Shown here: positions 1 to 64,000 of the stretch, piece by piece
Layout of the letters: the number at the start of each line of letters is the position of its first letter
Position numbering within the stretch: the stretch's first letter is position 1
Source: Shewanella baltica
GTDB lineage: Bacteria > Pseudomonadota > Gammaproteobacteria > Enterobacterales > Shewanellaceae
Assembly (NCBI RefSeq): GCF_900456975.1
Contig: NZ_UGYM01000002.1
Coordinates: 3,286,001 to 3,350,000, forward strand
DNA: 64,000 bases
Direction: 5' to 3'
Notes under the pieces: model-generated
Database searches by the model: none
What the model saw: only the letters and a program-made list of their open reading frames with translations
Told to the model about the DNA's origin: nothing
Translations under genes and position numbers: made by a program

Positions 1-8
1 GAATCGCT

Positions 9-659
9 ATGGATACGCAAAACAACATCATCTGTGTCGGCTTAGTAGAAGATCAACAATTGGTTCGCCAAGGTATCGCTAGCCTGCTCGCCATTTCCGA
101 CAACATTCGCGTGTTATGGCAGGCCGAAGACGGCCAAGATGCACTCAGCCAACTCGCCAATAATCCTGTCGATGTGCTGCTCAGTGATATTCGCATGCCA
201 AATCTTGATGGCATCGCCATGCTCAAACAGATACGTCAGAGTGCCAATCGCTTACCTGTCATCATGTTAACCACCTTCGACGACAGTGAGTTATTCCTCA
301 ATAGTTTACAGGCGGGAGCAAACGGCTTTTTACTCAAGGACGTGTCACTCGACAAGTTACTGCACGCCATCGAAACCGTCGCCAAAGGCGGCTACTTGAT
401 AGAGCCTTCGGTACTCAAACAGATGAGTGAGCCTAAACCTGCACCTAGCGTTGGGGTAACTAGAAATGAATTATTGTCGGAACGGGAGCGGGAAATCCTC
501 AGTTTTATGGCGGGCGGATTCTCCAACAAGGAAATCGCCAATGCGGTATTTTTAGCCGAGGGCACAGTGAAAAATCATGTCTCTAACATACTCACTAAAC
601 TCGATTGCCGAGACCGCACCCAAGCTGTACTCAAGGGCTTACAACTGGCATTGATCTAA
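9..659 (+). CDS. NarL/FixJ-family two-component response regulator
   Basis: Cytoplasmic transcriptional regulator of 216 residues. The N-terminal receiver domain (about 6-122) shows the acidic pair E14/D15, the phospho-acceptor D60 in LLSDIRMP, a conserved Thr in MLTTFDD and the Lys in LLKDVS. A LuxR-type helix-turn-helix follows (about 155-212; LSEREREIL and the recognition segment EGTVKNHVSNIL). The layout matches DesR/NarL-type regulators that dimerise and bind DNA once phosphorylated. The partner kinase is probably upstream, outside the window. The start lies only eight bases from the window edge, so the ribosome-binding site cannot be judged. The target genes are unknown. Confidence 0.93.
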   Translation: MDTQNNIICVGLVEDQQLVRQGIASLLAISDNIRVLWQAEDGQDALSQLANNPVDVLLSDIRMPNLDGIAMLKQIRQSANRLPVIMLTTFDDSELFLNSLQAGANGFLLKDVSLDKLLHAIETVAKGGYLIEPSVLKQMSEPKPAPSVGVTRNELLSEREREILSFMAGGFSNKEIANAVFLAEGTVKNHVSNILTKLDCRDRTQAVLKGLQLALI

Positions 660-766
660 CCCAATAGTATTCAGCAAAAGCCAATTGCCATGAGCGCAGC
701 AAAGCCATGCTCAAAAATGAAATCAGCCTTGCTCTAACAGCATGAACTTATAGGAAAGGAACACTG

Positions 767-1291
767 ATGCAAAATCTTATCAATGCCATAAGCACGATAG
801 TTAGCCACACGCCAATGTGGGTCTTTGCTTTACTCGCTGGACTGATTTATTTGGGGCTGAGCCAGACAAAGAATCGTCAACTCAGCTTAGGCCGCGTATT
901 ACTGATGCCAGCAGTGATGACGATATGGTCTGTGATATCACTCAATTCGAGTCTACACAGCCCATTAGCGCTTATGCTATGGGGAGTCAGTTTACTACTG
1001 ACGGTGGGTTTAGCTTGGTCTCTGCTGCCTAAAACGCCTGTCAGTTACCAAGCGGGTCTGTACCATATCAAAGGCAGTTGGCTGCCGCTGCTGCTGATTT
1101 TAGGGATTTTTATCATTAAATATGCCGTGGCTTACACACTCGCGACACAGGCAAATATCTTAGAAAACCACCTTTTCATCGCCATCACTAGCGCTACCTA
1201 TGGCCTGCTCAGTGGCATCTTTATCCTAAGAGCAGTTCGCATACTCACTGGCGCGCATCATGCTCAAATTAACGGCTATTCGGCGCACTAG
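767..1291 (+). CDS. Small integral membrane protein (DUF6622-like)
   Basis: A 174-residue protein made almost entirely of hydrophobic segments, with about five predicted membrane helices (near residues 15-32, 42-60, 66-86, 105-125 and 135-155) and no enzyme motif. A good ribosome-binding site (AGGAAAGGAA) precedes the ATG. It resembles small inner-membrane proteins annotated DUF6622, from memory of the family. It is followed by a bidirectional terminator shared with the convergent hibernation-factor gene. Function is unknown. Confidence 0.75.
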   Translation: MQNLINAISTIVSHTPMWVFALLAGLIYLGLSQTKNRQLSLGRVLLMPAVMTIWSVISLNSSLHSPLALMLWGVSLLLTVGLAWSLLPKTPVSYQAGLYHIKGSWLPLLLILGIFIIKYAVAYTLATQANILENHLFIAITSATYGLLSGIFILRAVRILTGAHHAQINGYSAH

Positions 1292-1322
1292 TGCGCTAAC
1301 ACTTACTCAAATTGCAGCCAAC

Positions 1323-1348
1323 AAAAAGGGCCAGTTAAGGCCCTTTTT
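1323..1348. terminator. Bidirectional rho-independent terminator
   Basis: Perfect 10-bp stem (AAAAAGGGCC / GGCCCTTTTT) with a six-base AGTTAA loop, flanked by A and T runs on either side. It sits between two convergent genes and can serve both. Confidence 0.9.
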
Positions 1349-1382
1349 GTACTCATCTAAGGCGATGAGTAATGGCTAAAAC

Positions 1383-1739
1383 CTAACGAAGCTCCATCTC
1401 TTGGATAATTTCATGGGCAATGGCTGGCGTTGTGCAGCTCGGAGTTTCATGTAAATCTGCTTTTAGTTGACCTTTACGGTGCTTAAGTGCAGCATCTAAT
1501 TTTTTCGATGCGGCCTTGATAGCTGGGTACATAACCTCATCGGTACCCGAAGCGGAAATGCGGCTGCCTTCATAATTGGTACGAAGTTCAACCTGATACT
1601 CGCCATGCTCTTTCGCAATAATGATGTCCAGCGCGATCAGAGAGGGGAAATGGGTGGCGATTTTTGCAAACTTTTCGTTAACATGTTCTCTAATAGAATC
1701 AGTAACATCGACGTGGTGACCAGAAATATTTATTTTCAT
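1383..1739 (-). CDS. hpf: Ribosome hibernation factor, HPF/RaiA family (first copy)
   Basis: A 118-residue protein of the HPF/YfiA family, which binds the 30S decoding region and silences ribosomes in stationary phase or stress. The sequence fits along its first 95 residues (MKINISGHHVDVTDSIREHV, then basic KAASKKLDAALKHRKGQL). The C-terminus is short and lacks the long dimerisation tail of Gram-positive long HPF, so it is a short form. An AGGGA ribosome-binding site lies six bases before the ATG. A second homologue is encoded at 30671-31027. This copy has a Pro/Thr-containing tail and is closer to the HPF type, whereas the other sits in the classical raiA position. The symbol is a best guess between hpf and raiA. 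Confidence 0.88.
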   Translation of the reverse strand: MKINISGHHVDVTDSIREHVNEKFAKIATHFPSLIALDIIIAKEHGEYQVELRTNYEGSRISASGTDEVMYPAIKAASKKLDAALKHRKGQLKADLHETPSCTTPAIAHEIIQEMELR

Positions 1740-1987
1740 AGGTTGTCCCTTTTAATGTCATTACTTTTATTTTCGCTTCACTAATAGAGCTTGGGGCATG
1801 CAGGATAAAACACAAGGGGAATTGGCAAATATTTCGATCAACTCAGGTATTAGCATCTCCTAAATGTGACCGCCATCAAGAAGTTGAAAATAAAACCGCC
1901 AGAAAAATGCGATTAAGTGATTGATTTATAAACAGGCATTAATAATAAATCAATCACAAAATCCAATACGACATAAGGTAAATACGC

Positions 1988-3556
1988 TTAATATTTACGT
2001 TGCACGCTCTGCTGCCAAAACTGCTGGGACAGATGATGCGTCTTGGTCGATAACCGCGACACTTGATCGCCCCGCGCCGCCGCATCGAGCGTCTGCTCTA
2101 AACTCTGTTGAGCCAAATCGCTGATCACATGGATGGCACGGCTAATTTCAGCGGCCACAGAAGTCTGCTGGGTCATCGCCGCGGCATTATCATCACTTAA
2201 GGAGTTAATTCTTGTTATAGATGAAAGCAACTCGCCAAAAGCGACACTGGCTTCCTGCGCTAAGCCTACTGAACGTTTAACCTGCTCTTGTCCCGCCACC
2301 ATAGTCGAAGTCGCCCTTTGGGTACTTTCCCTAAAGCGGCTAACGATTAACTCGATTTGCGAGGTGGATTGGCTAGTACGACTCGATAATTGTCTGACCT
2401 CATCGGCCACCACTGCAAAACCGCGACCACTATCCCCTGCCCGCGCCGCTTCGATTGCCGCATTTAAAGCTAACAAGTTGGTTTGGTCAGCGATGGCACG
2501 TATCACTTCAAGCACTTGATGAATAGCACGGCTATCTTCTTCAATCGTTTGAACTACATCGGAAAAGTGGCTCACTTGCACACTCAGCTGATGTATCGCC
2601 TCTATCACTGTTTCTAAGCGTGAATGACCGCGTTGCGCCGCCTCATGGTTCGACACCATTTCAGAGGCCGTGCGATGAATGTTGCCCGTCACTTCGGCAA
2701 AACTGGCGCTCATCTGCTCCATCGCAGTTGCAGCCTGCGTCGTTTGCTCGCTCTGACTATCGGCATGTTCCCAAGTGTTGGTAATGGTTTGTTTAAGGCT
2801 GACACTCTGAGATTGGATTTCACTGGCCGAATCCGCCATACGGCCAACAACGCCACCGATTTCGGTGATCAAAAAGCGCAAGGCAAGATCCAATTTTCCA
2901 ATCTCATCTTGGCGGCCGGTATACACGCCCGTCGCCACAGGATCGTCAATAATGTTTGTTGCCATAGACACGAGCTTTTGCAGCGGCTGCATCAGGTAAT
3001 ACCATGCTAGGCACGCTACCGTCATCCCCGCAATCGCGGCAACAATGGGAGAATAACTGGCAATCATTGCCGTAGTCATAATCGACATCAGCATGGCCAG
3101 CAGTATCTTGCCACTGAAACCTAACCTGTCTTTGCGCAATACCTTAGGTTGCTTACCCTGATTAATATCGCTGTAAATACTCTCGGCGGCTTTGATCTGC
3201 TCTGGAGTGGCTTGGCGGCGAACAGATTGATATTCGTGAATTTTACCGTCTTCATACACAGGGGCAACATAGGCATTTACCCAGTAATAACCGCCATTTT
3301 TAGTGCGATTTTTAACGATACCCATCCAAGGTTTACCCAGCTTAATTCGCTCCCAAAGGATCTTAAACGCAGCCGCTGGCATATCTTGATGACGCACTAT
3401 GTTATGGGGATTCCCTTGTAACTCAGCAGCGCTAAACTCGCTGATCTGCGAAAAAGTCTGATTCACATATTTAATGTTTCCCTTCAAATCCGTCGTGGAT
3501 AGTAGAATCGCATTATCTGACAGGTGTGTTTCACCATTCTTAGAATTTTTATGCAT
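1988..3556 (-). CDS. Methyl-accepting chemotaxis protein with N-terminal PAS domain (Aer-like)
   Basis: A 522-residue membrane chemoreceptor. Residues about 10-115 form an Aer-type PAS domain ([10 protein letters not shown], the HQDMP segment, [19 protein letters not shown]). Two hydrophobic segments at about 150-192 form a membrane hairpin with no real periplasmic loop. A HAMP-like linker and a long signalling coiled coil (about 230-510) follow, with the highly conserved hairpin tip [20 protein letters not shown]. Sensing is therefore likely cytoplasmic or redox/energy related, as in Aer, with signalling through CheA/CheW. FAD binding is inferred from family resemblance only. The gene is monocistronic. 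Confidence 0.93.
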
Positions 3557-3908
3557 AGGGTTATCAGGCTAGGTCTCGGTAAAAAAGATAACGAGCATTC
3601 TGCCAAAACCTCAGTACATCAAAATTGATAAAGCTCACATTGGCAGCATAAAAATTAACCTAACGCTAAACAAGCAGTAACCACTAGATACACCTAAGCA
3701 AATAAAAACAAACAATTGTGACAAAGCCAGCAAGTCAGAAAATCCATATCTTGTTTCGCTCACAGTTTTAAGCCTTGCCTCCGTATCGGTTAAATATCTG
3801 TACCTCTCTCGCTCAGGGGAATAAAAAAACCACCTTAAGTTCGCACTTAAAGTGGTTTTAAATTCACAGCGAATCCATGGTGAGTTAACCGCGGCTCGCT
3901 GCGTTAGC
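3557..3908. other. Intergenic region between pullulanase and chemoreceptor genes
   Basis: This stretch of about 350 bases holds no plausible gene. It contains the upstream region of the chemoreceptor gene (AT-rich, right part of its promoter not defined) and, at the left end, the terminator of the pullulanase gene. Nothing else recognisable was seen. Confidence 0.6.
3822..3859 (-). terminator. Terminator of the pullulanase transcript
   Basis: Long stem AAAACCAC-C-TTAAGT / ACTTAA-A-GTGGTTTT with a TCGC loop. Read on the minus strand it ends in a run of T residues, about 50 bases after the stop codon. Confidence 0.85.
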
Positions 3909-6900
3909 CTAATTAACTTGAGTCACAGTTAAGGTTGGCGATTTAGGATCGGGACCTGTCACAGTAAAGCGATAAGTTGCATCCACTGGCGCATTAAAAT
4001 GCATATTTGCCCCCTTTGAAGCCAAGACTTTTAACCCATCAAGCGTCACAGCCTCATCCCCCACCACAGCACCAAAATCGACACTAGACCAATCTGATGA
4101 AGCAATTTTGAACTCGTTATCACCTGCGATTAACGCGATATCGACACTGTAAACCGAAGCGCCTTGATAGGCTAACGTGTCCACTGTGCCCCAACCATTC
4201 ATGCCGCCACGAATGTAAACCGTGTTCGCACCAAACATCGCCGTTTTATACACGCTGAGTTTAGGTTCATTACGATTTGACGCATCAAACACAAAGCTGT
4301 AGGTATCATCGCTGTCGAAGGTGATGCTCATATTGCCGCCTTTGACCGCCAGCAATTTCTCTTGATTGAGCACGACGACACCATCGGCCTCACCGGTACC
4401 ATAATCTACGGTAGACCAATCACTGGACGCGAGTTTAAAGCCCTTAGTACCAGCCGTGATGGCGAGATCAACGCGATATATCCCACCGCCCATATACTTG
4501 ACTTCGTTATCAGTCCCCCAACCATTCATATCACCACGCAGATACACTGGCGTTCCTACAAATGGCTCTTCGTTATAAACGCTTAATACGGGATGGTCCT
4601 TATCCGATGCATCAAGGGAGAACACATAGGTTGCCGTTATCCCCGCGGAAAAATGCAGATTCCCGCCCTTCGCTGCTAGCGCTTCGGCCACGCCTTCATC
4701 AACTTGCGCGACATCAGCACTTATGGCACCAAAATCAACGGTATTCCAGTCTGCCGAGGCAATTTTGAAATCATAGTCACCGGCATTCAGTTTGATGGCA
4801 ATACGGTATTCGCCAGCGCCGACGTAGGCGAATTTATCGACTTCACCCCAGCCATTCATGCCGCCACGGACAAATACATCGGTACTGCCATAGGGCACAA
4901 CATCGGGCGCACCAACGGTAGCGTTTGCCGAGAGACCCAAGCCCTGCGCACCGCTTTGTTTTTTTACAAATACAGCCGTGCTGTAGGCAGGAACCGTAAA
5001 TGTGCCTTCATTCGCACCCTCACTAAAACTTGCACCGCGGATTTTGGCATCAACAGAGTTTGCTTGTACTTCGTGTAAGTTAAAGCCTGCAGCAGTCGGC
5101 ACTGTGTGAGACTGCTCCGTTGCGCTGCCGTTGATCATCACGACGATGGCATCGACTGCCGGGTCGAGATCGCTAAGACCAACGCCGTCGTCCAGACTCA
5201 TGACGATGACACCCTGTTGCTGACGCTTACCGACGTTATGGAATCCCACACGATCAATAATGGTCTGCTCATCGGTCAAGCGGAATAATGGACTCTGATG
5301 GCGTATACGTAAAAACTCGTTAAATACCCCCGAAGCCAATTCGATATCCGACATGGAAGCCGCCGCATTTGGGTTAGCAGAAATACCCGAAATCTGCGTC
5401 CATTTGCTGCTGTTATCCTGCGCGAGTGGTAAACCTACATTCCAGTTATTGGTGTTGTAGGTAAAGTCGACATAGTTAAACCAGTCACCCGAGTCATAGC
5501 TGTTTCTGTCCATCGATTTTGAGCGCAGTAAATCACCGCCCATTTGCAGGAACGGCACCCCTTGGCTCAAGAGTGGAATACTGGCGGCCATGTTTTGGAC
5601 TCGCACACGATTTTCAATACTCAAACCAATGGCATGTTTATATTGCAGGATATCCCACAGGGTTTCGTTATCGTGCTTAGAAACATAGTTAATACTGTCG
5701 GCAGGATCGAGAGCGTAAGCACTCGGTTGTGAGTTCCAGCTAAAGCTACTGCCCTTAGCCGAATTGCCATTAAAGTCTTTTAGTACATAGTTTTGTAAGT
5801 TACCCGCCAATGATAAGCGTAAGGTATCTTGATCCCGCAGGTAGTCATCCTTTGACTCAGTCGCAAACAATGCGCCACCACGCACCGCCTCGCGTATTCT
5901 GTCATTAAAGGTGCCCACTTCGGAGCCTGCCATATTGGCTTGGGTTGCCTGTTCGAATAAACGATTATCGGCAACTTCACCAAAGTTCCATCCTTCACCG
6001 TAGAAGTAAGTGTCTGGATCGACGGCCTGAACAGCGGTTCTCGCATCGAGAATACCTTGCTTAGGCATGTGCCCCATCACATCAAAACGGAAGCCGTCAT
6101 AGCCATATTCTTTGGCAAGCAAAACTAAAGAATCAGTGACGAGTTTGCCCATCATTCGATGTTCAGTGGCGGTATTTTCACAACAGGTTGACTGTTCCAT
6201 CGCGCCAGATACAGGGTCATATCTGTGGTAATAACCAGGAACGACCTTATCAAGCACAGCGTTAGCATTCACGCCAGAAGCGCTCGTGTGGTTATACACA
6301 ACATCTAATACGACTCTGAGACCAATATTATGCAAGGCTTGGTTCATTTCGCGCAGTTCAAGCACTCGCGCCGTACCCTCAGCCACTGTGGCATAACTGC
6401 CTTCAGGTGCAAAAAAATGCTGCGGATCGTAACCCCAGTTAAAGCCATCTAAACCACGCATAGCATCCACTAATGCCTGCGCATCACTTGAGCCGGGTAA
6501 GCTATTTGCCAGAATACTCTCTATAGTTGCTGACTTGTTTTGGGTTTTACAGGCATCGGCCGCATCATTGATTTTGCTGCATAACTTGGCCAATGTGTCG
6601 GTCATTTCGATGCGTTCACTGGCATTTTCATTGACTGTTGCCATATCGGTGGCGGGCAACACATGGAAGTGAGTTAAGCCATTATCAACCAGCTTTTTAA
6701 GATGTTCGACTGGCGCAGAGCCTTGCTCGGTAAAGGCCAAATATTTACCACGGTGGGCGGCACTGGTGCTCTGATCTCGAATACTAAAGTCTCGAATATG
6801 CCCCTCATAGATCACCGCATCTTCAGGGTGAGCAATCGCAGCAACGGTTTGGTTATCCCAGCCGTCAGGTTTAAGGTCTGCATCGTCCAAATTAATAAAC

Positions 6901-8231
6901 TGGCTAAAACGGCCGTTACTCGACACATTCAAAGAATAAGGGTCAGTGCTTTCTAACGACTCAAGTTTTTTAGTCGTTGGATGGTACACACTGAGCGCAT
7001 AACGATAATAGAGGCGATTAAGGCTAGCATCACCGCGATAGGACCAGATACCAGTGAGGCTATCTAAGGTCATATTCTCTGTGCTTTTAAGTGTTTTATT
7101 GGCATCATAGACTTTCAGTTTTACGTCTTGGGCAGTCGGTGCCCACACAGAAGCAATAATGTTCGCCCCATCGTAAACCACACCGAGCGTAGCCTCATCA
7201 GCATCTTGGTCACCCTGTGTGTAAAGATCATCAAGCACCTTGGCCGCTTGCACATAGGTTGCGCCAACAGGTTTGTCATCGGCATCGTAAGCGACTAATA
7301 CTAATTGATCTTTTGCAATGGCTTTGGCTTCATCCGCAGTAAAATTAGCAGTATAAGCAGGCCAATCTGCCAGCACTGGCGATAACGCTTTTTGTGCATC
7401 GCTTAAGGTCGCGGGCGTTAAGGTCACTTGAGTGCCACTGATCACATTATTATCATCGGCGGCGATATCAGCCTTAGCTGAATAATGCAATTTCACACTT
7501 GTCACCCCCTGTGGATCTTGATTCCACACAAAGGTATTGCGATCTAACCAGTGGGCACTCATACCTGAAATAGAGAAACCTGTCTCTAGAATCGGATACT
7601 CATACACATCCGACTCACCGTGAATGGTGAAATTCACGCGAACATACGTCGCATCGTCCTGTACCAGGGACATGGTTAAGTTGTTTTTACCTAAGGCTTT
7701 ACCCGCATCATCCGTACCGGCATGCACAATAAAGTTGCCGCAGGCACCATAACCTTCCTTCAGATTAAGGATCCAATAGGCGCCATAATTAGGGTCAATA
7801 CCATCGAAGGGATGGCCGTTGCTCCAGTCGCTGGTATCAAAAGGAGCGGCATAGGCATCACACTTTTCATCGTTCCAAGTATGTAATTTGTACTTAGGAT
7901 ATTCAGCGTTACTCGCAGTATTGTTTTTATCTTTAATGCGATTGTAGTAAAGCACTGCTTGATTGGCTTGCGGGAATACGCTTGGCGCGGGTAACGAGGG
8001 ATCTAAACCGTTTATACAACTCTCGTTTTTAGGATCAGGGAATTTAGGCGCCTTACAACTGATAGGCGTTGGTGCAACGCAGTTTGTGCCCGTGGCATCG
8101 GGCACCATAGGCACATCGCAAGTTAATAGCACTTTACCCGGTTCAGATGAATCACTGCCGCCACAGGCCGAGAGTAAGCTCATACTCAGAGCTAAGGCCG
8201 ACAGTTTAATAAGATTAGAGATACTCAACAT
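3909..8231 (-). CDS. pulA: Pullulanase-type GH13 lipoprotein with three C-terminal beta-sandwich repeats
   Basis: Hydrolyses alpha-1,6 branch points of pullulan, starch or glycogen. The 1440-residue protein starts with a lipoprotein signal (lipobox LSAC, Cys23, followed by GGSDSS without an Asp at +2), suggesting outer-membrane anchoring. Pullulanase N-terminal and CBM48-like domains come first. The GH13 barrel shows the pullulanase signature NWGYDP, region I DVVYNHT (about 643), nucleophile Asp in GFRFDV (about 718), acid/base Glu in YGEGWNFGE (about 746) and region IV SKHDNE (about 852). A DUF3372-like C-domain follows. Residues about 1115-1440 contain three tandem repeats of about 107 residues, each with an RG(G/D)MNGWG motif and a (F)K(I/L)AS(S/A)DW motif, probably starch-binding beta-sandwich modules like those of SusE/SusF. 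It lies 105 bases downstream of a TonB receptor and probably shares its transcript. Confidence 0.92.
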   Translation of the reverse strand: MLSISNLIKLSALALSMSLLSACGGSDSSEPGKVLLTCDVPMVPDATGTNCVAPTPISCKAPKFPDPKNESCINGLDPSLPAPSVFPQANQAVLYYNRIKDKNNTASNAEYPKYKLHTWNDEKCDAYAAPFDTSDWSNGHPFDGIDPNYGAYWILNLKEGYGACGNFIVHAGTDDAGKALGKNNLTMSLVQDDATYVRVNFTIHGESDVYEYPILETGFSISGMSAHWLDRNTFVWNQDPQGVTSVKLHYSAKADIAADDNNVISGTQVTLTPATLSDAQKALSPVLADWPAYTANFTADEAKAIAKDQLVLVAYDADDKPVGATYVQAAKVLDDLYTQGDQDADEATLGVVYDGANIIASVWAPTAQDVKLKVYDANKTLKSTENMTLDSLTGIWSYRGDASLNRLYYRYALSVYHPTTKKLESLESTDPYSLNVSSNGRFSQFINLDDADLKPDGWDNQTVAAIAHPEDAVIYEGHIRDFSIRDQSTSAAHRGKYLAFTEQGSAPVEHLKKLVDNGLTHFHVLPATDMATVNENASERIEMTDTLAKLCSKINDAADACKTQNKSATIESILANSLPGSSDAQALVDAMRGLDGFNWGYDPQHFFAPEGSYATVAEGTARVLELREMNQALHNIGLRVVLDVVYNHTSASGVNANAVLDKVVPGYYHRYDPVSGAMEQSTCCENTATEHRMMGKLVTDSLVLLAKEYGYDGFRFDVMGHMPKQGILDARTAVQAVDPDTYFYGEGWNFGEVADNRLFEQATQANMAGSEVGTFNDRIREAVRGGALFATESKDDYLRDQDTLRLSLAGNLQNYVLKDFNGNSAKGSSFSWNSQPSAYALDPADSINYVSKHDNETLWDILQYKHAIGLSIENRVRVQNMAASIPLLSQGVPFLQMGGDLLRSKSMDRNSYDSGDWFNYVDFTYNTNNWNVGLPLAQDNSSKWTQISGISANPNAAASMSDIELASGVFNEFLRIRHQSPLFRLTDEQTIIDRVGFHNVGKRQQQGVIVMSLDDGVGLSDLDPAVDAIVVMINGSATEQSHTVPTAAGFNLHEVQANSVDAKIRGASFSEGANEGTFTVPAYSTAVFVKKQSGAQGLGLSANATVGAPDVVPYGSTDVFVRGGMNGWGEVDKFAYVGAGEYRIAIKLNAGDYDFKIASADWNTVDFGAISADVAQVDEGVAEALAAKGGNLHFSAGITATYVFSLDASDKDHPVLSVYNEEPFVGTPVYLRGDMNGWGTDNEVKYMGGGIYRVDLAITAGTKGFKLASSDWSTVDYGTGEADGVVVLNQEKLLAVKGGNMSITFDSDDTYSFVFDASNRNEPKLSVYKTAMFGANTVYIRGGMNGWGTVDTLAYQGASVYSVDIALIAGDNEFKIASSDWSSVDFGAVVGDEAVTLDGLKVLASKGANMHFNAPVDATYRFTVTGPDPKSPTLTVTQVN

Positions 8232-8336
8232 GAGTGGTTTCTCCCAATTTGCGAATAAGACGCCGTGAAGCTAAATGGCGCAACATGTAATGGATTTAGG
8301 CTCTGTGCGTTTAAGCACACTAACTGATGCAATGGA

Positions 8337-11303
8337 TTACATGGCATAGGTGAACCCCAAGAAAAATTCGCGGCCAAAGTACTGTAAGGTGCCGGTTTTC
8401 TGCTCGGTGCCAAAGTAACTCTTAGTCGGTTCATCTGTGAGGTTATTGACTTGGAACAGTACGTTTAAACCGTCCGTTACTTGGTAGGAGGCTTGATAGT
8501 CCATCACGGTTTCGGAATCGAAGTTCACCACTTGATCGTTAATAGCCACCTGTTCAGAGACAAAAGCATCACGGTAACGAGCGCTGATACGGGTTTCAAA
8601 GCCCTCATAGCCATAAAACAAGGTGGCACTGAACACATTATTCGATAACCCAGGTAAAGATTGAGTCGCACTATCACCGCCTAGGCTGGTAATGGACTGC
8701 ACCTCACTCTCGGTATAAGAATAACTGGCATTAAAACCTAAACCGGAAAATAAATCGGGCAAGGAAGCAAACACTTGGGTATAAGCCAACTCTAAACCGC
8801 GAATGTATCCACCCTCAGCATTATTCATTGCAGTAGTGTAAGTGCCATTACTTGTTGAGGTTTGCACCCCAGTAACAGGATCGACGATGTAATCCGGCAC
8901 GTTGAAGCCATTCCCCTTAAAATCGAAATTGGTGATAGCCACAGTATCAATAAAAGAATCAATATTTTTGTAGAATAGCGCTGCGACAAAGGCGCCTTCA
9001 TCAAAGTATTTCTCGTAGGAAATATCATATTGATCCGCATAGAAAGGTTTTAAATAAGGGTTATTAGTACTGGAACCATTGATGACCCCATCGCTATTAG
9101 CCGTTGCGCTCGCATCTCCCGCCAAGCGGTTAATTGGCGGACGCGACATCACTTTAGCGGCTGCTAAACGGATTTGAGAATCTTCAGTGATCTTAAAACT
9201 AAGGTTAAGGGACGGTAGATAATCAACATAATCTATCCCTTTGATTTTAGGTGCATAGTAGTTATTTACTATGCCTAAATCATCGACAATGTACTGAGCG
9301 CCAAGCTCTGGATGTGCACCAACATTCTCTAAGACAGTTGCAGATTGGTCTGTTTCAACACGGCGTAAACCGAGATTTCCTGTGACTGGAATACCACCAA
9401 TCTCGGTATCAAAATTAACCATGGCATAAGCCGCAAACACCTTTTCGAACACCTCCCCACTTTGCAATACGGTCCAAGAATAGTTAGTGGTATAGCCCTT
9501 AGCATCGAGTACACCATCGGCATTACCCCAGGTTTGTACTGGCTGTGGGATACCCTCAGGAAACCAAGCCGCCAGCGCTGCGTCGAGATCAATGGCGAGA
9601 TAAGAGGGGAAATAACTGAACTCACCCTGCCAATCGACGACCGAGGCCATATCAGACGTCAGCTTGAGTGGTGGCTCAGCGCTAGAGAAAGCGCCATCAT
9701 TGCCATATTCAAATACCGAGCGGCGATTGGAGTAATTGCGATCAGAGTAACGTACACCAAACTCTACTGAGCTGATGTAATCATTCTCAAGGTCATATTT
9801 AAAATCAAGGCGATAAGCCTTTACCGCATCTTCATTCTCATAGGGATAGATGCCGTACTTACTCACCATCACCCGATCCAGATCGGTGAAAGCATCGGCT
9901 TGATTAAAGCCCACATCGGGCAGATTAAGCCCGTTAAGTTGATAACTAATCGAGACATTATCATCGAAAACTGGGGTGTCAGCATTAGCATCGACAGCAA
10001 CGTTCGCCCATAACAGGCCATTCCTAAAGTTACTTTTGGCTGAGGAATAGGAAATATCGGCGGCGACATTCAGTCTGTCTGTCACTTGCCAGTCAGCATT
10101 TAAACCAAAGCTATTCACTTCATCAAAATCTTGGTTATCGTCGTTTACAGTCTCAACTCGGGTGTAGCTCTTTGAGGTGCGATTAAAAGTTCCGCCAATA
10201 ACAGAATTACCATCGAGTACAGGATTGGCAATCGCAGCGCCTGAGCCACCAAACTTAACCCTGAATCCTCGGGCAAACGATTCGCTATCGAAACGCGATA
10301 AAAATGCATCGGCCTTGAGCTTAAAATTATCCCTAGGTGCCCACTCAATCGCGCCCATATAACCGTTACGAATTTCAACGCCACCAAGGTGCTGTAGCTC
10401 AAAACCCTCGCTGATGTACTCATTCGCAGGGGCATCAATAGGACCGTTGGTATCATTAGCCAGTCCATCAACTTCTTTGCTGTCGTTATAAGCCAAACCG
10501 ATAAATTGGGTCGCAACACTGGGTTGTTTTAGACGAGCATAACCTAACGCCACGCCTAATGTATCGTCGAAGAACTTCCCCTGATAAGACATACTCAATC
10601 TGTGGCCATACTCGTCAGCACCATACACTTCACTGGCTCTGTCGTTGTACATACCACGGGCATTGACCAGAAAACTATGGTCTTTATCGGATTGCAGTGG
10701 GCTGACTGTTTGCAGTTCAACTGTGCCTGCAACGCCCCCTTCAATGAGTGAGGCTTTAGGGGATTTGTACACAGCGGCGGATGAAATCAGTTCAGACGGG
10801 TATTGATCGAACTCGATACTGCGAGTACCACTCGTCGATACCTGTTCACGGCCATTTAAGGTTGAAAAAACAAAACCGCCAGACATACCGCGAATGTTAA
10901 TTTCCGCCGCTTGTCCACCGGTACGTACCGCTGAAATACCGGGTAAGCGGGTCAGCGCATCCGCCATTGATACATCGGGTAAGGCGCCAAGATCATCTGC
11001 CGATAATTGCTCTGATACTGTGTCGCCGTAACGCTTAGCATCGAGGGAATCAATCAGACTTTTGCTGTAACCTTTAACCTCAATACGTTCGATATTTGCC
11101 GCTTCATCGCTGGCTTTTTTGTTGGTTTCGACACTCTTGGTATTCGTGTTGGTATCGTTTTTTATATTGTCGTCTTGAGCTTGTTTGGCCTCCTGTTGAG
11201 TTGGCGTAGTCTCTGCTGCAAAGGCTAACTGCGGTGTATACACCACACTAAAGCCTGCTGTCGCGAGAGCCATGGTCAAGACGCTGAGTTTACAATGACG
11301 CAT
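8337..11303 (-). CDS. TonB-dependent outer-membrane receptor, probable maltodextrin/oligosaccharide uptake
   Basis: A 988-residue outer-membrane transporter. A signal peptide (about 1-29, ending QLAFAAE) is followed by a low-complexity Gln/Asn/Lys-rich linker. The TonB-box-like segment and plug domain begin near residue 75 (IERIEVKGY, ADALTRLPGISAVRTGG, INIRGMSGG, EGGVAGTVELQT). A 22-stranded barrel is expected to end in the aromatic-rich FFLGFTYAM. The plug resembles the Xanthomonas/Caulobacter-type TonB receptors that import carbohydrates. Position directly upstream of a pullulanase points to alpha-glucan fragments as cargo; that substrate is inference. A good GGGGAA ribosome-binding site precedes the ATG. 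Confidence 0.92.
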   Translation of the reverse strand: MRHCKLSVLTMALATAGFSVVYTPQLAFAAETTPTQQEAKQAQDDNIKNDTNTNTKSVETNKKASDEAANIERIEVKGYSKSLIDSLDAKRYGDTVSEQLSADDLGALPDVSMADALTRLPGISAVRTGGQAAEINIRGMSGGFVFSTLNGREQVSTSGTRSIEFDQYPSELISSAAVYKSPKASLIEGGVAGTVELQTVSPLQSDKDHSFLVNARGMYNDRASEVYGADEYGHRLSMSYQGKFFDDTLGVALGYARLKQPSVATQFIGLAYNDSKEVDGLANDTNGPIDAPANEYISEGFELQHLGGVEIRNGYMGAIEWAPRDNFKLKADAFLSRFDSESFARGFRVKFGGSGAAIANPVLDGNSVIGGTFNRTSKSYTRVETVNDDNQDFDEVNSFGLNADWQVTDRLNVAADISYSSAKSNFRNGLLWANVAVDANADTPVFDDNVSISYQLNGLNLPDVGFNQADAFTDLDRVMVSKYGIYPYENEDAVKAYRLDFKYDLENDYISSVEFGVRYSDRNYSNRRSVFEYGNDGAFSSAEPPLKLTSDMASVVDWQGEFSYFPSYLAIDLDAALAAWFPEGIPQPVQTWGNADGVLDAKGYTTNYSWTVLQSGEVFEKVFAAYAMVNFDTEIGGIPVTGNLGLRRVETDQSATVLENVGAHPELGAQYIVDDLGIVNNYYAPKIKGIDYVDYLPSLNLSFKITEDSQIRLAAAKVMSRPPINRLAGDASATANSDGVINGSSTNNPYLKPFYADQYDISYEKYFDEGAFVAALFYKNIDSFIDTVAITNFDFKGNGFNVPDYIVDPVTGVQTSTSNGTYTTAMNNAEGGYIRGLELAYTQVFASLPDLFSGLGFNASYSYTESEVQSITSLGGDSATQSLPGLSNNVFSATLFYGYEGFETRISARYRDAFVSEQVAINDQVVNFDSETVMDYQASYQVTDGLNVLFQVNNLTDEPTKSYFGTEQKTGTLQYFGREFFLGFTYAM

Positions 11304-11426
11304 TTGGCATTCCCCTATGTCATAACGACTTGTTTTAACCCGATGTTCTATTCACCACATCAATCCAAGAAACATAGGGCAATCAAAGTGTCATACTAAC
11401 GGTGTAGCGTTTTTCGCCTCAATGGG

Positions 11427-11442
11427 ATGCATACGTATTCAT
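11427..11442. promoter_or_regulatory. Candidate LacI-family operator (MalR-like)
   Basis: The near-perfect palindrome ATGCATACGTATTCAT has a central CG step, as is typical of LacI-family operators. It lies about 125 bases upstream of the TonB receptor start in the receptor-pullulanase unit. A sugar-responsive LacI-type regulator is a reasonable guess; the regulator itself is not encoded in this window. Confidence 0.4.
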
Positions 11443-11587
11443 AACTTATCGTTCACAATATATTAACCATAAATTTTTAGCCTTTGATTTAAAAGATTTA
11501 TATTCAAAGCTAAAAAAATACAAAAACACAACCTAGTAACAATCTGCACCTCCGTTAGCCCAAGATCACATATTTACATTCGAATCT

Positions 11588-11608
11588 AAATGATATTGTT
11601 TATCATTT
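11588..11608. promoter_or_regulatory. Fur box
   Basis: Inverted repeat AAATGATA-TTGTT-TATCATTT, the classical architecture of an iron-responsive Fur operator. It lies about 175 bases upstream of the DUF3649-PepSY-DUF3325 operon and predicts repression under iron sufficiency. Confidence 0.82.
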
Positions 11609-11782
11609 GAATTAACTAAGTTATACTTCTCGCGGTTAGCTATCCCCTGTTAATAGAAATGTATTCGCCGTTAAGCCGAGTCTTCTGCCGTTAAACCAGA
11701 AAGCTTAAGCACATGTTGCAGAATTAACCGTAACGGATAGCCATAACGGACCCATATTAGCTCGAAATGAGAAGTGGCACTT

Positions 11783-12166
11783 ATGTCTAATACACCCGCG
11801 TTTGAAACGTCAACGCAATCATCTGCAGTGCAAATGCGCTCTTTCTCACTGATTTCACGGGGGATTGTGCAAATTGCGCGATGGTTTAAGCAAGAGCAAT
11901 CGCAGTTTGCCTTCAAAGTCTTTGCCCGCGCGAGCGCCGCACTGCTGGCGGGTTATATTGCGGCGGCCACCTTGGCTTGCCTGCTGACAGTCGTGCTACC
12001 TATGCCCCGCTTCGAAAGCACAATAACGGCCAATATGTTGGCTTTTCTGTTTTATGCCATCGCCATTATTTACGCCTTTTGTGTACGTAAAACCTGGCAT
12101 GCATGGCGAGATCTAGGCCTAGTGAGTTTGTTATGTTTTGGTTTGCTTCAGGTGTGTGGACAGTAA
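11783..12166 (+). CDS. DUF3649 membrane protein, iron-linked operon
   Basis: A 127-residue protein with an N-terminal cytoplasmic stretch of about 50 residues and about three membrane helices (LLAGYIAAATLACLLTVVLP, ANMLAFLFYAIAIIYAF, LGLVSLLCFGLLQVCG). It matches the DUF3649 family, usually found beside PepSY proteins and iron uptake genes. The ATG at 11783 is preferred over an upstream in-frame GTG at 11774; neither has a strong ribosome-binding site. The stop nearly touches the next gene (one base apart). A Fur box upstream indicates iron control. Biochemical role unknown. Confidence 0.8.
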   Translation: MSNTPAFETSTQSSAVQMRSFSLISRGIVQIARWFKQEQSQFAFKVFARASAALLAGYIAAATLACLLTVVLPMPRFESTITANMLAFLFYAIAIIYAFCVRKTWHAWRDLGLVSLLCFGLLQVCGQ

Positions 12167-12167
12167 G

Positions 12168-13865
12168 ATGAAAGAGACATTTTTTAGAACCTTATCTTGG
12201 CTACATACTTGGGCAGGTTTGCTCGTATGCTGGGTGTTATTGTTGATCTTTTTTGCGGGTAGCTTGAGCTATTTCCGCCATGAGATCAGCCTTTGGAACG
12301 AACCCGAATTACACCAAGGGGTTTATCAAAACTATCAAGCCGATACGCTCGCAAACCAGCTGGATAAAGGCCAAGATTATATCGCAGCGCATTCGCCCGA
12401 ATCGGCGCAGCGCTGGATGATAGGTTTTCCGACCGAACGTAAACCCTTTCAAAGTGTGAGTTGGCAACTACCGCCAGAAAAAGGTCAACGTCGCGGCAAG
12501 ACTGAAGAACATGTCGCCCTAGCCGATGGCAGCGGCATGATCTCAGAAGTGCGCGCAAGTCGCGGCGGCGATTTCTTCTATCGTCTGCACTTTGACTTGC
12601 ATTATATGTCCGCGATTACGGCCCGATATATCGTCGGTGTTTGCACTATGTTTATGCTAATTGCCCTTATCAGCGGCATAGTGATCCACAAGCGGATCTT
12701 CAAGGATATGTTCAGCTTTAGACGCGACAAGGGCGCCCGCTCTTGGTTAGATGCGCACAATGTGAGCTCTGTCATCGCCCTGCCCTACCATCTGATGATC
12801 ACTTATACTGGGCTTATCACCCTGATGTTGATCTATATTCCGTGGACGGTGGATACCGCCTATTCGGGTGACAACCAAGCCTTTTTAAAAGAGCTGAACC
12901 CCGCCAGACAAACCGAGAAAGCCACGGGGATTAGCGCGCCACAGGTGCAACTGAGTCAATTACTGCCGCAGGTGCAAGCAGCTTGGGGCGATGCACCAAT
13001 TAAGCAAGTGATAGTGTCATACCCTAACGATCAAAATAGCCAAGTGACCTTTTACCAAAATACAGGCAAAGATGTGACCGATGAGGCCAACATCTTGATA
13101 TTTAACGGGGTCAATGGTGAGCTTAAGTATGCCAGCCCGCATGAAGCCTCGGGGGCGTCAGTCACCTACGACACTATGATGTCGCTACACACGGCGCGTT
13201 TTGCCGCCCCACTATTACGAATATTATTCTTTTTCTGCGGCTTATTGGGTTGCGCTATGGTCGCAACAGGCACTTTGATGTGGGCCATTCGTCTACGTCA
13301 AAAACAACAGAAAGCTATAGATAAAGGAGAGAAACCAAGCTTGGGATTACGTCTCGTCGAAGGGTTAAACTTCATGTTTATCTTAGGATTACCCTTAGGC
13401 GCTGTGAGCTTCTTTTACGCAAATCGTCTGCTATCGACAAGTTTTGCAGGCCGCTCCGAATGGGAAGTTCACAGCTTCTTTATCGCGTTAGCGGCAATGG
13501 GAGTGTGGGCTTTCTTTGGCCGTTCACGTCGCCAGTGGCAAGCAGCATTTATACTCACAGGCAGTTTGTGCTGTGCACTGCCCGTGCTCAATGCCTTCAC
13601 ATCGCCGAGCAATCTCATCGACAATATTCAATCCCATCAATGGCCTTTAGTCGGGTTTGATATGCTCGCCATTCTACTTGGCGGCGCTATGCTATTTGCC
13701 AGCAAAAGATTAACTTTGATTGCTAAAGCCCCAGCCAAGCGCCCAGCAAGACCCGCATTCAATGCGCCGAATACCAAGGCGAATAAAGCACGCCGCAGCG
13801 AGCCACAAACATCCCTAGCCAACGAACTTACCTCGCCGTCTTCATTGGAGGAAGCCAAATCATGA
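12168..13865 (+). CDS. PepSY-associated membrane protein (PiuB-like)
   Basis: A 565-residue inner-membrane protein of the PepSY_TM family, a group linked to siderophore or ferric iron reduction and uptake. The first helix (LSWLHTWAGLLVCWVLLLIFFAGSLS region) carries the conserved HTWAG His. A periplasmic PepSY-like region follows, then helices near 160-190 and 205-230, a second periplasmic part (residues about 250-350), and four more C-terminal helices. Residues 520-565 are a basic Ala/Lys/Pro tail. The start is placed at the ATG one base after the upstream stop; an in-frame ATG 30 bases earlier lies inside the previous gene. It overlaps the next gene by four bases (ATGA). Confidence 0.86.
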   Translation: MKETFFRTLSWLHTWAGLLVCWVLLLIFFAGSLSYFRHEISLWNEPELHQGVYQNYQADTLANQLDKGQDYIAAHSPESAQRWMIGFPTERKPFQSVSWQLPPEKGQRRGKTEEHVALADGSGMISEVRASRGGDFFYRLHFDLHYMSAITARYIVGVCTMFMLIALISGIVIHKRIFKDMFSFRRDKGARSWLDAHNVSSVIALPYHLMITYTGLITLMLIYIPWTVDTAYSGDNQAFLKELNPARQTEKATGISAPQVQLSQLLPQVQAAWGDAPIKQVIVSYPNDQNSQVTFYQNTGKDVTDEANILIFNGVNGELKYASPHEASGASVTYDTMMSLHTARFAAPLLRILFFFCGLLGCAMVATGTLMWAIRLRQKQQKAIDKGEKPSLGLRLVEGLNFMFILGLPLGAVSFFYANRLLSTSFAGRSEWEVHSFFIALAAMGVWAFFGRSRRQWQAAFILTGSLCCALPVLNAFTSPSNLIDNIQSHQWPLVGFDMLAILLGGAMLFASKRLTLIAKAPAKRPARPAFNAPNTKANKARRSEPQTSLANELTSPSSLEEAKS

Positions 13866-14212
13866 TGCCAGAATTTATCCCCGTACTTGGGATCTTAGGC
13901 TTGAGTTATCTCTCACTTGCTCTGTTCGCCTTAGCTAAGTTTGGCCATTTTAAGGATGTGTTTAACCGTCCACCAGCACAATGGCAAAGCCATTTACTCA
14001 CCTTGTTTGCTTGGTTATTACTGGCATTTAGCTTAAGTGCCTGCGCGAGCGATCAAGGCTGGGCCTACGGTAGCATTTTGTTTATGGGGATCATTTCCCT
14101 CGCGGCCATGCTGGTCATACTGACGTTAAGCTACAGTCCACGCCATTTACCGATTGGTATCGTCGCTGGTAGCGTACTCACAAGCAGTCTATTACTGAGT
14201 GCTGGGCTATAA
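13862..14212 (+). CDS. DUF3325 membrane protein
   Basis: A 116-residue hydrophobic protein with four membrane helices and the conserved ALAKFGHFKDVF segment of DUF3325. Its start overlaps the upstream stop codon and is preceded by GGAGG inside the upstream gene, so translation is probably coupled. Third gene of the Fur-box operon; DUF3649, PepSY and DUF3325 proteins recur together in iron-regulated loci. Function unknown. Confidence 0.82.
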   Translation: MMPEFIPVLGILGLSYLSLALFALAKFGHFKDVFNRPPAQWQSHLLTLFAWLLLAFSLSACASDQGWAYGSILFMGIISLAAMLVILTLSYSPRHLPIGIVAGSVLTSSLLLSAGL

Positions 14213-14319
14213 CTTCTCCGCACTAATCTATAACTTCCTGCCGCACTGAGCCACAGGTCATGGCTAAGTGCGCACCGCTAGGCTATAGTGCCCTGATGTC
14301 CTTCAGATAGGAGAAAATA

Positions 14320-14757
14320 ATGGGCTTTAACTTAACGGTTAACTGGCAAACCTCGCCCGCCGAAGAAGGCGAATTTTGTCGAGACCACAGTATTACATTT
14401 GGCAGCGGCCAGACGATTCAAGCCTCGTCGGCACCGGAATACAAAGGCAATGGGCAGAATGTAAACCCTGAGGAAAGCCTCCTAGCGGCGTTATCCTCAT
14501 GTCATATGTTGACCTTTCTCGCGATTGCACATCTTAAGCGCTTACCTGTGACGTCCTATGTGGACAATGCCACTGCAGAGCTGGGTAAAAACGAAACGGG
14601 CAAGTTGGCCGTCACTAAGATGGTGCTGAATCCTAAGGTCATGTTTGCAGAAGGGATTGAAGTCAGCCAAGAAACCCTTGAGAAAATTCACGAAAAAGCA
14701 CATGTAAATTGCTTTATCGCCAATAGTTTAGCGACAGATATTCACATCAAGTTTTAA
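14320..14757 (+). CDS. OsmC-family peroxiredoxin-like protein
   Basis: A 145-residue cytoplasmic protein of the OsmC/Ohr family, thiol peroxidases acting on organic hydroperoxides. The two conserved redox cysteines are visible: C61 in SSCHMLTFLA and C131 in HVNCFIANS. The conserved NPEESLLAALSSCH block confirms the OsmC (YhfA/SACOL-like) branch. A strong ribosome-binding site (TAGGAGAAAATA) precedes the ATG. It is monocistronic with its own terminator. The physiological substrate cannot be told from sequence. Confidence 0.92.
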   Translation: MGFNLTVNWQTSPAEEGEFCRDHSITFGSGQTIQASSAPEYKGNGQNVNPEESLLAALSSCHMLTFLAIAHLKRLPVTSYVDNATAELGKNETGKLAVTKMVLNPKVMFAEGIEVSQETLEKIHEKAHVNCFIANSLATDIHIKF

Positions 14758-14777
14758 GATTTGTGCTGATATCTACG

Positions 14778-14810
14778 GCCCGCTAATGGTTTCCTAAGCG
14801 GGCTTTTTTA
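14778..14810 (+). terminator. Terminator of the osmC-like gene
   Basis: Stem GCCCGCT / AGCGGGC with a 12-base loop followed by TTTTTTA, about 20 bases after the stop codon. Confidence 0.85.
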
Positions 14811-14984
14811 TTGCCGCACCGCAGATTATTACCAGTCTGACTCATTGTCATCACCGAATCACCGTCGCCGCCCCCACACAGAGTCTTACCATCCGCATCC
14901 CCGAAACCTTTTCTATGGTTCAGCTCATGTCCAGCTTTTAAACAGTAGGATGGCTAACTTAGTGCCAACTGCTGGAGTTAAACG

Positions 14985-15425
14985 ATGCACATTCAACCAC
15001 TGCGACATTCCCCGTCTGTCAGCCCACAAAAAAATGTCTCCACCGCTGAATTTGCACAGGTTAACAATGCCGTTCAAACCAGCGCACCAACATCAACGGA
15101 TACAGTAACGCTTTCTCGCGATGCAAAACAATTGGCGGCGAATGCGCAAAAACCAGCTGAAAAACCAGCAGAAATGCCAGCACTGAGGGATAACATAGAA
15201 ACCTTAGTCGAATTGAAACACGCGAAGATGAAATACCAAGTAATCGCCGACATGACCAATATAGCGACAGGAACAAGCCAAGGGATTTCGGCGCCAACGG
15301 CCTATTACCTAAGCCATAACGAAGACGCGAGAGCGATAACAGTTAATCACCTTGCCCAACAACAGCAAGTGAACACTATGCAGATCTACGCAGAAACGAG
15401 TAAGAATATTAATGAATGGGCATAA
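14985..15425 (+). CDS. Hypothetical protein with helical C-terminal half
   Basis: I do not recognise this 146-residue protein. It has no signal peptide or membrane helix. Residues 1-70 are polar and Ala/Ser/Thr/Gln-rich, including DTVTLSRDAKQLA, a motif style found in proteins linked to flagella and in secreted-substrate N-termini. A Lys/Pro/Ala linker (KPAEKPAEMP) follows. Residues 70-146 look alpha-helical (ETLVELKHAKMKYQVIADM, then QQQQVNTMQIYAETSKNIN). GGAG seven bases before the ATG and a terminator after it support a real single-gene unit. Confidence 0.7.
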   Translation: MHIQPLRHSPSVSPQKNVSTAEFAQVNNAVQTSAPTSTDTVTLSRDAKQLAANAQKPAEKPAEMPALRDNIETLVELKHAKMKYQVIADMTNIATGTSQGISAPTAYYLSHNEDARAITVNHLAQQQQVNTMQIYAETSKNINEWA

Positions 15426-15429
15426 AAAT

Positions 15430-15462
15430 GGGTGTTGTCTCGGGAACTAAGAGACAACACCC
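15430..15462 (+). terminator. Strong hairpin after the hypothetical gene
   Basis: Twelve-base perfect stem GGGTGTTGTCTC / GAGACAACACCC with a nine-base loop, just after the stop codon. The following bases are only weakly T-rich, so it may end transcription or stabilise the 3' end. Confidence 0.65.
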
Positions 15463-15531
15463 TAACTTTGTACGCGACTATGCTAACTGAGATACCTTAA
15501 ATTTTAGTTAAATACTGAATTTAAATATCAA

Positions 15532-18500
15532 TTACTTAGCTTTTATATCCTGTGCCATTCCTTTTGCAGGCAGAGGTTGCGCTTTTAAGGCTGGAACGGG
15601 CTGCTTAACCAACTCATCTTTCAAATAGCTTATCGCAGTCTCAAGCTGTGCATCTTTACCGTTAAAGGTGGCGAAAGGTAAGTTATCGACTTCAATATCC
15701 GGCGTTACGCCATGTCCTTCCAGCACCCAGCGACCATCCATTGCATACTGTGGATACTCGGCCACTCGCGCCATACCTTTATCGGTCAGCGAATTTCGCC
15801 CAGATAACCACACGCCCGCGCCTGCCGTTTGTTTACCAATTAGCGGCGCAATACCCAGCGCTTTAATTCCCGCTGAGAAGGTTTCACCGTCGGAATAGGT
15901 TAGTTCATCGGTTAACACGACTAAATGGCCACGGAAGGTTTGCTGCATATTGGTGTTTGGCGTGCCGTGGGTCGGTTGCCAGAAAGCCCAAGCGCGGCGC
16001 AATAACTTCTCGATAATCCAACTGTCGATATTGCCGCCGCGATTACGGCGAACGTCGATAATCAAACCGTCTTTATCGTAATTGGTATAAAACTCACGGG
16101 CGAAACTTTCAATATCGCCGCCGCCCATGGCATATAAGTGCAAATAACCAATCTTGCCCTTACTCGCATCCTCGACCACAGTCGCGTTATGGCTCACCCA
16201 ATCTAAATAACGTAATTGGCCGTCCACCATAGCGCTGACGGGCATAACGATGGTTTTATGGGTTTGGCTGCCACGCTTAAGTTGCAGTAATACTTGCTTG
16301 TCCTGTTGATTGCGCAACAGCCGTGTGACATCAGCCACGTTCGCCACTGGCGTGCCATTGATGGCCAGCAGCACATCGCCTTCTTTGGCATCGACTTCGA
16401 TACGATTTAACGGTGAAGCGTTAGCTGGCAACTCAGGATCGTTACTGTAAATATGCGCAATTTTAACGCCATCGGCGGTTTGCTGTAGACGCGCACCAAG
16501 GCTAGCTGCTTTAGCCGCATCGGGATCTTTGGGTAAATCACCGCCGCGAACCTGTGAGTGCAAAGAATCCAATTCGCCCATCATTTGCATGAAGATATCG
16601 TTCAGTTCGTTACGGTCAGTCAGGCGGTCAAGCAAAGGTTGATACTTAGCTTTGGTCGCTTGCCAATCGAGGCCGCGCATCTTCTTATCGAAGAAAGATT
16701 CTCTGTGCATCAACCAAGCATCTTCAAACATTTGTTGCCATTCAAGCTGGGGATAAATCGCTAATTGCCATTGATCCGTTTGCACTTTGGCATTATCCGT
16801 ATCGCCTAGCTTATCGCCACCGTCAACAATCATCAGCGCCTTGTCATTGCTGAACTTACGCAGCATCAGCTTTTTGCCATCGGCAGAAACCGCATAATGA
16901 CCAATATCCTCGGCAAAAACCTCGGCTTTCGGACTTAATGGATCAAACTTGATGGTCATCAGACTCGGTTCGGCGTCATCACCCATCGCTTGGTCGAGCA
17001 CATAAAGCCTACCATCGACGGCGCGCAGTTCACTGTAATTGCCTGAATCGATAGGCACTTGCCATAGGCGCTGCGAAATACCAGACCAATCAATTTTCAC
17101 CGGATTCGGTTTATCCTTGGCATCCGTTTTGTCAGCTTGGTTAACGCTGAGTTCATTGGGTTTACTAAAGGGGAATTTGGCATTGTTAACTAAGGCGATG
17201 GCAAAAATTTGGCTGCGTTTATCAAACACTGGGCCCATGTTTCTATCGCCCCAAGGTGAACTTGGCGTGGCGCTGAATTGGCGATTTGACAGGAAATATA
17301 ACCACTGGCCGTCACTGCTAAAGGTTGGCGAATAGGACTCGTACTTATCGCTGGTGAGCGTCTCGGCCTTATTTTCATCCACAGAGTAAAGGACAATTTG
17401 TGGTCTTTGTTTACCGATTTCCGACTTAGTTAATGCAATGAAACGGCTGTCTCCGGACCAGCGAATATCAGCGTAAGGCCCAAGTCCTTCACCGTTAGTG
17501 ATGATTTTTTGATTGGTATTTTTCTTTAAGTCGAGCAGCCAAACGTTGCCATCGTTATCGTCGTGGGCGATAAATCGACCGTCATTGGACAGATTCAGGC
17601 TCATTCTTAAGGTATGACCGTCTTTTGTCAGCTGCTTAGCACCACTGCTGCCATCGGCGGGGAATTGCCAAATTTCTTGCTGACCCGTCATGTCGCTAAT
17701 CGCATAAACCGACTTGCCATCTTGGCTCAATATCGCTTCTCTCACGCGATAAGTCCCTGGCAGCGCAACTTGGATTAAGCGTGAGCCATCAACACCCGCA
17801 ATTGCTACATGGCTGCGGGCGGTGATCACCACTTTATCGCCAGCAAGGGCTAAATCGGTGGAGGAGGCATAATCCATAGGATCTTTCACCCAGTGCTCAC
17901 GGCGCTGGGCAAAATCGGACGTGAGTTCAATATTGAGTAATGCGTCTTTCGCGGCGGCGATATCAAATACATGGATATCTGCGCCCTGCTGGAAGACCAC
18001 TTTGCCTTGATCCATCTGCGCGCCGCGGACTTGCCAATCTTTAAATTGGGTCAACTGTTTTGCGTCTGAACCATCGAGCGCCATCGACCAGAGGTTGTCG
18101 TTACCATCGCTGTCGCTGATAAAATAGAGTCTGTCTTGCCATAGCATAGGTTGACGCACTGAGCCGTCGTGCTGGCCGCTGAGCAACTGGGCTTCGGTTT
18201 TGCTACCAAGTTTAAAGCGCCATAATTCGCCCTTTGCGCCGCCACGGTACACTTTGGCGTTATCGCCAGTGACTTGCAGGCCAAAGCGGGTGAAGTACAC
18301 GTATTCGTTGCGATCATCAATCACACCTTCGACCGCATCGGCTAAGGGTAAATCTGTGGTCGTGAGGGTTTTAGGATCGACGCTGCGTAGCATCCAATTA
18401 TTCGCGGGGCCAAAACCACTGTCTGTGGAATATAAAATCTCGCCTTTTGGGGTCCAACCTTGAACCCGCACACGGCTATTCTCAAAACTCACCCGCTTGG

Positions 18501-18816
18501 CCACACCGCCGGCAACCGGGATCACATACACTTCGCTCGCGCCTTCATAATTGGCCACATAAGCAACCCACTTGCCATCGGCTGAAATGGTCGCACCTAG
18601 CTCCTCTGCGGGTAAACTCGTTAAGCGGGTCGCCGCCTTTTGACCTAAGGTCTGAGTCCATAAATCCCCTTCAGCGGTAAAGACTAAGGTTTGATCGTGC
18701 AGGGCTGGCGCGCGGTAATATCCTTGATTGCTCACCGCATCGGCAGCGATGGCTTGGGCCGCAGTAAACGTGCCTAGGGCAAGCATGCAGCAGGCGACAG
18801 AATGGCGAAGTTTCAT
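15532..18816 (-). CDS. Tricorn-like S41 protease
   Basis: A 1094-residue exported protease resembling archaeal tricorn. A signal peptide (about 1-25, ending AQAIAADA) is followed by two WD40/TolB-like beta-propellers (about 30-660; repeated motifs such as SADGKWVAYVANYEG and FSSDGQWLYFLSNRQF). A helical region, a PDZ domain (about 790-870, GDVLLAINGTPVANVADV) and a C-terminal S41 catalytic domain complete it. The likely nucleophile is the Ser in TYSDGETFSAG (about residue 974). It probably degrades peptides in the periplasm. It is monocistronic. Confidence 0.92.
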   Translation of the reverse strand: MKLRHSVACCMLALGTFTAAQAIAADAVSNQGYYRAPALHDQTLVFTAEGDLWTQTLGQKAATRLTSLPAEELGATISADGKWVAYVANYEGASEVYVIPVAGGVAKRVSFENSRVRVQGWTPKGEILYSTDSGFGPANNWMLRSVDPKTLTTTDLPLADAVEGVIDDRNEYVYFTRFGLQVTGDNAKVYRGGAKGELWRFKLGSKTEAQLLSGQHDGSVRQPMLWQDRLYFISDSDGNDNLWSMALDGSDAKQLTQFKDWQVRGAQMDQGKVVFQQGADIHVFDIAAAKDALLNIELTSDFAQRREHWVKDPMDYASSTDLALAGDKVVITARSHVAIAGVDGSRLIQVALPGTYRVREAILSQDGKSVYAISDMTGQQEIWQFPADGSSGAKQLTKDGHTLRMSLNLSNDGRFIAHDDNDGNVWLLDLKKNTNQKIITNGEGLGPYADIRWSGDSRFIALTKSEIGKQRPQIVLYSVDENKAETLTSDKYESYSPTFSSDGQWLYFLSNRQFSATPSSPWGDRNMGPVFDKRSQIFAIALVNNAKFPFSKPNELSVNQADKTDAKDKPNPVKIDWSGISQRLWQVPIDSGNYSELRAVDGRLYVLDQAMGDDAEPSLMTIKFDPLSPKAEVFAEDIGHYAVSADGKKLMLRKFSNDKALMIVDGGDKLGDTDNAKVQTDQWQLAIYPQLEWQQMFEDAWLMHRESFFDKKMRGLDWQATKAKYQPLLDRLTDRNELNDIFMQMMGELDSLHSQVRGGDLPKDPDAAKAASLGARLQQTADGVKIAHIYSNDPELPANASPLNRIEVDAKEGDVLLAINGTPVANVADVTRLLRNQQDKQVLLQLKRGSQTHKTIVMPVSAMVDGQLRYLDWVSHNATVVEDASKGKIGYLHLYAMGGGDIESFAREFYTNYDKDGLIIDVRRNRGGNIDSWIIEKLLRRAWAFWQPTHGTPNTNMQQTFRGHLVVLTDELTYSDGETFSAGIKALGIAPLIGKQTAGAGVWLSGRNSLTDKGMARVAEYPQYAMDGRWVLEGHGVTPDIEVDNLPFATFNGKDAQLETAISYLKDELVKQPVPALKAQPLPAKGMAQDIKAK

Positions 18817-19224
18817 GTATGACCTCTATCCTATTGTTATTTTTAGCAATGGACTCTTTGACTACGAGATTTTGCTAGCAGATTTAGCGAAGAAATTCTT
18901 GCCATAGACTTTTGCGAAAAAACGCAATCAAGCCCAAAGCATGACAATTTAGCCCACCAAGCTAGCAGAATTTAATAGAGAGTTCAGTAACTTCGAGCCA
19001 GAGAAGTTTTAGCAAATGTGTCACATCTTAAATCGCGGGAAAACAACTGAGTAAAAAACAATCTTCTTTAGCGGAAAACACCAAAGATCATAGCGTTACC
19101 CTGTTGCATCACGATAAAAATCATCAGGAGTAAGACAGAATTAGCTAACGTGAGGGCTAACGTGAGGGCTAGTGTTTAAGACTAATATTAAGAACTAATG
19201 TTAAGGGCTAACGTTAAGGACTGA
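18817..19224. other. Intergenic region with degenerate repeats
   Basis: About 400 bases with no gene. The right half of the protease promoter region is ordinary AT-rich sequence. The left part, 19143-19236, consists of a degenerate 12-14 bp repeat described separately. Confidence 0.7.
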
Positions 19225-19236
19225 TTACGGGCTGAC
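19143..19236. repeat. Degenerate 12-14 bp tandem repeats
   Basis: Seven to eight imperfect copies of a unit close to GGCTAACGTTAAG, including GGCTAACGTGAG, GGCTAGTGTTTAAG, ACTAATATTAAG, AACTAATGTTAAG and GGCTAACGTTAAG. The array runs through the stop codon of the solute-binding protein gene and into its last codons. Similar units recur in the thrB-thrC gap. Confidence 0.7.
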
Positions 19237-20082
19237 GTACAGCGTCTTTAGTGGACTGTTTAGGCGGCTCATGTTGGATTGTTTCGCCAGTGACATTTGT
19301 TGCCATTTATTGATCACGCGTGCAATTTCACCGTTATCCATCAAGGTCTTAATCGCCTGATTAAACTGCTCTAACTGGTTTGGCGTCATACTCGCTTTAC
19401 TGAGCATTAAATGGATATGGTTTTGATCTAACACTAACTTGAGTGGCACTAGCTTGATGTGTTGATGCTGACTGGCAATATAGGGCATGGCCATAGTATC
19501 GCCGACGATCATATCCCCGCGACCATAGGTGAGCATTTGTACCGACTTATCTGAGTCAGGGCTTAACACCAATAAATGCTCCTGCTCTAATCGATATTGA
19601 GACTCTTGATAATCGGCGCCATACCAACCGCTTGAAGGCACAAGCAGGCGTAACTTTTTGGTAAAAATGTCCTCCCACTTATCGACATTAATCTGATCTT
19701 TTTGCTCATCGAGCACGAATAAGCGCAGCTCTTCGTCTCGATAATAACTGGAAAAATGCGCATAAGCCTGACGTTCATCCGTCATTGTCGCTCCCATCAA
19801 CACATCTAACTGTCCAGCTTTCAGCATCTGATGCGATCGCTTCGCGGGCACATTGATAAAATTGATTTCGCAGCCGAGATACACGGCAAATGCCCGCATC
19901 AGATCCACATCTAAACCTTGAGCTTCTCCTTGGGGATCTTGCCAAGCATAGGGAGGCCAGTCGTTATAACCGACTTTAATGGTTTTATGACAGGGTAAAG
20001 GACTATTAACCTGCAACGCACTTTTGGCGGGCAAGGCTAAAAAAAGCAGCAATAAGACAGGAACGTATTTAAACAATGACAT
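19225..20082 (-). CDS. Periplasmic solute-binding protein, amino-acid type (SBP_bac_3)
   Basis: A 285-residue protein with a signal peptide (MSLFKYVPVLLLLFLALPAKS) and a bacterial extracellular solute-binding family 3 domain (IKVGYNDWPPYAWQD, GLDVDLMRAFAVYLG, LDVLMGATMTDERQAYAHFS). Such proteins feed ABC permeases or act alone as sensors; no permease or ATPase gene is adjacent, so the transport partner is unknown. The last codons are formed by the degenerate repeat array, which suggests that the C-terminus has shifted during evolution. Confidence 0.88.
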   Translation of the reverse strand: MSLFKYVPVLLLLFLALPAKSALQVNSPLPCHKTIKVGYNDWPPYAWQDPQGEAQGLDVDLMRAFAVYLGCEINFINVPAKRSHQMLKAGQLDVLMGATMTDERQAYAHFSSYYRDEELRLFVLDEQKDQINVDKWEDIFTKKLRLLVPSSGWYGADYQESQYRLEQEHLLVLSPDSDKSVQMLTYGRGDMIVGDTMAMPYIASQHQHIKLVPLKLVLDQNHIHLMLSKASMTPNQLEQFNQAIKTLMDNGEIARVINKWQQMSLAKQSNMSRLNSPLKTLYVSP

Positions 20083-20371
20083 AGGCTAAATTACTTGCCC
20101 CTTAAGTTGGCGATCCTCTCCTGATGAAGATGAAGCAAAACGGTTCAACGTCAGGCTTCCGCGGTGTTTTAATACCTAAATAAGCGTAGTTGGCACTTAG
20201 ACAGTGCGCCATAAACACCAGTCAGATCATAGTAATTAACCGAAATAGGGCGCGGAGAATAACAACAAAAAAGGACAGTAGCTAGTTTAACGCGTTTAGT
20301 GTAGCCGACTTAATGCACTTGCCATAAAGACTCCGCCTGAGTAACTGAAATCAAGTTGAAGGTTAAGCTCA

Positions 20372-20674
20372 CTAAATCTGACACTTATAAATAACAGCAA
20401 CAACCTTAGTGGGATCGCCCATATCAGTCTGTAACCAAACGATGTGCGTGCCACCCAATTGCTCTCCCTGAGCAATGGCAGACTCTTTAGCTTCATCTAA
20501 ATTATTCTCGCGGCGGCTCACCCCAGTGACGATGGCAAAACTGTCGCAATGGGTCACTTCAAAATCGTAGGCCACATTTATGCGCCGATATAACTCACGT
20601 TGATCGGTTGCACACCCTGAGGCTAAGACGCAAAAACAGACACTTAATAGAAAAAATCTAGACAAATCAATCAA
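20372..20674 (-). CDS. Small lipoprotein, DUF4156-like
   Basis: A 100-residue putative lipoprotein. A hydrophobic N-terminal segment ends in LASGC (Cys21). The mature part has two further cysteines (THCDSF, YKC), with the AIAQGEQLGGTHIVW block typical of DUF4156/RcsF-like small lipoproteins. The start appears to be TTG and is uncertain, since no ATG is in frame near it and the ribosome-binding site is weak. A good CRP-like site lies about 48 bases upstream. Confidence 0.7.
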   Translation of the reverse strand: MIDLSRFFLLSVCFCVLASGCATDQRELYRRINVAYDFEVTHCDSFAIVTGVSRRENNLDEAKESAIAQGEQLGGTHIVWLQTDMGDPTKVVAVIYKCQI

Positions 20675-20721
20675 CCCACTGAGTAAACACGCGGGTGAAC
20701 ATAAACAATTAAAACCAATAA

Positions 20722-20743
20722 AATTGTGAACTTGATCACATTT
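20722..20743. promoter_or_regulatory. CRP-like binding site
   Basis: By direct comparison this 22-bp site matches 19 of 22 positions of the E. coli CRP consensus, with core TTGTGAACTTGATCACA. It lies upstream of the small lipoprotein gene. Confidence 0.7.
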
Positions 20744-20930
20744 TTATTACCAAAGACAATACAATAAGTTACAAATATTAATTAAATATCATGTAGTTAA
20801 ATAAAAGTTCTTTTATGCTTACCTGCAACACAGTTTCATCAATTTATCGTTATTTTGCTTACATCTGTAAAAAGTGCGCTTATAAAAAAATGCATTTGTA
20901 AAAAGTGTACTTGTCCAAAATTGTGCTGAT

Positions 20931-20952
20931 AAAAAAGGGAGCTAAGCTCCCT
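20931..20952 (-). terminator. Terminator of the thr operon
   Basis: Stem GGGAGC / GCTCCC with a short loop and, on the minus strand, a T run (AAAAAA on the plus strand at 20931-20936). It lies about 60 bases after the thrC stop codon. Confidence 0.85.
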
Positions 20953-21010
20953 TCTCTTCTGTAAAGCTATGTTATCTCACCGCTAGGTCAATACTTTAAG
21001 TACAAGCAGC

Positions 21011-22294
21011 TTAGGTTAAGATCTTGAATAAGTGCGCTTTCAGTGCCGCAAAATCAGCGGGTAAGTCAGCCGACAAGATAGGTTTGTGGGCAACGGCCTC
21101 AAGTTCAACCGGCAGTGGTAAGTTAAGATTTAGCTCTCTATCGACCACATCCTTAAATTTAGCGGGATGCGCTGTACCTAAGAATATACCCACTTCATCG
21201 GGCACTAAGGTTAAAGACAAGGCTTTAGCTGCAATCGCCGCATGGGGCTCAGACACATAACCTTGTGCATGCAACTCAGCTAATGCCAGTGAAGTTTGCT
21301 CTTCAGATAAACGGATACCCACTAAGTTACTCAGCGGCCAAGCTAATTTCTCACAAATGGCTTCCACTCGCGGCCAGTTACTTGGCTCACTCACATCCAT
21401 CGCATTAGACATAGTCGCTTGGGTTTGATTGGGCTGCCATTGGCCGTTTTCTAAATAGCGCGGCACAGTATCATTCGCATTGGTTGCGGCGATAAAGCGT
21501 TTAACCGGTAACCCCATGGCTTTGGCGAATAAACCCGCCGTCAGGTTACCAAAATTCCCACTTGGCACTGAAATCACAGGATCGGCGTCGTGGCGTTGTT
21601 TAGACTGGGCAACGGCTTCAAAGTAATAACAAATTTGCGCAAGTAAGCGGCTGATATTAATAGAGTTCGCCGAGTTTAAGCTCAAACCCTCGCGGACTTC
21701 TGGATCATCAAAGGCGCGTTTAACCAGATCTTGGCAGGCATCGAAATCGGACGATACGGCAACTGTATGGATGTTTTTGCCCAAAGTCGTGAACATCTTT
21801 TCCTGTAGCTCACTGATCTTACCCTTAGGATAGAGCACCACCACATTGACTTTCTCAAGTCCATAAAAGGCATCGGCAACCGCGGCGCCTGTGTCACCCG
21901 AAGTCGCAGTCAGAATGGTTAAGCGTGTGTCGCCGACAAAGGTATTGACGCATTGCGCCATAAAACGCGCTCCAAAATCTTTAAATGCCAGAGTAGGACC
22001 GTGGAACAATTCGAGGCAAGCGCGCTGCTCATCGACGGCAACCAAAGGTAAATCGAAGTTAAAGGCACGCTCAACCAGATCATCAACCGCATCTTGGCCT
22101 AATTCAGAGGCAAGCCATGCACCGAGCACTTTTTTACTGCGCTCAACAAATGGCAGCGCCAGCAGCCCTTCAATATCGTCTAAGACCGGAATTTGGGTGG
22201 GAAAGAACAAACCTCTGTCCTGACCTAAACCTAATTGCACTGCCTCTTTAAAGCTCACTTTCTGCGAAGGGTGTTTTAAATTATATAGTTCCAT
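21011..22294 (-). CDS. thrC: Threonine synthase
   Basis: Converts O-phosphohomoserine to threonine with pyridoxal phosphate; last step of the pathway. It has 427 residues, as in E. coli. The N-terminus MELYNLKHPSQKVSF and the PLP-lysine block FHGPTLAFKDFGARF are clear, as is the phosphate-binding SGNFGNLTAG. The ATG at 22294 aligns with family starts; an upstream GTG (22300) adds two residues. It is third in thrL-thrA-thrB-thrC, 112 bases after thrB, and the gap carries degenerate repeats. Confidence 0.97.
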   Translation of the reverse strand: MELYNLKHPSQKVSFKEAVQLGLGQDRGLFFPTQIPVLDDIEGLLALPFVERSKKVLGAWLASELGQDAVDDLVERAFNFDLPLVAVDEQRACLELFHGPTLAFKDFGARFMAQCVNTFVGDTRLTILTATSGDTGAAVADAFYGLEKVNVVVLYPKGKISELQEKMFTTLGKNIHTVAVSSDFDACQDLVKRAFDDPEVREGLSLNSANSINISRLLAQICYYFEAVAQSKQRHDADPVISVPSGNFGNLTAGLFAKAMGLPVKRFIAATNANDTVPRYLENGQWQPNQTQATMSNAMDVSEPSNWPRVEAICEKLAWPLSNLVGIRLSEEQTSLALAELHAQGYVSEPHAAIAAKALSLTLVPDEVGIFLGTAHPAKFKDVVDRELNLNLPLPVELEAVAHKPILSADLPADFAALKAHLFKILT

Positions 22295-22314
22295 GCTCAC
22301 TCGACCTGTTGATG

Positions 22315-22400
22315 CTAAGCCTTAAATGCTAATTCTTGATGCATGCTCTTTATGCATAAAATGGATATTTAGCCTTAATGCTTAGTCTTGATACTAAAAA
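22315..22400. repeat. Degenerate repeats in the thrB-thrC gap
   Basis: The gap contains several loose copies of a GCTAA..CTTAA-type unit (GCTAAGCCTTAA, GCTAATTCTTGA, GCCTTAATGCTTAGTC). Read on the minus strand they resemble the array at 19143-19236 (for example GACTAAGCATTAAG). Similarity is by eye and the copies are degenerate. Confidence 0.45.
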
Positions 22401-22406
22401 TAAGAA

Positions 22407-23369
22407 TTAATCGACTCTACGCGTGCCTTGCTCATCGAGGCGACACACGTGGGCAAAGCCACCCACCTCGGTTAAATAATGCTGTTCTAACCAGGTTTTA
22501 GCCGCATTTGCCGTGGCTAAATCATCGGTAATCGAAAACAGCGTTGGGCCACTGCCGGAAATCCCCGTAGTCAACATGTCTAAATCGGCTAAAGCAACTC
22601 TGGCATTGTCGTAACCCGGAATCGCAGCTGCGCGATAAGGCTCGGCTAACACATCTTTTAATACGCTGATCGCAAGCTTGGCATTCTGCTGATAAGAGGC
22701 ATGTACAAAGGTACTTAAATAACGCCCAAAATCGATAGTGACACTTTTATCGTATTGATCAGGCATGAGTTTACGCATCATCGCCGTCGAAAGTGAAATC
22801 CCAGGATAGGCCACAACCCAATACCATTCTTTAAAACTCGGTATCGCTTCGCAAACTGTGCCCGGCACATTGAGCATCAATTGCATGCCGCCCAAATAAC
22901 AGGGGGCGACGTTGTCATAGTGCACACTGCCGCTGATCTTGCCTTCAAATTCGCCCATCAGTTCCAGCAGGGCTTGCTCGTTGTAAGGTCTGTCAAAATG
23001 TTCATTCAAGGCATATAACGCCGCTACGACTGAACTTGCACTCGAACCTAAACCACTGCCAACGGGCAGGTTCTTTTCCAGTGTCAGCGCTACGCCTTCA
23101 TCTGCTTTACCAATCGCTTCTAAATACTCCTTACTCAGGGCGGTTAAGAAGAATTCGGCACATTGGTACACTATATTGTCTTGCGGATTTTCAGGCAGTT
23201 TATGGGCCCAAGCACCGGTTTGCGCCAGACTCACACCCGATTCTGCCGCCGCGATAGTCACTCTGTCGCCCAGTAAACTGCCATCGATAGGCGCCAAAGC
23301 GGCGCCCAGTAAATCAAATCCGACTCCCACGTTACCCATAGAGGCTGGAGCGTAAACGGTCAAACTCAT
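22407..23369 (-). CDS. thrB: Homoserine kinase
   Basis: GHMP-family kinase that phosphorylates homoserine; 320 residues. The ATP-binding GHMP motif [16 protein letters not shown] lies near residue 95-110, and the C-terminal [12 protein letters not shown] motif is present. Its start overlaps the thrA stop by four bases (ATGA), implying translational coupling. Confidence 0.97.
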
Positions 23370-25834
23370 ACACTCACCTCACGAGTCCAATTCAAGGTTC
23401 TTAATACATCGGCAAAGGCGCCAGCGGCGGTCACTTCCGTTCCCGCGCCATAACCGCGCAGCACAAACGGAATGGGCTGATAATAACGGCTGTAGAATGC
23501 CAAGGCATTTTCGCCGCCTTTAACACTATAAAGGGGATCCTGTGCATCGACTTCGGCGATACGCACTCGGCAGACGCCATCTTCAATTTGCCCCACATAA
23601 CGCAGCACTTTACCTTGGGCTTTGGCCTGCGCCACTTTAGCGGCAATCGCCGCATCAACCTGCGGCAAACGCGCCATAAAGCTCTCAACATCACCTGAAT
23701 CATCAAACTCGGCTGGCAATACAGATTCAACCTGCACATCACTGAGTTCTAGCTTTAGTCCCACTTCACGGGCAAGAATGAGCACCTTACGCGCCACATC
23801 CATACCGCTCAAATCATCACGGGGATCTGGCTCAGTAAAACATTTTTCCCGCGCCAGACCTGTTGCTTCAGACAGTGTCATGCCGTCATCGAGCATGCCG
23901 AAGATAAAGGATAAAGAGCCCGATAAAATACCATTAAACTTATGCAGCTTATCACCCGCAAATAACAGTTTTTTCAAGTTATCGATAACAGGTAAACCCG
24001 CGCCGACTGTGGTTTCGTATAAAAATTGGCGACGCTGTTTTAAGGCTGTTTGGCGAAGTGCTTGGTAATAAGCATAATCGCGAGTGTTCGACTTTTTGTT
24101 CGGCGTGACCACATGCAAACCTGAGTTCATCACATCCAAATACAGATCCGACACTTGCTCGCTCGAAGTACAATCCACCAGCACAGGGTTTAGTAATTGT
24201 TGCTCTTTCGCCCATGACAGTAACGCTGGGATATCACAGGCTTGCTGACTATCGGCAAGCAAACTAGACCAATTGCTTAAATCGATGCCTGCGCTGTCGA
24301 GTAACATCTTGTTGGAATTTACTATGCCACAAACACGGATACTGATGTGCTGCTCTTTGAGCATGGCGGATTGTTGTTTTATCTGCTCGAGCAGACCAGC
24401 ACCCACGTTGCCGCATCCTACTAAGAACACATCTAAATATTGCTGCACATCGAAAAAGCCTTGATGACAAGCCGCCACCGCATGCTTAGTCTTACGCTGC
24501 TCGATCACAGTCGAAATCGAGCGCTCGGACGATCCTTGGGCGATGGCGATAATGTTCACGCTTGCCTGTGCTAACGCTTGGAAGAAACGCGCCGCAACCC
24601 CTTTGTGGGTGCGCATTCCATCACCAATCAAGGACACAATTGCCAGCTCATGGCGCATAGCGATAGGCTCAAGCAAATCACTTTTTATTTCTAATTCAAA
24701 CTCTTGCTCTAAAGCCCACTTCACCTTGGCCGAATCAGACGTGGCCACACAGAAGCTAATGCTGTATTCAGAGGAGCTTTGGGTGATTAAAGACACAGAT
24801 ACGCCGCTGCGGGAAATCGCCGCTAAAGTGCGGCTCGCCATGCCAACCATGCCTTTCATGCCTGGGCCTGAAATATCGAACATGGTCTGGTTATCTAAAT
24901 TGGAGATAGCTTTAACCTGTAAGCCGGTTTCATCGGCTTGGTTTGATACCAGAGTGCCGGGCGCATCAGGGTTAAAACTGTTTTTGATGTAACAGGGAAT
25001 ATGGAACTGGGCGATAGGTGCAATCGTCTTAGGATGCAATACCTTAGCACCAAAATAGGAAAGCTCCATTGCCTCTTGATAGCTCAGTTGTGACAACAAC
25101 TTAGCATCGACAACCACCCGTGGGTCGGTATTATAAACACCGTCAACATCGGTCCAGATTTCACAACTTGAAGCATCCAAACAGGCGGCGAGCACGGCAG
25201 CAGAATAGTCAGAACCATTACGGCCTAACGTCACCACTTTGCCCTGTTCATCGGCGGCGGTGAATCCCGGCATTACCCATACACGTTTTTCACCTAGCGC
25301 CAACGCGCGAAACCTTGGCTTACTCACAGCGATATCAACGACAGATTCTAACGGACGACCACGACCTAAAAATAAGGCGCGTGGGTCGAGCTGAGCCGAA
25401 GTGATCCCCTTAGAAATCATCACTTGTTCCATCAAGGCTGCAGATAAACGCTCACCAGCAACCACGATTTCGGCGCGGATACCATCGGGACATTCTTGCA
25501 GTAATCCGATACCACGTAATCTATCCTGCCAGATCACCAGCTGGGCATTGAGTCCAGAAAAAAGCTGTTCGCTTTGCTCACTCGACAACACTGAGTTAAC
25601 GGCGTCTTGGTACAGCGAAGTAAATACCCGCTCAACGTGCTGCAGCACAGGTAAATAATCTTCACCTTTAACGGCTACGTCGACCATTTCTAATAAAGCA
25701 TTCGTCACAGTTGCAGGGGCCGATAGCACAGTGGCTATGGGTTCAAGCTTAGATGACTGAGCAACGATATCCGCTGCCATCGAGAATCGCTGCCAATTTG
25801 CAAGCGAGGTACCACCAAATTTCATTACTTTCAT
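23366..25834 (-). CDS. thrA: Bifunctional aspartokinase I / homoserine dehydrogenase I
   Basis: Catalyses the first and third steps from aspartate to threonine; 822 residues from the chosen start. The aspartokinase domain begins [10 protein letters not shown] and includes the [10 protein letters not shown] segment. Two ACT-type regulatory modules lie at about 310-460, where threonine feedback acts. The homoserine dehydrogenase domain starts at about 465 ([16 protein letters not shown]) and ends near 820. The ATG at 25834 has AGGAG at the right distance and matches family N-termini. A longer in-frame extension to 25915 runs through the attenuator hairpin and is not credible. Confidence 0.97.
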
Positions 25835-25880
25835 CTTGTTCTCCTGTACCGCGCCCGACTTAGAAATAAGAGCTAGAAAC

Positions 25881-25912
25881 AAAAAAGCCCGCTTCTTTGT
25901 GGGAAGCGGGCT
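25881..25912 (-). terminator. thr attenuator terminator
   Basis: Ten-base perfect stem (AGCCCGCTTC / GAAGCGGGCT) with a seven-base loop and a T run on the minus strand, between the leader peptide and thrA. It is the terminator arm of the attenuator. Confidence 0.93.
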
Positions 25913-25952
25913 CATTGTTAAAATTCTTTAGGGTGTATCAGCCCGCCCCCAC
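25899..25952 (-). promoter_or_regulatory. thr antiterminator pairing segments
   Basis: The minus-strand segment GTGGGGGCGGGCT (25940-25952), at the end of the leader peptide gene, can pair with AGCCCGCTTCCCAC (25899-25912), which includes one arm of the terminator. The two structures exclude each other, as required for attenuation: a ribosome stalled on Thr codons leaves the antiterminator free to form. Confidence 0.85.
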
Positions 25953-26009
25953 TATTGTTGTAGTGGTGGTTGTAATAATGGTAGTTACTACGAAACCTAG
26001 GCTATGCAT
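25938..26009 (-). CDS. thrL: thr operon leader peptide
   Basis: A 23-residue leader peptide beginning MHSLGFVV and ending IVGAG. It contains eight Thr and three Ile codons, six of the Thr in one uninterrupted run. This matches the role of ThrL, where scarcity of charged tRNA-Thr or tRNA-Ile stalls the ribosome and prevents the downstream terminator. The ribosome-binding site is weak to the eye. Recognised from composition, position and the terminator/antiterminator downstream. Confidence 0.93.
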   Translation of the reverse strand: MHSLGFVVTTIITTTTTTIVGAG

Positions 26010-26475
26010 GTGTTTGGGCTAATCCATGTTAATTTCTTGATAAACAGAATTGCTTTTTTTACCCGCGCTTGTCAACCCCTAAAATGGATTATTTATCAGC
26101 AAATCTTCACACTCGATAAAATACTGCATCAAGATTAGTTAATATAAAGTTTTCTAGGGGTAAAAATGCGATTTATGCAATAGATAACTGTTGACGTTAA
26201 CGTAACAAAGCGAGAAAGCTATTAGATAATCACTTATTTTTCAGATAATTATTTATAGTTCACTTTTAACTAATGCGTTATTTGTTCTACCTCATCACTC
26301 AGGCCAAATTGACAGGCTAATGAGCAAAAATCACATTACACATGCTGTACCGCGTAAAACTGGCTTTAATCTGCCGAAAAAAAAGCTGTGCGATATCTAA
26401 CATAAGCCACTTCAAATTATCGCCAGCACTAAAAAAGCACGTTATTATGCGCGCACATTCCGAACCGGAGGCGAT
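26010..26475. other. Divergent promoter region thrL / slyD
   Basis: About 465 AT-rich bases between divergent genes, with no credible gene. They should hold the thr operon promoter to the left and the slyD promoter to the right; no operator could be assigned with confidence. Confidence 0.6.
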
Positions 26476-27132
26476 ATGAAGATCACTCAACACAGCGCGG
26501 TAACCATTCATTACCGTTTATCAGATCAAGAAGGCAGACTATTAGAAGACTCTTTCGACTCTGAACCTATGCTATATCTACACGGCACTGAAAACCTGAT
26601 CCCAGGTTTAGAAGCCGCATTAGATGGTAAAACCAAAGGCGAAAAACTCGATGTCACTATTAGTGCCGAAGAAGCCTATGGCCCTTACCACGATGGCCTA
26701 CGTCAAGCCGTGCCATTAGAAGCCTTTGGTGATATCGAAGATATCGTCCCAGGCATGCGCTTCATCGCCGAAACTGAAATGGGTCAACGCCCAGTCCAAG
26801 TTATGGAAGTAAAAGACGATGTTGTTATCGTCGATGGCAACCATCCTTTAGCGGGTCAATCACTCAACTTCAGCGTCGAAATCGTTGACGTTCGCGAAGC
26901 CTCTGCCGAAGAAATTGCCCATGGCCACGTTCATGCCCAAGGCGGTTGTGGAAGTCATGGACATGATCACGACCATGGCGGTGGATGCTGTGGCGGTTCA
27001 GGTAAAGAAGAAGCTGGCGGCTGTTGTGGTGGTTCAGACCACGATCATGGACATCACCATGAAGAGCATGAAGCCTGTGACACACCTAAAACAGGTTGTG
27101 ACGGCAATGGCGGCTGTGGTTGCCGCGGCTAG
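26476..27132 (+). CDS. slyD: FKBP-type peptidyl-prolyl isomerase with metal-binding tail
   Basis: A 218-residue cytoplasmic prolyl isomerase and chaperone. The FKBP fold with inserted chaperone flap occupies residues 1-145 (VTIHYRLSDQEGRLLEDSF, GLEAALDGKTKGEK, EAYGPYHDGLRQAVP). The tail (150-218) is exceptionally rich in His, Cys and Gly, including HGHDHDHGGGCCGG and a second CCGGSDHDHGHHHEEH block, as expected for nickel binding in hydrogenase maturation. A strong GGAGG precedes the ATG, and a terminator follows near 27210. Confidence 0.97.
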   Translation: MKITQHSAVTIHYRLSDQEGRLLEDSFDSEPMLYLHGTENLIPGLEAALDGKTKGEKLDVTISAEEAYGPYHDGLRQAVPLEAFGDIEDIVPGMRFIAETEMGQRPVQVMEVKDDVVIVDGNHPLAGQSLNFSVEIVDVREASAEEIAHGHVHAQGGCGSHGHDHDHGGGCCGGSGKEEAGGCCGGSDHDHGHHHEEHEACDTPKTGCDGNGGCGCRG

Positions 27133-27209
27133 ATACAGATTGATGCTCAAGATGAGCTAGAAATAGTTTATCCCTAAGCGGTTGAACTGCCATAGTTTAA
27201 CCTTTTAAG

Positions 27210-27243
27210 ATGCACGCCCTTAATTTAAGGTCGTGCATTTTTT
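27210..27243 (+). terminator. slyD terminator
   Basis: Stem ATGCACG-C-CCTTAA / TTAAGG-T-CGTGCAT followed by a T run (TTTTTTA). Confidence 0.85.
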
Positions 27244-27369
27244 ATACACAAGCGTTTATACTATTCGTAATAGATAAATAACTGACTGGTAAATTGAAAA
27301 CATTCAAGTTTTATATGAATATTTTCAATTAGATATTGATATCAACCTGAGTTAAGCGACGGAGTGCTT

Positions 27370-27741
27370 ATGTTAACCAAACCCCTTTACGAAATTTTGC
27401 CTTTTGGCTACATGGCGCTCGGTAGTTCGAGTTTTATTGCACTCGACATCAACTATGCCCTAGTCGCGGCAACAGTAGTGTTCGTCTTAGGTGCGAGGAT
27501 CTACGTTATGCGTTCTCAAAACCGTCGAACTGACTCGGCAAGGCGACGTAAGTCAGGCTATCTTCCCGAAATTATTTATAACTTCTTACCTTTTATCTAT
27601 CTCATAGCGGCATTGGCTATCTTTAAATTCCTTCCCAAGGACCTTTACCCTATTGTGGCTATCTGCTTACTCAGCTACGGCTTATATATTCTGGTGCGTC
27701 GTTCACTCTATCGTCGCCATAAGCTGCCCATCACGCCTTAA
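27370..27741 (+). CDS. Small inner-membrane protein of unknown function
   Basis: A 123-residue protein with about four membrane helices. A basic cytoplasmic loop (MRSQNRRTDSARRRKSGY) separates the first two from the last two, and a basic C-terminus (RRSLYRRHKLPI) follows. The ATG at 27370 has ACGGAG at good spacing and is preferred over an in-frame GTG at 27364. I do not recognise a family and assign no function. Confidence 0.72.
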   Translation: MLTKPLYEILPFGYMALGSSSFIALDINYALVAATVVFVLGARIYVMRSQNRRTDSARRRKSGYLPEIIYNFLPFIYLIAALAIFKFLPKDLYPIVAICLLSYGLYILVRRSLYRRHKLPITP

Positions 27742-27806
27742 GGCAGAGTTCTATTCACCAAAACAAGCTCAAAATAATGTCCACAGGGCTTGTTTCCATG
27801 TGAGCA

Positions 27807-28082
27807 TTAACCAATCAACTTTTGAACTTTCGCTCTATGCTCAGGAGACATATTTTTCAAGTAATTAGAACAACGCGTGATCGTCGCAATACTCACTTCA
27901 TATTCTGCAGCTATGTGCCTTTGGCTCATATCCCCATCCAATAACAACTGAAATACCTTTAAGCGTCCGGCAACCGCACTACGCTCTTCTTCGGTTAACA
28001 GTAAATGAAACAACACAGAAAGATCTTCATAATTGCTGTGGCTCAAAATTTTTTCTAATACTAGATCCCAGTTCGCTCGCAT
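27807..28082 (-). CDS. trpR: Trp operon repressor homologue
   Basis: A 91-residue all-helical DNA-binding protein similar to TrpR. The helix-turn-helix segment MSQRHIAAEYEVSIATITR aligns with the MSQRELKNELGAGIATITR segment of E. coli TrpR, and the preceding RLKVFQLLLDG matches the tryptophan-binding region. It is shorter at the N-terminus than E. coli TrpR. The ATG at 28082 has GAGG six bases upstream and is preferred over the ATG at 28094. It should repress tryptophan biosynthetic genes, which are not in this window. Confidence 0.9.
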   Translation of the reverse strand: MRANWDLVLEKILSHSNYEDLSVLFHLLLTEEERSAVAGRLKVFQLLLDGDMSQRHIAAEYEVSIATITRCSNYLKNMSPEHRAKVQKLIG

Positions 28083-28272
28083 AATAACCCTCATAAGTAC
28101 TGTTCAAGCATTACATTGGCAGTCTAACAGATTTACTCTACATACAAATAACTTGTTACGTTTAGTCATCTTATCCAAACAAAAACTGACAAAAATGCTT
28201 CTAGTACATCAAGTTAATTTGTGTACAATAGAAGCGCAATGTCACACTTCGACGCTAATTTGTGAGAATACG

Positions 28273-28722
28273 ATGAAAAAATTACTACTTACTCTCGTTG
28301 CCAGTACTCTATTGGCTTCAGCTGCACAGGCACACAATTTCGAAGATTCTAAAGATGCGATTGAATACCGCCAATCTGCATTTGGTCTTATTGCTTATAA
28401 CTTCGGCGATATGGCTGCCATGATGAAAGGCAAAAAACCTTTCGAAGCGGAAACCTTCGCAATGCGCGCAACGAATGTTGCTGCATTATCAAAAATTCCT
28501 TTCGAAGGTTTTATTGATGGCTCAGACAAAGGCGACACTGAAGCCTTAGCCAAAGTTTGGCAAGACAGAGCTGATTTCGATGCAAAAATGAAAACTTTCC
28601 AAGAGAATGCAGCCATTCTTGCTACTGTTGCTCAAAAAGGTGATCAAGCTGAAATCAAGCAAGCCTTTATGAACACAGGAAAAAGCTGTAAAGGTTGTCA
28701 CGACGTTTATAAGAAAGACTAG
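28273..28722 (+). CDS. Cytochrome c-prime family protein
   Basis: A 149-residue periplasmic haem protein. A Sec signal peptide (MKKLLLTLVASTLLASAAQA) is followed by a four-helix bundle with the C-terminal haem motif CKGCH, as usual for cytochromes c-prime, which bind NO and CO. The TAG stop straddles the left end of an IS element and is formed partly by the first base of the IS. A convergent cytochrome b561 gene beyond the IS may be its redox partner. The IS now separates the gene from its original terminator. Confidence 0.93.
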   Translation: MKKLLLTLVASTLLASAAQAHNFEDSKDAIEYRQSAFGLIAYNFGDMAAMMKGKKPFEAETFAMRATNVAALSKIPFEGFIDGSDKGDTEALAKVWQDRADFDAKMKTFQENAAILATVAQKGDQAEIKQAFMNTGKSCKGCHDVYKKD

Positions 28723-29600
28723 GGTCTGTTGATCTTTCGAGAGTGATTTTTAGACAGCATGGCAAGACGTTATAATTTGCTTCGCCAAAAGTAACCATAA
28801 CCTCAAGCCATGCCAAGACTTATGCTAACCGATGCACGCTGGGAAAAGCTATTTCATTTAATGAAAAGCACAGGCCGTGTTTATGACAAACCTGAACATA
28901 GACAAACATTCGAAGGTATTCTTTACCGGCTTAGAACAGGTATCCCTTGGCGAGATTTACCTAAAGAGTTCGGTCATTGGAGCACGGTCTTTAGACGGTT
29001 TCATTTATGGTCTAAGAAAGGCGTTCTAGCACATTTATTCAAGGCCTTAGCCAACCTTGCTGATATAGAATGGGTCTTTATTGATGGCTCGATAGTGCGG
29101 GCTCACCAGCACAGTGCAGGTGCAGCGACGCTAAATAATGAGAGTATTGGTAAAAGTCGAGGCGGTAATTCAACCAAAATTCACTTAGCCGTCGACAGCG
29201 GAGGATTACCGATTTATTTCGAATTATCAGAAGGCCAAAAACACGATATTACACACGCCCCCAGCTTAATTGAACACCTGAAGCAGGTTGATACCGTCAT
29301 TGCAGATAAAGGTTATGACAGCGATGCATTTCGTGAACTTATCGCAAATAAAGGCGGGAAATCTGTTATTCCAAGGCGCCGCTATAAGAATACACCTCAA
29401 GAAAGAGTCGATTGGTGCTTATATCGGTATCGACATTTAGTGGAGAATGCTTTTGGAAGAATTAAACATTATCGAGCAATATCAACAAGGTATGACAAGC
29501 TAGCAAGAAATTACGCCAGTATGGTGTCACTGGCGTTTATGTTAATGTGGCTGCCGATGTATTGCTGAACACCATTTGTACAGCAAAGATCAACAGACCC
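28722..29600 (+). mobile_element. IS5-family insertion sequence (879 bp)
   Basis: Complete element with 16-bp perfect terminal inverted repeats (GGGTCTGTTGATCTTT and its complement) and one intact transposase gene. It is flanked by TA at 28720-28721 and 29601-29602, consistent with a TA target duplication. It is inserted within the stop codon of the cytochrome c-prime gene. Intact ends and reading frame suggest a recent arrival. Base use resembles the host, so there is no strong sign of distant transfer. Confidence 0.93.
28810..29568 (+). CDS. IS5-family DDE transposase
   Basis: A 252-residue single-frame transposase. It has the IS5-type N-terminal domain (RLRTGIPWRDLPKEFGHWSTVFRRF), then DDE catalytic motifs: Asp in FIDGSIVRAH, Asp in VIADKGYDSD, and Glu in RHLVENAFGRIKHYR (the YREK-like segment). 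It is full length and appears active. Subgroup (IS427 or IS1031 type) is a guess. Confidence 0.95.
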   Translation: MPRLMLTDARWEKLFHLMKSTGRVYDKPEHRQTFEGILYRLRTGIPWRDLPKEFGHWSTVFRRFHLWSKKGVLAHLFKALANLADIEWVFIDGSIVRAHQHSAGAATLNNESIGKSRGGNSTKIHLAVDSGGLPIYFELSEGQKHDITHAPSLIEHLKQVDTVIADKGYDSDAFRELIANKGGKSVIPRRRYKNTPQERVDWCLYRYRHLVENAFGRIKHYRAISTRYDKLARNYASMVSLAFMLMWLPMYC

Positions 29601-29626
29601 TAGTTCTATTTAGTTTTTCGTCCATC

Positions 29627-29654
29627 AAAAAGCCTGCTAATTAGCAGGCTTTTT
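29627..29654. terminator. Bidirectional terminator between IS and cytochrome b561 gene
   Basis: Perfect 12-base stem AAAAAGCCTGCT / AGCAGGCTTTTT with an AATT loop. It serves the convergent cytochrome b561 gene and was originally the terminator of the cytochrome c-prime gene. Confidence 0.88.
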
Positions 29655-29678
29655 GTTACTCAAACACTCTGCGTAAAA

Positions 29679-30371
29679 CTATAGCACTTGCACTATCGGC
29701 CACATTAAATACACAAAGACCACAGCCGCTAATACAGCCAGCAGCACTAAGGCAAGCCACTCTGACTTGAATGTAAGATCACGATTCACGCTTGATGACA
29801 GTGTCACCTTAGAGACCTTCTTGTAGCCACTGAGCATAGCACCAACTAACTTATCGCCCTTGATGGCATGGATAACCACTGCCAGCACATGAATGGCACT
29901 CAGCGCTAGGATAAGGTTAAAGTTCATCTTATGTAGCCAAGTCAAAAATCCACTGGTATCTGAACTGACATAACTATAGAGCGGACCTTCGGTAAAAATA
30001 TCATCAGTCGCAAAAAGGCCTGTGACTAATTGCAGGCTAATGATCCCAATCAGTGCGACAACCATGTAGCCACCAATAGGATTATGCCCCAGCACAACGG
30101 ACATTCCCTTAGTTTTGATTGCTTTCAAGTAGTCGAGCACAACCTTAGGGTGATGAACAAAATGGCTAAACCTTGCCGTATCGCTACCAATGATCCCCCA
30201 AAGGATCCTAAATCCAATGAGGATCAGCAAACTATAAGCAAAAATTTGATGCCACTGCATTTCGCCAGCGTCAGCACTCCACCATAAAAGTGCCAACAGA
30301 CACACCATGCCCCAATGGAAAATTCGCGTGGGTAAATCCCAGACCTTAATCTTAACGTGTTCAATATTCAT
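29679..30371 (-). CDS. Cytochrome b561-type membrane protein
   Basis: A 230-residue inner-membrane dihaem cytochrome b of the Ni-hydrogenase/b561 family. Five or so membrane helices carry haem-ligand histidines (IFHWGMVCLLALLWW, MQWHQIFAYSL, and later HKMNFNLILALSAIHVLAVVIHAIKG). Such proteins pass quinol electrons to a periplasmic cytochrome, and the neighbouring cytochrome c-prime gene is a plausible partner. A CRP site lies in the region upstream but is closer to raiA. Confidence 0.9.
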   Translation of the reverse strand: MNIEHVKIKVWDLPTRIFHWGMVCLLALLWWSADAGEMQWHQIFAYSLLILIGFRILWGIIGSDTARFSHFVHHPKVVLDYLKAIKTKGMSVVLGHNPIGGYMVVALIGIISLQLVTGLFATDDIFTEGPLYSYVSSDTSGFLTWLHKMNFNLILALSAIHVLAVVIHAIKGDKLVGAMLSGYKKVSKVTLSSSVNRDLTFKSEWLALVLLAVLAAVVFVYLMWPIVQVL

Positions 30372-30593
30372 AAAATGGGCAAACTCAAAGTGAACGAATG
30401 AAATAAGTTGAGGTATTTTATCGGGATTTGGGATGAAACTTAAAGTAAATATAAGTAAATAAGGGCAAAGACTGCGGAGTTATCCCATCGAATATGACCC
30501 GATTTAGCAGGCAATACAAGGCTTTTTGGCCAGGAATTATTGATATTTGTCTAAGTGATCAAATATCCAACGAACAGTAACTAACTGGCACAA

Positions 30594-30615
30594 AAATGTG
30601 ATCTAGATCTCGTTT
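30594..30615. promoter_or_regulatory. Near-consensus CRP site upstream of raiA
   Basis: By direct comparison this 22-bp site matches 20 of 22 positions of the CRP consensus, with core TGTGATCTAGATCTC. It lies 55 bases before the raiA start codon and would fit cAMP-CRP activation, which is known for E. coli raiA (yfiA). Confidence 0.8.
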
Positions 30616-30670
30616 TATAGTGCAGACCTTGGTAATCTGAAATCCAAGGAAACAACAGAAGGTTCGAAAT

Positions 30671-31027
30671 ATGCTAAAGATTACTAGCAAGCAACTTGAA
30701 GTCACATCTCCTATTCGCGAACGTATTGAAAGCCGTTTCGAAAAACTTTCAAGGCATGATGTGCAACTGATAAATCCCCATGTAATCATTACGGAGGAGA
30801 AACCTGGTTTCAAAATTGAAGCATCGGTTGGCATCCCAAATGGAGAACTCTTCGCTCAAGCAAAACATGAAAATTTATATACTGCGATTAACGCTATGGG
30901 CCAAAAATTAGAGAAGCAGCTCAATCGCATAATACACAAACCGGAAGCACAACGTTCCACATCATTAACACCGACTAATAATATTGTTGAAGTTGACGAC
31001 GAGTACGAGGAGGAAGATGCGGCATAA
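30671..31027 (+). CDS. raiA: Ribosome-associated inhibitor / hibernation factor (second copy)
   Basis: A 118-residue HPF/RaiA family protein that binds the 30S A and P sites and blocks translation in stationary phase or cold. The core reads MLKITSKQLEVTSPIRERI then AMGQKLEKQLNRIIHK, with a C-terminal tail ending in acidic VDDEYEEEDAA. Position upstream of pheL-pheA equals that of raiA in E. coli (raiA-pheL-pheA-tyrA-aroF), which favours raiA over hpf. A CRP site sits upstream. An unusually long, gene-free interval follows before pheL. Confidence 0.92.
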   Translation: MLKITSKQLEVTSPIRERIESRFEKLSRHDVQLINPHVIITEEKPGFKIEASVGIPNGELFAQAKHENLYTAINAMGQKLEKQLNRIIHKPEAQRSTSLTPTNNIVEVDDEYEEEDAA

Positions 31028-32094
31028 TTTAAGTTTAGTGAGTGCGAGAAACGCATCACTTTGAGAGCAATAAAGTAGAAATATTTAATCAGATCACAGT
31101 TTTTACAAAAGCTTAGTGCAATCATTTTAATGATGAAAAAAACAGTTCGTTTGACTAAATACCTACTACACTTTACAAAGTGACAGCAAGAATCGAAGTG
31201 GTGCGAATTTAAATCGTTTCAAATGTTGATTTACTTTAAATTTTGATTTACATATATTGGTTAACAGATATTAAGTTATAAATAACGTTACTGGATATAA
31301 CTAAGGAGAACGACCAATCTAAGCTATATCGTTTTAAGTACTAAGGGTTTTAAGTTCTAAGATTTACTGTTAATGATTAATTTTACTTATAATTTCCACG
31401 TTCAAAAGCTCAACGTTATACTTTCAACTAGGTTCCACTTTCAATAGTAAGTTAGGAAAGGAGGCAACGCAAAGCGAACAATTTGATAATATTGATATTG
31501 TTGATATTAGTTACAATCAAGTATGTTGGCATTCACTAAAGTAGTGCTCAATTTTGACCGAATAACAGGATGACCACCAGAAACAGGCGGCATTGCTCAA
31601 TACCAGAGTAAACATAAGGAGCCGAGTACAGCGCAACGAGTACATTAGCGAAACCTTTAACTATCCAATTTTTTATATCCACAATGGAGGCCCAGGTAAA
31701 AATAAACAAAAGTCACATTAACATAAGCTACATTACCAAAAGTGCTTATTGTAAAACGGGTCGGCACCAATTCGTGCTAAACATCGAGATAAATGAGGTA
31801 ACAACTGTCACATTTAGTTAGATGTAGATTAGTGATTTGAAGTGAGTCATATTTACACTGATATGTAAGTTAGCGTTTTTAGCGTGAGATTTAATGTAAG
31901 TGTTTAATGCAAGTGCAATACGTTGGTTTCATTAAAAGTTATTAGTTTACTTAGTGTTATTTGTATAGTAAAAACTGTAAATCGTATAAATATTTTTATG
32001 TAATGTGTTAACTTTTACCGTTAGTTGAGTTTTGATATTTTATAGACACCTTAAATAATGTTTAATTATCAACTAAAAAGGAGGGCATCTAGAC

Positions 32095-32199
32095 TTGACG
32101 AAAAATGCAATAACAGTAAATGAGAGTTTGTTATACGCTCCAAGTATTAACACGTTAGGTTTTAAAGTAAAAAGTAATAACGTAAGTAGCAAGACATAA
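32095..32199 (+). CDS. Possible 34-residue small protein (low confidence)
   Basis: A TTG-initiated frame of 34 codons (residues start TKNAITVNESLL) lies ten bases after a perfect AAGGAGG. It is hydrophilic, with no known family. Spacing is somewhat long and the start is non-ATG. It is listed only because its start context is shared with a second frame at 32545-32610 and because long frames are rare in such AT-rich sequence. Confidence 0.25.
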   Translation: MTKNAITVNESLLYAPSINTLGFKVKSNNVSSKT

Positions 32200-32544
32200 A
32201 CGCATGACAAGGCTAAGCTGTTTTTACAGCAATATGTACCTAGTACAACTAATGAGCCGTAAATCGTTTATTTTAAATGTTAGTTTTAGTTTTTAATGTT
32301 ATAGAACCATGTAAGTGTTAATTGTTAAAATATAAGTGCAAGACATGTCAACGTAAGTTCGCTGGTACTGCAAAAAAGCATAGTTTCAATGTTATACGCT
32401 ATGCCGCATAAAGTACTTGTTAATGTTCATTGTAAATGCAAGTCGTTATCTAGTGAGTTGTTAACGTTTTACTGTTACACGTAAATGTAAGATAAACGAG
32501 TGTTTTACCTTGTCCCACACTGACCATAAGGAGGATAAACTCGC

Positions 32545-32610
32545 TTGACCATATATTCATACTCAAACCAGCGCACCCTCGGGTGCGCTTTCTTTTTAGG
32601 CTGTCTGTGA
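32545..32610 (+). CDS. Possible 21-residue small peptide overlapping a terminator (low confidence)
   Basis: TTG-initiated frame of 21 codons (TIYSYSNQRTLGCAFFLGCL after the start), ten bases after AAGGAGG. It reads through the hairpin at 32570-32597. If translated it could modulate that terminator, but the motif may equally be RNA structure. No homologue recognised. Confidence 0.2.
   Translation: MTIYSYSNQRTLGCAFFLGCL
32570..32597 (+). terminator. Terminator at the end of the raiA-pheL interval
   Basis: Stem GCGCACC / GGTGCGC with a CTCG tetraloop, extended by an A-T pair, followed by TTTCTTTTT. It closes whatever transcript comes from the upstream interval, just before the pheL leader. Confidence 0.88.
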
Positions 32611-32657
32611 GAAAGTTTTGATTGACAGCTAAGCCCTAGCCCTTTAGTTTTAAGCCC

Positions 32658-32711
32658 ATGAAAATGATAACAGCAGCTTTTTTTACTTTCTTTTTTACAC
32701 CCCCACTCTAG
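32658..32711 (+). CDS. pheL: pheA leader peptide
   Basis: A 17-residue leader peptide, MKMITAAFFTFFFTPPL, with five Phe codons in a stretch of six residues. Its stop codon lies exactly at the start of the antiterminator arm. Same design as E. coli PheL, where Phe-tRNA shortage stalls the ribosome and permits pheA transcription. Recognised by composition, position and the following attenuator. Confidence 0.93.
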   Translation: MKMITAAFFTFFFTPPL

Positions 32712-32776
32712 GAGGCGGATTTACTGTGTAAAAACGAAAGTAAAAATCCAAAGCCTCCCAACTGGGAGGCTTTTTT
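32711..32776 (+). promoter_or_regulatory. pheA attenuator (antiterminator and terminator)
   Basis: The terminator is GCCTCCC / GGGAGGC with an AACT loop and a T run (32751-32776). An alternative antiterminator pairs GGAGGC (32711-32716) with GCCTCC (32753-32758), extended by GGATTTACT (32717-32725) with AGTAAAAATCC (32739-32749). The two structures exclude each other. Confidence 0.9.
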
Positions 32777-32820
32777 GTCTTAAACGATTGATAAAATACA
32801 TGGCGGCAATTGAGGTCAGA

Positions 32821-34815
32821 ATGCATACACCACAGCCTTTAAATCAAACCCGAGAGCAGATCACCAATCTGGATAATGAACTGCTGGCATTACTCGCTGA
32901 GCGCCGTCGCTTAAGTCTAGAAGTGGCCCGTAGTAAAGAAGTGGATGTCAGACCCATCAGAGATACTCAAAGGGAAAAAGAACTGCTCGCTAGACTAGTG
33001 AAAGAAGGCAGAGAAAAGGGATTAGATGCCCACTATGTTATCTCCCTTTACCAAAGCATCATTGAAGATTCTGTATTGAATCAACAAGCTTACCTTCACG
33101 GCCGTGCCAACCCAGAAACACAAAAACAGCAGTATTGTATCGCCTACCTCGGTGCACGAGGCTCTTACTCTTATCTCGCAGCGACCCGCTATTGCCAACG
33201 CCGCCAAGTTGAAATGCTAGACTTAGGTTGCCAAAGTTTCGATGAAATAGTGCAAGCCGTTGAGTCTGGGCATGCTGATTATGGTTTCCTACCGATTGAG
33301 AACACTTCTTCAGGTTCAATCAATGAAGTCTACGATGTACTGCAGCACACCAGTTTATCGATCGTTGGTGAAACGACGATTGAAGTCAGCCATTGCCTTC
33401 TAGGAAAAGCTGGCAGTAAATTAGCTGATATCAAAACTGTCTATGCCCACCCTCAGCCTATTAGCCAATGCAGCAGATATTTAACTCAACACAAAGACTT
33501 GAGACTGGAATACTGCTCAAGCAGCGCAGAAGCAATGGAAAAGGTAAACCAAAGTCCAGATAACAGTGCTGCAGCGATTGGCAGCGCCGAAGGTGGTGCA
33601 CTCTATCAGCTAGAGTCGATAGAAGCAGGTTTAGCTAATCAGAAGATCAACCAAAGTCGCTTTATCGTTGTTGCTCGCAAAGCCGTTGCCGTGCCAGAGC
33701 AGTTACCCGCTAAGACCACATTGATTATGGCGACGGGCCAAAAAGCCGGTGCATTAGTAGAAGCCCTGTTGGTTCTGAAAGCGCATCAGTTAAACATGAG
33801 CAAATTAGAGTCACGCCCGATTCCAGGAACACCTTGGGAAGAGATGTTCTATTTGGATATCGACGCGAATATCTCCAGTGAATCTATGCAGGCCGGTTTA
33901 AAGCAACTCGAGCGGATCACCCGTTTTATCAAAGTATTAGGCTGTTATCCTTGCGAAACAGTTAAGCCCACGCAACTGAGCAACAGCCAGTTACTGATTG
34001 AACCTAGCACCTCTAAGGATCAAGTCATCAGTGAGAATGGAGCAAATACCAGCCCTGTTCGATATAGCAAAGCCTATAAAGAGCAAGCTAGTGAGATCAA
34101 CTGCGGTGCAATGACAATCGGTGCAGGGCATGTCGGTGCCATAGCGCAAATCACGCTGAATAATGACATTTCACACTTAGCGTTATCGGCTTTCGAGCAG
34201 CAAGTGAAACAGCTTAAAGAAGTGGGATTCCAAGCGGTTCTGCTCAATAGCGTTAATCAAGTGGCTATGGCGGAAGTGACCCTAGCTAAACTGCGCCAAA
34301 TCCTGCATCAATATGGTCTGGTGTGCATTATTGCCATAGAGCAAGAAGCCGATATGCCATTAGCCGTTCAGCACGCCGATATGCTGTTCTTGGCGGGTAA
34401 GCAGATGTTTAATCAAACCTTACTCACTCAAGCGGGCACCTTACCAGTACCTTTAATACTTGAACGTAACGATATGGCAAGTTTTGAAGAATTACTCACG
34501 GCAACAGAAATTATCTTAAGCCAAGGCAATCAGCAACTTATTCTGTGTGACTCTGGCATTAGAACCTTAAATAACGCCAATCTACCCTCACTCGATTTGG
34601 CAAGCCTGATCCAGATTAAAGCCACGAGTCATTTGCCCATTTTGATCAACCCTAGCTATGCCGTTTCGGATGATGCCCTGCTGGTTCAAACCCAAGGTAT
34701 TAAGCAGCTTAAAGTGGATGGATTGATACTCAATTGCCCACTTGACAGCAATAATGACTCTGAGTCGCTTAACTTAATTAGCGCTGTAGTGCGGGAATTA
34801 TATCGGGCGGTCTAA
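32821..34815 (+). CDS. pheA: Chorismate mutase / prephenate dehydratase with extra C-terminal DAHP-synthase-like domain
   Basis: Converts chorismate to prephenate and phenylpyruvate. The 664-residue product has an AroQ chorismate mutase (about 5-90), prephenate dehydratase (105-285, YLGARGSYSYLAA, PIENTSSGSINEVYD) and an ACT regulatory domain (298-380, KLESRPIPGTPWEE). E. coli PheA stops near 386. Here about 240 residues follow, resembling type I-beta DAHP synthase/KDO8P synthase barrels (LCDSGIRTLNNANLPSLDL, THLPILINPSYA-like). The metal-binding positions look lost (NPSYA instead of DPSHA, NCPLDS instead of EVHPDP), so the domain is probably not catalytic and may be structural or regulatory. 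GAGG five bases before the ATG decides this start. Confidence 0.93.
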   Translation: MHTPQPLNQTREQITNLDNELLALLAERRRLSLEVARSKEVDVRPIRDTQREKELLARLVKEGREKGLDAHYVISLYQSIIEDSVLNQQAYLHGRANPETQKQQYCIAYLGARGSYSYLAATRYCQRRQVEMLDLGCQSFDEIVQAVESGHADYGFLPIENTSSGSINEVYDVLQHTSLSIVGETTIEVSHCLLGKAGSKLADIKTVYAHPQPISQCSRYLTQHKDLRLEYCSSSAEAMEKVNQSPDNSAAAIGSAEGGALYQLESIEAGLANQKINQSRFIVVARKAVAVPEQLPAKTTLIMATGQKAGALVEALLVLKAHQLNMSKLESRPIPGTPWEEMFYLDIDANISSESMQAGLKQLERITRFIKVLGCYPCETVKPTQLSNSQLLIEPSTSKDQVISENGANTSPVRYSKAYKEQASEINCGAMTIGAGHVGAIAQITLNNDISHLALSAFEQQVKQLKEVGFQAVLLNSVNQVAMAEVTLAKLRQILHQYGLVCIIAIEQEADMPLAVQHADMLFLAGKQMFNQTLLTQAGTLPVPLILERNDMASFEELLTATEIILSQGNQQLILCDSGIRTLNNANLPSLDLASLIQIKATSHLPILINPSYAVSDDALLVQTQGIKQLKVDGLILNCPLDSNNDSESLNLISAVVRELYRAV

Positions 34816-34872
34816 ACTTTGATCTTGAGTGATTTAATTTAAAGTGAAATGGGGTTAGTTCGAAGTATATTC

Positions 34873-34947
34873 AGGGATAAAAGGCACTTATTTTATCCCT
34901 GATTGACTGAAATAAGCCTGCTAGTCAGCGTGATGACTAACAGGCTT
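34873..34947. terminator. Hairpins between convergent pheA and nhaP
   Basis: Two stems: AGGGATAAAA / TTTTATCCCT (34873-34900) and a longer one pairing AAGCCTG-TAGTCA with TGACTA-CAGGCTT (34914-34947). Together they probably end the two convergent transcripts. T runs are short, so efficiency is uncertain. Confidence 0.65.
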
Positions 34948-34979
34948 AATATTGTTTACTATCGTAGCGCAATCATCCT

Positions 34980-36284
34980 TTATGCTTTTTCAGAAGCGCC
35001 GACAGCCCTCGATGGTTCGGTAACAGCATTACTCCTGCGGATAAGCCCAGTCATAGTAGAGCCCTGCACTAGAATCGAAAATACGACGACGGCATAGGTC
35101 ATCACTAACAATAACTCCCGCAGCTCCACACCACCAATGGCATCTATGACAATCCCCTCAGGTAAACTCATCGCCATCGCGAGTGCTAATCCTCCCCTTA
35201 AACCACCCCAAATCAGAATCGTCTCTGCATAGGGGTTGTAAGACTTAAACAACCTAAAGCCCAAATAAGGCAATAACACACTCACGGCACGCGCCAATAA
35301 CACCAATGGAATAGCCACAAACATAAACCACCACAATGGCGCTTTAAAAGTGACTAACAAAAGCAGTAAGCCGAGTAGTAGGAAAAGTAATGCATTGAAG
35401 AAAGATTCAATCAGCGACCAAAATGTCAGTAGTTTCACTCGCTCGTGGCGGGCAAAAAACTTAGGCACACTGAAATTACCTATGATGATACCTGCACTCA
35501 CCATAGCTAAAGGCCCAGAAACCCCAAACACTTCCGCCATCACGTATCCCGCGGTTGGGATCAGCAAAGTGACCAACATCAATTGCGTTTCTTCCTCGCA
35601 ATAGCGGAAAAAATGATGCAGCAGAAAACCAAGAACGCCACCATAAATAACCCCGCCTACCGCCTCACGAATAAATAACTCAGAGATATGGATAAACGTC
35701 AGCGGTTCAGTAGAGAAGGCTAATTGCGATATTGCCACAAAAATCACTAACCCTATGCCATCGTTAAATAAAGATTCACCTTCCACTTGGATAGCAATAT
35801 CTTCCGGTGCGCCCATTTTCTTTAAAATAGCCAAAACGGCAATGGGGTCGGTTGGCGAAATTAAGGCGCCAAACAACAAGCAGTGGCTGAGTTGTAGCGG
35901 TAGACCCAACATAGGCGCGACCCAAAATAACAGTACTCCTATGATAAAGGTCGATAATAAAGTGCTGACAAAGGCGAGGATTAAAATCTCCCACTTCTGA
36001 TGCCTCAGTATTTTTAAACGGATCTGCAATGCGCCCGCAAAGAGTAAAAAACCTAACATGCCATTGAGCAGCAAGGCTTGAAAATCGAGCTTCTCTAAGC
36101 CTGAGACAAAATACAAATAGACATGCCCGCCTAAGGCCTTTCCCCCTAGGAGTAATAACAAACTCATGCCTAGGGCGATAGCCGTAATGGCCACAGTTTC
36201 CTGCAGTTTATGGACGCGTGAAGAGACAACTGAAGTGACTAGCGCCAAGGCGCAGAGGATACACAGAATTTGGTAACTGGACAT
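34980..36284 (-). CDS. nhaP: Na+/H+ antiporter, NhaP/CPA1 family
   Basis: A 434-residue inner-membrane cation/proton exchanger with about 12 helices. The CPA1 core motif FGALISPTDPIAVLAILKKMG and the helix-5 EGESLFNDGIGLVIF block with its conserved ND pair are intact. It exports Na+ or K+ in exchange for protons. An AGAGG ribosome-binding site is close to the ATG. A small membrane protein gene lies 43 bases upstream, probably in one transcript. Confidence 0.92.
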   Translation of the reverse strand: MSSYQILCILCALALVTSVVSSRVHKLQETVAITAIALGMSLLLLLGGKALGGHVYLYFVSGLEKLDFQALLLNGMLGFLLFAGALQIRLKILRHQKWEILILAFVSTLLSTFIIGVLLFWVAPMLGLPLQLSHCLLFGALISPTDPIAVLAILKKMGAPEDIAIQVEGESLFNDGIGLVIFVAISQLAFSTEPLTFIHISELFIREAVGGVIYGGVLGFLLHHFFRYCEEETQLMLVTLLIPTAGYVMAEVFGVSGPLAMVSAGIIIGNFSVPKFFARHERVKLLTFWSLIESFFNALLFLLLGLLLLLVTFKAPLWWFMFVAIPLVLLARAVSVLLPYLGFRLFKSYNPYAETILIWGGLRGGLALAMAMSLPEGIVIDAIGGVELRELLLVMTYAVVVFSILVQGSTMTGLIRRSNAVTEPSRAVGASEKA

Positions 36285-36327
36285 AAGAGCCTCTAAAAAT
36301 CATCAATTTAGAGACTCTAGCACAAGT

Positions 36328-36663
36328 TTAGATTTCCAAACCATCCAATAGACTTAACCACCCTTTAATGATCCTGTGGCAAAACCAAATGATCCCAAAG
36401 AGATAAATCGAAAGACTGAGCCAAGTTAACGGCACGCAATAGCCGAGCACTAACAAGCCAAGAAAGGCGACATTAGAATGCCGTTGCCAACGCAAATGCG
36501 ACGCCAATAATGGATTACCATGGGATTGACGTTGGGAAACATTAATGAACAAACTTAGCAGCACGGGAAGTAATAATAAGGGAAAACCCGACATCAAGGC
36601 GTACAACAAATGCCCAAGAGAACGGTCTTCAATTTTTGCGGCATAAGTGGTTGTCATTGTCAT
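36328..36663 (-). CDS. Small membrane protein (DUF4870-like)
   Basis: A 111-residue protein with three hydrophobic segments (FPLLLLPVLLSLFINV, VAFLGLLVLGYCVPLTW, LSIYLFGIIWFCHRIIKGW) and a polar region between the first two (HLRWQRHSN), the layout of small DUF4870-type proteins. GGAG lies seven bases before the ATG at 36663. No enzymatic motif is visible. Co-oriented with nhaP, so a supporting role in ion homeostasis is possible but not shown. Confidence 0.65.
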   Translation of the reverse strand: MTMTTTYAAKIEDRSLGHLLYALMSGFPLLLLPVLLSLFINVSQRQSHGNPLLASHLRWQRHSNVAFLGLLVLGYCVPLTWLSLSIYLFGIIWFCHRIIKGWLSLLDGLEI

Positions 36664-36834
36664 TGAGAGACTCCAGCCAGACTAATGGACTGGGCGCAAA
36701 CATCATACGCCCTTGTCATTAACCTTACGTTCTCACTGAGATAAGCGCAACTAAGGATTAGAAATATTTCCATCCATTTAAGAATAAGCCTGATAAGCCC
36801 TGTGTAACTGTCACTAATTAATTTAATCAGCGCG

Positions 36835-38004
36835 CTAGAGTTTAAGTGTCACATCGGATGTTAACGTTGTAGAGCACGCCAGTACAAAACCCGCGTCAAT
36901 TTCCGCGGCGCTGAGCGTCATCACACTCGTCGATACCGTTTCTCCCGCCAATACTTGGCATTTACAGGCGCCGCACACGCCTGAACGACAGGCAGCAATA
37001 ATCGGTAATCCTTCGGACTCTATTCCCTCAAGTAGACTCTGCCCTTGCATTAGCCTTGTGCTGCGATCGCCAATAGCTAAGTTAAAAGTAGGCAAGATAA
37101 AGGCCCCTTCTTGCGGATTTTCATCTGCTTCTGTAGGCGACTTTGCTTGCATGAGCTGATTACGTGCGGCTTTCTCGGCCGTGGCAAAACTCTCATGGTG
37201 CAACCGATTCATATCAAAGTTGAGTTCGGCCAATAACGCTTTTACCGCCTGCATATAAGTCTCGGGCCCGCAGAGATAAACCGTTCGCTCAGTAACATCA
37301 GGCACTAAAGTTTGCAGCATCTGTGCAGTTAATCGCCCTATATCAAAACTTATCTTTGGGGAGAATAAAAGTGATGCTGCCGCCGACTCCAGCGCATAAC
37401 TGAGCTTAAACGTATTAAAGCGGCTCGCCATCGTCTCCAATGACGATTTAAAAATAATATCAGCGTCTGAACGCGCACTGTGCACAAAGGCAATATCGGC
37501 ATCAATTTGAGTATCAGTTAAATAACGCGACATCGAATACATGGGCGTAATGCCGCAACCGGCACTCAAAAACAAGTATTTCGTCGCGGGGATATCAACT
37601 AAGTTAAATTGACCCATAGGTGGCAGCACTCGCACACGCTGGCCTGGCTGCAAGTGGTCAATAAGATAATTAGACACCAGTCCACCCGCCACACGCTTAA
37701 TCGTCACCATCAAGGAATAGGGTCTCGATGGTGATGACGACAAGGTATAACTGCGGCACACTTGCTCGCCGTTAATATCGAGCACAAAGGTCATAAACTG
37801 GCCGGGCTTATAGTCAAACTTCATCGGCTCGCCCGCCTGAAAACGAAAACTCACCACATCGATAGTTTCATTCCAGCGTTCAACGCACACCAGCTCACTT
37901 AGCCCTGCTCCGATTTGCGCTGGCCCACCGTCTACTGGGTTAACACTTTTGGGTTTATGGAGCGCTTTCGCCCCTGCCATCACACTCAAATTTATCGCAT
38001 TCAT
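36835..38004 (-). CDS. hcr: NADH oxidoreductase for the hybrid cluster protein
   Basis: A 389-residue flavo-iron-sulfur reductase that passes electrons from NADH to Hcp. The ferredoxin-reductase part (about 35-270) shows the FAD motif RSYTLSSSP and the NAD-binding AGCGITPMYSM. The C-terminal plant-type ferredoxin domain has the 2Fe-2S cysteines in CRSGVCGACKCQV and a distal one in LACST. It follows hcp with a 132-base gap holding a strong hairpin. Confidence 0.94.
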   Translation of the reverse strand: MNAINLSVMAGAKALHKPKSVNPVDGGPAQIGAGLSELVCVERWNETIDVVSFRFQAGEPMKFDYKPGQFMTFVLDINGEQVCRSYTLSSSPSRPYSLMVTIKRVAGGLVSNYLIDHLQPGQRVRVLPPMGQFNLVDIPATKYLFLSAGCGITPMYSMSRYLTDTQIDADIAFVHSARSDADIIFKSSLETMASRFNTFKLSYALESAAASLLFSPKISFDIGRLTAQMLQTLVPDVTERTVYLCGPETYMQAVKALLAELNFDMNRLHHESFATAEKAARNQLMQAKSPTEADENPQEGAFILPTFNLAIGDRSTRLMQGQSLLEGIESEGLPIIAACRSGVCGACKCQVLAGETVSTSVMTLSAAEIDAGFVLACSTTLTSDVTLKL

Positions 38005-38024
38005 TACATTTTTACCTGCAACAC

Positions 38025-38068
38025 ACTGCGGTTTTAACCCTCGGAAAATCCGAAATTAAAACCGCAGT
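38025..38068 (-). terminator. Large hairpin between hcp and hcr
   Basis: Thirteen-base stem ACTGCGGTTTTAA / TTAAAACCGCAGT with an 18-base loop that contains a smaller inverted repeat (CGGA...TCCG). No T run follows on the minus strand, so it may act as a partial terminator or mRNA stabiliser lowering hcr relative to hcp. Confidence 0.6.
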
Positions 38069-38136
38069 TAAGCAACCACTCATTGCTGATTTAAGCCACA
38101 ATACTCAGCGGACTTCAGCAATGAGCACCGACTGAT

Positions 38137-39801
38137 TTACGCCACGTTCAACATGGTCTTTAAATCGGCCTCAACTGTGGTGGTATTGCGTAAGCCAAAC
38201 TTCTCTTCCAAAATTTTGGCGAGATTGGCGGTTAAAAATGCAGGTGGTGTCGGGCCCGTGCGAATGTTTTTCACACCGAGTGACAACAGTGTCAGTAACA
38301 CCACAATGGCTTTTTGTTCGAACCAAGAGAGCACTAAACTCAATGGTAATTCATTGATATCACATTCGAATACTTCAGCTAACGCAATCGCTAACTGAAT
38401 CGCAGAATAGGCATCGTTACACTGGCCCACATCGAGCAAGCGTGGGATACCGTTAATATCACCAAATTCGAGCTTATTGAATTTGTACTTACCGCAGCCT
38501 AGCGTCAGGATTATTGAATCCTTAGGTGTGGATTTAGCAAGTTCAGTAAAGTAGCTTCTGTCGGCCTTGTCACCATCGCAGCCGCCGACGAGGAAGAAAT
38601 GCTTAATCGCACCACTTTTTACGTTTTCAACCACAGCTGGCGCTGCCGCCATCAAGGCATTATGGGCAAAACCAATGGTGATAGTGTGGGGGATTTCATC
38701 GTAGATAAAACCCTCTAATGCTAACGCTTTATCAATCACAGCCGAGAAATCATCGCCTTCGATATGCACCACACCAGGCCAACCCACTATGCTACGAGTA
38801 AAGATACGATCGCTATAACTGCCAACATTGGGGTCGATAATACAATTGGACGTCATCACCACAGCGCCAGGGAAATTGGCAAATTCTTGCTGTTGATTCT
38901 GCCAAGCACTGCCGTAATTACCGACAAGGTGCGGGTATTTTTTAAAGGCAGGATACGCCAGTGCGGGCAACATTTCGCCGTGGGTAAACACATTGATGCC
39001 CTTACCGACTGTCTGCTCAAGGATAAGCTCTAAATCCTTCATATCATGACCAGAAACTAAAATTGCCTTGCCCTTAACGGGCTTAGTATTCACCACCGTT
39101 GGCTCTGGATGACCAAAGGCCTGAGTTTCACCCGCATCCAACATGGCCATTATGCGGTAGTTCAACTGACCAATATCCATCGCCGTGGTAAATAGTTTAT
39201 CGCCATCGACACTCGGCTCACCTAAGAAAGACATGATTTCATGGAAGCGCCCTGCAACATCGGCATCAGTCTGTCCCAGCACGCGAGCATGTTCCATATA
39301 AGCAGCCGCGCCCTTAAGGCCATATAAACACAATAGTCTTAGCCCCATGATGTCTTCATGAACGTCATGCTTATCTTTATTCAGCAGTGCAATCGGCGCC
39401 TGCGCTAGCATTTCAATCTTACTGGTCCCCAGCATTAACTGAGCGACTTGCGGCACTTGCTCAACGGCAATACCCGCTTGTTCACAAGCCGCTTCGTAAG
39501 AAGCTTTTAACTGAGCACGATAATGAGCCGCCTGCTGGGTATAGGCAATAATGCGCTCGTCATCGAAATTTACGTTGGTGAGGGTCGCGAAAAAGGCTTT
39601 AGGCACAAAACTATCAATTTCAGCATCGATAATGCCCAGCTCGCGGGCTTTAACCGCATACACAGACACGCCTTGCAGCATATAAATCAACAAATCTTGC
39701 AGATCAGACGTTGCCGCCAACTTGCCGCACATACCTTGGGAATAACTACAACCATTGCCAGCGGGTGTACGAATGGTTTGCTCACACTGAATACAGAACA
39801 T
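38137..39801 (-). CDS. hcp: Hybrid cluster protein (hydroxylamine/NO reductase)
   Basis: A 554-residue cytoplasmic iron-sulfur-oxygen protein that reduces NO or hydroxylamine under nitrosative stress. The N-terminal cluster ligands follow the class II spacing C3-x2-C6-x11-C18-x6-C25 of facultative anaerobes. Hybrid-cluster ligands are present, including SGHDMKDLE and the late Cys-containing motifs CGCGK-like [11 protein letters not shown] and [11 protein letters not shown]. Upstream palindromes suggest control by a nitrosative-stress regulator. Confidence 0.96.
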
Positions 39802-39823
39802 GGATAGACTCCTAATTTAAATT

Positions 39824-39842
39824 CATGCTTTATTTTTGCATG
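39824..39842. promoter_or_regulatory. Candidate NsrR operator upstream of hcp
   Basis: An inverted repeat, ATGCTTTATTTTTGCAT, has its half-sites separated as in the 17-base NsrR motif of gamma-proteobacteria (ATGY...RCAT). It is located 24 bases upstream of the hcp start codon. The half-sites match; the central A/T bases agree less well. Confidence 0.5.
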
Positions 39843-39915
39843 TTTAAAACTAGTCTACCTAAACACACCATAAGCGACAGTCATTTTTAGAATGAGATGC
39901 TAAATATTAGAGAAA

Positions 39916-39932
39916 GATCACTTTAAGTGATC
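39916..39932. promoter_or_regulatory. Palindrome upstream of hcp, unknown regulator
   Basis: Perfect 17-base palindrome GATCACTTTAAGTGATC about 115 bases before hcp. Orientation is opposite to CRP half-sites and the spacing does not fit FNR, so the regulator is not identified. Confidence 0.45.
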
Positions 39933-39967
39933 GCGAATATAAGCAATCAAACCTGCCAAAATTTCAT

Positions 39968-39997
39968 AAAAAAACGCCCATCAATGATGGGCGTTTT
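39968..39997 (-). terminator. tyrA terminator
   Basis: Stem AAAACGCCCATC / GATGGGCGTTTT with an AAT loop and a T run on the minus strand, about 20 bases after the tyrA stop. Confidence 0.87.
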
Positions 39998-40017
39998 AAA
40001 GAATAACTTGTTATTTA

Positions 40018-41169
40018 TTAATTGGTTTTCATATCATTTACCGATTGCAGCATAATACGACTTTCACGCTGAAATTGGGGAGCAAAATCCCCAAACCATT
40101 TAGCGACGGTTTGGAACTGCTTAATAAACTCGTCCCTGTCACCGCGTTTTAGCAGCTCCAACGCTTCACGGTAGTTATCTAAGTAATCGCCGATTGCATG
40201 TTGGCTATCTTGCTGGGCAAAAATAATATCGGCGTAAAGCTCTGGGCTTTGAGCGAATAATCGCCCTACCATAGCCAATTCTAAGCGGTAAATCGGCGAG
40301 CTAAATTGCAGTAAAGTATCAATATCTGCCTCTTCCTTGCACAGATTCAAACCATACACAAAGGTCGAAAAGTGACGCATTGCCTGCACTAACTGCATCG
40401 CACTGTCGTGACGTTCAGGCTCTGCTTCGACAATCCGCGCGCCCCATATTGCGATCTGCTCGAGTAACCATTGGTATTTATCAGGCTCACGACCGTGGCA
40501 CACCACCACGACTTGTTTCGCCAGACTGCCCACATCGGGACCAAACATAGGATGGAAACCGACGACAGGACCAGAATGCGCCTCAAGCATGGCTTTAACC
40601 GGCTCTGTCTTGATGGAGGTCAAATCCGCCAGAATACAGTCGGCTGGTAATTGGGTCAGCTTTTCGCGAATAAGCTCGCAAGTAATCGCAATCGGCACAG
40701 TCACTAACACCATGCCCGCATCGGCAAATAGGCTATCTGCTTGCTGCCAATCATCTTTATCGAGCAGATTCACTTGGTAGCCAGATAAGGTCAGCATTTG
40801 TGAAAACAGTCCACCGAGTTGCCCTTTACCGCCGACAATCACCACTGAGCCGAGATCTTTTTTAACTTGCTTAAAGCCTACATCTTTTTCATTGAGATAA
40901 GACTCGCGCATCAAGCGGCGTAAAATATCCTCAATTAATTGCGGTGCAATCCCCATGCTTTTCGCTTCTTCGCGGCGTTTAGCGAGCATGGCGGCTTCAC
41001 GCTGCGGTGCATAAATCGGTAAACCGGCGCCGTGTTTCACTGTGCCCACTTGCGCCACGAGATCTAAGCGCTTACGCAGTAAATGCAATAATTGCTGATC
41101 GACACCATCAATCAGGCCGCGAAGATGTTCTAATTCGGCCGTTGTTTTTTCATTCATACCTGAGTCCAT
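40018..41169 (-). CDS. tyrA: Bifunctional chorismate mutase / prephenate dehydrogenase
   Basis: Makes 4-hydroxyphenylpyruvate, the tyrosine precursor; 383 residues. The AroQ chorismate mutase lies at about 8-95 ([26 protein letters not shown]). The prephenate dehydrogenase domain has the NAD motif [18 protein letters not shown] and the [12 protein letters not shown] block. An internal ATG at 41157 is also possible; the ribosome-binding sites do not clearly decide. The start lies 15 bases after the aroF stop, so the two form an aroF-tyrA operon. Confidence 0.96.
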
Positions 41170-41184
41170 TAAGCTGTCGCCAAT

Positions 41185-42276
41185 TTAAGCGTTAGCAACT
41201 TTAAGCATATCGAAGCGTGCCGGGAGTATTGAAGATAACTTCACCGCGCCGTCACGTAAAATGGTTTCTGTTTTTTCCCAGTTAATACAGGAATCTGTCA
41301 CAGATACACCGTAAGCTAGCTCGCTTAATGGCTTATCGCAGCTTTGATTGCCTTCATTTAAGTGGCTTTCAAGCATAACGCCGATGATCGATTTATTGCC
41401 GTTATAAATCTGCTCGAACACATCTTCACACACAGGCTTTTGGCGGCTGTAGTCTTTGGATGAATTGCCATGGCTGCAATCGATGATCAAACGTGCATTG
41501 AGTTTGGCTTTGTGAAGCTGTGCCTCACATTCTGCCACGCTTGCGGCATCGTAGTTTGGTGATGCACCGCCACGTAAAATCACATGACCATCGGGATTGC
41601 CCGCAGTTTGTAATAAGGCGACTTGGCCCTGTTGGTTAATGCCCATAAATCTGTGACTGCTGGCCGCTGACTTTAGCGCATTAATCGCCACATCGAGCTT
41701 ACCATCGGTGCCATTTTTAAAGCCAACTGGCATAGAAAGACCCGATGCCATTTCCCTATGGGTTTGCGATTCAGTGGTGCGGGCACCGATGGCCGACCAA
41801 GTCACTAGCTCAGAAATGTACTGAGGGCTGATAGGATCAAGCGCTTCAGTGGCGACTGGTAGCCCTAATTCGGCCAACCAAATCATCAGCTCACGGGCCA
41901 TTTTCAGACCTTTTTCGACATCGAAGGATTCATCCATATCGGGATCGTTGATCATGCCTTTCCAACCGACCGTAGTACGCGGCTTTTCAAAGTACACTCG
42001 CATTAAGATGTAAAACTCATCACTGAGTTCATCGTGCAAGGTTTTAAGCCTTAAAGCGTATTCCTTAGCGGCGGCGATATCATGGATGGAGCAAGGCCCG
42101 GTGACGATCAATACTCGATTGTCGCGCTTATGGACAATATCAGCCACGGTTTTGCGGGCATTGAGGATATAACGATAAGCATGCTCAGAGAGTGGCAAGG
42201 CATTTTTAAGCTCTTGCGGTGTGATTAAGACTTTTTCTGAACTGATGTGTACGTTGTTAATCGTATCTTGTTGCAT
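41185..42276 (-). CDS. aroF: 3-deoxy-7-phosphoheptulonate (DAHP) synthase, Tyr-type
   Basis: First step of aromatic amino-acid synthesis: joins phosphoenolpyruvate and erythrose 4-phosphate. The 363-residue class I-alpha enzyme shows VTGPCSIHD, KPRTTVGWKG, IGARTTESQTHRE and the metal-binding IIDCSHGNSSKD. AGGTGG five bases before the ATG at 42276 favours it over a GTG nine bases upstream. Its position before tyrA corresponds to the Tyr-regulated isozyme of E. coli. A palindrome upstream may be an operator. Confidence 0.96.
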   Translation of the reverse strand: MQQDTINNVHISSEKVLITPQELKNALPLSEHAYRYILNARKTVADIVHKRDNRVLIVTGPCSIHDIAAAKEYALRLKTLHDELSDEFYILMRVYFEKPRTTVGWKGMINDPDMDESFDVEKGLKMARELMIWLAELGLPVATEALDPISPQYISELVTWSAIGARTTESQTHREMASGLSMPVGFKNGTDGKLDVAINALKSAASSHRFMGINQQGQVALLQTAGNPDGHVILRGGASPNYDAASVAECEAQLHKAKLNARLIIDCSHGNSSKDYSRQKPVCEDVFEQIYNGNKSIIGVMLESHLNEGNQSCDKPLSELAYGVSVTDSCINWEKTETILRDGAVKLSSILPARFDMLKVANA

Positions 42277-42386
42277 GCTTACCACCTAAGACTTAGTGTT
42301 TAACCCAGTTGTCGAAGCAGGACTTCAAGTCAGCTTGGGCATTCATTTCGGAAGAAAAATAGCGTAAATCTATCGTAATGTACTTT

Positions 42387-42406
42387 TGTAATGCTACACC
42401 ATTACA
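42387..42406. promoter_or_regulatory. Inverted repeat upstream of aroF, possible TyrR-type operator
   Basis: TGTAATGCTACACCATTACA is a palindrome with TGTAAT / ATTACA arms about 110 bases upstream of aroF. Its arms resemble TyrR half-sites (TGTAAA), but the spacer is two bases longer than the usual N6. Confidence 0.35.
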
Positions 42407-42473
42407 ACTAGGCGACCACTATGCCTGTTCATTCTCTTTAGATCAAGTATAAATACTCAAAAAACAGCAACAA

Positions 42474-42496
42474 AAAACCGCCACTAGGGCGGTTTT
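42474..42496 (-). terminator. rplS operon terminator
   Basis: Stem AAAACCGCC / GGCGGTTTT with a five-base loop and T run on the minus strand, about 40 bases after the rplS stop codon. Confidence 0.88.
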
Positions 42497-42536
42497 CTGT
42501 GCGAACACTACGTCTTGTTTTCTGTAGCGGTAACTA

Positions 42537-42890
42537 TTACTTAGTTGCCAGCTTCTCACGGATACGTGCAGATTTACCTGAACGATCACGCAGATAGTAC
42601 AGTTTGGCGCGACGAACGCGACCACGACGCTTAACTTCAATGCTAGCGATCAGTGGGCTGTGCGTTTGGAAAGCACGCTCAACACCTTCGCCATTAGAGA
42701 TTTTACGTACTGTGAATGCAGAGTGCAGACCACGGTTACGCTTAGCAATTACAACGCCTTCAAAAGCCTGTAAACGCTCTTTATCGCCTTCTTTAACACG
42801 AACCTGAACTACTACTGTATCACCAGCACCAAACGCAGGTACGTCTTGTTTCATTTGCTCATCGTTGAGCATTTTAATGATGTTGTTCAT
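42537..42890 (-). CDS. rplS: 50S ribosomal protein L19
   Basis: A 117-residue protein at the 30S-50S interface. Family blocks are clear: [42 protein letters not shown] and the basic [16 protein letters not shown]. It is the last gene of rpsP-rimM-trmD-rplS, 34 bases after trmD. Confidence 0.98.
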
Positions 42891-42924
42891 AACTTACTCC
42901 GTTCTAGAATTAACTGAGCTACGA

Positions 42925-43671
42925 CTAAGCATGCTTGTTCATTGCTTCAACGAACTGCGCTAATAGAGTCGTTTGTTCGTCAGTCAGAGCTAGATTTTGC
43001 AATAATTCTGGCCGTCTCAGTAAAGTCCTACCAAGGCTTTGCTGTAAACGCCAGAGTCTAATTTGTTCGTGGTTGCCACTTAGCAGCACTGCCGGTACGT
43101 CAACACCATCAAGGCTTTCAGGGCGAGTGTAATGTGGACAATCCAGTAAACCGTCGGAGAAAGAATCTTGCTCCGCCGAAGCTTGTTTTCCTAGTACGCC
43201 AGGAACCAATCTCGATACTGAATCTATCAGGGTCATCGCCGGTAATTCGCCGCCCGAAAGCACGTAATCTCCTATCGACCACTCTTCATCCACTTCCGTT
43301 TGAATGATGCGTTCATCAATACCTTCGTATCGACCACAGACCAAAATCAAACGTGATGATTGAGCCAACTCAGTGACGCCTTGCTGATCCAGCTTGCGTC
43401 CTTGAGGTGACAAGTAAATCACCTTCGCACCTTCACCCGCTGCGGCTTTCGCTGCATGAATGGCATCGCGCAAGGGTTGCACCATCATCAACATTCCGGG
43501 ACCACCGCCGTAAGGCCTGTCATCTACCGTATTATGTCTATCATGGGTGAAATCACGGGGATTCCACGTGTGCAACTCAAGCAGGCCGTTTTTCACGGCT
43601 CGACCCGTAACTCCAAAGTCTGTCACGGCACGGAACATCTCTGGGAACAGGGTTATTACCCCTAACCACAT
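42925..43671 (-). CDS. trmD: tRNA (guanine-N1)-methyltransferase
   Basis: Methylates G37 of tRNAs and prevents +1 frameshifting; 248 residues. The SPOUT trefoil-knot motifs are visible, including [33 protein letters not shown] and [17 protein letters not shown]. It follows rimM by 15 bases in the operon. Confidence 0.98.
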
Positions 43672-43686
43672 CTGTTGTACCTCGAC

Positions 43687-44217
43687 TTAGAAGTCAGGAT
43701 CCCAATCCACTAAAATCTGTTTACCTTGCAGGTCCACCGTTTTGATGAACTGCTCAGGGACAAAGGGGATCATACGTTCCACTTTGCCGAAACTATCTTT
43801 AGCGTTGGCTTTAACGAGTAATACATCGTTCGATCCTGTTTCCACGATCTGATCGACAATTCCCATGTTATAGCCAGTTGTATTGACCACTTCGCAACCG
43901 ATGAGATCACGCCAGTAGAATTCATCTGCTGGCAAATCGTTCATCTGTTCCGGCAAAATCGCAATCTCACAATTTGTGAGCATTTGCGCTTGCTCCCGTG
44001 TTTCTACGCCATCAAGTAAGGCAACAACGGCCTTGCCTTGATAACGCCACTGGGTGACCTTTATTTCGCGCCACTCACCATTTTCTTTAATAAGCCAAGG
44101 CGAGTAGTCAAAGATACCTTCAACAGAATCGGTATAGGCGGTGATTTTCAGCCAACCTTTAATGCCATGACAGGAGCCTAATTTCCCCAGTACGACTGGC
44201 TGTTGGTTACTGCTCAT
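43687..44217 (-). CDS. rimM: Ribosome maturation factor RimM
   Basis: Assists 30S assembly near S19; 176 residues. N-terminal RimM domain ([21 protein letters not shown]) and PRC-barrel domain ([42 protein letters not shown]). The ATG at 44217 is chosen over a TTG at 44220 that adds one residue. Confidence 0.97.
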
Positions 44218-44237
44218 CAATCTATACCTTAACGCTA

Positions 44238-44489
44238 TTAAGCAGTTGCTTTACGAGCGTCTTTGATCAATTTTGCTACGCGTTCTGTAGCAGCTGCACC
44301 GTTAGAAACCCAGTGCTCAACGCGAGCTAGGTCTAAACGTAATGTTTCTTCTTGGCCACGGGCCAATGGGTTGAAGAAACCTACACGCTCAATGAAACGA
44401 CCGTCACGAGCGTTACGGCTATCAGCAACAACGATGTTGTAAAATGGACGCTTTTTTGCGCCGCCACGAGCTAAACGAATGGTAACCAT
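44238..44489 (-). CDS. rpsP: 30S ribosomal protein S16
   Basis: An 83-residue protein with the invariant N-terminus [20 protein letters not shown] and the [14 protein letters not shown] block. It is first in the rpsP-rimM-trmD-rplS operon; its promoter is probably in the 218-base gap to ffh. Confidence 0.98.
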
Positions 44490-44707
44490 GCGTTTTCAAT
44501 CCTCTAATGATTTGCTTTGAAGCAAAAATAAAAACTGGAACCCCGTGTTCGCGAAGAGTCCCAGATAGAAAGCCGGAAGATTTTACCTGAGTTTCCAACT
44601 AATGCAACCAAAGATGGCGATTATTACGCCTGCGTCCTTCGTTAGCGGTTCATTGTTACCAGAGTCAACCGACTGATAAAGTGCTAGGTTTAACTAAAAA
44701 TGTCCGA

Positions 44708-46081
44708 TTAACGGCCTGGAAATTTCATTCCAGGCGGCATCATGCCACGCATTCCGCGCATCATTTTTTGCATGCCGCCCTTAGCAGACATTTTTTTCAT
44801 CATCTTTTGCATTTGCGTAAACTGTTTCAATAAACGGTTTACGTCTTGGATTTGCGTGCCAGAACCCGCAGCAATACGACGCTTGCGTGAGCCCTTGATT
44901 AAATCAGGGTTCTTACGCTCTTTGGACGTCATCGAATTAATGATGGCCTCCATTTGGCCTGTCATCTTGCCATCTTGGATTTGCGCTAATGCTTCTGGTG
45001 GCAATTGACCCACACCGGGCAGTTTTTCCAGCATATTCATCATGCCGCCCATGTTTTTCATTTGCTGTAACTGCTCACGGAAATCTTCTAAATCGAAACT
45101 GCCACCCTGCTTCACTTTCGAAGCCAGTTTCATGGCCTTTTCTTTATCGACGCCGCGCTCAACTTCTTCGATCAGCGATAACACATCGCCCATACCCAAA
45201 ATACGCGAAGCAATACGATCGGGATGGAACGGTTCTAACGCATCGGTTTTTTCACCGACACCGAGGAATTTAATTGGCTTGCCAGTAATATGGCGAATCG
45301 ATAACGCTGCACCACCACGTGCATCACCATCGACTTTGGTTAAGATAACCCCTGTCAGTGGCAAAGCTTCGTTAAACGCCTTAGCCGTGTTCGCCGCATC
45401 TTGACCTGTCATAGCATCCACAACGAACAAGGTCTCGATAGGCTTGACCGCAGCGTGTAAGCCTTTGATCTCGTCCATCATGGCTTCGTCGACGTGCAGA
45501 CGACCCGCGGTATCGAGGATCACCACATCGATGAACTTTAATTTAGCGTGGGCAATCGCCGCTTTCGCAATGTCGATTGGCTTTTGGCTGACGTCCGATG
45601 GGAAAAACTCCACCGCGACTTCTTGCGCTAACGTCTCAAGCTGTTTGATCGCCGCAGGGCGGTAAACGTCGGCACTGACCACCAATACCGATTTTTTATG
45701 GCGTTCGCGTAAAAATTTACCCAGTTTGGCCACACTGGTAGTTTTACCCGCACCTTGCAGACCCGCCATCATGATCACGGCTGGCGGCTGAGTGGCTAAA
45801 TCTAAGGCTTCATTCGCCTCGCCCATGGATTTTTCAAGTTCACTTTGAACTATCTTAATGAAGGCTTGACCTGGGCTTAAGCTTTTAGATACTTCTTGGC
45901 CAACGGCACGTTCTTTTACATTATTAACGAATTCGCGCACCACAGGCAGGGCAACATCGGCCTCCAGCAGTGCCATACGCACTTCGCGCAGGGTTTCCTT
46001 AACGTTTTCTTCAGTTAAGCGACCACGGCCACTGATATTTTTCAGTGTGCGTGACAGTCTGTCGGTTAGGTTCTCAAACAT
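44708..46081 (-). CDS. ffh: Signal recognition particle GTPase
   Basis: Targets nascent inner-membrane proteins to FtsY together with 4.5S RNA; 457 residues. N domain, G domain (GLQGAGKTTSVAKLG P-loop, DVYRPAAIKQL, DTAGRLHVDE, TKVDGDARGG) and the methionine-rich M domain (QMQKMMKKMSAKGGMQKMMR, ending PPGMKFPGR) are complete. Confidence 0.98.
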   Translation of the reverse strand: MFENLTDRLSRTLKNISGRGRLTEENVKETLREVRMALLEADVALPVVREFVNNVKERAVGQEVSKSLSPGQAFIKIVQSELEKSMGEANEALDLATQPPAVIMMAGLQGAGKTTSVAKLGKFLRERHKKSVLVVSADVYRPAAIKQLETLAQEVAVEFFPSDVSQKPIDIAKAAIAHAKLKFIDVVILDTAGRLHVDEAMMDEIKGLHAAVKPIETLFVVDAMTGQDAANTAKAFNEALPLTGVILTKVDGDARGGAALSIRHITGKPIKFLGVGEKTDALEPFHPDRIASRILGMGDVLSLIEEVERGVDKEKAMKLASKVKQGGSFDLEDFREQLQQMKNMGGMMNMLEKLPGVGQLPPEALAQIQDGKMTGQMEAIINSMTSKERKNPDLIKGSRKRRIAAGSGTQIQDVNRLLKQFTQMQKMMKKMSAKGGMQKMMRGMRGMMPPGMKFPGR

Positions 46082-46370
46082 CGTCCTGTTCTATACCTTT
46101 AAGAATCTCGATTGATGGGCTGTATTATAACGATGCATGCGCATTATGCTACTGCTGCACCCATCTTGATTGTGGTTAAGTGTTTTACTTGCGCTGAGTC
46201 ATGTTTTATTGTCGTTAACACACTATTTAACCCTAACAATAAGAATCTGCTAAATTTTGCAACTCATGTCACTGCCCATTTGCCGACAGCTCATGTTATT
46301 CTAGGGAAAATATTGATCTGTATGCCCCGTTTATAAGGCACCTTTAACTACACAAATAGGTTAATTACCC

Positions 46371-47159
46371 ATGGTCATCTTTTCTGCCTCAGCCATGTTT
46401 TTTTATTGCATTGCATTGGTACTAGTGACGAGTCGATTGTTCCACCCCGACGGTCCGAATCGCCGCGCCGTCGCAGGCATAGCGGCCATTGCGGTCATTC
46501 TGCATGCTGCTGCATTATCCCAAGTGATTTTCACCACAGATGGGCAAAACTTTAGCCTGACGAACGTGATTTCCTTAGTGAACTGGATTATCGCCTTTAC
46601 TTTTACTGTGTTGATGTTCAGGCTGAAGGTGATCGTCGTAGTGCCCGTGGTTTACGCCTGCTCTGTGCTCTCGGTGGCCCTGCTCTGGTTATTGCCGCCT
46701 AAGTTCATCACGCATTTTGAGCTTTATCCTGAAGTATTAGCCCACGTCGTATTGTCACTCATGGCCTACAGTGCCCTGATGATTGCCGCCCTGTATGCGA
46801 TACAACTGGCGATGATCCAAAATAAGCTGAAGAAAAAACAATTTATGCTGAGCCCAGGCATTCCGCCACTGATGACAGTTGAGAAACAACTTTATCATTT
46901 AGTGATTATCGGCGTTATCTTGCTCAGTTTGTCACTCGCAACCGGCTTTATCTTCCTTGAAGACATGTTTGCAGATGGCAAAGGTCATAAGGCAATCCTG
47001 TCGATAATGGCTTGGTTTGTATACATTACTATGTTGTGGCAACAGTATTGGGTCGGCTGTAAAATTCGTACCGCAGTCATTTACACTTTGACTGGCGCCA
47101 CCTTACTTTCGCTCGCTTATTTTGGCGCGCGCATTGTCAAAGAGTTAATCCTCAACTAA
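46371..47159 (+). CDS. ypjD: CcsA-like inner-membrane protein (YpjD)
   Basis: A 262-residue membrane protein of the cytochrome c assembly (CcsA/CcmC) superfamily, with eight helices. Family-type histidines sit in AAVILHAAALSQ and LAHVVLSLMAYS, with GFIFLEDMFADGKGHKAILSIMAWFVY in the last half. It lies divergently from ffh, a common gamma-proteobacterial arrangement. Its exact role is not established. A hairpin terminator follows. Confidence 0.9.
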   Translation: MVIFSASAMFFYCIALVLVTSRLFHPDGPNRRAVAGIAAIAVILHAAALSQVIFTTDGQNFSLTNVISLVNWIIAFTFTVLMFRLKVIVVVPVVYACSVLSVALLWLLPPKFITHFELYPEVLAHVVLSLMAYSALMIAALYAIQLAMIQNKLKKKQFMLSPGIPPLMTVEKQLYHLVIIGVILLSLSLATGFIFLEDMFADGKGHKAILSIMAWFVYITMLWQQYWVGCKIRTAVIYTLTGATLLSLAYFGARIVKELILN

Positions 47160-47165
47160 ACATTT

Positions 47166-47216
47166 AAGTCGGCAAAGGCAGTTAATGCCGCTGCCGACTT
47201 GACACTTTTTTTAAAT
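47166..47216 (+). terminator. Terminator of ypjD
   Basis: Perfect nine-base outer stem AAGTCGGCA / TGCCGACTT enclosing a smaller stem (GGCA / TGCC), followed by GACACTTTTTTT. Confidence 0.85.
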
Positions 47217-47258
47217 GTCGGTATTTACTTAAGTTTACTGGCCATATTGGAGCCTTTT

Positions 47259-48533
47259 TTGGACGCTATATCGACAAGCGCACTCCTGATCGTTTTACTA
47301 GTGCTTATCCTATTCTCTGCCTATTTCTCAGGCTCAGAAACCGCCATGATGACACTCAACCGTTACCGTCTACGCCACTTAGCCAGCAATGGCCATAAAG
47401 GAGCGATTAGAGCTTTGAAGTTGCTTGAGCGTCCTGACCGTTTGATTGGTTTGATCTTAATCGGCAATAACTTAGTCAATATTTTAGCATCGGCTATCGC
47501 CACTATTATTGGTATGCGCCTCTGGGGGGACTTAGGTGTCGCCATCGCTACCGGTGTGCTGACACTCGTTGTATTGGTATTTGCTGAAGTCACCCCCAAA
47601 ACCATCGCCGCACTAAATCCCGAACGTATTGCCTTCCCCTCCAGCATACTGCTGCGCTGGTTGTTGATCCTATTAGCGCCCTTCGTGAAAGGCGTTAACC
47701 TCATCACGTCAGGCTTTTTACGTTTGATGGGAATTAAAACCGTCAATAGCAGCGATGCGTTAAGCCAAGAAGAGTTGCGCACTGTCGTACATGAAGCTGG
47801 GGCACTTATCCCCCAACGTCACCAAGAAATGCTGTTATCCATCCTAGATTTAGAGAAAGTCACCGTTGAAGACATTATGGTGCCGCGCTCGGATATCTAC
47901 GGGATTAACGTTAATGACGAATTTAAAGTCATCAATCGTCAGGTGATCCAAAGTCCACATACCAGAGTGTTAGTGTATCGCGACACAGTTGACGATGCGG
48001 TGGGCTTTATTCATTTGCGCGATGCCCTGCGATTACAATCTAAAGAGCAATTCAGCAAGTCATCTCTGCTGCGCGCAGTGAAAGAACTCTACTTTGTGCC
48101 AGAAGGTACGCCGCTCAATGTACAGCTGGCTAACTTCCAACAGAACAAAGAGCGTATCGGCTTAGTGGTTGATGAATATGGTGACATTCAAGGTCTAGTG
48201 ACGCTCGAAGATATTCTCGAAGAGATTGTCGGCGACTTTACTACTTCAATGTTAACCACGCCGAGTGAAGATATCAAAGTGCAGCAAGATGGCAGTTACT
48301 TAGTCGATGCCAGCATTACCATTCGCGATTTGAATAAAGAAATGAAGTGGAACTTCCCGACCGACGGCCCTAAAACCCTCAACGGTCTGATCCTAGAATA
48401 CCTAGAGGAAATCCCCTCAGCTAACACCAGTTTACGTTTAGCCGGTTATCCCTTAGAGATTATCGATGTGGCGGAAAATATGATTAAAACCGTGCGTATC
48501 ATACCGCTGCATTATCACCCGCCTAGAGCTTAG
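47259..48533 (+). CDS. yfjD: CNNM/CorC-family membrane protein with CBS domains (YfjD)
   Basis: A 424-residue membrane protein: an N-terminal DUF21 transmembrane domain with three or four helices (SALLIVLLVLILFSAYFSGSETAMM, then a RPDRLIGLILIGNNLVNIL block), two CBS domains (about 190-330) and a C-terminal CorC/HlyC domain (LVVDEYGDIQGLVTLEDILEEIVGDF). The family is linked to Mg2+/Co2+ efflux. Start is a TTG at 47259 with GGAG six bases before it, matching the E. coli homologue start (ISTTTL). A TTG further upstream at 47199 lies in the ypjD terminator. Confidence 0.88.
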   Translation: MDAISTSALLIVLLVLILFSAYFSGSETAMMTLNRYRLRHLASNGHKGAIRALKLLERPDRLIGLILIGNNLVNILASAIATIIGMRLWGDLGVAIATGVLTLVVLVFAEVTPKTIAALNPERIAFPSSILLRWLLILLAPFVKGVNLITSGFLRLMGIKTVNSSDALSQEELRTVVHEAGALIPQRHQEMLLSILDLEKVTVEDIMVPRSDIYGINVNDEFKVINRQVIQSPHTRVLVYRDTVDDAVGFIHLRDALRLQSKEQFSKSSLLRAVKELYFVPEGTPLNVQLANFQQNKERIGLVVDEYGDIQGLVTLEDILEEIVGDFTTSMLTTPSEDIKVQQDGSYLVDASITIRDLNKEMKWNFPTDGPKTLNGLILEYLEEIPSANTSLRLAGYPLEIIDVAENMIKTVRIIPLHYHPPRA

Positions 48534-48550
48534 CTTTCGATTTTCCCCAT

Positions 48551-48592
48551 AAAAAATCGGCCGAACCACATACTAATATGTCGTTCGGCCGA
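48551..48592. terminator. Hairpin between convergent yfjD and Mpo1-like genes
   Basis: Ten-base stem TCGGCCGAAC / GTTCGGCCGA with an inner CACATA / TATGTC-like region. A T run follows on the minus strand, so it most clearly serves the Mpo1-like gene. Confidence 0.8.
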
Positions 48593-48633
48593 CTGCTCCC
48601 CCGAGCAATACTTTTCCCAAGTGATGTAACGAG

Positions 48634-49155
48634 TTAAATCTTTTTAGCCTCAAGTGCCCGGCGCTTTTCAATCGCCATCGGCGTTATCTGATCATTGAGC
48701 GTCTTTTCTAAGCCCAACATAAAATACACTTCCGCCATCAAGAAGAATGGCCCAATTAATAACTGATTCAAATCATCTACAAAGGCAGGCTTGGCTTTTT
48801 CATATTTATGGCCAATTAACTGGAACACCCAGCCCACCACAAATACCCCTAGGGCAAGCCAAGTGGCACCGGCAATATGCGCCGCCCATTCAGTTGTGAG
48901 CAGTACAGGAACCATAAATAAGATCAGCCCCATTGAGAGCCTTAAGTGTAAACGGACATAGTAGGCCGACACTAACACGCCGACAATCACGGCTAAACTG
49001 GTCTCATCCAGACTGCCCAGCGGAATACGTACAGTGGCCAGCAACAAGAAAGCAGACCAAATAATCAGTGGGATACCAATAAAATGGGTCTGAATATTAC
49101 GATGATTTAAATGCACACTTTTGTAGGTCGATAACTGCTCTGCGGCGGATTTCAT
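48634..49155 (-). CDS. Mpo1-like (DUF962/YGL010w) membrane protein
   Basis: A 173-residue multi-helix membrane protein of the DUF962 family. The His-containing motifs VHLNHRNIQTHFIGIPL and FQLIGHKYEKAKPAF are present, as are YVRLHLRLSMGLILF and FMLGL near the end. Yeast Mpo1 is an Fe2+ dioxygenase for 2-hydroxy fatty acids; that role here is inference from family. The internal ATG at 49155, with an AGAGG site, is chosen over an upstream one that would prepend 21 residues. Confidence 0.82.
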   Translation of the reverse strand: MKSAAEQLSTYKSVHLNHRNIQTHFIGIPLIIWSAFLLLATVRIPLGSLDETSLAVIVGVLVSAYYVRLHLRLSMGLILFMVPVLLTTEWAAHIAGATWLALGVFVVGWVFQLIGHKYEKAKPAFVDDLNQLLIGPFFLMAEVYFMLGLEKTLNDQITPMAIEKRRALEAKKI

Positions 49156-49311
49156 TTTGGGTTCCTCTTCATTTGCCCCTGCTTTTAACTGCGCCAAATT
49201 GAGCGACGCGCAAGCCATAAACTAGCGCAAAACAATTAAGCTGAACAGTAAAAGTAAACGAATTGTTGCACTTTATTGTTTGGTACTTATTTTGATACCC
49301 ATCCAGAAATG

Positions 49312-49339
49312 AAAAAAGGAACCCTAAGGTTCCTTTTTT
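49312..49339 (-). terminator. acpS operon terminator
   Basis: Perfect 12-base stem AAAAAAGGAACC / GGTTCCTTTTTT with a CTAA loop, downstream of acpS; the T run continues on the minus strand. Confidence 0.92.
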
Positions 49340-49364
49340 ACCGCCGACAGACACCAACTCGGGT

Positions 49365-49748
49365 TTATTGAGACTCTATGATTACCGTCGCAATCGCATA
49401 GGATTTTTCATCGGCAATAGAGATATGCCCAACCGTCGCTTTAAGCTGCTGTAAGCGCGTAAGCGCCCCCTCGGTAAAGTGAATCGTTGGCGCACCATCC
49501 TCATTGTTGCCAATGTGAATATGCTGAAACGACACGCCGCGGCCAATGCCCGTACCGAGCGCTTTGGCTGCAGCTTCTTTGGCGGCAAAACGCTTGGCAA
49601 GATAACGGCTTGGCTGACTATGGGCAGTATAAATGGCCAACTCAGCCTCGGTCAGCACACGTTTAGCCAGCTTGTTGCCTGCGCGCGCCACATGCGCCTG
49701 AATACGCTCAATCTCGACGATATCTGTGCCTAGGCCGACAATCGCCAT
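49365..49748 (-). CDS. acpS: Holo-[acyl-carrier-protein] synthase
   Basis: Transfers 4'-phosphopantetheine from CoA to acyl carrier protein; 127 residues. Mg-binding motifs VGLGTDIVEIERI (Asp) and RFAAKEAAAKALGTGI (Glu, Lys) are present. Its start overlaps the pdxJ stop by one base (TAATG), so it is coupled to pdxJ. Confidence 0.97.
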   Translation of the reverse strand: MAIVGLGTDIVEIERIQAHVARAGNKLAKRVLTEAELAIYTAHSQPSRYLAKRFAAKEAAAKALGTGIGRGVSFQHIHIGNNEDGAPTIHFTEGALTRLQQLKATVGHISIADEKSYAIATVIIESQ

Positions 49749-50485
49749 TATTCGCCTCGACGACCTTCAAGCATTAACACTTTCATGTCTTTCACTGCTG
49801 TCGCTAAACCGTCAATGGCGGCACGTGCGACAATCGCATGGCCGATATTGAGTTCATATAACTCAGGAATCGCCGCAATCGGTTTCACATTGTGATAATG
49901 CAAACCATGACCCGCATTAACCACTAAACCTTTGCCATGGGCGTATTTGGCCATTTCGCTAATACGCGCTAACTCAGTGGCTTCTTGTGCTTCCGTTTTC
50001 GCATCGGCATAACAGCCAGTGTGGATTTCGATAAGCGGTGCGCCAGAGGCAACAGCGGCATCGATTTGGGTTTTATCGGCATCAATAAATAAGGAAACTT
50101 GAATGCCCTCAGCGGCTAAACGAGTAACCGCAGCAGTGATTTTATCTAACTGCCCCGCCACATCTAAACCGCCTTCAGTAGTGACTTCTTGACGTTTTTC
50201 TGGCACTAAACAGACATAGGTCGGCTTAATTTCACAGGCGATGTTAAGCATTTCTTCGGTCACCGCACATTCGAAATTCATGCGGGTTTTCAAGGTTTTT
50301 GCCAACAAATACACATCGCGGTCTATGATATGGCGTCTGTCTTCACGCAAATGGATAGTGATGCCATCGGCGCCAGCATGCTCAGCAACGGCGGCAGCAT
50401 GCACGGGATCAGGATAACTGGTGCCACGCGCCTGACGCAGAGTAGCAATATGGTCGATATTCACGCCCAATAAGATACGGCTCAT
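49748..50485 (-). CDS. pdxJ: Pyridoxine 5'-phosphate synthase
   Basis: Closes the pyridoxine ring from 3-amino-2-oxopropyl phosphate and 1-deoxyxylulose 5-phosphate; 245 residues. Family blocks are clear: [67 protein letters not shown] and [11 protein letters not shown]. It sits in the recO-pdxJ-acpS order typical of gamma-proteobacteria. Confidence 0.98.
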
Positions 50486-50555
50486 CGGGAACTCCTTAAT
50501 GTTGAACGCTGATATTGCGGCTTATTGTACTTAGGCTTACATAAAAAAACAGGAG

Positions 50556-51266
50556 CTAGGGCGAATTATTCCCATCAATCTTGGTTGGCGTGGCAGCGCT
50601 GACGAACAATTGTCGACTCAGCAAAGGTTTAGTCCCAAGTAATGGCTTTAACAGGGAGCGCATCAATAACTTAGCGCTCAAAAAATGCACATCGGTGAGT
50701 TGGTTATCGTTAAGCGCCGTCAACATGGCACCTTGATAGGCGTTGCGAGCACGGGAGTTGAGCACAAATTGAAAGCCTAACTCAGGCACGAGCTGGTAAT
50801 AATCTTCAGCAACGAGTGGTTCGCCCTGAGTATCGCGGCTAAGCGAAGGCATAAAACCTAATTCTCTCAGCAAGGCGAGCTCAATATAACGCAGTTGGGA
50901 TTGGCAAAACTTCGCGGCAAGGCCGACTAAGGCTTGATGATAAATGAGGAACAACTCTTCGGCGTTGTGCTGCACAGACAAAGTGCGAACCAATAACTCA
51001 TTGATATACATGCCAGCAAACAAACTTTGGCCAGATAGAGGCACAGCAGGCGCAGCGGCTTCGACTTGAGTTAAGGTTTTTAATTCAGACTTACCGCTAA
51101 ATTCGAAGATCAGCGGTTGAAAGGGCTGGAGAATACTCTTGATAGAGCGCTTACCGCTACCGGTTCGGGCAACGACATCGACCCGTCCAATGCAGTCAAC
51201 TAAGAGGTTAACTAAGACACTGGACTCTCGATACGGACGATGATGCAGAACATAACCACGTTTCAT
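50556..51266 (-). CDS. recO: DNA repair protein RecO
   Basis: Loads RecA on gapped DNA with RecR/RecF; 236 residues. N-terminal OB fold (GYVLHHRPYRESSVLVNLLV, RTGSGKRSIKSILQPFQPL) followed by the helical domain (FAGMYINELLVRTL). Conservation is moderate, as usual for RecO. It lies 28 bases after era. Confidence 0.96.
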   Translation of the reverse strand: MKRGYVLHHRPYRESSVLVNLLVDCIGRVDVVARTGSGKRSIKSILQPFQPLIFEFSGKSELKTLTQVEAAAPAVPLSGQSLFAGMYINELLVRTLSVQHNAEELFLIYHQALVGLAAKFCQSQLRYIELALLRELGFMPSLSRDTQGEPLVAEDYYQLVPELGFQFVLNSRARNAYQGAMLTALNDNQLTDVHFLSAKLLMRSLLKPLLGTKPLLSRQLFVSAATPTKIDGNNSP

Positions 51267-51294
51267 CGGTAAGCGCGCTCGCTGGAATTAATGC

Positions 51295-52311
51295 TTAATC
51301 GTCGCCGTAACCTAAGCTACGCAGGGCGCGTTCATCATCGGCCCAACCAGATTTCACTTTCACCCACACTTCAAGGAAGACTTTATTATCAAACAAGGTT
51401 TCCATGTCTAAGCGGGCTTGAGTCGCAATAGTACGAATACGTTCGCCCTTGCTACCGATCACCATACGTTTCTGGCCTTCACGCTCAACGAGGATCAGGG
51501 CATTGATTTGATAAACGCCATTTTCCATCATCTTAAACTGTTCGATCTCAACCGTCGCATCATAGGGTAATTCATCACCTAGGAAGCGCATCAGTTTTTC
51601 ACGCACGATTTCCGACGCCATAAAACGTTGCGAACGGTCAGTAACATAATCTTCAGGGAAGAAGAAAGGTCCCTCAGGAATCGACGCTGCTGCCAGCTCT
51701 AAAATTCGCTGGACGTTAGTGCCCTTGCTGGCTGAAATCGGCAAAATTTCATCGAAAGGATATTTTTTGGCGACTTCTTCCAAATACGGGAATAGTGATT
51801 CTTTGTCTTTAATATTGTCGACTTTGTTGATCGCCAGAATCGTCTGACGCTCTTCGCCGCCACGGCGTAACTTGCTGAGCACCATCTCATCATCAGCGGT
51901 CCACGTCATGCCATCAACCACGAAAATGACCATAGCGACATCGGCAAGTGAACTGGCCGCAGCGCGGTTCATCAGGCGGTTAATCGCCCGCTGCTCTTCA
52001 ATGTGCAAACCCGGTGTATCGATAAACACAATTTGCTTAGGACCATCGGTATGAATACCCATAATACGGTGGCGCGTCGTTTGCGGCTTTTTAGAAGTAA
52101 TACTCACCTTCTGCCCAAGCAAACGGTTGATTAACGTCGATTTACCGACGTTAGGGCGACCAATGATCGCCACCATGCCGCAATAAGTGACATCGTATTG
52201 GGCCGACGGCGTTGGCGCGGCCGCATTCATCCTTGCCAGTAATTCATCTAAACTCGGCTCAGTTGCCGCTTTTGCAGCATCGATACCTGACAAGTCTGTT
52301 TTTTTGGTCAT
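51295..52311 (-). CDS. era: GTPase Era
   Basis: Binds 16S rRNA and helps 30S maturation; 338 residues. G domain with P-loop [24 protein letters not shown] (G2), DTPG (G3) and NKVD (G4), then a C-terminal KH domain ([19 protein letters not shown]). An N-terminal extension of about 45 residues precedes the G domain, longer than E. coli Era (301 residues). The start overlaps rnc by four bases (ATGA). Confidence 0.97.
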
Positions 52312-52988
52312 TTCTTTAGTAACTCCAATACTTGAGCGGCCGCGATTTGCTCGGCTTTACGGCGTGAACTCGCCACACCAATGACGCTTTGGCTCAAGTC
52401 TTCAATACGACATTCAACGGTAAATGTCTGATCGTGGGCATCGCCTTCTATGTTGATTACTTGGTAATCAGGCAGCGGCTTTTTAAACCCTTGTAAATGT
52501 TCTTGCAGTAAGGTTTTCGCGTCTTTCTGGCTGATCCCGGGTTGGATGTCGGCCAAACGCTCGGCATACCATTTCAGCAGTAATGCACGGCACACTTCGA
52601 GATCGGAATCAAGATAAACGGCGCCAATAATGGCTTCAACCGCATCGGCAAGAATCGACTCGCGTCTAAATCCGCCACTTTTTAATTCACCAGGACCAAG
52701 ATATAAATAATCGCCGAGCTTAAATTCTTGGGCGATGATCGTTAAGGTATCACCGCGCACTAAGGTAGCGCGCATCCGGCTTAAATCGCCTTCGGTTGCC
52801 TTCGGAAACTGATGATATAAGGCATCAGAAATCACAATAGATAAAATTGAATCACCTAAAAACTCTAAGCGTTCATTGTGTTTATTTGCCGCACTTCTGT
52901 GGGTCAGCGCTTGAGTCAACAGCTCAATATTCTTGAACTCATAACCTAAAGTACGACACAAACGTGGCAAATTTTTAATCGGTTCCAT
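52308..52988 (-). CDS. rnc: Ribonuclease III
   Basis: Double-strand-specific endonuclease; 226 residues. The catalytic signature [13 protein letters not shown] and the second acidic motif [15 protein letters not shown] are present, followed by a dsRNA-binding domain ([34 protein letters not shown]). The ATG at 52988 lies one base after the lepB stop; an upstream in-frame GTG lies inside lepB and is rejected. Confidence 0.98.
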
Positions 52989-52989
52989 G

Positions 52990-53907
52990 CTATTTAATTC
53001 CACCTACACGCTCAAAACGCACGCCGCTCGGTACCCAAGTTGGGAGGAAGTCGGCTTTTGAGCGGTCAAATTCAAAACTAATCCAAATCGCTACCGCTTT
53101 ACCGACTAGGTTTTCTTCTGGCACAAAGCCCCAGAAACGACTGTCGGTGCTGTTATCGCGGTTATCACCCATGGCAAAGTAATGGCCTTCAGGCACTAAA
53201 AACTCACCCGCGGGTAAATTACCTTCGCGCTTAAAATATCCCAGCATGTCGGGACGACTTGGGTTGATCAAAATATCGTGGGCGACTTCGCCCAGTTGCT
53301 CCGTGTAACGCAGTAATGGCACGCCATCTTGGCTGTAATCACCACGACTGATTTCAGTGCGGGCGATAACTTGTGGTTCTGGGCAATCTGTTTGCTCAAC
53401 GCCACAGGCCTTCTGGATCATCAACTGCTTATTACGGTAAATAATTCTATCACCCGGTAAACCGACAACACGTTTGATGTAGTCAATTGTCGGGTTTTCA
53501 GGGTATTTAAACACGATCACATCACCGCGTTTGGGCTCGCCGGTTTCAACCAGTTTAGTGCGCCATACGGGATCTTTAAGCCCATAACTGAATTTTTCCA
53601 CCAGAATGAAGTCACCTACTAAGAGGGTTGGCATCATAGAACCCGATGGGATTTGAAATGGTTCATAAATGAATGAACGCAGGATCAACACAAAGGCAAT
53701 CACAGGGAAAATAGAGTGCGCGGTTTCGACTATGGTCGACTCACGAATGATTTGGTACTCGGCTTCTTCGGTTAACGTCGCTTGCGAGGCCTTGGCTAAC
53801 GCTAAACTCTCACGACGCTTAGGGGCGAATGCGAGCACGTCGACTAACCAAATAAGTCCCGAGATCAGGGTGATTAGCACTAGAATAATGGAAAAATACG
53901 CTGCCAT
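52990..53907 (-). CDS. lepB: Signal peptidase I
   Basis: Cleaves Sec and Tat signal peptides at the outer face of the inner membrane; 305 residues. An N-terminal membrane anchor ([20 protein letters not shown]) and a second one near 65-80 precede the catalytic domain. The Ser (PSGSMMPTL) and Lys ([14 protein letters not shown]) of the Ser-Lys dyad and the [17 protein letters not shown] block are intact. It lies upstream of rnc and era. Confidence 0.98.
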
Positions 53908-54035
53908 TGCTTATTGAACTCCTGCTTTAAAATCATTTAAAGGTGCCTAACTCAGCGAATATCATACTTTAGTTAACTTACCGTATTCGACCTTGGTAAA
54001 CCAAAGTGATAAACCAATACGATAACCTAACTAAA

Positions 54036-54054
54036 GCGCCGCAAACAGCGGCGC
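54036..54054 (-). terminator. Hairpin between lepA and lepB
   Basis: Seven-base GC-rich stem GCGCCGC / GCGGCGC with an AAACA loop, 35 bases after the lepA stop. On the minus strand it is followed by only a short T run (TTTAGTTAG), so it may attenuate rather than fully stop lepA-lepB readthrough. Confidence 0.5.
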
Positions 54055-54089
54055 AATAGTCAACTAAATGGTCATTTCTATGCTAACGA

Positions 54090-55880
54090 TTACTCGTTTA
54101 GCTTAAGTACCGCTAAGAATGCCTCCTGTGGCACCTCAACGTTACCCACTTGCTTCATCCGTTTCTTACCCTCTTTTTGTTTATTTAAGAGTTTTTTCTT
54201 ACGAGAAACGTCGCCGCCATAACATTTAGCCGTTACGTCTTTACGCAGGGCTTTCACGGTTGAACGAGCAATAATTTGACTGCCCACAGCCGCTTGAATC
54301 GCGATATCAAACATCTGACGCGGGATCAGCTCTTTCATCTTATCGACTAAGGCTAAACCACGGTGACGAATGTTGGATCTATGGATAACCATAGCCAAGG
54401 CATCAACTCTGTCGCCGTTGATGAGAATATCTAAACGCACCATGTCTGCAGGATCGAAACGAATAAAGTTATATTCGAGTGATGCATAACCACGGCTAGT
54501 GGATTTCAAACGGTCGAAGAAGTCCATGACCACTTCCGCCATTGGCAGATGATACGTCACAGCCACCTGGTTACCGTGGTAAACCATGTTCACTTGCGTG
54601 CCACGTTTTTCAATACACAAGGTAATCACGTTACCTAAGTATTCTTTTGGCACTAAAATGTTGGCCTCAACAATCGGCTCACGCATTTCTTCGATGTTGT
54701 TAATCGCTGGTAGATCAGACGGGTTATCAACGTAAATCGTTTCACCGCTGGTCATCACCACTTCGTACACTACGGTTGGCGCTGTAGTGATCAACTCTAG
54801 GTTGTATTCACGCTCTAAACGCTCTTGGACGATTTCCATGTGCAGCAGGCCTAAATAGCCAATGCGGAAACCAAAACCGAGTGCCGATGAACTTTCTGGT
54901 TCGAAGAATAATGACGCATCGTTCAGGCTGAGCTTATTCAGCGCATCACGGAAGTTTTCATATTCGTCGGTAGAAATCGGGAATACGCCAGCGTATACCT
55001 GTGGCTTCACTTTCTTAAAACCAGGTAACGGCTTTTCAGCACCGTTTTTGGCTAAAGTTAATGTATCGCCCACAGGCGCGCCGTGAATTTCTTTCAGACC
55101 CGCAATCACAAAGCCTACTTCACCGGTTTTAAGTTCGGTTTTATCAGTTTGTTTTGGGGTGAAAATACCGACGCGATCTGCAGTGTGGTTTTGTCCTGTA
55201 GACATCACCTTAAACTTGTCACCTTTTTTCAGGCTACCGTGTTTAATTCGCACTAAAGACACTACGCCTAGGTAGTTATCAAACCAAGAATCGATGATCA
55301 AGGCTTGCAATGGTGCGTTAGGATCGCCTTCTGGCGGTGGAATTTTGGCAACAATGACTTCTAAAACCTCGTCGACACCGACACCGGTTTTAGCCGAGCA
55401 ACGCACAGCATCCATGGCATCGATACCGACGATATCTTCAATCTCGGCAGCAACACGTTCTGGATCGGCTTGTGGTAAGTCAATCTTGTTTAAAATAGGT
55501 ACCACATCTAGATTCATATCCAGCGCGGTGTAACAGTTTGCCAGTGTCTGAGCTTCAACGCCCTGACCCGCATCAACCACCAGCAAAGCGCCTTCACAGG
55601 CTGCTAATGATCGCGAGACCTCATAGGAGAAGTCAACGTGACCTGGGGTATCAATAAAGTTGAGTTGATAGACAAGGCCATCTTTAGCTTTGTAATCCAA
55701 AGTGACACTTTGTGCCTTAATCGTAATACCACGCTCACGTTCTAGATCCATAGAATCTAAAACTTGAGCATCCATTTCACGGTCGGTTAAACCGCCACAA
55801 ACCTGAATAAGACGATCTGATAGCGTCGATTTACCATGGTCGATATGGGCAATAATTGAGAAGTTTCTAATTTGTTTCAT
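54090..55880 (-). CDS. lepA: Elongation factor 4 (back-translocating GTPase)
   Basis: A 596-residue ribosome-associated translational GTPase. The G domain ([42 protein letters not shown]) and the diagnostic C-terminal domain ([24 protein letters not shown]) are intact. It is in the lepA-lepB order conserved in the group. Confidence 0.98.
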
Positions 55881-56046
55881 TATGCTGCAATGACTAATAC
55901 TGAAAATGGATACGGTTCAAAGGAGCGAAATTGTACCTGATTGCGGTTTCAATACCAATCACATTCACTCCTACTTAGGACAGACCGATAAAACAACGCC
56001 CAAAACCGCAGTTAGCTGTTATTTGATAAAAAATAACACATTGAAA

Positions 56047-56520
56047 TTATTGAGCTAATTCTTGTAAATTGATGCTCATGCCCAAATAGGCCAAAATCAC
56101 AGGTTGAGCATCGACTTCTAAGCGTTTGGCCTGTTGCTTACCAAAAGACCACGCAAGCAAGGCACCAACGGCCGCAAAGCCCATGGCACCTAGGTTAGGA
56201 TTAAACTCAAGCAACTGGCCTAAAAATTGGCCTAACGCAGCGCCAACAAACAAACCAAACAGCGGCATTAAATAGATTAATGCCGCAGCTTTGAGGATTA
56301 CGCTCTCGGGAAGTCCTAGTTTGAGTAACTCACCCGCCTCGCAGCGGCGCTCACTCTGAATCGAAAATTGCTGGGTTTTCGAGGAAAAAGCCTGAGCAAC
56401 AGCAGAAGTCCCGCAAGACTCACTGTTACTGCAGCTCTTGCAGGTACTCTTAAGTTCGACTTCAACCGTCAACCAGCCTTGGCTATCACTGGCGACGACT
56501 CGGGCAATTTCTTCCATCAT
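56047..56520 (-). CDS. rseC: SoxR-reducing system / sigma-E regulator RseC
   Basis: A 157-residue inner-membrane protein with an N-terminal cysteine cluster (STCKSCSNSESCGTSAVAQ) and two membrane helices (AAALIYLMPLFGLFVGAAL, LGAMGFAAVGALLAW). RseC modulates sigma-E and takes part in SoxR reduction in E. coli. Last gene of rpoE-rseA-rseB-rseC. The second Met at 56517 is an alternative start. Confidence 0.93.
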   Translation of the reverse strand: MMEEIARVVASDSQGWLTVEVELKSTCKSCSNSESCGTSAVAQAFSSKTQQFSIQSERRCEAGELLKLGLPESVILKAAALIYLMPLFGLFVGAALGQFLGQLLEFNPNLGAMGFAAVGALLAWSFGKQQAKRLEVDAQPVILAYLGMSINLQELAQ

Positions 56521-56530
56521 AATCGGCGTC

Positions 56531-57463
56531 CTATTCTAGCGTCAGACTTTTAGCAATGCGCGTTAGAGTTTCTGTCGGCACTTTACCCACAGCAACCACT
56601 TCGGCATTACCCACTTTTTCTGAGACTAACGACAAACCATTACGGGTGATTAACTCCTCAGGCAATGGACTTGTACTTGCTCTCGCAACATAAACGGAGA
56701 TACTCGCTAGCCCATCAGTTAGTGCTATGTATTCCACCGCCTCATGGCTACCAATCAATCTATGGTGATCACGCACGACCACAGTAAAACCTGCGGGTAA
56801 CCAAGCAAATTGCCAGTTTTGACCGTCTTGGCGCTCGGCTTGATCGATAACTGCAGGCCATTCTTGCTTATAGGCTTCTTGCAAAATGGCTGGCGGCTCG
56901 CTGAATTCGATGAGTTCAATCACCATGATCTGCTCAAGCAATTGCTTATCTTGAGTCAGCATGTCGTATCGCAGCGGCAGATAAGTTTCCATATCAAGCC
57001 AAATTTGAAAGCCATAACGGAATTCATCATTGGGCAACAGGCGGATCATTTGCCCCGGGCGCCCAGCAATACGGGTGCGACCACCAAGCACAAACTGATA
57101 ACCCACTTCTAAATCCGCCATATTGGCAGAAAAAGCGGCAGGCCAAACACCTTGGATATGATTAGAAACAATACTGTATGCAGGCTCGTCGTGCTCAATA
57201 AAGGTGACACGATTGCCGACACGCACAGCATTTTTAGGTGGACCGTTAAGGTATTCTAGAAAGGCAACTTCTTGATTATTCACCTTACCGTGCAGGTAAA
57301 CCAAAGGCCGAATATGATCGGCCTGAAGTTGAATAATCGATGCTTTAAACTCTTTCTCTCGTAAGGCCTGACTCATTTTCTCGAGCCAGACTTTGGCAGG
57401 CATATCTTCCTGCGCCATCGCAGGAAAGACCAAGGCTAATAAAGCCAACAGGATTAGACGCAA
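56531..57463 (-). CDS. rseB: Sigma-E regulatory protein RseB
   Basis: Periplasmic protein of 310 residues that binds RseA and protects it from DegS cleavage; it senses mislocalised lipoproteins or LPS. A signal peptide (MRLILLALLALVFPAMA) is followed by the MucB/RseB domain (EYLNGPPKNAVRVGNRVTFIE, GRTRIAGRPGQMIRLLPNDEFRYGF). Confidence 0.95.
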   Translation of the reverse strand: MRLILLALLALVFPAMAQEDMPAKVWLEKMSQALREKEFKASIIQLQADHIRPLVYLHGKVNNQEVAFLEYLNGPPKNAVRVGNRVTFIEHDEPAYSIVSNHIQGVWPAAFSANMADLEVGYQFVLGGRTRIAGRPGQMIRLLPNDEFRYGFQIWLDMETYLPLRYDMLTQDKQLLEQIMVIELIEFSEPPAILQEAYKQEWPAVIDQAERQDGQNWQFAWLPAGFTVVVRDHHRLIGSHEAVEYIALTDGLASISVYVARASTSPLPEELITRNGLSLVSEKVGNAEVVAVGKVPTETLTRIAKSLTLE

Positions 57464-57475
57464 GCTAACTCCTCG

Positions 57476-58102
57476 TTATTGATTGACCGGAACGGGTACG
57501 ACCTCGGTATTGTCCTCTACAACCGCACCGGTATTCAATCGTTGTTGCAACATATGATCTTGAATATAAGTATTAATTCGGCGACGCTGCTCGTTCACCT
57601 GATCATTGGTATAACCTTGATTCTGTTGAACTGGACCCGTTTGTAGGCTCACAGGTGATGCGCTACCAATTAGCGGTCTGGTAATCAATACGGGCGATGG
57701 TGACGCGGCATCATCGGCGCTCTGATTGTAATTCTGCACACCAACAATCGCAAACATAGCAACCGTCGCAGCAATGGCATATTGGCCAAATTGCTTAAAC
57801 AAAGGTACGACGCGGTTTTGCTGCGCATTGGCGGCAATTTGCGGGGTTACAGGTGCAGCAACCTTAGACGCATGATGCTTAGGCGCAACTATCGCTGGCT
57901 CAAGCTCAATGGCGGCGGCAATGCTAGCAGAGAGATCTAACACAATATTCTGCGGCAACTCGCCACGCATGGCATCGCCTATCATATGATAGTTATGCCA
58001 TTTATCATGTGAATGTGTATCAGCAGATAACTCTGCCATGGTCTGCGCATCAGTCTCTCCATCGACTGCGGCAGATACCCATTCTTGACCTAATTTATCC
58101 AT
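57476..58102 (-). CDS. rseA: Anti-sigma-E factor RseA
   Basis: A 208-residue inner-membrane anti-sigma factor. The cytoplasmic N-terminal domain (MDKLGQEWVSAAVDGE, WHNYHMIGDAMRGE) holds sigma-E. A single membrane helix (YAIAATVAMFAIVGVQNY, about 112-130) leads to a Gln/Asn/Pro-rich periplasmic part that binds RseB and is cut by DegS and RseP. Confidence 0.95.
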   Translation of the reverse strand: MDKLGQEWVSAAVDGETDAQTMAELSADTHSHDKWHNYHMIGDAMRGELPQNIVLDLSASIAAAIELEPAIVAPKHHASKVAAPVTPQIAANAQQNRVVPLFKQFGQYAIAATVAMFAIVGVQNYNQSADDAASPSPVLITRPLIGSASPVSLQTGPVQQNQGYTNDQVNEQRRRINTYIQDHMLQQRLNTGAVVEDNTEVVPVPVNQ

Positions 58103-58143
58103 TTTTCACCTGTCTAAATATAAGGGTTTCTTAAAATAAGAAT

Positions 58144-58722
58144 TTAGGCTTCCAGCAACGGCTGGAGCTTTTTATCGATTGCCTCTCGAGCTCGGAAGAT
58201 ACGCGATCTTACGGTCCCTACGGGGCAATCCATGACTATGGCAATATCTTCGTAACTCATTCCATCAAGTTCACGCAACGAGATGGCCATTCGTAATTCT
58301 TCTGGCAGCGTTTCTAAGGTATCGAAAATCACTTTTTTGATTTCTTCCGATAACAATAGCCGTTCTGGGGAGGCGAACTCCTTCAGCGCGTCACTACCTT
58401 CATAATATTCGGCATCTTCTGCATCAACATCATTAGCGGGCGTTCTGCGCCCCTGTGATACGAGATAATTCTTCGCAGTGTTTACTGCGATGCGGTACAA
58501 CCAAGTATAAAATGCACTTTCACCGCGAAAGTTTGGCAAAGCTCGATAAGCTTTGATAAACGCTTCCTGTGCGACATCGGCAACGTCCGCTTGGTTCCGT
58601 ACATAACGGGATATCAAGCTAATGACTTTACTTTGATATTTAAGCACTAACAGGTTAAAAGCGTTTTTATCACCTTGTTGTACGCGCTCAACTAATTGTT
58701 GATCACTTAATTGTCCACTCAT
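58144..58722 (-). CDS. rpoE: RNA polymerase sigma-E factor
   Basis: Group 4 (ECF) sigma factor of 192 residues for envelope stress. Region 2 (FNLLVLKYQSKVISLISRYV, DVAQEAFIKAYRALPNFRGESAFYTWLYRIAVNTAKN) and region 4 (ELRMAISLRELDGMSYEDIAIVMDCPVGTVRSRIFRARE) are canonical. It is transcribed from a sigma-E-type promoter about 65-90 bases upstream, so it autoregulates. Confidence 0.98.
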   Translation of the reverse strand: MSGQLSDQQLVERVQQGDKNAFNLLVLKYQSKVISLISRYVRNQADVADVAQEAFIKAYRALPNFRGESAFYTWLYRIAVNTAKNYLVSQGRRTPANDVDAEDAEYYEGSDALKEFASPERLLLSEEIKKVIFDTLETLPEELRMAISLRELDGMSYEDIAIVMDCPVGTVRSRIFRAREAIDKKLQPLLEA

Positions 58723-58786
58723 CCGAGCCGACTTCTCCTAAATCTAAAATGCTGATTTCTCAGTCGCTCGAATCATATTCACTTAT

Positions 58787-58813
58787 GTAGACTCGCGTAC
58801 TTTGAAAAAGTTC
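58787..58813 (-). promoter_or_regulatory. Sigma-E promoter of rpoE
   Basis: On the minus strand GAACTT is followed by exactly 16 bases and TCTAC, matching the sigma-E consensus (GGAACTT-N16-TCTGA/TCTAA) and placed upstream of rpoE. Confidence 0.85.
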
Positions 58814-58911
58814 TAAAAAATATACAAAAAAGTAAGGTTAAAAGGAAAGTACCCATAATCCGTGAGTTGGTTTACCATAGTTGGCACTCTTCAGTCACAT
58901 CATGATACCCG

Positions 58912-60525
58912 ATGAAACAAGTAGTTGAACACCAATCTGACATATTAGTCATAGGTAGCGGTGCCGCAGGTCTGACACTAGCTTTGCATCTTGCTGAAAA
59001 AGCAAAAGTAATTCTGCTTTCAAAAGGCCCACTCTCGGAAGGGTCGACTTACTACGCCCAGGGCGGTATCGCCTCCGTCTTCGACGAAAGTGACACTATC
59101 GAATCCCATGTTGCAGACACATTAATCGCAGGTGCGGGTTTATGCGACAAAGACGTCGTCACTTTTACCGCTGAAAATGCTAAGAGTGCGATGCAATGGC
59201 TTATCGAATGTGGCGTCGCCTTCGATAAAGAAGAAACCACTGACGGTAATGCAAAAGACGCACCTTACCATTTAACCCGTGAAGGCGGCCATAGCCACAG
59301 ACGTATTCTGCACGCTGCCGATGCCACAGGTAAAGAAGTGCAAACAACGCTGCAAGAACGCGCACTCGCCCACCCCAATATTCAAGTTTTAGAACGCTAT
59401 AACGCCATCGACCTCATCACCACTCGTAAGTTAAATCGCCCAGGTAATCGTGTGTTAGGCGCTTATGTGTGGAATCGCAACGAAGAACACGTCGAAACCG
59501 TTAAGGCCAAGTTTGTTGCGTTAGCAACAGGCGGTAGCTCTAAGGTTTATCAATATACTTCAAACCCCGATGTCGCTAGCGGCGATGGTATTGCCATGGC
59601 ATGGCGTGCAGGTTGCCGCGTGGCGAATATGGAGTTCAACCAATTCCATCCGACATGTTTGTACCATGCCGATGCGCGCAACTTCTTACTCACCGAAGCC
59701 CTGCGTGGTGAAGGTGCGTACCTGCGTCGTCCAGATGGCAGCCGTTTTATGCCGGACTTTGATGAACGCGCTGAACTCGCTCCCCGTGACATCGTTGCCC
59801 GCGCCATCGATTATGAGATGAAACGTCTCGGTGCCGATTGCGTGTATCTGGATATCAGCCATAAAGATGCTGACTTTGTGATGAAGCATTTCCCGACCAT
59901 CTATAGCCGTTGCTTAGAGCTGGGAATTGATATCACTAAAGATGCGATCCCTGTCGTGCCTGCCGCGCACTATACCTGCGGTGGTGTGATGACAGATATG
60001 CACGGTCAAACCGATCTCAATGGCCTCTATGCCATTGGTGAAGTGGCCTATACGGGCTTACATGGCGCGAATCGTCTGGCGAGTAACTCGCTACTCGAAT
60101 GTTTAGTGTTTGCCCGTGCGGCGTCACATGATATAGAGAGCCAGCTGTATAAAATTCAAATGCCGGGACAAATTCCAGCATGGGATGAAAGTAAAGTCTC
60201 TAACTCGGACGAAGAAGTGGTCATCGCCCATAACTGGCACGAACTGCGGTTATTCATGTGGGACTACGTCGGGATTGTGCGCTCGGATAAACGTCTGGAG
60301 CGTGCACTGCGCCGCTGCCTGATGTTACAGCAAGAAATTCAGGAGTATTACAGTAACTTCAGAGTCAGCAATAACTTGCTCGAATTACGTAACTTAGTGC
60401 AAGTGGCCGAGTTGATTATTCGCTGTGCCATGGAACGTAAAGAAAGCCGTGGTCTGCATTTTAATATTGACCATCCAGAGAAATTAGACGCGCCGCGCCC
60501 AACAATTTTATTACCAGAAAAGTAA
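58912..60525 (+). CDS. nadB: L-aspartate oxidase
   Basis: FAD enzyme oxidising L-aspartate to iminoaspartate for NAD synthesis; 537 residues. The N-terminal FAD motif ([19 protein letters not shown]), the [17 protein letters not shown] block, the active-site region [20 protein letters not shown] and the FHPTCLY segment are intact. It is divergent from rpoE, as in E. coli. Confidence 0.98.
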
Positions 60526-60576
60526 CCGCTTAAGTTCTTATGTGTTTATAGGCTTAGGTTCTTATTTGGCTTGCTG

Positions 60577-60620
60577 AAAACAGACTAAATCTCGGTATGA
60601 GGTTTAGTCTGTTTTATTTT
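60577..60620 (+). terminator. nadB terminator, overlapping the end of ygfX
   Basis: Thirteen-base stem AAAACAGACTAAA / TTTAGTCTGTTTT followed by ATTTT. The hairpin includes the ygfX stop codon, so the two convergent genes share this sequence. Confidence 0.85.
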
Positions 60621-61025
60621 AGCCCGCAGCAACAGCCGACATAAATGCCGATAGTCAGTATCGTCTAACATATCCGCCCAAACCATCAAGAGCCGTAACT
60701 GAGTATCCACTTCGATGTACATCAAGCAAACAAAGGGCGTCACCCAAGTTCGCTTTAATACCTGAAAGTGCTCACCCGTTGACAAACGTCCCACGCCTTT
60801 ATCACTAAGCACAAAATCTAAACGCCAATGCTGCAGTCGCCACAACTGTGATAGCAAGAAAATACAAACTAGCAGGATAAACAGATATTTAAGCAGGGAT
60901 AAGGCGAGATTGTCGCTTTGAGGCCAGAGCAGAAATGAGCTAGCACAGACACAAATAAAAACGACCAACGAGAGTCGTTGGTCGAAGGAGGCTTTTACGC
61001 TGAAACTATGGTGCCGGTCTTCCAC
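60585..61025 (-). CDS. ygfX: YgfX/CptA-type membrane protein
   Basis: A 146-residue protein with two central helices (LSLVVFICVCASSFLLW, SLLKYLFILLVCIFLLSQLW) and a C-terminal domain (WADMLDDTDYRHLCRLLLR). E. coli YgfX was described as a membrane toxin, though the main view is an SdhE-associated protein. It overlaps sdhE by 20 bases. Confidence 0.9.
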   Translation of the reverse strand: MEDRHHSFSVKASFDQRLSLVVFICVCASSFLLWPQSDNLALSLLKYLFILLVCIFLLSQLWRLQHWRLDFVLSDKGVGRLSTGEHFQVLKRTWVTPFVCLMYIEVDTQLRLLMVWADMLDDTDYRHLCRLLLRAKIKQTKPHTEI

Positions 61026-61254
61026 GGACTTTCACTACCATACGCGCGAGCTCAGCATCAGGGCACACTTCATGGCCCATAAACCATGCAAACAATTCGG
61101 GATCTTCACATTCCAACAAACGGATAAACACAGTTTTATCTTCATCGGACATTTCTTGATAGAAATTTTCAACAAAAGGTTGAAATAAAACGTCTAATTC
61201 TAGCATCCCGCGGCGACATGCCCAGCGAACCCTTGCGATGTTCATTAATTCCAA
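61006..61254 (-). CDS. sdhE: FAD assembly factor SdhE
   Basis: An 82-residue protein needed to flavinate succinate dehydrogenase. The RGxxE motif (CRRGMLELDVLFQPF) and the KTVFIRLLECEDPELFAWFMG block match E. coli SdhE (YgfY). It precedes ygfX in a two-gene unit. Confidence 0.96.
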   Translation of the reverse strand: MELMNIARVRWACRRGMLELDVLFQPFVENFYQEMSDEDKTVFIRLLECEDPELFAWFMGHEVCPDAELARMVVKVRGRPAP

Positions 61255-61339
61255 GGTATTTCTCCCAACACAGATTTGGCATTAGTCTATCAGTTCAGTG
61301 ACTAAAGTGTCGATTAACCCTTCACATTGGCTCACAAAA

Positions 61340-62254
61340 TTAGCATTGTTGGACTTGCATATCGCGTCCCGCAAAGAGATCGCTGAAATCTGTGTCCAAC
61401 AAGCGCTTTACCGCAGGATGTTGGATCATACGTTCGGCAAACATCACATGGTATTCCTCTTTCACATCCGTGGTTTCACCGAGCAAATTCATCCCATGGG
61501 AAATCACTTCTTGGCGATAAATCGACGGCGTGACAAAAATCCCCCGTTTAAGGTAACCAAAGGCCTTCATCATGGCCGCATCGTCGAACTCACCCAAGAT
61601 ACTGACTTTAAGATTTTGTTCGTCAAACCAGCGATATAACTGCTGTCCAAGTGAGGTTCTGCGGCCGGGGATTAATAGCTGGCCTTGCTCTAAACAGGCG
61701 GGGAAATCAGCGCTATAAGTATCTGCGGAGAAAAAACTCACACCACACTCGCCCAACTTTTTAGATAAGATTTCGGGATACTTCAGTGATTCACCAGCAC
61801 AATCGGAGAGGATCATATCCAGTTTATGCTCACGCAAACGCGCCATCAGGCTTTCGTGGGTCGCCTCATAGCAAGCTAAATGCATAGAACTGTCATTGGG
61901 GACGACGGATAACAAGACACGGCTAACTAAGGCTTTAGACAAAGCATCGGCTATACCCACTTCGAAAAGCATCGCATCATCTTTTTGATAGTTAAGTAAA
62001 TCGAGCATTTCGTAGCTAAGACTAAACATCTTATCTGCGTAGCGAAATACCAACTCACCTAACTCAGTGGCTTCCAGTGTCCGCCCTACTCGCTTGAATA
62101 AACTGCCATTCAACCTGTCTTCTAGGGCACGAATTTGCCCAGTTATCGTTTGCGGCGTTAAACAGAGGGCTTCGGCCGCCTTAGCAACCGAGCCCTTTTT
62201 CTTAATCATCCAAAAATAATACAGGTGGTTGTAATTCAAGTGCAGCATGCTCAT
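61340..62254 (-). CDS. nhaR: LysR-type activator NhaR
   Basis: A 304-residue LysR-family regulator. The N-terminal helix-turn-helix (HLNYNHLYYFWMIKKKGSV, ALCLTPQTITGQIRALEDRL) and the effector domain (FEVGIADALSKALVSRVLL, RRTSLGQQLYRWFDEQNLK) track E. coli NhaR closely. NhaR activates nhaA in response to Na+. The ATG at 62254 gives the family N-terminus MSMLHLNYNHLYYF; an upstream start adds seven residues. Confidence 0.94.
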   Translation of the reverse strand: MSMLHLNYNHLYYFWMIKKKGSVAKAAEALCLTPQTITGQIRALEDRLNGSLFKRVGRTLEATELGELVFRYADKMFSLSYEMLDLLNYQKDDAMLFEVGIADALSKALVSRVLLSVVPNDSSMHLACYEATHESLMARLREHKLDMILSDCAGESLKYPEILSKKLGECGVSFFSADTYSADFPACLEQGQLLIPGRRTSLGQQLYRWFDEQNLKVSILGEFDDAAMMKAFGYLKRGIFVTPSIYRQEVISHGMNLLGETTDVKEEYHVMFAERMIQHPAVKRLLDTDFSDLFAGRDMQVQQC

Positions 62255-62321
62255 CCAGTGTGAATCGTCCCTCATACGCCCAAGGCGCAGAGGGATTATA
62301 AACCTATTGTTTTAAATCAGT

Positions 62322-62708
62322 TTATTGCAAACGCTGGCAATCAAGCAAGTTTGTGACTATGCCTTGTAATTGCTCCAAATCAGTCGCATTACCCAGACTT
62401 ACCGCTTCAGTGACACCTGACACTAAAACATGACGTTCAGGGATACGTTCAGCGCAATAGGTCCGATTCGCCTCTTGGAAACGTTTACCGCCGCGATATT
62501 TAAGCGCCCTTGATTCATAACCATTGGTTTCTAATCTCGCCCCTAAGGAATCAGATTTAAACATCAGAGCGCCATCGACTATCCCTTCAAGATAGCTTTG
62601 GCAGGTCTTCGAGTTCGCATCCTGATTACAGGCCGATATTTGCGATGCCGTCGCGGTTGTCGATAGACATAAGAGTGTTGCCATTCCCATTAATTTCAAC
62701 TTTATCAT
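62322..62708 (-). CDS. Small secreted Rap1a/Tai-like protein
   Basis: A 128-residue exported protein with a signal peptide (MIKLKLMGMATLLCLSTTATA) and four or more Cys (SACNQ, KTCQSYLEGIVDGAL, YCAERIP, LLDCQ). The CQSYLEGIVDGA motif and spaced cysteines resemble the Rap1a/Tai immunity fold. The start lies two bases after the nhaA stop, between nhaA and nhaR, so it is co-transcribed with them. Function here is unknown. Confidence 0.7.
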   Translation of the reverse strand: MIKLKLMGMATLLCLSTTATASQISACNQDANSKTCQSYLEGIVDGALMFKSDSLGARLETNGYESRALKYRGGKRFQEANRTYCAERIPERHVLVSGVTEAVSLGNATDLEQLQGIVTNLLDCQRLQ

Positions 62709-62710
62709 AG

Positions 62711-63880
62711 TTATACTCCTTTATTAGGTAACACTTTTGATAACCAGAAATACCCGACTAGCGCCGCCATAATCGAACCGATTAAGGTTCCTAGGCGTGC
62801 TAAGTCACCGTACATAGGGTCTGCATGTTCAAAGGCTAACGACGCAATAAACATAGACATAGTAAAACCAATACCGCACATGGCCGCGACTGGGGCAATT
62901 TGCTTCCAACCTACGCCATCGGGTAACTGAGCGAGTTTAAGTTTCACCGCAATATAGCTAAACACCATCACACCAATGGGTTTACCTAACATCAGGCCCA
63001 GTGCAATACCGACAGGTACCGGAGAAATTAACGTCTCCAAATTCATATTGCCGACATAAACACCCGCATTGGCGAAAGCGAACACTGGCAGAATGAAGAA
63101 GGTGCTCCAAGGGTGCAAACTGTGCTCTAAGCCTTCTGAAGGTGAGCTGCCATCCTTTGCCCGTAATGGAATACAGAAAGCGATGATGACACCAGCCAGA
63201 GTCGCATGCACTCCAGACTTAAGTACGGCGACCCAAAGGATTAATCCTAAAATGCCATAGGGCAAAAGTGAGGTGACCCCTTTGCGGTTTAACCCAACCA
63301 AACCCGCAATCGCTAAACTGGCAATCACTAAACTGATGGTTGATAGGTCGGTGCTGTAGAACAGCGCGATAATCACTATGACACCTAAGTCATCAATAAT
63401 CGCTAAAGCAAGTAAGAAGACTTTCAGTGAAACGGGAACGCGGCTCCCAAGCAGCGCCATAATACCTAAAGCAAACGCAATATCCGTCGCGGCAGGAATC
63501 GCCCAGCCCGCTTGTGTGACCGGATCGCCATAGTTAAACAGTAAGTACACCCCAGCAGGGACTAACATGCCGCCAATGGCCGCAAAGGTAGGCAGAGAGG
63601 CTTGAGCGACACTCGATAAGGCGCCTTCGAGTAACTCACGTTTAACTTCTAAACCAATAAGCAAAAAGAATACGGCCATCAGGCCATCGTTGATCCACAG
63701 AATTAACGGCTTATGAATATCGAGCTCGCCAATTTTAACTTGTACGTCAGTACCTAAAAAGCCTTGATAAAGTCCAGATAAAGGGGAATTGGCCATCAGC
63801 ATAGCTAAGGCAACAGCAACCAATAATAGGATACCGCCAGCCGATTCTTGGCTCAGAAAATTTCTAATTGCTTTTTCCAT
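62711..63880 (-). CDS. nhaA: Na+/H+ antiporter NhaA
   Basis: Inner-membrane antiporter of 389 residues with 12 helices, expelling one Na+ for two H+. The functional motifs [15 protein letters not shown] and [20 protein letters not shown] (the essential Asp pair) are intact. It is first in nhaA, small gene, nhaR on the minus strand. Confidence 0.97.
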
Positions 63881-63947
63881 CGTGCACTCCTAAAAATCAT
63901 AATGAATTGAGTGTAGACGAATTGTAACAACAAATATAATCGTAAGT

Positions 63948-63988
63948 TTCGACCTAACACCTCGGTTATTCCGAGGTATTGGTCGAAA
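63948..63988 (-). other. Hairpin upstream of nhaA
   Basis: Nested inverted repeat: TTTCGACC / GGTCGAAA outer arms and ACCTCGG / CCGAGGT inner arms around TTATT. It lies 67-108 bases before the nhaA start. It could be the terminator of the next upstream gene or a 5' UTR structure; the run of A after it does not favour either clearly. Confidence 0.45.
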
Positions 63989-64000
63989 AAATGCACATTA

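Follow-up and report, generated by a model that had tools for sequence, protein, structure and literature searches.

The window, the whole 64,000-nucleotide stretch of Shewanella baltica DNA analysed here, carries pheA at 32821..34815 on the plus strand. Its open reading frame, read from the window, runs uninterrupted from an ATG at 32821 to a stop at 34815 and encodes a 664-residue protein in which chorismate mutase (CM), prephenate dehydratase (PDT) and ACT parts precede an apparently dead barrel of the type I-beta DAHP synthase (DAHPS) family, as assigned from the frame, Pfam, TIGR01361 and an AF2 model. As in E. coli pheA records, a Phe leader lies upstream: a putative leader peptide of 17 residues including five Phe (32658..32711, plus strand, from sequence reading) and a Phe_leader attenuator RNA (RF01859, 32663..32779, plus strand; cmscan 85.1 bits, gathering score 55), with an RNA fold z-score of -3.7 for 32640-32790, which spans the region. 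A transposase-like frame of 252 residues (28810-29568, plus strand; named by eye) is found about 3 kb upstream of pheA. An aroF-tyrA pair (40018-42285) lies 5 kb downstream on the opposite, minus strand, and the interval between holds antiporter-like and hybrid-cluster-protein-like genes, both named by eye.

All domains of PheA are encoded on the plus strand. Residues 11-89 (32851..33087) match chorismate mutase (CM_2, PF01817, E 1.8e-19) and residues 107-287 (33139..33681) match prephenate dehydratase (PF00800, E 3e-58). An ACT regulatory domain at residues ~297-377 (33709..33951), for which the Pfam search of PheA listed no match, is predicted from model secondary structure and a fold match to the L-Phe-inhibited PDT 2qmx and to L-Phe-bound PDT structures; the region also contains what we take to be the GALV and ESRP motifs of ACT regions. 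In a 60-row alignment (L152 and L153 omitted as too distant, L129 trimmed by 110 N-terminal residues), R11, R28, K39, D48, E52, S84 and Q88, which we take to be the CM catalytic residues, are invariant. The E. coli P-protein model (AroQp-PheA, NF007910) aligns with this part end to end, scoring 532 bits over residues 2-384 against a curated cut-off of 577, a cut-off exceeded in none of 369 class-sample genomes and in one of 14 controls. The model ends at 386, in agreement with a sequence-only reading that had placed the end of CM-PDT-ACT near residue 385, where E. coli PheA stops, whereas the Shewanella protein continues to 664.

The same reading had described the extra ~240 residues as a barrel resembling DAHPS or KDO8P synthase (KDO8PS), and profile search, PDB search and structure prediction agree on that fold; its extent needs adjusting, as a linker of about 386-411 comes first and the folded part starts near residue 412. 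DAHP_synth_1 matches residues 486-619 (Pfam; E 2.9e-14, 53.1 bits, cut-off 25.5), and TIGR01361 covers residues 416-620 at 94.8 bits, far under its cut-off of 267.75, which the residue-intact Aliikangiella coralliicola fusion P0166 exceeds with a score of 394. Against PDB sequences, the tail finds the DAHP synthases of Pyrococcus furiosus and Thermotoga maritima (E ~5e-23 to 4e-22). The AF2 model of whole PheA contains a complete barrel at 412-664 (34054..34812), where pLDDT averaged over 10 residues ranges from 71 to 97 and mostly exceeds 90, preceded by the linker (residues 386-411, 33976..34053), in which pLDDT falls below 50 at 394-409. Because the pTM of the full model is only 0.57, the arrangement of the domains is not fixed. 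Together these results support the tail as a predicted (beta/alpha)8 barrel of the type I-beta DAHPS/KDO8PS family, homologous to the T. maritima and P. furiosus enzymes. The T. maritima enzyme (1vr6/1rzm) likewise places an N-terminal domain, which we take to be regulatory, before its barrel; it differs in being a metalloenzyme without CM or PDT and in its domain orientation (rmsd 12).

Alignment of 295 proteins indicates that the DAHPS site of this barrel is gone. All but P0176, which lacks PDT, are CM/PDT fusions by listing or BLAST. Nine positions were defined from an intact relative, with roles that we assume from work on T. maritima and E. coli: the metal ligands Cys, His, Glu and Asp, the Lys and Arg of the KPR loop, the LKRG Lys, the ERG Arg and the GIR Arg. 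The PheA of the window retains one of the nine, the GIR arginine. The reading had noted replaced ligands in the DPSHA and EVHPDP motifs, and the loss goes beyond these two: all four metal ligands are replaced (GPCS Cys, DPSH His, E(V/F)HP Glu and ALSD Asp). At the substrate residues, the alignment shows the KPR loop deleted, the LKRG lysine changed to Glu and the ERG arginine to Ser. Across 76 Shewanella proteins (the window, 74 further loci and one more), 26 keep none of the nine positions, 43 keep one and seven keep two, the retained position being mostly the GIR arginine (45/76); none of the metal ligands is kept in 64 and one in 12, and both KPR residues are gaps in all 76. Glu replaces the LKRG lysine, presumably the PEP lysine, in 74 of 75 Shewanella proteins, and Lys is present in 187 of 187 intact relatives; in the PheA of the window this is residue 548 (codon GAA, 34462..34464, plus strand). 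The same Lys to Glu change, convergent or shared, occurs in 15 of 29 other dead copies, including Agarivorans and family f25 rows. The barrel thus appears catalytically dead, and the database name of P0109, 'Multifunctional chorismate mutase P/prephenate dehydratase/DAHP synthetase', needs correction, since the DAHP synthase site is gone.

Related fusions with a complete catalytic site exist elsewhere. Among 394 genomes of the order there are several long frames that exceed the TIGR01361 cut-off, the highest at 401 bits. Sequences were read for 17 of the 22 listed non-Shewanella frames of at least 650 residues, and all 17 are CM-PDT-DAHPS fusions; there is also a shorter frame of 526 residues, G264:C46. 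Six of them (L105-L110, from G340, G303 and G393, all f7, from G078, f15, and from G059 and G014, both f14) keep nine of nine positions and the remaining eleven keep one to five. Relatives here include Aliikangiella coralliicola (G303), Permianibacter sp. (G059), a Kangiellaceae bacterium (G340), Aliagarivorans taiwanensis (G075) and Alginatibacterium sediminis (G093). A protein search with the intact L108 barrel gave, among the best 120 of 7998 scored matches in a capped list, named members of Melioribacteraceae, Ignavibacteriales, Gemmatimonadaceae and Iodidimonas. Of the long matches aligned, 181 of 190 keep all nine positions, in a sample that is biased toward near relatives of the queries and includes P0176. 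These residue-intact fusions (Aliikangiella, Permianibacter, Melioribacteraceae and others) share with Shewanella PheA the domain order, a similar length and the fused side of the barrel tree, and differ in keeping nine of nine catalytic positions against zero to two.

Decay of the site is graded and scattered. Fifteen further stretches revealed dead fusions in families f10, f12, f14, f20, f25 and f1 as well. Within the Ferrimonas group, L079 keeps six of nine positions, L083 two and L081 none, and L133 (genus g2), which groups with Ferrimonas, keeps one. A single genus code, g107, contains one intact (G393) and two dead (G384 and G331) fusions. The fused protein P0204 retains eight of nine positions, its metal Asp being replaced by Gly, and groups with the dead and unfused core; it is possibly a first step of decay. 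A survey of PDT in the order found matches in 139 of 148 genomes, 32 of them with frames of at least 631 residues in eight family codes. Among these 32, sequence was read for 18, six (G034, G055, G109, G124, G133 and G089) show a TIGR01361 match in an equally long frame, and eight (G005, G051, G071, G105, G120, G146, G057 and G077) are counted as long fusions by frame length alone. Elsewhere in the class, no fusion of this type appeared among the matches listed for 369 genomes (four of this order), the listed class matches outside the order reaching ~184-226 bits in frames of at most 520 residues. Within genus g2, of the same GTDB family, L122, L123 and L124 are free-standing type I-beta DAHPS with their own N-terminal domain, and G030 carries both a free-standing I-beta enzyme and the dead fused copy L133.

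Phylogenetic analyses most simply suggest that the dead barrel descends, by decay, from a fused copy whose catalytic site was complete and which is still extant elsewhere. In a CM-PDT tree of 72 rows built by the careful method, the dead, intact and unfused states need 13 changes, with P0204 scored as intact here as in the other tree analyses. This tree omits L150, L151, L154 and L144 for their long branches, L156 because a contig end truncates it and it is not truly unfused, and the near copies L114 and L129. AU tests on the 72 rows reject a single group of the 15 unfused rows (p 0.003), a single group of the 38 dead rows (p 5e-76) and a grouping of the 34 dead rows that remain once f7 and f14 are set aside (p 0.016), the last for a subset picked after the tree had been seen. 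Later trees restored the long-branch rows and omit only L156, L114 and L129; among them is a rooted tree of 84 rows (careful method), in which eight two-domain proteins from different orders of the same class serve as outgroup. There, the ingroup forms one clade (100/100) with intact or mixed early branches, although support at the deepest inner split is low (83/27). Nodes supported at 100/98, 98/89 and 95/81 enclose the dead and unfused core, and the sister group of each contains intact fused proteins. L143, an enterobacterial protein encoded by a gene with 78% full-length identity to E. coli pheA, falls inside this core.

In a quick barrel tree that carried long-branch warnings, 16 free-standing I-beta enzymes (18 tried, L087 and L095 dropped by a pattern filter) form one clade (100) apart from all fused barrels. 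This separate clade disfavours the idea that a free-standing I-beta enzyme was newly fused in Shewanella. Because of the nesting in the trees and the separate clade of free enzymes, the simplest reading of the sequences is a single fusion, after which catalysis died more than once and the barrel was lost more than once, with transfer between phyla likely for some members. Shewanella PheA shares a common origin and domain order with the three-enzyme CM-PDT-DAHPS fusion and, judged by its residues, is a decayed descendant rather than a functional member of it. The sequence-only reading had supposed that a dead copy was fused on for cross-talk; the relatives and trees do not support this as put, and decay from a fused ancestor with a complete site is the simplest account. 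Long branches (L150, L151 and several dead barrels), flagged by the tool's warning, leave details of the trees unsure.

The explanation we favour, which we hold to be somewhat better than an even bet, is that the barrel is a pseudoenzyme from a three-enzyme ancestor, kept because CM-PDT came to depend on it. This explanation is weakened by the presence of a single long-branch unfused row (L150 or L145) in each of two of the three sister groups in the rooted tree, and by the fact that E. coli-type P-proteins function without the barrel.

Retention within Shewanella is nearly complete. At 74 loci the PheA frames, measured from where the match begins to the stop, span 589-667 residues, and a survey across the genus found PDT frames (stop to stop) of at least 622 residues, the fused length, in 128 of 129 genomes. 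The exception is G449 (L134, 6.4 Mb), where either a real break or an assembly error within PDT divides pheA into two frames, one of 270 and one of 370 residues. Another Shewanella genome, G425, encodes a second, stand-alone PDT of 281 residues (L138:785-1630) that is ~23% identical to the PheA part and neighbours a transposase-like frame (2640-3500, named by eye). Across 14 disjoint Shewanella pairs barrel omega is 0.04-0.21, and over 30 pairs (those of 2775 pairs from 75 sequences within the chosen dS range) its median is 0.087 against 0.014 for CM-PDT, with the barrel at most 0.21 in every pair. These data support a genus-wide barrel under purifying selection. A 2005 TyrA paper (PMC1173090) referred to an aroA-I-beta 'pseudogene' fused to aroQ-pheA in S. 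oneidensis. That the barrel is such a remnant agrees with its lost catalytic residues and is nevertheless scarcely credible in view of the fused-length frame in 128 of 129 genomes, omega of at most 0.21 in 30 of 30 pairs and the confident, complete predicted barrel; open frames and low omega, in place of disrupted frames or relaxed selection, lead us to reject a pseudogene.

The main rival to a structural or allosteric role is that the dead barrel is a functionless passenger, under selection only for folding, given the damage that a misfolded tail would do to PheA. Judged by omega, the barrel changes at about six times the rate of CM-PDT, and it is eroded in S. marina (589 residues), S. corallii (617 residues) and SHEW3503E (615 residues), both of which favour this view and count against our main explanation; the two-domain P-proteins nested in the tree further suggest that a barrel can be lost. 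For a passenger, however, a stop in the linker should be neutral. If the tail were neutral, an equal-rate estimate predicts, along the 14 sampled Shewanella paths, roughly 16 linker stops and 168 barrel stops, and none was observed in either. Together with retention in 128 of 129 genomes and with Glu548 and Asn610, states conserved in Shewanella and absent from intact relatives (below), this leaves the passenger reading doubtful, though it is the strongest of the alternatives.

Conservation by barrel face bears on what selection maintains. With faces assigned from the strands and helices of the predicted model, the catalytic-face loops are the best conserved part of 187 intact proteins (3.82 bits) and drop to 2.31 bits in 75 Shewanella proteins and 1.87 in 30 other dead copies, whereas the opposite-face loops hold 3.49, 3.36 and 3.00 bits, respectively. 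The difference between faces in conservation loss is 1.48 bits in Shewanella and 1.54 in 29 other dead copies, and none of 20000 permutations gave one as large, neighbouring columns being treated as independent though they are not. GN.Q (569, 570 and 572) and P606 are kept in at least 96%, by weight, of the other dead copies. The conserved opposite face fits a surface for contacts; loops opposite the catalytic face also stabilise barrels, and folding stability alone could produce this conservation.

Some residues of the catalytic face are nearly fixed in Shewanella: M529 (75/75), N531 (72/75), E548 (74/75), R549 (74/75), N550 (69/75), D592 (74/75) and N610 (72/75). Glu548 and Asn610 have no counterpart among intact relatives (0/187) and recur in 15 and 12, respectively, of 29 other dead copies. 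Such a pattern would suit a repurposed pocket, in which the former active site controls CM/PDT by binding a different small ligand, whether a sugar phosphate, an aromatic amino acid or an intermediate of the shikimate pathway. Yet the catalytic face overall shows the greatest loss of conservation, Lys to Glu is a one-step codon change, and a structural salt bridge would give the same pattern; we regard this reading as unlikely, more so than the passenger.

A further alternative is cross-talk in which PheA forms hetero-oligomers with the real DAHP synthases of the cell. In characterised DAHP synthases the barrels do form oligomers, and aroF-tyrA is 5 kb from pheA. Against this, the three DAHP synthases of the genome are all of the I-alpha AroF/G/H type (AroF at window 41185-42285, minus strand), the only other matches in the PF00793 search of this genome are KdsA and the PheA barrel itself, and that search found no free I-beta DAHPS partner. 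Cross-talk is less likely because the synthases are all I-alpha and such a partner was not found, and we consider it very improbable.

We propose that the ancestor was a CM-PDT/ACT-DAHPS I-beta protein, three enzymes in one chain, in which a Phe-binding ACT domain between PDT and the DAHPS barrel could have throttled the first and last committed steps together; the residue-intact forms are presumably still active. Lineages with other DAHP synthases would have been free to lose the fused DAHPS activity, and several apparently did. By eye, 27 genomes (25 with sequence-read fused PheA, plus G374 and G391 by genome only) show no clear difference between intact and dead fusions in whether site retention goes with fewer other DAHPS; other PF00793 members occur in all 27, counts that are not purely of DAHPS since KdsA matches too. 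In Shewanella the barrel may have been retained because CM-PDT depends on it for oligomer assembly, stability and/or relaying the ACT Phe signal. Allostery within PheA is the favoured candidate role of the barrel.

Shikimate enzyme fusions with interdependent domains are described in passages of PMC12202928 on Prevotella/Porphyromonas DAH7PS-CM and Bacillus/Listeria CM-DAH7PS, where separating the domains of fused DAH7PS-CM strongly cuts catalytic efficiency, one CM kcat being largely unaffected. Those proteins differ in having two domains, no PDT and an active DAHPS. Closer still is the S. oneidensis case, the same fusion read as a decayed I-beta DAHP synthase, which in the relevant passage of PMC1173090 occupies one sentence on one species; here, the barrel is seen across the genus and under selection, and its origin is followed back to fused relatives with complete sites, which corrects the 'pseudogene' label given there. 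Among the best matches in the open-licence literature, neither a residue-intact three-domain fusion nor a function for the Shewanella barrel was recognised. As far as the listed matches show, the selection on the domain, the basal residue-intact relatives, the repeated decay and the nested two-domain P-protein are new.

Related bacteria represent one fusion in states that range from residue-intact through half-decayed and dead to missing, which makes testable the general question of why proteins keep a whole enzyme domain after catalysis is gone. We give an even chance to a wider proposal. In it, the E. coli two-domain P-protein would derive by reduction from a protein of three enzymes that placed the entry and exit steps of phenylalanine synthesis under one ACT switch. 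The DAHPS activity would have been lost again and again, with the barrel persisting in the role of a non-catalytic control domain in eight of the family codes sampled (f1, f7, f9, f10, f12, f14, f20 and f25), and Shewanella PheA would be a living intermediate between that ancestor and the E. coli form. If the rooting holds, the origin of the E. coli P-protein would be rewritten.
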